A stretch of 25,523 nucleotides of DNA, from IMG/VR virus record IMGVR_UViG_3300012362_000010, positions 1 to 25,523 of that record. One strand, written 5' to 3'. Positions 1-25,523 of the stretch are shown here, one piece after another. Position numbers and translations under genes: made by a program. Source of the stretch: a virus. The notes beneath the pieces were generated by a model. That model was not told where the DNA came from and did not search any database. It saw only the letters and a list, made by a program, of their open reading frames with translations. Each line of letters begins with the position of its first letter. Within the stretch, counting starts at the first letter, position 1.

Positions 1-22
1 TAGAAAGAAAGGATAACATAAT

Positions 23-445
23 ATGGCACGCTGGAGGGCGGACCAAACACACTGTAAAAATGGGCATGAGATTACAGAGGCTAATACTTTTATCTCTCCC
101 TCTACAGGAGTCCGTAATTGCAAACCATGTTATATTTTCCGTGTCAAAACTATATCCTATCCTGCAAGTCGAGACCGTGACAGACAAATTAGAAAAGCAG
201 TTTTAGCCCTTTTAGGTGAACGATGTGCTAACCCTAATTGTCGATGGTTGAACGACGATGGAACTGTAGGTTGTACGGATGAACGTCTTTTACACGTAGA
301 TCATGTTAAAGGTGGCGGGAATCAAGAGCGAAAACTTTTGGGCTCTCCGCATCAGATATACAAAAAGGTTTTAGCACAACAAGGAAAGGGCTACCGACTC
401 CTTTGTGCTAACTGCAATTGGTTACACAGAACGGTAGACTTCTAA
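23..445 (+). CDS. HNH endonuclease with N-terminal zinc-binding module
   Basis: A 140-residue protein with two cysteine-rich modules. Residues 11-36 carry a CxxxH...CxxC set (C11, H15, C33, C36), typical of the small zinc module that precedes many phage HNH nucleases. Residues 68-135 hold the nuclease core: C68/C73, the LHVDHV segment with H91, D93 and H94, and the final CANCNWLH with C128, C131 and H135, as in the beta-beta-alpha-metal fold. Such enzymes nick or cut DNA; in phages they act as homing endonucleases or assist packaging and recombination. The ATG follows an AAAGAAAGGA ribosome site. It is the first complete gene of the late operon, upstream of capsid genes, which would fit either a free-standing homing enzyme or a packaging-associated HNH. 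The family call is firm; the role is inferred. Confidence 0.85.
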   Translation: MARWRADQTHCKNGHEITEANTFISPSTGVRNCKPCYIFRVKTISYPASRDRDRQIRKAVLALLGERCANPNCRWLNDDGTVGCTDERLLHVDHVKGGGNQERKLLGSPHQIYKKVLAQQGKGYRLLCANCNWLHRTVDF

Positions 446-463
446 AGAAAGGAATCACTTTTT

Positions 464-667
464 ATGGAACTCGGAAAGTCTCTTAATCTCGATGGCCACG
501 CAGCCTATCAGCCAGAACACACGTATGCTCATCCGGTTGCTCAGTCTTTCGCTTCGGCGATTGGCTTTGACGGAGAAGGCAAGGTTGTGTCTCCTGATTC
601 AGGTCCAATGGGCGCAAGTGTTCACAGTCCATCCGGCGCTTCGGATTTTCGCACTGGCGCTCGATAG
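464..667 (+). CDS. Small phage protein of unknown function (67 aa)
   Basis: A short ORF with a good ribosome site (AAAGAAAGGAA, ending about 10 nt before the ATG) that starts 18 nt after the HNH gene. The protein is rich in Gly, Ser, Ala, His and Pro, has no hydrophobic segment and no recognisable domain; the C-terminal half looks disordered. Its position between the nuclease gene and the pre-capsid genes, on the same strand and with tight spacing, argues that it is a real late gene. No function can be assigned. Confidence 0.6.
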   Translation: MELGKSLNLDGHAAYQPEHTYAHPVAQSFASAIGFDGEGKVVSPDSGPMGASVHSPSGASDFRTGAR

Positions 668-685
668 TTAAACCTTGGAGGGGTT

Positions 686-1063
686 ATGTTTGATTGGTTT
701 AAAAGGAAAGTAGAAGTACGATATAAAGTAATAGAAGTCAAAGCTCCACGTTCTGCTCAGGCGTGGACCAAGGAAACTAAGGATGCTGTAGGCACACTAG
801 CTCATCATCCAGGTTTCATTGCTTTGATTGATCGTCTCAACCTTCAGAAACAGATGCTTGAGAGTAAGTGCTCCAAGGAGTTCCACAAAGACCTTCGGGA
901 AGCGGATTACCTTCAAGCAGGTGTCTTCTGGTTGGGATATGTACAAGAGCTGGTTATGAAAGCTACAAAGCTTTCAGCCCCGGCTCCTACAGATGCTTTT
1001 GATGAAGAGTTGGAAGCATTCAAGTTAATAGATTCACAGATTGAACGAATTGGAATGGAGTAG
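686..1063 (+). CDS. Conserved-looking pre-capsid protein of unknown function (125 aa)
   Basis: Preceded by a strong ribosome site (TTGGAGGGG) 18 nt after the previous gene. The protein starts with a basic, aromatic segment (MFDWFKRKVEVRYKV) and continues as a mostly helical, charged protein with regular heptad-like Leu spacing and an acidic C-terminus. There is no signal peptide or membrane segment. Small helical proteins are common between portal and scaffold genes in short-tailed phages, so an accessory head-assembly role is plausible, but this rests on position only. A 51-nt gap follows before the scaffold candidate. Confidence 0.65.
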   Translation: MFDWFKRKVEVRYKVIEVKAPRSAQAWTKETKDAVGTLAHHPGFIALIDRLNLQKQMLESKCSKEFHKDLREADYLQAGVFWLGYVQELVMKATKLSAPAPTDAFDEELEAFKLIDSQIERIGME

Positions 1064-1114
1064 CCACAAGCTACTTGGACTTAAATTTGACGGGATTCCC
1101 ACAAGGATACCAGT

Positions 1115-2029
1115 ATGCCAGACCCTACATTAGACCAGATAGCCCCCGGTGGAGTAGTTCAATTGAACCAATCTCCAGCGGCTCTCGACGATGTGACGTT
1201 TGATTCTCTTTTCCCGGCAGAACCGTCACAGGTAACACAGCCTGTACAACAGGCTACAGCGACGCCGGTCACGCAAACTCAGCAGCCTGTTACACAACAG
1301 GTTAAGTCTGACTTCTTCCTGCAAGGGGAGAAATCAGTCTATAAAACTGCCGAGGATGCAACTCGCGGTATCAATGAAAAAGATGCCGTGATCGAGCAAT
1401 TGCGACAGAGATATGCCCTTACAACTGGGATTGATCCGATCACAGGTAAGCCAGTAGGTGTTCAAGGTCAAACACAAGAGACCGTGGACTACTATCAGCA
1501 ACCCGATCAATATCTAGATGCTTTGTATAATGCAGCTAAGAAGGGTGGCCCTGAAGCCTACCGAGATGTGCAAGCGAAGTTTATCTTCGATGCCGTTAAG
1601 CCGCTTCAACCTATTCTTCAGAAAGCTGCGCGGGATCAGGCTGTAGAGACCTTAGCACTGGAACTTCCAGCGTCTAAGAGTTTCGTAGGCACTCCTAATT
1701 ATACTAAAGCCCTCGATCTCAATCCCGAACTTAAGCAGGCTATCTCCATAAGTGAACAGGACCATCGGTTCCACTCTCGGCTGCCAGGGCTCTACAAGCT
1801 GGCCTATTTGACAGCCCAAGGTATGCAAATGCCCGAGCTATTGCGAGCGCAAGCTACGCAAACTCAAACCCCTACACAGACGCAGGTCCAACCTGTACGT
1901 ACTACTGTCCAAGCCACCACTACCTCACCGTCTACTACGCAAGCTGCCCGTCCGTCCTTTAAGAACATCGAAGGCATTCGAGCTGTCATCGCTGATATGG
2001 AAGGTCGAGGGGTCAAACTAGACATCTAA
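1115..2029 (+). CDS. Putative capsid assembly scaffolding protein
   Basis: A 304-residue protein immediately upstream of the major capsid gene, the usual place of the scaffold. The N-terminus is acidic and rich in Pro, Gln and Thr (about residues 1-65, with repeated TQ/QPVTQ units). A helical, charged middle follows (about 70-245; a short coiled-coil-like stretch near NEKDAVIEQLRQRYAL). A second low-complexity Gln/Thr/Pro linker (about 245-280) comes before a conserved-looking helical C-terminal tail that ends in a basic/hydrophobic segment. Disordered, acidic, helix-rich proteins ending in a short capsid-binding helix are typical of phage scaffolds such as T7 gp9. No sequence signature proves the function, so the call rests on position plus composition. 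The ribosome site is CAAGGA, and the capsid gene follows after 28 nt. Confidence 0.65.
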   Translation: MPDPTLDQIAPGGVVQLNQSPAALDDVTFDSLFPAEPSQVTQPVQQATATPVTQTQQPVTQQVKSDFFLQGEKSVYKTAEDATRGINEKDAVIEQLRQRYALTTGIDPITGKPVGVQGQTQETVDYYQQPDQYLDALYNAAKKGGPEAYRDVQAKFIFDAVKPLQPILQKAARDQAVETLALELPASKSFVGTPNYTKALDLNPELKQAISISEQDHRFHSRLPGLYKLAYLTAQGMQMPELLRAQATQTQTPTQTQVQPVRTTVQATTTSPSTTQAARPSFKNIEGIRAVIADMEGRGVKLDI

Positions 2030-2057
2030 AGTTCTGTGAGGGAACAAAGGAAAATTA

Positions 2058-3080
2058 ATGTTCGTATCTAAACTTCGCTCCCTCGTCGGGATTCTGTTTG
2101 GCTTCGGTGATGATGTCGTTACTGTTATCACTGGGTCGGTTGGAACTCCCGGTCCTGCTGGTTCACTTGCGAGTGACCAACAGACGTATTTCTCCGCTAA
2201 GCTGCTCGAAGTGGCCGTCCTAATGACGGTGCTCGATCAGTTCGGCGACAAAGACCCTATTCCCTCGAACTCGTCTAAGACGATTCAGTTCAACCGCTTG
2301 GAGAAGCTCACTACCTCGCTAACTCCAACTCAGTTGGTTGAAGGGATTATGCCGGATGCGGTTGGGCTCTCTATGAGCCAGTTTACCGCTGTGGCAGAAC
2401 AGTATGGTCTAGTGCTCCGGTTGTCTGATCTTGCTGAGCTGACTTCCAAGCATGACGTGGTTGGCCGTGCGCTGTATATTCTCGGATTGCACGCTGCCGA
2501 AACGTATGATATTCTTATCTATAACGTCCTAGCCAATGCGTCTAACGTGTATCGCCCGAACGGTAAGGTCTCTAACGCGACTACTACCGCTTCGGACAAG
2601 ATTGGGTATGTTGATTTGACTGCCCTTCACGCTAACCTTATGGATCAGGGCGGACGGCCTTTCGATGACGGGGATTATGTTCTCGTGATCGCTCCTCAGG
2701 TTCATGCTTCGATGTTGCAGGACCCTGACTTCAAGGCGTCTAACCAGTTCGGCAAGCCGGAACGTATCTGGCGCGGCGAAGTTCAAGAGTTGTCGGGCTT
2801 CCGCATCGTCAAGACTAACGCTCCTGGTTTTGCTTTCACTTCACAGGCTACCTCTGGCGCAGCTAACAAGCTGTTCACTAGCTATGCCGTGGCTCGCAAT
2901 GCGTATCAGATTTCTGATCTTCAGAACCTCCGCGTGTACGCGGCTGCTCCTGGCGGACAGACGGATACCTTGCAACAGACCCGTAAGCTCGGATACAAAT
3001 TCGCATTCAAGACGATCATCACCAACCAGAACTGGATTTGGGCGATTGTCTCGGCTGGTCAGAACAGTATCAATAACTAA
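2058..3080 (+). CDS. Major capsid protein, N4-gp56-like (HK97 fold)
   Basis: A 340-residue protein that resembles the N4-gp56 group of major capsid proteins. Seen features are a DQQTYFSAKLLEVAV start of the conserved region, the segment SKTIQFNRLEKL, the typical LVEGIMPDAV (L-x-E-G-x-x-P) motif, and EQYGLVLRLSDLAEL, followed by the alpha/beta body with VIAPQVHASML and a C-terminal KFAFKTIITNQNW. It forms the icosahedral shell. Before the conserved part there is an extra segment of about 35 residues that is hydrophobic and ends in a collagen-like GTPGPAG. The ATG follows AAAGGAAAA. Codons here are visibly more GC-rich at third positions than in neighbouring genes, as expected for the most highly expressed late protein. 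Two hairpins lie just downstream. Confidence 0.9.
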   Translation: MFVSKLRSLVGILFGFGDDVVTVITGSVGTPGPAGSLASDQQTYFSAKLLEVAVLMTVLDQFGDKDPIPSNSSKTIQFNRLEKLTTSLTPTQLVEGIMPDAVGLSMSQFTAVAEQYGLVLRLSDLAELTSKHDVVGRALYILGLHAAETYDILIYNVLANASNVYRPNGKVSNATTTASDKIGYVDLTALHANLMDQGGRPFDDGDYVLVIAPQVHASMLQDPDFKASNQFGKPERIWRGEVQELSGFRIVKTNAPGFAFTSQATSGAANKLFTSYAVARNAYQISDLQNLRVYAAAPGGQTDTLQQTRKLGYKFAFKTIITNQNWIWAIVSAGQNSINN

Positions 3081-3102
3081 GTTCTTCGGCCCCTGGTACT
3101 TC

Positions 3103-3130
3103 TGCGTTTCGCTAGGGTGTCCGTAACGCA
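3103..3130 (+). other. Hairpin downstream of the capsid gene (first of two)
   Basis: TGCGTT at 3103-3108 is an exact inverted match to AACGCA at 3125-3130, with a 16-nt loop. It lies in the only sizeable non-coding gap of the late operon (3081-3197, 117 nt). It may protect the 3' end of capsid mRNA or act together with the second hairpin. This is seen in sequence; the function is inferred. Confidence 0.4.
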
Positions 3131-3138
3131 AGAGGAAA

Positions 3139-3163
3139 AGGGGAGGCTTAAGATACCTCCCCT
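3139..3163 (+). terminator. Strong GC-rich hairpin after the capsid gene, possible leaky terminator
   Basis: AGGGGAGG (3139-3146) pairs perfectly with CCTCCCCT (3156-3163) around a 9-nt loop. There is no U-run after it (ATCCTAAATCC), so it is not a canonical intrinsic terminator. It could be a partial terminator, a processing or stability element, or an attenuator that lowers expression of the genes after the capsid, much as T7 places a leaky terminator after its capsid gene. The hairpin is clear; its activity is unproven. Confidence 0.5.
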
Positions 3164-3197
3164 ATCCTAAATCCCCACAAGGGAAAAGGTGAATTAA

Positions 3198-3611
3198 ATG
3201 AGTAACGACACAATCGGCTCAGTGCTACAAAACAGACACGTAGGCAAGTCAGTTCCTTCTACTAATGCAACTCGGAGGAACAGAGTTGATGTTCAAGCAG
3301 CTAAGTCTGCAACAGATGTCATCAAAGCAAATGAAGATAAGAACAATTGGGAGTGGGTTGAGATTCCTGATACAGATATTTTTGGTGAACCCCACACTGG
3401 GGTTTCAGTTAACTTTGAATCGTTTCTCCCTGGGAAGTACTTTGTGAGTCCAGAGATGGCGTTTGAAGTTAAGCGTCTCCTAGCGAATAGAATGCGCGGG
3501 GACATCAGAGTTCTACAGCCGAGGCAGGATGCGGTTATGGCTCGGATCATGTCTAAGAGTCAACTAGGTGCCGCAGTTAATCCAGAACTTAAGGGCCTAA
3601 ACGACAACTAA
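3198..3611 (+). CDS. Hypothetical protein following the capsid gene (137 aa)
   Basis: A soluble-looking protein with a basic, polar N-terminus (about residues 1-45) and a more ordered C-terminal half containing GVSVNFESFLPGKYFVSPEM and a charged helix rich in Arg. There is no signal peptide or membrane segment. It is translated from an ATG after AAAAGGTGA and sits between the post-capsid hairpins and the lysozyme gene, whose ATG begins 1 nt after this stop codon. A minor head protein is possible by position, but no family was recognised. Confidence 0.65.
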   Translation: MSNDTIGSVLQNRHVGKSVPSTNATRRNRVDVQAAKSATDVIKANEDKNNWEWVEIPDTDIFGEPHTGVSVNFESFLPGKYFVSPEMAFEVKRLLANRMRGDIRVLQPRQDAVMARIMSKSQLGAAVNPELKGLNDN

Positions 3612-3612
3612 G

Positions 3613-4143
3613 ATGGCCTCGTTTCAAGAAGCCGTAGCTAAGACTGAACTCTGGGAAGGTGGTTACTCAAATAATCACCTTGACTCCGGTGGGGAGACCT
3701 ACCGGGGGATCAGTCGAAAGAACTGGCCTAAGTGGGCTGGTTGGACTATCATAGATCAAGCTAAAGCTGAAGGTGGTATTATGCTGCCACTTGATCTAAA
3801 GCTTGAAAAGATTAGTGAGCTACAGGGTTTAATAATAGACTTCTACCACAAGAACTTTTGGGACTACGATGGTCTCAACGACCAGTACATAGCCTGGAAG
3901 GTCTTCGATCTAGGAGTTAACATAGGCAAGAGTCACGCAGTGAAGATACTCCAGCAGGCTGTAGGAACTAACCTAGATGGGATTTATGGGCCTAATACTG
4001 AAAGGCTTACGAATCTCCACCCGTCAGGGTCCTTAACTACCATTCTTCGAGCATCTGCTGAACAGTATCATAAACAGATAGTTGTGACTCATCCTGAGGA
4101 CGCGGTGTTCTTGAAAGGCTGGTTGCGAAGAGACGATGCGTAA
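3613..4143 (+). CDS. Endolysin: GH108-type N-acetylmuramidase
   Basis: A 176-residue protein with the layout of glycoside hydrolase family 108 phage lysozymes. The N-terminal WEGGY motif contains the expected catalytic glutamate (E15), followed by GGETYRGIS (the G-x-T-x-x-G-I segment), the aromatic FYHKNFWDYDGL block, and WKVFDLGVNIG, equivalent to the conserved FD-x-x-VN-x-G. Residues about 115-137 (LQQAVG...LDGIYGPNTE) match the small peptidoglycan-binding helix pair usual in this family, and the C-terminus ends with the typical GWLRR. It cuts the glycan backbone of the cell wall at lysis. There is no signal peptide, so release depends on the holin encoded two genes downstream. The ATG starts 1 nt after the previous stop with no clear ribosome site, which suggests translational coupling. 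Confidence 0.92.
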   Translation: MASFQEAVAKTELWEGGYSNNHLDSGGETYRGISRKNWPKWAGWTIIDQAKAEGGIMLPLDLKLEKISELQGLIIDFYHKNFWDYDGLNDQYIAWKVFDLGVNIGKSHAVKILQQAVGTNLDGIYGPNTERLTNLHPSGSLTTILRASAEQYHKQIVVTHPEDAVFLKGWLRRDDA

Positions 4144-4549
4144 ATTCATTCTAGCTATTGCTCTCTTACTGGTCTTTGTTAGACTATCCACTCCTGCTCC
4201 TCTAGTCAATATACAGGTTCACGCGAGAGAAGTCTACGACTTTGACCGGATTAAGTTTCTTACTAGTAGGTTGAATTTTACAGGACAGCCAATGGTAAGT
4301 TATTGGAGCATTACAGTATTAGATAGAGCCGACTGGCAAGAGGCTCTTCATAAGTACAAGCTTGAGGGTCAAACAGAGACAGCTTTTACTCTAATGGGCT
4401 GGAATGAAACCTTTGTGAATGCGGATTACATTCACTATACAATTGACTCAAACGTAGAGCACACACTAGCACACGAAGCAGGACACCTAATCTGCGAATG
4501 CAAGAGCGAAGACACTGCTAATAAGATAGCAAGAAAACTGGAGAGGTAG
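4136..4549 (+). CDS. Membrane-anchored or secreted HEAGH zinc metallopeptidase-like protein
   Basis: A 137-residue protein overlapping the endolysin gene by 8 nt. Residues 1-22 form a short basic start and a hydrophobic stretch (MRKFILAIALLLVFV) ending in Ala/Pro, which is a signal peptide or membrane anchor. Residues 113-117 are HEAGH, the zincin HExxH signature, and E125 followed by a DTANKIARKL helix sits where ImmA/IrrE-type (COG2856-like) peptidases have their third ligand and E-x-x-A-x-x-x-A helix. The middle region is unrecognised. This looks like a very small, exported zinc peptidase between endolysin and holin, a position often used by spanins. Possible roles are cleavage of a cell-wall or envelope protein at lysis; both activity and substrate are inferred. 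The motif is plainly seen; the fold assignment is tentative. Confidence 0.7.
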   Translation: MRKFILAIALLLVFVRLSTPAPLVNIQVHAREVYDFDRIKFLTSRLNFTGQPMVSYWSITVLDRADWQEALHKYKLEGQTETAFTLMGWNETFVNADYIHYTIDSNVEHTLAHEAGHLICECKSEDTANKIARKLER

Positions 4550-4551
4550 TT

Positions 4552-4998
4552 ATGGGATTTGATTTTGGAAGTCTAATCGGGGGCTCAATAGGTTCAGCCT
4601 TCAAGGACATAGTAAGTGTCTTTAAAGTTGATCCTACAATTGCCTTTGAGAAGAAGGCTGAGATTGAAGCGATTCAGCTTCAGTTACAAAGCAAGTTACA
4701 GGACCAGTTGAATGCTCAGCTTCAGGGTCAGCTAGATATAGATAAAGCAGAAGCGGCTAGTCCTAAGATGTTCGTAGCAGGCTGGCGGCCTTTCATTGGG
4801 TGGATATGTGGTTCAGGGCTGGGGATTCAGTTCATTGTAAATCCTATTGTAACCTGGATTGCAGCTTTAGCAAAGCATCCAGTTCAGTTCCCTTCTCTTG
4901 ATCTTGGCACATTAATGACATTGTTATTCGGTATGCTAGGCTTGGGCGCTATGCGTACCTATGAAAAAATCAACGGGCAAGATACTCAAAATCATTAG
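4552..4998 (+). CDS. Holin resembling the three-TM gene-transfer-agent type
   Basis: A 148-residue protein. Residues 28-65 form a Gln/Glu/Lys-rich helix, then comes the signature stretch FVAGWRPFIGW (about 74-84), two strongly hydrophobic segments (about 80-106 and 117-134) separated by HPVQFPSLD, and a charged tail MRTYEKINGQ. This matches the gene-transfer-agent release holin family (GTA_holin_3TM) in order and motifs; a weaker hydrophobic N-terminus (GSLIGGSIGSAF) may be the third membrane contact. It would form lesions in the inner membrane that let the endolysin reach the wall. The ATG follows GGAGAGG, only 2 nt after the metallopeptidase stop, completing the lysis cassette. Confidence 0.85.
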   Translation: MGFDFGSLIGGSIGSAFKDIVSVFKVDPTIAFEKKAEIEAIQLQLQSKLQDQLNAQLQGQLDIDKAEAASPKMFVAGWRPFIGWICGSGLGIQFIVNPIVTWIAALAKHPVQFPSLDLGTLMTLLFGMLGLGAMRTYEKINGQDTQNH

Positions 4999-5028
4999 AG
5001 ATAGGACCCTTAGGGTGGATTGCAGTCT

Positions 5029-6219
5029 ATGAGCTATACTAGCTTTCCCAAAGTTTCTGACGTAATCAACGGGGTCAGTCAGGACGTTCGTAATCAATTG
5101 TCTTCTCAGATTGGTACATCTGGGCAGCCGGTGCTCATTGATTATACCAATCGTATTCATAAGCAGATGCTCAGGTTTAGTCGGTGGCCTTTTCTTAAAA
5201 GTGAGCCTCAGTACTTTCTTACAGAGCTTGGGCAGTCATCTTATTGGGTAGGTCCTCAGAATACCGGACCAGCAGGTACAGTCGAGACTAACTTGAACTT
5301 GAGTGATGTGTATCAGTTTAAGAAAGACTCTGTAATGGACCTGTCTAATCAGCAGGCTCTTAAGTGGTTGTTTAGTTCTCCGCAGGGTCCGAATCTCATT
5401 GACCGCACAGGGGCAGGAAGACCGGGATTACCTGCTGTGTTTGTTCAGAATCTTAACGATCCTAATATATTACAGATATTTCCTCCCCCGAACAATCAGA
5501 ATAACACGCAGCCAGCTCCTCAGGTTCCTATAGTTCAGACTACTGTGAGTGGTGCTCTACCTTTACGTACATACCTTTTAAAGATCACCTTTGTAGACTC
5601 TCTAGGCGGGGAGAGTACTTCTACAACTACGGGTGCTCCTCTTTTTATCCCAGCGAATAGCTTAGCAGTGGTGAAGAGTCCCGCGCTTGGCATTTTCGGA
5701 GTTCTCCCTGACGGCTTTAGTGTGTCAGGAGTACAATATAATCGTTACAATGTGTATGCGGTGCAAGCTACACTTGTTAACGGCATACCTACTAATGAAG
5801 GCACAGAGACGAAGCAGAACTCTGTGCCTATTTTATTTGGTACCGACTGGACTGAGCCGGGGACTGGGCTGTTGACTAGTGGGGCTTCAGTTCCGAGGGT
5901 TAATACTCTTCAGCCTGTTGGGGCTTATGTTATTAAGTTTGAGTACTACAAGAACAGGCTTAAGCTAGTTACAGCAGATCAGTATCTTCAAATCCCTGAT
6001 GATTACATAGACGTGGTTATAGCAGGTGTAACAGCTCTTGCCATGAAGTTGATGGGCAAGGTTGAAGAAGCTCAGATGCACTTTCAGATTTTCAAGACAG
6101 GTCTGACTGAGATGATTCAGGACAAGAACCAATTCCCCGAGGGAGTTGAGTTCATCCGGCCTGATAGTAATAGCTATGTTAATACTCAGATTCTCGGCTA
6201 CCTAGACCCGTTCTTTTAG
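5029..6219 (+). CDS. Head-tail adaptor / tail tubular protein A-like
   Basis: A 396-residue protein starting at ATG 5029. An in-frame TTG lies 9 nt upstream, but the AGGGTGG ribosome site at 5012-5018 is spaced correctly only for the ATG. The N-terminal part (a VLIDYTNRIHKQMLRFSRWPF helix followed by YFLTE) and the C-terminal part (YYKNRLKLVTADQYLQIPDDYIDVVIAGVTALAMK, then a long helix) resemble the helical-bundle adaptors that connect portal to tail in short-tailed phages (T7 gp11, P22 gp4 group). The middle (about residues 150-300) is a beta-rich, Pro/Gly/Thr-rich insertion. The function is inferred from these helices and from position, after the lysis genes and before tail genes. Confidence 0.65.
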   Translation: MSYTSFPKVSDVINGVSQDVRNQLSSQIGTSGQPVLIDYTNRIHKQMLRFSRWPFLKSEPQYFLTELGQSSYWVGPQNTGPAGTVETNLNLSDVYQFKKDSVMDLSNQQALKWLFSSPQGPNLIDRTGAGRPGLPAVFVQNLNDPNILQIFPPPNNQNNTQPAPQVPIVQTTVSGALPLRTYLLKITFVDSLGGESTSTTTGAPLFIPANSLAVVKSPALGIFGVLPDGFSVSGVQYNRYNVYAVQATLVNGIPTNEGTETKQNSVPILFGTDWTEPGTGLLTSGASVPRVNTLQPVGAYVIKFEYYKNRLKLVTADQYLQIPDDYIDVVIAGVTALAMKLMGKVEEAQMHFQIFKTGLTEMIQDKNQFPEGVEFIRPDSNSYVNTQILGYLDPFF

Positions 6220-6225
6220 AAACTT

Positions 6226-6957
6226 ATGCCCTCTCCAATCGTAATCAATGCGAACTTCATAGACTTGACAGGCAATGCTGTCTCTGGTTACATGCAGGCG
6301 GCTATTGTATCACCTACGGGTGTGTATGATCTGTATGTAACTGGCACAGGTATTATTGTGCCTAAGCTCAGTACAAGTGGAATAGGTACGGCTGTTGCAG
6401 TTAGTATTTGGGGAAATGATGTAGTTGTAGATATGGCGGATGGAGTTAAAGACACCTACTACACTATAACTCTGTTCAATACGAATAACATAGCTGTTTG
6501 GACTGCGGCTTACAGCTTTACTGGGGCGGGTCCTATCAATCTAGTAGGCTACCCCTCTCTTACAGTTGTTCCTGCGGCTACGAGTGGATCAGTCCCAACT
6601 AATATTCTGACCAGCAATAATGTTTTCACGGGGACGAATGTTTTCAATATTCCTCTACCCCTTACTAGTCTTGCTCTTTGGAACTCAATAGCTAAAACTA
6701 CAACCTATACCGCTATAGCAGGAGATGTAGTTCTAGCCAATACTACAGGGGGAGGATTCACTATTACTCTCCCTCTTTCTAGTTCAAATAAAAACCAGGC
6801 CATTCGGGTTAAAAAAACCTCCAGTGATGGAAATACTGTTACTGTAGGGATATCCGGGGGGGACTTAATTGACGGTGCATCGACTAAAACTTTTACTTCC
6901 CAATACACATCTATAGATGTAATAGCGGATGGTTCTGGGAACTGGTGGATTACATAG
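6226..6957 (+). CDS. Beta-rich tail protein (tail fibre or appendage type)
   Basis: A 243-residue protein rich in Thr, Val, Ser, Gly and Asn with almost no charged helix. The N-terminal ~115 residues look like an immunoglobulin-like or beta-sandwich module. The C-terminal ~90 residues follow the pattern common at the ends of phage fibre and appendage proteins: DVVLANTTGGGFTITLP, then IRVKK, then a TVTV...GGDLIDG segment and a final aromatic GNWWIT. It is probably a structural tail component or receptor-contacting domain. It starts 6 nt after the adaptor gene without a clear ribosome site, suggesting coupling. The fold class is inferred from sequence pattern only. Confidence 0.6.
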   Translation: MPSPIVINANFIDLTGNAVSGYMQAAIVSPTGVYDLYVTGTGIIVPKLSTSGIGTAVAVSIWGNDVVVDMADGVKDTYYTITLFNTNNIAVWTAAYSFTGAGPINLVGYPSLTVVPAATSGSVPTNILTSNNVFTGTNVFNIPLPLTSLALWNSIAKTTTYTAIAGDVVLANTTGGGFTITLPLSSSNKNQAIRVKKTSSDGNTVTVGISGGDLIDGASTKTFTSQYTSIDVIADGSGNWWIT

Positions 6958-6958
6958 T

Positions 6959-8242
6959 ATGAGCTTCTTTAATAACGTAGGGATTACTACCTTCCCTAAC
7001 CAACAACTTACAGTTACCCTAACTGACGGGCAAATGAACACCGTCAACTTAGTGGGAGCACAGACTGTCCGCTTTGATATCTCAGGGACTTGGACTGGAA
7101 CAGTCTTCTTTGAAGCCAGCTCTGATGGAATTGTGTATCAGACTGTTCAATTGCTACCCTTTGGCCCTTTGCTCGCTTCGCAAGCCCTAAGCCAATCCTC
7201 TATCTCTAGCACCACCCAAAATGGGTCCTGGTTCGGTAGCATAGCTGGAATGGACAGCTTTAGATTAAGGGCTTCCTTGGTTAGTGGGTCTGTGGTTACC
7301 TTTAATCAGATTAGCCAAGCTGTGTCTACGTTAGATGTGTTTGAGCACGCAGATGGTTTCGTTGATACACATAGCTCCACAACTACTCCTCTGGGGTCTA
7401 ATGGTGTGTTCACTGGACCTGCAACTGACATGCTGCCCTTCACGGCGGTTCGGTTAAGTATCTTTACTGACCAACCTTCAGTAGTAGCTACCGGATTGAG
7501 CATTCAGTGGAGCAGTGAGGGGACGAATTGGGACTTCCAACAGAACACCGGGATACCCGCTTCAGCAGCAGGGGGCGGTGTCCATATGGTCTTTGGACGT
7601 ATCTCTCGGTACTTCAGGGTAGTATACACAAATGGAGCTACTCCCCAGACTATTTTCCGTATGCAGGTTATCCACCAACGAGTAACTCCCCCTGTTGCTT
7701 CCTCTTTTATCAACCAGACTCTTACTGATGGAGATACTGCGGCTACAGTGAAGGCTGTTTTGTCAGGGAAAAATCCCTCACAGGTTTATACTCCGGTCTC
7801 TTTGAATAGTACAAATGCTCTATTAGTAGATGGATCAGCACAAACACAGCCTGTTTCTCTTGGTAATGTGGACAGTAAAACAGTAATTGGAAAGACGGGC
7901 ACACTAGTCACAACTGCTGTTACTGCGGATCAAGTAGTATTAACCTATACTGTAACGGGGGGAAAGACCTTCTATCTTCAAGAACTAGAAGCGGGGGGCT
8001 ACCAGACTAACTTACCAAACACGGATAGTCCAGTATTTCTTGGAACTCTTTCTTTAGAGAACCCCTCAGGAACTAAACTTATCACTGAGAATATAGTCTA
8101 TGGAATTCAGTTTGCTTCCATTGAGAAAGCCTTTGCAGAACCGATTCCTTTTGCTGCGGGTACCGTACTTCGTGTAGTAGTGACTCCTGCTGCTACTGTT
8201 TCATTCACATGGCGTGCGAACTTCCTGGGTTATGAAAAGTAA
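6959..8242 (+). CDS. Beta-rich virion/tail protein of unknown detail
   Basis: The best start is ATG 6959 (427 aa), 1 nt after the previous stop and 8 nt after GGTGGAT (6944-6950); an upstream in-frame ATG at 6929 lies inside the preceding gene and lacks a ribosome site. The protein alternates Val/Thr/Ser strands with Gly turns throughout. It contains several units of similar flavour (FDISGTWTGTVFFEASSDG; RLSIFTDQP...IQWSSEGTNWDF) that look like two copies of a jelly-roll or carbohydrate-binding-like module in residues about 25-240, followed by a third beta domain. This suggests a tail or baseplate component, perhaps one contacting host glycans. No enzyme motif was found. Confidence 0.6.
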   Translation: MSFFNNVGITTFPNQQLTVTLTDGQMNTVNLVGAQTVRFDISGTWTGTVFFEASSDGIVYQTVQLLPFGPLLASQALSQSSISSTTQNGSWFGSIAGMDSFRLRASLVSGSVVTFNQISQAVSTLDVFEHADGFVDTHSSTTTPLGSNGVFTGPATDMLPFTAVRLSIFTDQPSVVATGLSIQWSSEGTNWDFQQNTGIPASAAGGGVHMVFGRISRYFRVVYTNGATPQTIFRMQVIHQRVTPPVASSFINQTLTDGDTAATVKAVLSGKNPSQVYTPVSLNSTNALLVDGSAQTQPVSLGNVDSKTVIGKTGTLVTTAVTADQVVLTYTVTGGKTFYLQELEAGGYQTNLPNTDSPVFLGTLSLENPSGTKLITENIVYGIQFASIEKAFAEPIPFAAGTVLRVVVTPAATVSFTWRANFLGYEK

Positions 8243-8244
8243 TA

Positions 8245-10710
8245 ATGCCTGAATTAAACATCATTGGTGCGAAAGAGAAGAATAGATACTTCCCCTATCA
8301 GGGGGCTTTACGTGTGACTCGTAAGAGCTTCTGGACTGCGGGACAGGATAGCTATACTCTTCCGCCTGCGCAGAACCCTGATTTGTTTCAGTTGATGACT
8401 AATGTTGAGCCTATTAATCGGGGAGTTATACAGAGACGTAGAGGATACCAGCAGTACTCCAATCAAGTTCCCAGTATTCCTTATAGAGAAGGATTTAGCT
8501 TCAGAAGTGAAAGTCTTAATCTGAAGAACATGATATGGACTTCCACAGCTAATGTTTTAGCTCTCTCCGAGACAACGGGACTCAATTATTTGTCCCCTGT
8601 TTTTACTCCTTCTCTCTCTGCAAACTTTGCTCCAAGAATGGTCCTTAGTAGAAACTATGGATACTTCGCGGATGGCGTGCAAGCTGATTCCGTTAAGTGG
8701 GACGGCACAACTATCGCAGGGAATCTTACTAATTGGGGAATAGATATTAAAGGGAATCCAGCTTCTACTAATGGACCCAATGCTCCTGGTACGGCTGCGG
8801 ATGTTGCTAATGGAGGGAGTTCTCCGGTCTGGGCTAACCCTAACAACATCAAAGTTCAGGATGGAAACTTCGCTGCTGTTAATCTTACCGCAGGACAAAC
8901 TACAAGTGACTATCTACAAGGGACTAATTTTGGATTCGCAGTTACACCTGCTGCTTCTGTTATTACAGGAGTGAAAGTAGATATAAAAGGGAAACAAACA
9001 GATGTAACAGCAGGGGATCAAGTAGCTATTGCAGTAATGAAGGATGCTACCCATTGGAGTGCGTATAGATTAGTGCAGTTCTCTACTGTGAATGGCTTCC
9101 TGACCTTGGGTGGTTCCAATGATACGTGGGGTCTGTCTCTGACTGGTACAGATGTAAACTCAGTGCCTTTTGGAGTTGTGATTGTCGTCTCCAACATTTC
9201 AGGTCAAGCCTGCACCTATTCAATGGACTTCGTTACAATTACTGCTTATGTAAGTGGCAGTGCTATTGTTCTAGGTGCCCCAGCGGGGACAGGAATAACA
9301 CTACTCAGTGGAAGAATCTATACTATTGTCTTTCAAAATACAAAGACAGGGCACACTTCAGGTCTGTATCCATTTTCAGCCAGTACAGGACCTTTAACAA
9401 ATCAAGGTCAGCCTTTAAGTGGTCTGCCTGTATCTAGTGATCCCCAAGTAGACCAGAAGCTTCTATTAGCAACAGCAGATGGTGGGGATGAAACAACTCT
9501 GTATCTAGTGGCTCAGATTTTAAATGCTACAACTACGTACACAGATACAATGCCGGATTCTGTCCTGTTAACACAGCCTATCTATCAACAGACTAATCAA
9601 GATGGTAGCTTGCATGGAGTGGCTAATAACAATATACCGCCACTTTTCAACTTCCCAACTAAGCATAAAGGCCGGATATACGGCAGTATCCAGAGTACTC
9701 TTTACTTTAGTAAGAACCTTGATGACGTAACTACATCTACAGGTACCATTACTTCTAAATGGGAAGAAGCGTATCCTGCTACGAACCAAATGGATGTCAG
9801 TGAAACTGCTGAGACTATTCAAGGTATAATGAGTGACGGGGAAACTTTGTGGATCGCTACAGAGCGATGTATACGTCGGTTAATTGGCGACTCACCCAGT
9901 AACTTCCAGAAGCCTGAAATCCAGTTCAATGAAGCTGGAGTACTGAATATGGATAGTTGGAAGATTGTTTACTCTGAGGGTCAACCTATTGGAACCATGT
10001 GGATCACTCCTGATTTTAGAGTAATGGAATCGGACTTCAATACGTTTAAGGATGTGGGAACACCTATTCAGGATGTACTAAATACTATAAGTGTCGCTAA
10101 TGTTTCAAAGATACATGCCTCTTTTGTTCAAAAAGGCACCTCGGAATACTACATGCTCTATATCCCTAGTGCCAGTACCGAACCAAACACAGTTTGCGTG
10201 TATAACCTGCGATCTAAACGCTGGTGCGTATGGGTGCCTATTGATACCATTACAGCTAGCTTGTTTTTCATAGATGGAACAGGTGCCCCTCGATGGATGT
10301 TCGCAGCAAATGCGGGTTCAATCTATGAGTGGAAAGATACTATTGTTCCACAAGATCGTGTGACTAATACTCCAGTGTCCTATGATGTAACTCTTAAGAC
10401 TTCTTGGTTAGATTTTGGGGATGAAGGGCTTACTAAGGCTTTCAATAAAATCATAGCTACCACTTCTGATCCTTTGCTAACTGTAACTGTTCAAGGAGCT
10501 ATTACAGATACAGACCTAGACACAGGGGGAGTTTTAGTGCTCCCTGCTACACCTTTACAACAGGACATTTTTGGTGATCTATTTGTTCCTATGGTCGCCC
10601 AAGATGGTAGGTACAAGTGGTATCAATTAACCTTTACAAGTCCTGCTAGTTTAGTTACAGATGTACTAGATGGCTTTGACTTTGAAATCCTGCCCTCAAT
10701 GAGAATGTAA
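8245..10710 (+). CDS. Large tail protein, nozzle / tail tubular protein B-like
   Basis: An 821-residue protein, the largest tail component. Near the N-terminus, NVEPINRGVIQRRRGYQQY matches the pattern (N-x-x-P...G-x-x-x-R-R-x-G) seen at the start of nozzle-type tail proteins. Residues about 120-155 (NYGYFADGVQADSVKWDG) and 475-700 (GRIYGSIQSTLYFSKN, IQGIMSDGETLWIATERCI, VYNLRSKRWCVW, MFAANAGSIYEWKD) look like successive beta-propeller blades. A beta-sandwich insertion lies between (about 190-340). By position after the adaptor, and by size, it probably corresponds to T7 gp12 / P22 gp10, the tube end through which DNA leaves. The start has only a weak ribosome site and probably couples to the upstream gene, whose stop is 2 nt away. 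Confidence 0.65.
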   Translation: MPELNIIGAKEKNRYFPYQGALRVTRKSFWTAGQDSYTLPPAQNPDLFQLMTNVEPINRGVIQRRRGYQQYSNQVPSIPYREGFSFRSESLNLKNMIWTSTANVLALSETTGLNYLSPVFTPSLSANFAPRMVLSRNYGYFADGVQADSVKWDGTTIAGNLTNWGIDIKGNPASTNGPNAPGTAADVANGGSSPVWANPNNIKVQDGNFAAVNLTAGQTTSDYLQGTNFGFAVTPAASVITGVKVDIKGKQTDVTAGDQVAIAVMKDATHWSAYRLVQFSTVNGFLTLGGSNDTWGLSLTGTDVNSVPFGVVIVVSNISGQACTYSMDFVTITAYVSGSAIVLGAPAGTGITLLSGRIYTIVFQNTKTGHTSGLYPFSASTGPLTNQGQPLSGLPVSSDPQVDQKLLLATADGGDETTLYLVAQILNATTTYTDTMPDSVLLTQPIYQQTNQDGSLHGVANNNIPPLFNFPTKHKGRIYGSIQSTLYFSKNLDDVTTSTGTITSKWEEAYPATNQMDVSETAETIQGIMSDGETLWIATERCIRRLIGDSPSNFQKPEIQFNEAGVLNMDSWKIVYSEGQPIGTMWITPDFRVMESDFNTFKDVGTPIQDVLNTISVANVSKIHASFVQKGTSEYYMLYIPSASTEPNTVCVYNLRSKRWCVWVPIDTITASLFFIDGTGAPRWMFAANAGSIYEWKDTIVPQDRVTNTPVSYDVTLKTSWLDFGDEGLTKAFNKIIATTSDPLLTVTVQGAITDTDLDTGGVLVLPATPLQQDIFGDLFVPMVAQDGRYKWYQLTFTSPASLVTDVLDGFDFEILPSMRM

Positions 10711-10711
10711 T

Positions 10712-11089
10712 ATGCCAAGTAGACCAGCAAGACTAACTGATCTTCAACATCCCGACGCAGTACATGTTATCAACCAGCTCTTTGCAGAGTACGCTAAGAG
10801 AATTGATGACGTGCAGAAGCAGGCTACTACTAAGCGGTTATCTAGTAGTTCTACGCTAGTCTTTGGCACAGTAAATGCTGCTACTTGTAAGGAAGCTCTC
10901 GTTAATCTTCTAGGGGCTTCTACCAATCAAATCGCTCATGCTAATCCTGTACTACCCTTGGATGCTACAGGGAATTTAACGTGGGCTGCTTACGTCTCAG
11001 CAGCAGGGCAAGTTAAAATTAGAGTTTGCAATCCCACTGCTGGAAACATAGTAGTGAATTCTGTGAAATGGAACATACTGGTATCCTAA
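10712..11089 (+). CDS. Small beta-domain tail-associated protein (125 aa)
   Basis: Starts 1 nt after the nozzle-like gene. The first ~45 residues are helical (an INQLFAEYAKRIDDVQKQ segment), like a short trimerisation or attachment helix. The remainder is a compact beta domain with the pattern FGTVNAATCKEALVNLLGA...WAAYVSAAGQVKIRVCNPTAGN ending in a Val-rich strand. That pattern, with paired Cys residues and V-R-x-C-N-P-T, recurs in small phage tail or fibre tip domains. It is likely a virion accessory, perhaps a tip or chaperone of the neighbouring tail proteins. The assignment is by pattern and position. Confidence 0.55.
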   Translation: MPSRPARLTDLQHPDAVHVINQLFAEYAKRIDDVQKQATTKRLSSSSTLVFGTVNAATCKEALVNLLGASTNQIAHANPVLPLDATGNLTWAAYVSAAGQVKIRVCNPTAGNIVVNSVKWNILVS

Positions 11090-11090
11090 T

Positions 11091-11336
11091 ATGGAAATTA
11101 CGGAACAAACACTAATAGAACTTGTAAAAGGACAGGCCACTGTAGCTCAGGCTGTTGTTGACTTAAAGGGAAGCTTTGAGAAGGTTATTCCTTACCTAGT
11201 TGAAAGAGATGAGGTCTTAGCAAAGGATATCAGGGGAGTAGAGAGAAAGATTTGGTACTTCGGGGGGGCTGGAAGTGCTGTAGGATTCTTTTTAGGAGAA
11301 GTAGCTAAGAGGTTTATTAACTTTGGAGGGAAGTAA
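11091..11336 (+). CDS. Small coiled-coil protein with one C-terminal membrane segment (81 aa)
   Basis: Residues 1-52 form an acidic amphipathic helix likely to be a coiled coil. Residues about 54-70 (WYFGGAGSAVGFFLGEV) are a Gly-rich hydrophobic segment, and the C-terminus is basic (KRFINFGGK). The layout resembles XhlA-type holin accessories and small phage membrane proteins found among tail genes. It may be a second holin-like protein or a membrane-interacting virion component. The stop TAA shares its last base with the next ATG. No strong family match can be claimed. Confidence 0.55.
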   Translation: MEITEQTLIELVKGQATVAQAVVDLKGSFEKVIPYLVERDEVLAKDIRGVERKIWYFGGAGSAVGFFLGEVAKRFINFGGK

Positions 11337-11689
11337 TGATTAACAGGATTAGAATTGCAACGCCAGAAGAAGTGGCAGAAGTAATACAGAGTGGGGACTC
11401 TAGGGAAGGTACTGTACTTGCTTTAGATACTCCTGAAGGCGCAATGAAGGCAGTTATTAGAACGGCAATTGAAATTGATCCGGTTATCTATCCTCAACCA
11501 GATAAGCTATCCATGCGTATGCGAGCAGTATTTTGGCGGGACCTGGAGACGGTTCTAGCTGCACAGGGAGCAAAGAACTACTACTTCAATGTACATGTTT
11601 CAAACCAAGCCATGAATGATACTGTTAAAACTTGGGGAGCTTTTAGACTTTCTAGTGAGCCAGAATATAGGTATATAAAGGCGCTTTAA
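11336..11689 (+). CDS. Hypothetical protein, possibly GNAT-like fold (117 aa)
   Basis: The ATG overlaps the previous stop by 1 nt and follows GGAGGGAAGTA. The protein begins IRIATPEEVAEVIQSG, continues with beta strands (GTVLALDTP; MKAVIRTAIEIDPVIYP) and a helix (FWRDLETVLAAQG), then NYYFNVHVSNQAMNDTVKTWGA and SEPEYRYIKAL. The order of elements, with an alpha/beta layout ending in a variable-loop GAF...RY strand, resembles small GNAT-like proteins seen between tail and ejection protein genes in short-tailed phages. The acetyl-CoA-binding Q/R-x-x-G-x-G/A loop is not evident, so it may be non-catalytic. A weak call. Confidence 0.5.
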   Translation: MINRIRIATPEEVAEVIQSGDSREGTVLALDTPEGAMKAVIRTAIEIDPVIYPQPDKLSMRMRAVFWRDLETVLAAQGAKNYYFNVHVSNQAMNDTVKTWGAFRLSSEPEYRYIKAL

Positions 11690-11692
11690 ACT

Positions 11693-12316
11693 ATGAGTAC
11701 TACTAATACACAGACATCCACTAATCAGTACAATCAAGCAGGGATGAGCGCGTATAATCAAATGACGCCTGCTTTCTCCCAGATGGCAATGGGGTACATG
11801 AACAATCCCTTTCAGAATCCCTTCTTTCAACAGCAACAGCAAATGGGGAATCAGCAAGCTAACCTGATGGGCGGGTCTGCTATGTCCAATATTGCACGTA
11901 ACTGGACTGCATCTGGAATGGGCCAAAGCAATAACCCCGCTATGCTTGAAATGATGCAGAATCAATCACGGGCTAATAGTGGAATGAGAGCTAATCTTGG
12001 CTTCCTTAATCCAATGCAAAATGCTTTCACAGCTCAACAGAACTTTGGGCAGATGGCTTCTCAGTTTAGACCGTTGCAAACTGGGCAGACACAAACACAG
12101 AAGCAGAGTGGGCTAGGTTCATGGCTTCCCCAGCTTATAGGGGCTGGAATTGGGATAGCAGGTATGGGTATGACAGGGGGGATGAGTGGATTAGCTGGAG
12201 CAGCAAAAGGTGGGGGAGGTGGTGGCTCACCATTCTTCCCGTCAAGTGGATGGTCAGGTGGTGGAGCTAGCTCTGGTGATTCAGGCGGATATAACGCAGG
12301 CGGCGGTGGATTCTAA
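11693..12316 (+). CDS. Met/Gln/Gly-rich putative internal virion (ejection) protein, small
   Basis: A 207-residue low-complexity protein. Residues 1-140 are dominated by Gln, Asn, Met and Ser (e.g. FFQQQQQMGNQQ). Residues about 142-175 form a Gly/Ile/Met-rich hydrophobic stretch (LPQLIGAGIGIAGMGM), and the last 35 residues are nearly all Gly, Ser and aromatic. Placement just before two larger proteins of related style, and after the tail genes, is where short-tailed phages encode internal core proteins that are ejected into the cell and line a channel through the envelope. The hydrophobic Gly-zipper-like segment fits membrane insertion. The role is inferred from position and composition. Confidence 0.55.
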   Translation: MSTTNTQTSTNQYNQAGMSAYNQMTPAFSQMAMGYMNNPFQNPFFQQQQQMGNQQANLMGGSAMSNIARNWTASGMGQSNNPAMLEMMQNQSRANSGMRANLGFLNPMQNAFTAQQNFGQMASQFRPLQTGQTQTQKQSGLGSWLPQLIGAGIGIAGMGMTGGMSGLAGAAKGGGGGGSPFFPSSGWSGGGASSGDSGGYNAGGGGF

Positions 12317-12317
12317 A

Positions 12318-13493
12318 ATGCCTCCATTCGATCAAAATACAAATCAACCCAGTAACTTTGGCAGCGGTGACTTCAGCGGTCAGCTAAATGATATGCTGGC
12401 TCCTTATCAACAGATGGCTCAAAAGATGCAGAGCCCTTACGCTACTATGAGTCCTAATAGCTGGCTAGCTAGGAACCATCCTCAAGCGGCGGGTATGCTA
12501 GATAACGCCTTCTTAACAATGGGCTCAATTCCAAGTCCACAAGGACCTGAGGGTGTAGGTGGGGGTATATCTAGAATGATGCAAGGTCTAATGGGGGCTC
12601 AGCAATATCGCCGCCAACAGATGATGCAGAACATGATGATGCCCTATCAGATGATGATGCCTCAGTTACAGGCTCAGGATATGATGGGTCAAATTGAAGA
12701 AAGAAAGTTTAGAGCGCCTCTAGAAATGGCCCAAGCAGAGAGGGCAAATGCACAGAGTAGTATGTACTTAGACTTGGAACGTCATCGTCAAGAAACAGAA
12801 CGACAAGGGCAGGAACGAATAGAAGGCACAATTAATCCGGCAATGCTAATGCATAGGCGTGCTTTAATACAAGCAGGTTTGCCCCCAGATGCCGATATTA
12901 ACAAGGCTACTCCTGAGCAGACAGAGAGATATGGACAAGCTCTAGATACTATTCAAAAAAAGAATCAACCTGCGGGTTCCTTTGAAGAGCATATAGGTAA
13001 TTTATTGGGTTTCCCCCAGGGGTCTCCCGAAAGAGCGGAAGGGGAACGCCTTAAGACATTTCATCTCCAAAACATAGGAGCAGGTGCGGGTGCTAGAACT
13101 CAGGCAGAACAAAATATCACACAGCCTCCTAAAGACATTAAGGATTTTATATCCCAAGAGGATAAGACTGTCTATAGAGACATACCTGCCCTTGATAGCT
13201 TTGATAAATTTAAGGAAGCTTCCGGCATCGCTGGTAAGATGTCGGATATTGATCCTATAGCAAAGAACCAACTTCAATCCGATTATAACAAACGTAAAGC
13301 AGAGTTTAATGCTGCAATGACCAAGAGGGATACTGAGAGGGCTCAGTGGAAGCGTAGTTCTGCCCCTAGTCAGGGAATAGGTTTCTTTGAATGGCTTGCC
13401 AATCCTAAGCCATATGATAACGCAGCTCCTTCTCAGCTTCCTCCTGAAGCTGCTAATGCTCCACGAGAAGTAGATAAAAACTGGCACTACTAG
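12318..13493 (+). CDS. Met/Gln-rich putative internal virion (ejection) protein, middle
   Basis: ATG 12318 is the likely start (391 aa): GGTGGA at 12305-12310 sits 7 nt upstream and the previous stop is 1 nt away, while the in-frame GTG at 12210 would overlap the previous gene by 107 nt. Residues 1-120 are Gln/Met/Asn/Pro-rich, with a striking run of Met and Gln around residues 95-120 (RRQQMMQNMMMPYQMMM). A long charged helix follows (about 125-180, Arg/Glu/Gln-rich), then a soluble helical C-terminal half. It pairs with the neighbouring low-complexity protein and with the 2,035-residue protein as a probable ejection complex. No enzymatic motif was seen. Confidence 0.55.
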   Translation: MPPFDQNTNQPSNFGSGDFSGQLNDMLAPYQQMAQKMQSPYATMSPNSWLARNHPQAAGMLDNAFLTMGSIPSPQGPEGVGGGISRMMQGLMGAQQYRRQQMMQNMMMPYQMMMPQLQAQDMMGQIEERKFRAPLEMAQAERANAQSSMYLDLERHRQETERQGQERIEGTINPAMLMHRRALIQAGLPPDADINKATPEQTERYGQALDTIQKKNQPAGSFEEHIGNLLGFPQGSPERAEGERLKTFHLQNIGAGAGARTQAEQNITQPPKDIKDFISQEDKTVYRDIPALDSFDKFKEASGIAGKMSDIDPIAKNQLQSDYNKRKAEFNAAMTKRDTERAQWKRSSAPSQGIGFFEWLANPKPYDNAAPSQLPPEAANAPREVDKNWHY

Positions 13494-13501
13494 ACTTAAC
13501 T

Positions 13502-16500
13502 ATGCCTCAAGACCCTCAACCTCAAGGTACACAGCTTCCTTCTGTTCCAGGTGAGGATAAGCTCCTAGACATCATACGTAACTCTCCCCTACGGGATAGT
13601 GAACGTAGACAACTCTGGGAGACTTATCATACACCAGGAGATGAGAAGGCATTCACAGGAGCCTTAAACAAGCTCGACATGAATGATGAGACTAAGAGAG
13701 CTATGTACGAGATGCGCTGGTTACCTTCTAAGCCGTCTCCTACTACTCAGGCTGCTTCTAGTTTAGATACTCGCCCTCGGGCGAAGGGAGATGTGCGTCC
13801 ATCTACTACCACTATCTATAACCAACAAGCTGCCCAGAAAATGATAGACCCTTATCTGGCTGTAGGACAGCAAACTCTAGATGCCTTTAAGGATGCTCCT
13901 TCTGCGTTTAAACCTAGCTTCTCTCCTCAAGAATTAGAGCAAGGCAAAGACTTAATCACCAGTCTTCTGCCTGTAGATCGTAACGCTCCTCCCTCTATCT
14001 TAACAGGTACAGTAGCAGCTCATGCAGGAGCTACACTTCGTCGAGCAGGTCAGTTAGGAAGTGATGTCCTCGGGGCAGTTAGTTCCCCGTTTAACCTAGC
14101 TACCGCTGGTATCCAACAACACATTAGTACCATCATTGAACCTTGGCAGAACCTTGCTCGTCAAATGTTCAGTAAAGAATCTAGTCCTGATCCTAAAACA
14201 GGTCGCTATAGTACAGGTAATGAGGACATTGATAAAGCCCTAGATACCGCTGTAGGCGCTATTCCCTTTATCTTAACCGATGCTGCTATGACTAGGCGGC
14301 CTACCCCACTTGAACAAAGCATAGATCAAATGAGGGGACAGGCTAAGGTTACCCCTAGAAGTGAAAGACCTGCTTCTGATGTTAATGCTGTGAGTGCTCG
14401 AACCCAACAGATTAAAGCCGGACTAAATAAAACCACCCCTATTGGTCCTATCTCTGAAACTGGTGGGCAGCAATTACACCTTGACTTCGCAACTAAGGCT
14501 CCTACAGAGGCACAGGCTCCCGTTAGAACAGATGGAGCGTCTAAGTCTGGAAATGCCCCTGTTGTAGATAAGCAGGCTCAAGTAGGTATGCCTTCGGAGC
14601 CTTCTGCTCTCATAGCCCCTAAGCCCGGTCTCCCAACTCATGATGCTCTTGTAGACGCCATGATTGCTAAGGGCGTTGACAACCGCTTTGCTGAGGTGCG
14701 TGCAGATCAGTTACTTGATGCGGCTTCTGGTAAGTCTGGTTTTCAACCAGTTGAACGCCGTAATGCCCCTACTCTTATAGATCACTATATGGGAGAGGAA
14801 CGTAGAGGTGTGGCTCCTAAGGCTGAGGAAGCTAAGTCTGTACAAGCTCGTATTGAGACTCCTAAAGTTGAAGCTCCTAAACCCGAGCCTTCTCCAGTAA
14901 CCTTTGGTAGGTTTATGGGTGAGCTTCATCGTAGGTTTGACTCCGTTGCAGACTTAGGGCGTCAAGCTGATCTAGCGGAGAACGATCAACAGGCTAATGA
15001 TCTTCAATCTAAGAGTAAAGAAATAGAACGTCAGACTCGTGATGCTTCTAGACAGTACATGAACACACTGCCTAGTGAAAGTGTGGAACAGCATCAAGAT
15101 GCTTTCCTTAAGGGGGCAGAGCGCCTAGAGGCTCAGTCAAAAGGTGTTAAAGATAAGACAGAGAATACTATTAAGAACCGTGGAATTAAAGGTGAACTTG
15201 TAGAACTGCGTTCTGGGGGCGGACCTGTTCAATCAGGAATTGATCCTAGAACAGGGGAGAAAATAGCCGTCAAACCAGAGGCTACTGTTCGTAGAGCATT
15301 TCGTTCTCTTGCAGATGAAGCTCAAGGTCGTGTTCCTACTTCTCCTTTTGACGATATTGAGATAATAGGATTGCCTGAAGGTCCATCAAGAGAGGAAGGA
15401 AAAGCTTGGCTAGCCTCGCGTTTAGCTGATCGTAAGAGCATTGCGAGAAAGTTCACCGATTTAATCCAAGTAGCTCAAGAGACAGGTGCTTCTATCCACG
15501 ATCTTGGAATTGAAGACCTGGAAAAAGAACTAAGAGCTATTGATATAGACTTGGGTAAATACACCAAGCCCGCGAGTACAGGACGCAGGCCCAACGTAAC
15601 TCCTGAAGTAGATGAGAACGGAGCTATTAAACCTAATAGTCTTCTAGACTCTTGGACAAAGAAAGAAGCCGATCTTGTCTTTGGTAGGAACCTACGCTCC
15701 ATTCCTACAGATGAAGAGTTCTTTCAACATGCTGAGACGCTTAAGGAAAAGGGCCGTTTGTTTAGGGGTGTAGCTGAAGAAGCTCAAAGGATACTAGATC
15801 AACGTAGGACCCAGCCGGGTGGACGACAAGGTGAACGCGGGGCTATTGGTGAACCCTTACGTGGCAAAGTCACGCCTGTTTCTCTAGAAACTCCCTCAGT
15901 GGATGACTTCATAACTAGAGTTAAGAGGCTGGGTAAGTTAGTAAGAAACCCAGATGGAGACTTAATTAACACTCATAGAGGAGAGGCTAATATAACTGTT
16001 TCTAGAGTCACCCCGGAAACTACGGAAGGTGCGGTGGGTTTCCTTTTAGTGGATTCTAAGGGTGCTACACACTTTATAGATAATCATATCAGGGGTGCTT
16101 GGGATGTAGCTATGCACGAGGAAGTTGCTGAAGCTGCGTTTCCTCATTTGAAGTCTATGACAATAGACAAGGCACTTCAGGCTATTCTGTCTAATCCTGA
16201 TGTTGTACGAAAGGCTGGATTAGGACATTATGAGTTTAATGCGTTAAATAATTCTAGGGTTGTAAAAGCAGTTGAGTTAGACTTAATTAAGGATCGGCAG
16301 ACTAATAGAGAAGTTCGTATTCAAAGTAAAGATAACTCCCTTGGAAAGAGTTCAACTCTTACAATTGAACCGGGCTGGGAAGACCTTGGAAAAGCCATTG
16401 AGAAGGCTAAGGCTCGTCAAGGTTGGAACCAACGGGGAGTTTCTGGCACTACCAGCTTAGTAAGTGGAACAGCAGGGGCCTTAGTTGGAATGAAAGTAGG

Positions 16501-19500
16501 GGGAATCCTTGGGGGTCCAGTAGGCGGAGCTATAGGAGGAATGATTGGCTTTACAGTAGGCTTTACTGCGCCAGAAGTGCTCACTAGCCCCCGTGTGAGA
16601 GCAGCCGCACCTTTCATAAAGACTCTTCTTTCAAATGCTAATATGAGGGCCAGCCAGTTCTTCAACGGGCCAACCCAGCGAGATTACCCCTCCCCTCAGC
16701 TTCAGGCAATTCAAGCTGAGCAACAGATGCACCAGAATCGGAGTACTACTTGGCTTGAGAGGACTAAGGCTCTACCTGCGCAAATGGCTAAAGGTATTGA
16801 TCCCTTTGTCTATGTACAAGATAAGAACAATATGGGGTACATAGCTCGGGGTTTGATGGCCTTTGATAAAGCTGGGAAAGTATTTCGGAATCTAAACATA
16901 CCAGATATTCAGAGTCTTTACCTAGCTCTCAGAGATGCTAAAGGTCGTGCCTTGGGCCAACGCTGGTATCAGCAGATGCAGTATAGTGATATCAAAGCAG
17001 ATGCTAAGAAGGCTGGGCTAATGAATAGCCTGGAGAAGCTTCTCAATCTAAAAGCTTATCAGCGGGGCTTTGATGTTCTAGAGGAGCATAAGCAGGACCT
17101 TCAACAGAAGATGCAGCAGACTCAGCAGGACCTTCAGAATCCAAATAATACGGTACGTGAGAATATTGCCTTTCAAGATAAGCTCAAGGAATTACAAAAG
17201 TATCATGATGAAATAGATAAGAAGGTTGCCGCTGGTGAGGCTGTACCTGGGAGCTATACTCCACAGACGCTTCAGCAAGAATTAAGTAACATGCAGCAAT
17301 GGCATGGGCTTAATGACTGGACTCGATTGAATGACCTGTCTAATCGTGTGTTTAAATCTAGGGAACATATTCTTGATCTACTTCACAGTAATGGATTAAT
17401 AACAGATGAAGCCTACCAGAAGTATGTCTCTAGGGGTAATGAGTATATTCCTCTAGAACGTATCATGGATGACATGGCTGAGAACAAGGTTCATTCGAGT
17501 ACTCAGCCTTTACACCTGCGTCAACAGACAGTTATCAAAACCCTGGAAGGTAGCTCGCGTACCAACGTGAGTCCTTGGGAAGCCCTTGCTCATGCGGACG
17601 CTAAAGCATTTAACCAGATCATCCGTAATGATACCATGAGACATGCTGTTGATTTGGCAACTGCTTACCCGGCAACTATTGGATTAGAGTTCAAAGAAGT
17701 TAAAGAGGGGTACAGAGCTAAGAAAGGTGAATCAATTCTTGGTCACTATGTGGATGGTAAGCCTAACCTGTATGCTGTTCCTGAGTACTTAGGTGATGCC
17801 ATGCAGAACTATCCTGCGGCTACTAAGACTGCTCTAGGTGCCGTAGCTAGCTGGTGGGGACATCAGTTTAAGCGTGGAGCCACAGTTGCTAACCTTTCCT
17901 TTCAAGCGGCTAGCTTAATAGGTCATGCTGGCGCTGGATTAATTCTCTCTGAGTCTAATAGAAGTGATGTAGGTCGCTTTGCTGCTAACTGGGGCCGCAG
18001 TTTTAAATCGGTACTCACTCAAGACCAGGAGTTCAGGGAGATGGTGCGTAGCGGAGCTGCGTTTGGAGGTTGGCAAGCAGCTATTGACCCGGAGTACGCA
18101 GCTAGCCCATCGGATATAGGAACGTGGGAGAAGCTAAAGCAACGTAAGATACTAGATGCTGCACAAGATGTAGCTACCATGCTGGAGAATGTAAACCGCA
18201 CTAATACTTGGCGGAATGCTAGATTAGACGGGCACAATGAACGGTCAGCTTCCTTTGAGGCTAAGTATCGGTCAGGGGCTCCTGACTTCTCACGTATGGG
18301 GGATTTAACTCAGCCTCTTAATCAAGCTTTCATGTTTGTCAACGCGGCGACTCAGTATACTGCACAGATGATGGACGCACTTAGAAAAGACCCCAAGAGG
18401 ATTGGGGGAGTTTTAGCTGCTACAGCAGCGGCTACTATAGCTCTACAAGCTTGGAACGCACAACAGAAAGACTCTGATGGTAATTCCCTGCTCCGAAAAG
18501 TCAATGTAGAAGAACGTCTTCGTAACTGGACTGTTCTTTTACCCTGGACCTACAAGGAAAAGGGGGTAGAAAAAGCTTATCACTTCAATATCCCCAAGCC
18601 TTACCCTGCTCAGTTTATGATAAATCCAGTAGAAGCTGCGGTCTCTAACATTATTGGAAAAGAAGACAGAACTGGTACACAACAAGCCTTAGATGTATTA
18701 GGGCATATGTCTCCTATTCGTTTGCACTTGGATGAAAATAAATTAGGTTCTTCCTTAGCTACTAGTCTAGCGAGTGCAACGCATCCTGTCATTAAAACTG
18801 CTGTTCAACAATTTGCAAATAAGGATGATTTTGGTTATCCTATTGTGCCCCCAAATCAACAAGACATTGACCCTCAGTTTCAGTTTGGCCCTCGTACCTC
18901 TGCTCCCGCAAAGGCCATTGGAAGAGGGGGTGCATTAGGTGCAGCCGCAGGTGGAACACTCGGAGCTGCTGTAGGTGGATTAATGGGAGGAGCCGCTGGT
19001 GCTGCAATAGGTGGGGGTATAGGAATTACTATTGGGGCTCGCGGAGCGTCTCCTCGTCGAGTAGAAGCAGGAGTTCGCTCCATGTTTGCTGGCAGTGCAT
19101 CGCAGACTGAATCCTATCTCAATCCTTTCTTTGAGGCTTCCACGAATACTAAAGCCCCTGAAACTCTGATGGACAAAGCTCGAACTGCACCTATAGTTGG
19201 ACCCACCATCTCTCGATTTATGGGTTCTCAAATGGATCAACAGATGGCTACCGCTAGTCAGCAATTTTATGGGGCTGCGGACAATGCTGAAATGCCACTA
19301 AAGACTATTAGGTATCTACAACAGAACTTACCAGAGGAAGCTCCTAAGTACTTACACGATCATAAAGCAGAACTAGAGAAGGGATTCGTAGCAGAGATGA
19401 TACGATCTCGTCTTACTGAAATAGACAGTGCCATGAAGACTGTCCAAGGGCAGACAAAAATGCCTGCTAAGGAAATGGAAGACCAGCTTGAACGTCTGTA

Positions 19501-19609
19501 TAAGGCGAAGATGTATGTGTTGGATGTAGGGAACAAAGCTCTGCGTCCTGGCCCACAAGTAGGCCAAGCTTCGGCGTTGCCAGGACAAGGCCAAGGAGCA
19601 CCAAGGTAA
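13502..19609 (+). CDS. Giant (2,035 aa) putative internal virion / DNA-ejection protein
   Basis: The largest gene in the window. The N-terminal ~800 residues are Pro/Ala/Gln-rich and mostly disordered-looking, with scattered helices. A small ordered domain occupies about 800-970. Two long Gly-zipper hydrophobic segments follow, at about 981-1030 (GTAGALVGMKVGGILGG...) and 1807-1849 (GGALGAAAGGTLGAAVGG...). Between them, about 1090-1700, lies a long helical region including a coiled coil (about 1190-1246) and conserved-looking stretches (SRGNEYIPLERIMDD, FMFVNAATQYTAQMMDALRK) reminiscent of the LPD38-like domain in polyvalent phage proteins; that resemblance is from memory. It is the best candidate for the protein that spans the envelope during infection, like T7 gp16, but no transglycosylase motif was found. 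The start has no ribosome site and lies 8 nt after the previous stop. Confidence 0.65.
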   Translation: MPQDPQPQGTQLPSVPGEDKLLDIIRNSPLRDSERRQLWETYHTPGDEKAFTGALNKLDMNDETKRAMYEMRWLPSKPSPTTQAASSLDTRPRAKGDVRPSTTTIYNQQAAQKMIDPYLAVGQQTLDAFKDAPSAFKPSFSPQELEQGKDLITSLLPVDRNAPPSILTGTVAAHAGATLRRAGQLGSDVLGAVSSPFNLATAGIQQHISTIIEPWQNLARQMFSKESSPDPKTGRYSTGNEDIDKALDTAVGAIPFILTDAAMTRRPTPLEQSIDQMRGQAKVTPRSERPASDVNAVSARTQQIKAGLNKTTPIGPISETGGQQLHLDFATKAPTEAQAPVRTDGASKSGNAPVVDKQAQVGMPSEPSALIAPKPGLPTHDALVDAMIAKGVDNRFAEVRADQLLDAASGKSGFQPVERRNAPTLIDHYMGEERRGVAPKAEEAKSVQARIETPKVEAPKPEPSPVTFGRFMGELHRRFDSVADLGRQADLAENDQQANDLQSKSKEIERQTRDASRQYMNTLPSESVEQHQDAFLKGAERLEAQSKGVKDKTENTIKNRGIKGELVELRSGGGPVQSGIDPRTGEKIAVKPEATVRRAFRSLADEAQGRVPTSPFDDIEIIGLPEGPSREEGKAWLASRLADRKSIARKFTDLIQVAQETGASIHDLGIEDLEKELRAIDIDLGKYTKPASTGRRPNVTPEVDENGAIKPNSLLDSWTKKEADLVFGRNLRSIPTDEEFFQHAETLKEKGRLFRGVAEEAQRILDQRRTQPGGRQGERGAIGEPLRGKVTPVSLETPSVDDFITRVKRLGKLVRNPDGDLINTHRGEANITVSRVTPETTEGAVGFLLVDSKGATHFIDNHIRGAWDVAMHEEVAEAAFPHLKSMTIDKALQAILSNPDVVRKAGLGHYEFNALNNSRVVKAVELDLIKDRQTNREVRIQSKDNSLGKSSTLTIEPGWEDLGKAIEKAKARQGWNQRGVSGTTSLVSGTAGALVGMKVGGILGGPVGGAIGGMIGFTVGFTAPEVLTSPRVRAAAPFIKTLLSNANMRASQFFNGPTQRDYPSPQLQAIQAEQQMHQNRSTTWLERTKALPAQMAKGIDPFVYVQDKNNMGYIARGLMAFDKAGKVFRNLNIPDIQSLYLALRDAKGRALGQRWYQQMQYSDIKADAKKAGLMNSLEKLLNLKAYQRGFDVLEEHKQDLQQKMQQTQQDLQNPNNTVRENIAFQDKLKELQKYHDEIDKKVAAGEAVPGSYTPQTLQQELSNMQQWHGLNDWTRLNDLSNRVFKSREHILDLLHSNGLITDEAYQKYVSRGNEYIPLERIMDDMAENKVHSSTQPLHLRQQTVIKTLEGSSRTNVSPWEALAHADAKAFNQIIRNDTMRHAVDLATAYPATIGLEFKEVKEGYRAKKGESILGHYVDGKPNLYAVPEYLGDAMQNYPAATKTALGAVASWWGHQFKRGATVANLSFQAASLIGHAGAGLILSESNRSDVGRFAANWGRSFKSVLTQDQEFREMVRSGAAFGGWQAAIDPEYAASPSDIGTWEKLKQRKILDAAQDVATMLENVNRTNTWRNARLDGHNERSASFEAKYRSGAPDFSRMGDLTQPLNQAFMFVNAATQYTAQMMDALRKDPKRIGGVLAATAAATIALQAWNAQQKDSDGNSLLRKVNVEERLRNWTVLLPWTYKEKGVEKAYHFNIPKPYPAQFMINPVEAAVSNIIGKEDRTGTQQALDVLGHMSPIRLHLDENKLGSSLATSLASATHPVIKTAVQQFANKDDFGYPIVPPNQQDIDPQFQFGPRTSAPAKAIGRGGALGAAAGGTLGAAVGGLMGGAAGAAIGGGIGITIGARGASPRRVEAGVRSMFAGSASQTESYLNPFFEASTNTKAPETLMDKARTAPIVGPTISRFMGSQMDQQMATASQQFYGAADNAEMPLKTIRYLQQNLPEEAPKYLHDHKAELEKGFVAEMIRSRLTEIDSAMKTVQGQTKMPAKEMEDQLERLYKAKMYVLDVGNKALRPGPQVGQASALPGQGQGAPR

Positions 19610-19618
19610 GGAGAGGGT

Positions 19619-20359
19619 ATGGGAAATAAAAAAGCCACCCCCGCACGGTACCCCGTGAGAGAATGGCTTGGTCAATACGAGAGCTACCTTCTAATTATGA
19701 AAGGTAGCAAAGTCTTTAGATACTACGACAAAGTACTAGAACGCTTGTTCGCTATGTTTCCGAACCACACAGGATTGGAACAGTTCACTACGGTAGACAT
19801 AGCAGACTACAAGCTAGCTCGTGTGCAGCAGGGTAAGAAGGAACTCTCCATAGTCTATGAGCTATATGTGTTCTATGCCTTCTGGCGCTGGCTTATGGAG
19901 GATAAGGGATTACCACTATACAACCCTGCTAGAGCCTTCAAGAATAAGACCCCCAGTAAAAGCAAGAAGATCAACATCAGCTTAGGTGAACTTAATCGTT
20001 TGTTGGCTGAGTGCTCTACCCATGAGAAACGGGTTGTGCTTAACGTGATACAAGGGGTCCCGTGTCCTAAAGGAAAGCCGAGACAGGTAATAAGGGACGC
20101 GGCTGCTAGAGCGGGATTGCCCGCTTTTGATTTGTACGAGCTTAAGCTTAATCTTAGTAGAAGACTTAACAGGGATATCATCCAGTTTTATTGCCAGCAA
20201 TTGCTCAATGCCCTTCCTCCTGAAGCCCAGCTTGAGGGCAACGCCCTCACTACAGTCCAAGCTACGCCCCTTAATGAACGGCCCCCGATCTGTCACAGTG
20301 ACTATTACCCCTCTATTGTTGGTGGGGTTAATGAGCAAGAGATGAGTCCCAAAGGGTAA
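19619..20359 (+). CDS. Degenerate tyrosine-recombinase-like protein
   Basis: A 246-residue ORF with a good ribosome site (AAGGAGAGGGT), last in the late operon. Residues about 12-108 look like the SAM-like core-binding domain of phage integrases (WLGQYESYLLIMKG; TTVDIADYKLARVQQG; VFYAFWRWLMEDKGLPLYNPARAFK). After a Lys/Ser linker, SLGELNRLLAEC matches the start of a catalytic domain. The centre, including the first catalytic Arg, is then missing, and the text resumes at RDAAARAGLPAFDLYELKLNLSRRL, where the expected HxxR is YxxK (Y173, K176). It should therefore bind DNA but not recombine it. The C-terminal 126 codons overlap the RlpA-like gene antisense. It could be a retired integrase kept as a DNA-binding protein, or a decaying gene whose 3' part is open only by constraint. 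Confidence 0.65.
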   Translation: MGNKKATPARYPVREWLGQYESYLLIMKGSKVFRYYDKVLERLFAMFPNHTGLEQFTTVDIADYKLARVQQGKKELSIVYELYVFYAFWRWLMEDKGLPLYNPARAFKNKTPSKSKKINISLGELNRLLAECSTHEKRVVLNVIQGVPCPKGKPRQVIRDAAARAGLPAFDLYELKLNLSRRLNRDIIQFYCQQLLNALPPEAQLEGNALTTVQATPLNERPPICHSDYYPSIVGGVNEQEMSPKG

Positions 20360-20590
20360 GGTCCTATGAGCTACAGTCATAGCCATTTTATTATAAGGTT
20401 TACCGTTAGCCATTATGGAACCTGATTCGTCTCCATACCAACTACTCATCATCCAGGTTACTTGGTCCTGCACAGGTCCTAGAACATCAGGACTTGAAGC
20501 CTGTGCTGTCGGAGTCAGGGGGAACATTGTAGTTCCCATCAGCATCAATAAAGCTGTCAAAAATAGCTTCACTAAATTCACCCGCTTCAT
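19982..20590 (-). CDS. Secreted RlpA-like double-psi beta-barrel protein
   Basis: Starting at ATG 20590 gives 202 residues with a textbook signal peptide (KR n-region, LFLTALLMLM core, cleavage after TAQA at about residue 31). An alternative ATG at 20647 has a better-spaced AGGGG but adds 19 residues and overlaps the kinase more. Residues about 49-138 form the RlpA-type double-psi beta-barrel: SSWYG, MANGKPYN, MTVAHRTLPFGT, VTDRGPF, RSLDCSEGVALKLG. In RlpA lytic transglycosylases the NGE-x-YD signature carries acidic residues; here they are K64 and N67, while H75 is kept, so enzymatic activity is doubtful and glycan binding is possible. The last ~64 residues are basic and are encoded opposite the recombinase-like gene. 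It is the last gene of the early operon. Domain call strong; start and activity uncertain. Confidence 0.8.
   Translation of the reverse strand: MKRVNLVKLFLTALLMLMGTTMFPLTPTAQASSPDVLGPVQDQVTWMMSSWYGDESGSIMANGKPYNKMAMTVAHRTLPFGTHLLLINPTNNRGVIVTVTDRGPFIKGRSLDCSEGVALKLGFRRKGIEQLLAIKLDDIPVKSSTKIKLKLVQIKSGQSRSSSRVPYYLSRLSFRTRDPLYHVKHNPFLMGRALSQQTIKFT
20364..20382 (+). terminator. Weak hairpin just after the recombinase-like stop codon
   Basis: CTATGA (20364-20369) and TCATAG (20377-20382) are perfect inverted matches around a 7-nt loop, starting 4 nt after the + strand TAA and followed by the T-rich GCCATTTTATTAT. It could end the late transcript, but it is only 6 bp, is AT-rich, and lies within the RlpA-like gene on the other strand, where it encodes part of the conserved MTVAHR stretch. 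It may be coincidental. Confidence 0.25.
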
Positions 20591-21206
20591 CCACGTAAGT
20601 AAGCTCTTTGTACTCCTCTGGCCTAAATTGATCAAAGTGAATAGCATTCAGCACCCCTATCGAGCGTCTTTTAAGATTGTGCAACTCTCCATTTTTGGCT
20701 TCAATTATAAAGTCGAAGCCTCCATAAGCATCTAAAGCTGTTTCACTAATATGATTAGGGTCACGGCCTGAATCAACAAACTGAGTTCCATCAGCATTTC
20801 GGCGGATCACCTGCACAAGGTATCCGCCTTTTTCTTTGATGTACTTCGCTTCATTTTCAAATCTTACGTCAGTGACTACTGCGATTTCGGGAGCTTCACG
20901 GGATAAGCGTTTATCGAGAGCTTGAACCCAAACATTTGGATTTTCCTTGCGAGCGACATCAGTGCCATACCACTGGAGTATAGGTGTACAGCCGTAAATA
21001 GCATCAGCCTTCCACGCAGGGTGTGCTTTCGTTTGGTGGGCCAATTGCCACTGGGGTTCAAGTTCATTGTGATGCTCCTTGCAGTAGAGTTTTAGTTCGT
21101 CGGCGAAGGCATAAATCTGAACCTGAGGATTATACTCCTGCATGTAATTAGCAACGTAGTTTTTCCCCTGACGGGCTTTGTAACCGAGTCCTATGATTGT
21201 TGGCAT
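20487..21206 (-). CDS. Deoxynucleoside monophosphate kinase
   Basis: A 239-residue P-loop protein of the phage dNMP kinase type (T4 gp1 group), which phosphorylates dNMPs to dNDPs for phage DNA synthesis. Seen features are the N-terminal IIGLGYKARQGKNYVA, which corresponds to the family's GKARSGKD-type loop with Tyr in place of the first Gly and Asn in place of Asp, LQWYGTDVAR (residues 77-86) with its substrate-binding Gly-Thr, and VTDVRFENEAKYIKEKGG (about 111-128), a hallmark of the family. The C-terminal tail is acidic. The ATG at 21206 follows TTGGAGGAA with correct spacing and overlaps the nucleotidase gene by 16 nt. Its end overlaps the RlpA-like start. Confidence 0.85.
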   Translation of the reverse strand: MPTIIGLGYKARQGKNYVANYMQEYNPQVQIYAFADELKLYCKEHHNELEPQWQLAHQTKAHPAWKADAIYGCTPILQWYGTDVARKENPNVWVQALDKRLSREAPEIAVVTDVRFENEAKYIKEKGGYLVQVIRRNADGTQFVDSGRDPNHISETALDAYGGFDFIIEAKNGELHNLKRRSIGVLNAIHFDQFRPEEYKELTYVDEAGEFSEAIFDSFIDADGNYNVPPDSDSTGFKS

Positions 21207-21784
21207 CCAGATTCCTCCAAGATCATTCTAATAAAGTCATTAAGATTCTCAACTCTATCCACTCCAAGGCATTCCTGATTATACGTCGCGTTGTACAGGA
21301 AGCTTCTAGTTTCAGGAGACGCAGCAATTACCTCTGTTACGTTCTTCGGACGATCATCTAGCCAATAGGCAAGCTTCAATCCAAGAGCTACAGGACCTTT
21401 CCTATCCGAGATAATCACATTCACATTGTTAAGCCCAAAGTTCCTCTTCAACCAAACCTTAGTTTGATCCTCAATAGGCCAACCCGTTCCATCTTTACGG
21501 TTAGTGATAAAGATCACACGATGCTTCTCACAGAGTTGAGGGAGTAGGTCTGTGTTATCCATTGGCTTGTGATCTAACCACCAGTTTGGAATAGCATCAA
21601 TCCTACGCCAGAGTTTGTTCTCTTCTTCAGGTGTAATACCCAATGAGTCGAATGCCCACGAGGTTTGAACCAACGCATCATCTGGCCTACCGTTGAAGAG
21701 TTGCTTGCAAAGCTTACGAGCAGCAGGGACAAATGCAGAGATTACCCCATCGACATCTAGGCCAATATTCAAACGCTTTCCCAT
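21191..21784 (-). CDS. HAD-family 5'(3')-deoxyribonucleotidase-like phosphatase
   Basis: A 197-residue protein with all four HAD signatures in order. LDVDGVIS (D10 nucleophile, D12 acid/base) begins the protein, ITNR (T94) is motif II, ISDRKG has the motif III lysine (K129; K137 is an alternative), and YWLDDRPKN has the paired acidic residues (D143, D144) of motif IV. The layout and length match 5'(3')-deoxyribonucleotidases (NT5C type), which dephosphorylate nucleoside monophosphates. In this operon it would tune nucleotide pools next to the dNMP kinase. The ATG shares one base with the upstream stop (TAATG) and follows GGAGGGAAG. Confidence 0.82.
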   Translation of the reverse strand: MGKRLNIGLDVDGVISAFVPAARKLCKQLFNGRPDDALVQTSWAFDSLGITPEEENKLWRRIDAIPNWWLDHKPMDNTDLLPQLCEKHRVIFITNRKDGTGWPIEDQTKVWLKRNFGLNNVNVIISDRKGPVALGLKLAYWLDDRPKNVTEVIAASPETRSFLYNATYNQECLGVDRVENLNDFIRMILEESGCQQS

Positions 21785-22560
21785 TACTTCCCTCCGTATT
21801 GTTTTCCTGCGTAGGCGAATCTGCCCTTGTGGATTATTATAGAATAGTAGTTGTATTGCCCGTTTGGAAAGACGTTAATGACATTGATTCCATGAAGCCA
21901 CGCAGTTGGTCTGTTGCGAAGATAAGATGGATTAACGCTACCCGAAGTTGGGCTGATATAGCCTTGCCACTTGTTGATGTCCTCAACAGGGGAGATTTTT
22001 GTGTAAGTCTGTGGAGCGTGCGTATGTCCCGCAAGTACGTTGCACGCATACGTTTCAACTGCCTTCTTTGCCGGATATATTCCGCATTGGTTACCAATTC
22101 CACTTAACACCTCCCCGTGAATCACCTTCAACTTTCCAAGAGTATAAGCATGTCCCAGAGGAATGATTTTCCATCCCCGTTCAACGAGCTTAAGCAAACG
22201 AACGTGGTCAATGACGTTCTCTAGTTCTGGATGCTCCTCAATCAGGTCTTGTTCAAATCGCTCATGATTTCCAATAATCCAGATTCGTTCGCATCCTTTT
22301 GGAAGTACACCTTCCAAAGGCTTAAGTATATCACGCTCAAATCCCTCAATAGAATTGGCATAAGCACGGCGAGTCCTGTATAAAGGCTTACCCTTAGTAT
22401 GATGGGAAATTTCATCGAAATGAAATTGGTCACCACCAAAAATATAAACATCAGGCGGATTTTGCTTAAGAAAGTCAAGTTCAGCCTCCCACGTTGGCTT
22501 GTCATAGAGCGGGTAGTGCTTGTCGAAGTCTGCTACGCAAGTTTTAATTTTATCTGCCAT
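21784..22560 (-). CDS. Calcineurin-like metallophosphoesterase
   Basis: A 258-residue protein starting at ATG 22560, where AAAGGA overlaps the upstream stop codon; the in-frame TTG at 22584 lies inside the preceding gene. It has the ordered metal-binding motifs of the superfamily: DKH (13-15, the D-x-H motif, in DFDKHYPLYD), FGGDQFHFD (GD at 43-44), IIGNHERF (GNHE 97-100), VIHGE (148-150) and LAGHTHAP (GHTH 178-181). Phage members act as nucleases, phosphodiesterases or phosphatases; the substrate cannot be told here. It lies between the RecA-fold ATPase and the nucleotidase, which suggests a role in DNA replication or repair or in nucleotide turnover. Confidence 0.85.
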   Translation of the reverse strand: MADKIKTCVADFDKHYPLYDKPTWEAELDFLKQNPPDVYIFGGDQFHFDEISHHTKGKPLYRTRRAYANSIEGFERDILKPLEGVLPKGCERIWIIGNHERFEQDLIEEHPELENVIDHVRLLKLVERGWKIIPLGHAYTLGKLKVIHGEVLSGIGNQCGIYPAKKAVETYACNVLAGHTHAPQTYTKISPVEDINKWQGYISPTSGSVNPSYLRNRPTAWLHGINVINVFPNGQYNYYSIIIHKGRFAYAGKQYGGK

Positions 22561-22561
22561 G

Positions 22562-23494
22562 TTATCCTTTAAGAGCCGCTCCAAAATTTGAATAAGGTAT
22601 TTCCTTGTACTGACCCTCGTCGAGATACAGACTACGCTCTACTCCATTTAAGTACCGACCATAGAAAGAGAACTTACGCTTCGTGGACTTATCTAAAGCT
22701 TCTATAAAGATTAGATTACCCGCAGCGCCTACAAAGGCAGAGGAACCACGAGCTGAGTTAATAGAAGAACTTTGGCCCCCGGTGTTCTCGTTATTCTTTC
22801 GATTGTGATGGGTTAAGACAATGGATAAGTATCTGTTCTTGAAGAGACTATTCAAGCGATTAATTGTATTCTGAATTGTAGCAGAGTCATTCTCTCCTCC
22901 CGGTGGTAGCTTTGCTAGACTTCCAAAGGTGTCTATAACTAGAATCTTAGACTTGGTAAGAGCTAACATCTTATCAGCGAACTCAATTGTATCTTCCCAG
23001 GTTCGTATGTGTTGTGGAGTTTCTTCCGGCAGGAGAACATAGAAATTCTTATTCCCCATCAAACCAGGAACCTCTTCTACCTGTCTCTTGAATTCCATTT
23101 CAGTAAGTTCACTGAGTACTAGGACCCTAGTGGGTGGGCAGTTCTTCCCTAGAAAGGTTCCACCCTCCGTCACAGCCTTTAACATATGTAAGAGGGCAAT
23201 AGTTTTCCCACACTTGGGTGCTCCACTTAGAATGGTCTTGGCACCCACGGGAATGAAATCGGGGACGTAGTATTCTATCTCTAGGTTAGGACGGGCTTGG
23301 AGTTGTTCCAGATTGATGAGGGGTGCCCAACGCTCCGGTTGTTCTTCCCAGCGTTCGTGTTCATACTCGCGAAAGGCTTGCTCGGCGGGGCTGTGGTTGG
23401 TTACTGGATACTCTAGGTTATCTAAACCTATGTATTCTCTTGCCGCTTTAGCTAGCACTGGATTATATGCAGACTCAGGAAAGGTAGTTCCCAT
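22562..23494 (-). CDS. RecA-fold AAA ATPase / RepA-type replicative helicase candidate
   Basis: A 310-residue protein. Residues 91-98 are a Walker A loop (GAPKCGKT) after FIPVGAKTILS, and residues 184-190 (ILVIDTF) are Walker B. LTHHNRKN and the SARGSSAFVGAAGNLIFIE stretch match the H/sensor and post-sensor parts of the RepA/DnaB-like RecA-fold family (AAA_25 type). No primase or zinc finger is present. The N-terminal ~75 residues are helical and unrecognised. Next to the DNA polymerase it is the best candidate for the phage replicative helicase, or an ATP-driven recombination mediator. The ATG overlaps the previous stop by 1 nt with no good ribosome site, indicating coupling. Confidence 0.82.
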   Translation of the reverse strand: MGTTFPESAYNPVLAKAAREYIGLDNLEYPVTNHSPAEQAFREYEHERWEEQPERWAPLINLEQLQARPNLEIEYYVPDFIPVGAKTILSGAPKCGKTIALLHMLKAVTEGGTFLGKNCPPTRVLVLSELTEMEFKRQVEEVPGLMGNKNFYVLLPEETPQHIRTWEDTIEFADKMLALTKSKILVIDTFGSLAKLPPGGENDSATIQNTINRLNSLFKNRYLSIVLTHHNRKNNENTGGQSSSINSARGSSAFVGAAGNLIFIEALDKSTKRKFSFYGRYLNGVERSLYLDEGQYKEIPYSNFGAALKG

Positions 23495-23784
23495 CAGTTA
23501 ACCAACATCTTCTCAATCTTACTCTTCTTAGCATTGTCCATCTCGGCCATCATCTCCTCTTGGATTTGAGTCTTGAGGAGCATTTCCTTGGCTTCGTGCC
23601 TCAAATGTTCTTCTACTGTTTCGAGTTCAAAGGGGAAGAAGGTATCCTCTGAGTGTTGGATGCCATTCTCGTGGCTCATTAGGGGGCGGCGAACAAACAC
23701 CATTCCACCATCTGCCTGAGCATCTCTGATGACTATGCAAAGCTCACCTGTAGTTCTTAAGCAAGCTACGGTTCCTGGTTTCAT
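23494..23784 (-). CDS. Hypothetical protein with small beta-barrel and helical tail (96 aa)
   Basis: The first ~55 residues (KPGTVACLRTTGELCIVIRD...MVFVRRP) alternate short strands and turns like an SH3- or KOW-type barrel. The rest is a charged, Met/Glu-rich helix likely to form a coiled coil. There is no catalytic motif. It sits between the MazG-like protein and the ATPase and overlaps each by one base, so it is co-translated with the replication genes and may be a small accessory of helicase or polymerase. The function is unknown. Confidence 0.65.
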   Translation of the reverse strand: MKPGTVACLRTTGELCIVIRDAQADGGMVFVRRPLMSHENGIQHSEDTFFPFELETVEEHLRHEAKEMLLKTQIQEEMMAEMDNAKKSKIEKMLVN

Positions 23785-24080
23785 TATCGTAACCCCTCAG
23801 TCAATAGAGCTTCACTTCCACCTGCACGTTCCAGTGCACGAACCGCTATAGCTGCAATCTTAGCAATTTGCTTTAGTGCAGGTTTGTTATCTCCCTTTAC
23901 GTTCCAATCCACTTTCGCTTTATTGATATACAAGTCAAGAAGAACTAGGTGAGAAGTCACATCCAAGTCTCGTTCACGTCGGGTAACGCCACTCGAAAGT
24001 TTTTCTCCGGGTACATAAAAGCCATCTTGATACCCTCGTTCCTGTGTAATCAATTTAAACACATCATCTATAGTTAGCAT
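23784..24080 (-). CDS. Small helical MazG-like protein (99 aa)
   Basis: The start is ATG 24080, preceded by GGAGGA and overlapping the polymerase stop by 1 nt; an upstream TTG would lie inside the polymerase gene. The protein is helical: ITQERGYQDG, then HLVLLDLYINKAKVDW, then ALKQIAKIAAIAVRALERAGG. The pattern QER-x-YQ..., H-L-x-x-L-x-x-Y and A-L-x-x-I-x-K-I-A-A-x-A-x-R-x-x-E resembles small MazG-like or nucleotide-pyrophosphohydrolase-type phage proteins, but the metal-binding E-x-x-E/D pairs are not clearly complete, so activity is uncertain. It would fit the nucleotide-pool theme of the operon. Confidence 0.55.
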   Translation of the reverse strand: MLTIDDVFKLITQERGYQDGFYVPGEKLSSGVTRRERDLDVTSHLVLLDLYINKAKVDWNVKGDNKPALKQIAKIAAIAVRALERAGGSEALLTEGLR

Positions 24081-25523
24081 TAATCCTCCAATTTGTAACT
24101 CTTCGTCTCCCCCCAACTATCACCGGGGGCTGCTACGCTAAACTCTGCTGGTACACTGAAGCCGCCTAAGTGGGGCCAAGGTTGGCTCATTACAGCTCTA
24201 ACACACCTAATAACTTCAGGTACTAACTCTTTAGGAGCCTCTAAGACAAAAGAGTCGTGGACATTTAAAAGTAACTTAGCTGGATAAGGTAATGGAGATA
24301 GAACTGGTGAAGCCTTTAAAGCTAGTTCAACAGGCCAGTTGATTCTCTCATACATCATGCCGATTGCTGCGCGGTGCATTATATCCGCTAGTGTAGACTG
24401 GGGGAGAAAGCTTAGGGACTCTCCGTATAGTCGGTTAGTCCAGAACCATCTCTTGCGGCTGAACACATTGGTTAAGACTCCAGAGTGCTCTGCTTCCTTG
24501 GAGACTTTCTCCATCCAGTCAACTGTTGGCCTGTTTGCTGCGCGCCACTTGAATAACCAATCCCTCACATCCTTCTCAGGAAGGTCTAGGTTCATTGCTA
24601 TCTTACGCGGGCCTTCTCCGTAGTTAATACCATGTGTAAGCTTCTTAGCTCGTCCGTAAGGCGCGTCAGGAGAATTGTCTTTGACAACCTCTTCGTAGGG
24701 GACGTTAAAAAATATCTGCGCATTAAGCTTATGCTCCGAGAAGCCCGCCGTTGAAAGTCGTTGTAATCTCTCTTGGTCATTAGCATACCAGGCTGTTAAC
24801 CTGTTTTCTCCTTGGCTAAAGTCGCCCTCAATGAGGCACCAATCAGGGTTAGAAGGTATATAGATAAAGCGAGCGGCAGGAGGCTGGTTCTGCATGTTAG
24901 GTCCACTAGAAGACAGACGACCACCACTTGTTCCATAAGGAGAAAAGTGCGGCAGGACTTTGCCATCTCTGATTGGGATTTCATTTCCATCATCGTCTTT
25001 CATCCCCTTTATGAAGCTGGAGGCTAGTTCATCTAGGCTTCGTAGCTTACGGACAGCGTTTATTGCGGCTTTGTCTTCGGGAAGCTTTGCTCGGTTGAAG
25101 AGTTTGTCTAAAGCTATTTTATCGGTGGATACTTGTTTGGTTTTTGCGTGGAGCTGTTCAGGAAGTTTAAGTGTATCATATAAGAAGTGTCCGACCATCT
25201 TTGGGCTAGACCAAGGGCAAATTCTCTCAGTTCCGGGGACATGGATGTACTTGATAGGCTTTCCTGATTTTCCAAGAGTTCCCTTCGGAGCAAGTTGGCG
25301 AACACGGATGGATTTATCATAAGGTTTAAGACCTTCGGGTAAGGTGGATTCTAGTTCTGCTATCTCTGCTAATAGTCTGACGCGGACTTCTGTGGCTCGC
25401 CTGCCGCTTGTATGAATTCCAGTTGTTTCTAGCAAGTGGCATATTTTTGCCAAAGGAACTTGTGTATACCAGTATAGGTCTTCAAGCTTCTGAGACTTTA
25501 ATAGAGGCTTAAGCTGCTGAGCA
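24080..25523 (-). CDS. Family A DNA polymerase (partial, N-terminus beyond window)
   Basis: About 480 residues are visible; the frame stays open past the TTG at 25453 to the window edge (LEDLYWYTQVPLAKI continues upstream), so the true start is outside. The polymerase domain is complete: SGGRLSSSGPNMQNQP, motif A EGDFSQGENR (catalytic Asp codon 24821-24823), motif B GRAKKLTHGINYG, and motif C NVHDS (catalytic Asp codon 24254-24256). Motif B has His at the position equivalent to E. coli Pol I Phe762 / T7 Tyr526, and motif C has Ser instead of the usual Glu after VHD. Any 3'-5' exonuclease domain would lie beyond the edge. It is the phage replicative polymerase, first in order of the visible early operon. 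Confidence 0.93.
   Translation of the reverse strand, partial: AQQLKPLLKSQKLEDLYWYTQVPLAKICHLLETTGIHTSGRRATEVRVRLLAEIAELESTLPEGLKPYDKSIRVRQLAPKGTLGKSGKPIKYIHVPGTERICPWSSPKMVGHFLYDTLKLPEQLHAKTKQVSTDKIALDKLFNRAKLPEDKAAINAVRKLRSLDELASSFIKGMKDDDGNEIPIRDGKVLPHFSPYGTSGGRLSSSGPNMQNQPPAARFIYIPSNPDWCLIEGDFSQGENRLTAWYANDQERLQRLSTAGFSEHKLNAQIFFNVPYEEVVKDNSPDAPYGRAKKLTHGINYGEGPRKIAMNLDLPEKDVRDWLFKWRAANRPTVDWMEKVSKEAEHSGVLTNVFSRKRWFWTNRLYGESLSFLPQSTLADIMHRAAIGMMYERINWPVELALKASPVLSPLPYPAKLLLNVHDSFVLEAPKELVPEVIRCVRAVMSQPWPHLGGFSVPAEFSVAAPGDSWGETKSYKLED

Follow-up and report, generated by a model that had tools for sequence, protein, structure and literature searches.

In the uncultured tailed phage studied here, two head-on blocks of genes appear to interlock: each transcription unit would run through the last gene or genes of the other before reaching its own predicted terminator, which lies in coding sequence of the opposite strand, and the reading frames of the two terminal genes, rec and rlpA, overlap tail to tail. 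The DNA analysed is a stretch of 25,523 nucleotides (nt), referred to below as the window. We put forward the interlocked layout, taken as a structural description alone, with high confidence; the fuller statement, in which crossed predicted terminators and the open reading frame (ORF) overlap are combined and the regulatory step is kept conditional, is probable; and a regulatory switch at the junction is a tentative suggestion. The layout suggests that head-on phage units can cross in such a way that it is the terminators, and not the reading frames, that are conserved: the striking ORF overlap seems mostly fortuitous, while the arrangement concealed at the RNA level is, by prediction, conserved.

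Genome organization and terminal genes

The + strand of the window carries virion genes (encoding the major capsid protein, an SU10-adaptor-like protein, an internal virion protein and a protein of 2035 aa), and the − strand encodes DNA polymerase A, an AAA ATPase, a phosphoesterase, a 5' nucleotidase, deoxynucleoside monophosphate kinase (dNMPK) and RlpA. Judged by this gene content, the junction is the meeting point of a late (+) and an early/middle (−) block. Genes are tightly packed around it, and a scan of the junction for sigma-70 promoters gave nothing above chance. Features of the region are listed in Table 1.

Table 1. Features at the rec/rlpA junction (window coordinates unless another genome is named)
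Feature	Coordinates	Strand	Remarks
rec (rec-like ORF)	19619-20359	+	246 aa; last late-strand gene; order lost near 20228; 20231-20356 is an unconstrained tail
rlpA	19982-20590	−	Last early-strand gene; upstream ATG at 20647 also possible
rlpA ORF, upstream-ATG version	19982-20647	−	221 aa; ATG at 20590 is the likelier start
dNMPK	20487-21206	−	Deoxynucleoside monophosphate kinase; Pfam DNMK 1.3e-9; PHROG_139 5e-35
Convergent ORF overlap, codon-aligned	19982-20359	both	378 nt (126 codons)
Apparent dual-constraint stretch	20171-20230	both	rec ...DIIQFYCQQLLNALPPEAQ; RlpA ...LGFRRKGIEQLLAIKLDDI region
Predicted intrinsic terminator, leftward (early) unit	19632-19669	−	−25.2 kcal/mol and U tract; rank 1 in window
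Predicted intrinsic terminator, rightward (late) unit	20801-20828	+	−16.8 kcal/mol and U tract; rank 2 in window
Equivalents of rec-site terminator	L001 5946-5976; L035 15826-15871		
Equivalents of dNMPK-site terminator	L001 4806-4837; L035 14728-14758		Compensatory inner-stem change
Predicted early/late mRNA antisense overlap	19632-20828	both	1197 nt (L001, 1171 nt; L035, 1144 nt)

Residues 12-137 of Rec match the PHROG_1 integrase (E=2.3e-7; E=7e-8 for the homologue in the relative L035), and the protein has the SAM-like (core-binding) domain of tyrosine recombinases. With PF02899, the L035 protein scores 22.4 bits against a cut-off of 22.3 and the window protein falls below the cut-off. No match to a catalytic domain was found in Pfam, PHROGs or NCBIfam, and a three-way Rec alignment lacks an invariant HxLR motif and a matching C-terminal Tyr, so that the R-K-H-R-H-Y set is absent. 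Going by its sequence, Rec is an orphan protein with a tyrosine-recombinase-type SAM-like core-binding domain and without the catalytic residues. In the AF2 model, pLDDT is below 50 from residue 204 and below 30 over most of the tail; with a mean pLDDT of 47.7, the model was too poor for a fold search. A phage that shares single genes with the window, L027, encodes a full-length tyrosine recombinase (8243-9460) shortly downstream of a distant homologue of the 2035-aa protein encoded next to rec in the window, a position suggesting that rec may be the degenerate descendant of an integrase at the same site.

RlpA consists of a signal-peptide-like N-terminus, an RlpA/DPBB domain (to about 20158) and a lineage-specific, unconstrained tail of approximately 60 aa. 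It matches Pfam DPBB_1 (PF03330) at 5e-17 (62.3 bits, cut-off 28.8), scores above the cut-off for TIGR00413 (84.6 bits, cut-off 82.15) and has conserved AHRTLPFG and TDRGPF motifs. The AF2 model is ordered to approximately residue 144 (about 20158), and most other phage RlpA proteins end directly after the domain, without a tail. rlpA begins before dNMPK, which is encoded on the same strand, has ended (20487-20590, approximately 104 nt; 95-104 nt in all three phages compared below). A Shine-Dalgarno sequence and start inside dNMPK are clear in L001 and L035; the start in the window is ambiguous (20590 or 20647). In total, rlpA shares 482 of its 609 nt (79%) with its neighbours in the window, 434 of 597 in L001 and 539 of 663 in L035.

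Relatives carrying the gene pair

Two IMG/VR phages, L001 and L035, have convergent rec and rlpA genes in the same phase as in the window. In L001, Rec and RlpA are 42% and 50% identical to the window proteins and the overlap is 339 nt; in L035, the identities are 48% and 47% and the overlap is 438 nt. All stop codons differ between the phages. These alignments indicate that the ORF overlap is homologous across three diverged phages. L026 is the L001 contig, and the comparison rests on three genomes (window, L001 and L035).

L035 was found solely by a polymerase scan of IMG/VR; scans of that database with rec, a rec profile and part of the large protein gave L001 as the only carrier of the pair. 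INPHARED, queried with rec, the 2035-aa protein and the phosphoesterase, yielded no cultured relative, and scans of GTDB genomes yielded no relative of the pair. L027, L034 and L037-L039 were rejected as pair carriers, having only single genes in common. The window polymerase is 75-77% identical to those of both relatives, and the phosphoesterase is 84% identical to that of L001 and 39% identical to that of L035. In L035 (12549-13803), an HNH-endonuclease-like ORF (13225-13803) follows the phosphoesterase; together with the divergence of that gene, this suggests local gene replacement.

Predicted terminators and transcript overlap

The whole window was scanned for hairpins followed by U tracts, and the same scan was run in L035 and L026. 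The two highest-ranking candidates in the window are crossed over at the junction: the predicted terminator of the early unit sits inside approximately codons 5-17 of rec, and that of the late unit inside the dNMPK codons for GGYLVQVIRR. The two equivalent sites rank first and second in L035 and second and fifth in L026. Dinucleotide shuffles give a mean of 0.2-0.9 candidates at −16.8 kcal/mol or better per 21-25 kb segment. When the codons at each site are replaced by synonyms, the observed energy is reached in 0.2%, 0.5% and 0.4% of trials at the rec site (three phages) and in 0 of 1000 trials per phage at the dNMPK site. The rec-site stems have different sequences at an identical codon location in the three phages; the bulged form of the dNMPK stem is retained, with inner pairs changing from ACCT/AGGT to CTTC/GAAG.

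Between the dNMPK-rlpA region and 19669, the window has no early-strand candidate that reaches −8 kcal/mol. A weaker + strand hairpin (20109-20126, −11.0 kcal/mol) could end some late transcripts within rec. Elsewhere in the window, the SU10-adaptor-like gene contains a late-strand hairpin with a U tract (5799-5829) that may attenuate the late operon internally; L026 has it at the corresponding position (310-343), with one stem position re-paired.

Because the predicted terminators are reciprocal, the early and late mRNAs should overlap by 1.14-1.20 kb, a stretch that spans rec, rlpA and half of dNMPK. The main alternative account of such crossing is compaction, in which a lack of intergenic room places terminators in opposite genes and transcript overlap is tolerated with no regulatory effect. 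We give this account nearly even chances. It fits the tight gene packing, and it has precedent in E. coli, where an intrinsic terminator lies in the partner coding sequence on one side in 19 of 58 convergent overlaps and on both sides in 2 (PMC2174442). However, the predicted terminators do not adjoin the ORF stops: they lie 225-340 nt and 406-442 nt beyond them in the three phages. The rec-site stem, whose sequence differs in each phage at one place, fits a positional requirement, or alternatively an inherited position.

Under the regulatory reading of the crossed layout, rec would be counteracted by early transcription, and rlpA together with the 3' half of dNMPK by strong late transcription, in each case through colliding polymerases, RNase III cleavage or both. 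The early/late boundary would then look like a convergent excludon. It is possible, if doubtful, that the junction is a mutual-exclusion switch, in which the early mRNA is antisense to nearly all of rec and the late mRNA to rlpA and half of dNMPK. We would propose only with reserve that such a switch silences the terminal genes of each unit, sharpens the early-to-late transition and is what the crossed terminators are kept for. If this antisense coupling is real, the phage would have a simple, cis-encoded early/late switch. The original prediction was that the ORF overlap could tie late to early expression through antisense RNA: the tie is plausible by way of the reciprocal predicted terminators (approximately 1.2 kb), but the ORF overlap is not its basis.

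Overlap of the reading frames

The tail-to-tail overlap was described in the original prediction as codon-aligned, and its coordinates and frames, when re-derived, prove exact: codon boundaries coincide throughout the 378 nt, and each stop is a TTA leucine codon of the opposite frame (the + TAA at 20357 in RTLPFG of RlpA, and the − TAA at 19982 in SLGEL of Rec). The reported absence of TTA, CTA and TCA among the 16 Leu and 5 Ser codons of the rec frame is likewise correctly counted, but it is another way of saying that the opposite frame is open, and we do not count it as separate evidence. With the Rec residues and genome codon usage taken as given, this openness has P = 1.8e-4 (124 codons compared, in a window picked for openness). 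Opposite the RlpA domain, about 9 of 22 other phage RlpA loci have a codon-aligned antisense frame that stays open for 100 codons or longer, and further codon-aligned antisense-open runs of up to 162 codons exist in the window. The longest is at the 3' end of a + strand gene (12317-13493); the 161-aa antisense ORF opposite that gene (13002-13487) is probably fortuitous.

The overlap had also been called unusual. Its length does exceed the upper quartile for virus antisense overlaps in this phase (median 114 nt, interquartile range 27-267 nt; PMC8903798), but long codon-aligned overlaps are not exceptional in published surveys: the phase accounts for 32-33% of convergent overlaps in prokaryotes (PMC2174442), and it is common among convergent overlaps and gives longer antisense overlaps in viruses (PMC2174442, PMC8903798).

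In this phase, position 1 of a rec codon pairs with position 3 of an RlpA codon and vice versa, so that the substitution pattern reveals which frame is selected. As calibration, we used the antisense identity of control genes at equal divergence. Across 19982-20170, rec third positions are the most variable, changing in 68-81% of codons among the three phages, and RlpA-frame identity (14-24%) is equal to or below the calibration. Across 20231-20337, it is the RlpA third positions that vary most (47-78%), with no significant excess of identity in the rec frame. Between them, at 20171-20230, other-frame identity is above the calibration in all three phage pairs, with control windows reaching it in 0-7% of cases (depending on pair and frame), for limits that were set by visual inspection, ahead of the discovery of the third phage and without a formal selection test. 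These patterns indicate that constraint on the rec frame ends at about 20230 and that the RlpA frame comes under constraint only at about 20171 and onwards. The limits agree with the modelled ends of the ordered parts (RlpA, approximately 20158; Rec, approximately 20228, the latter from a low-confidence model). As read from the codon positions, true double coding is confined to about 60 nt (approximately 20 codons), and the remainder consists of two run-on tails, such as drift of the stop codons would be expected to leave.

That both C-termini are functional and selected across all 378 nt is therefore improbable, and at the amino-acid level this possibility is largely refuted by the substitution data. 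It draws on the phase and long overlap common to the three phages, and on an RlpA tail that is open further than codon usage predicts (P = 0.002, 0.083 and 0.028 in the three phages; for L001 and L035 without the window, the joint P is about 0.002). However, other-frame identity does not rise above that of control genes outside 20171-20230, and amino-acid constraint in both frames is likewise found only there; no stop is shared between the phages; AF2 predicts disorder in both tails; and most other RlpA proteins have no such extension. The codon-position test led us to reject dual coding across the full 126 codons: the double selection originally proposed shrinks to about 20 codons, flanked by a rec-only segment (19982-20170) and an RlpA-only segment (20231-20359). 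Alignment of homologues, suggested at the outset as a check, thus upheld homology and common phase but found single-frame constraint over about five-sixths of the overlap. The extra openness of the RlpA tail (19982-20170) is poorly explained by pure drift, and there is perhaps selection for a tail of any sequence. The least credible alternative, that rec or rlpA is a spurious ORF, could appeal to the frequency of antisense-open frames opposite RlpA, but it is refuted by conservation in three phages, by a conserved non-overlapping part in each gene with a domain match and a coding-type third-position substitution pattern (protein-level selection), and by good ribosome-binding sites for rec and for the rlpA genes of the relatives.

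In the interlocked reading, the overlap itself would have arisen as each ORF lost its original stop: with no space between the genes, both would have extended into the antisense frame and run on to its next stop, giving overlaps of 339-438 nt.

Comparison with known systems

A bidirectional terminator between convergent early and late operons is a textbook phage arrangement, exemplified by phi29. The junction described here occupies the same position on the life-cycle map, but no strong terminator was predicted between the units; instead, two lie crosswise, each within the unit of the other strand.

As convergent codon-aligned pairs (phase 123:321, or −0), rec and rlpA resemble known cases in their tail-to-tail phase, and the origin proposed for these by stop-codon mutation fits (PMC2174442, PMC8903798). 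The pair differs in being longer, at 378 nt, than the upper quartile of −0 overlaps in viruses, and in persisting across three diverged phages as a short dual zone flanked by unconstrained tails.

Antisense RNA in a phage structural region has been detected by RNA sequencing in LUZ100 and proposed for LIT1 and LUZ7 (PMC10134795). The likeness lies in antisense RNA opposite late genes, predicted here, and in the regulatory part suggested for it (PMC10134795); the LUZ100 antisense RNA is non-coding and was seen by RNA sequencing, whereas here it is the predicted 3' end of a coding early mRNA.

The closest parallel is with the convergent excludon, or overlapping 3' UTR arrangement, reviewed in PMC7154746, in which mRNAs are mutually antisense and each terminator lies past the end of the neighbouring gene, as is predicted here. 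The phage junction, so far as it can be predicted from sequence, is distinguished by dividing early and late blocks, by an overlap that takes in whole coding genes, and by conserved predicted terminators within coding sequence on both sides.
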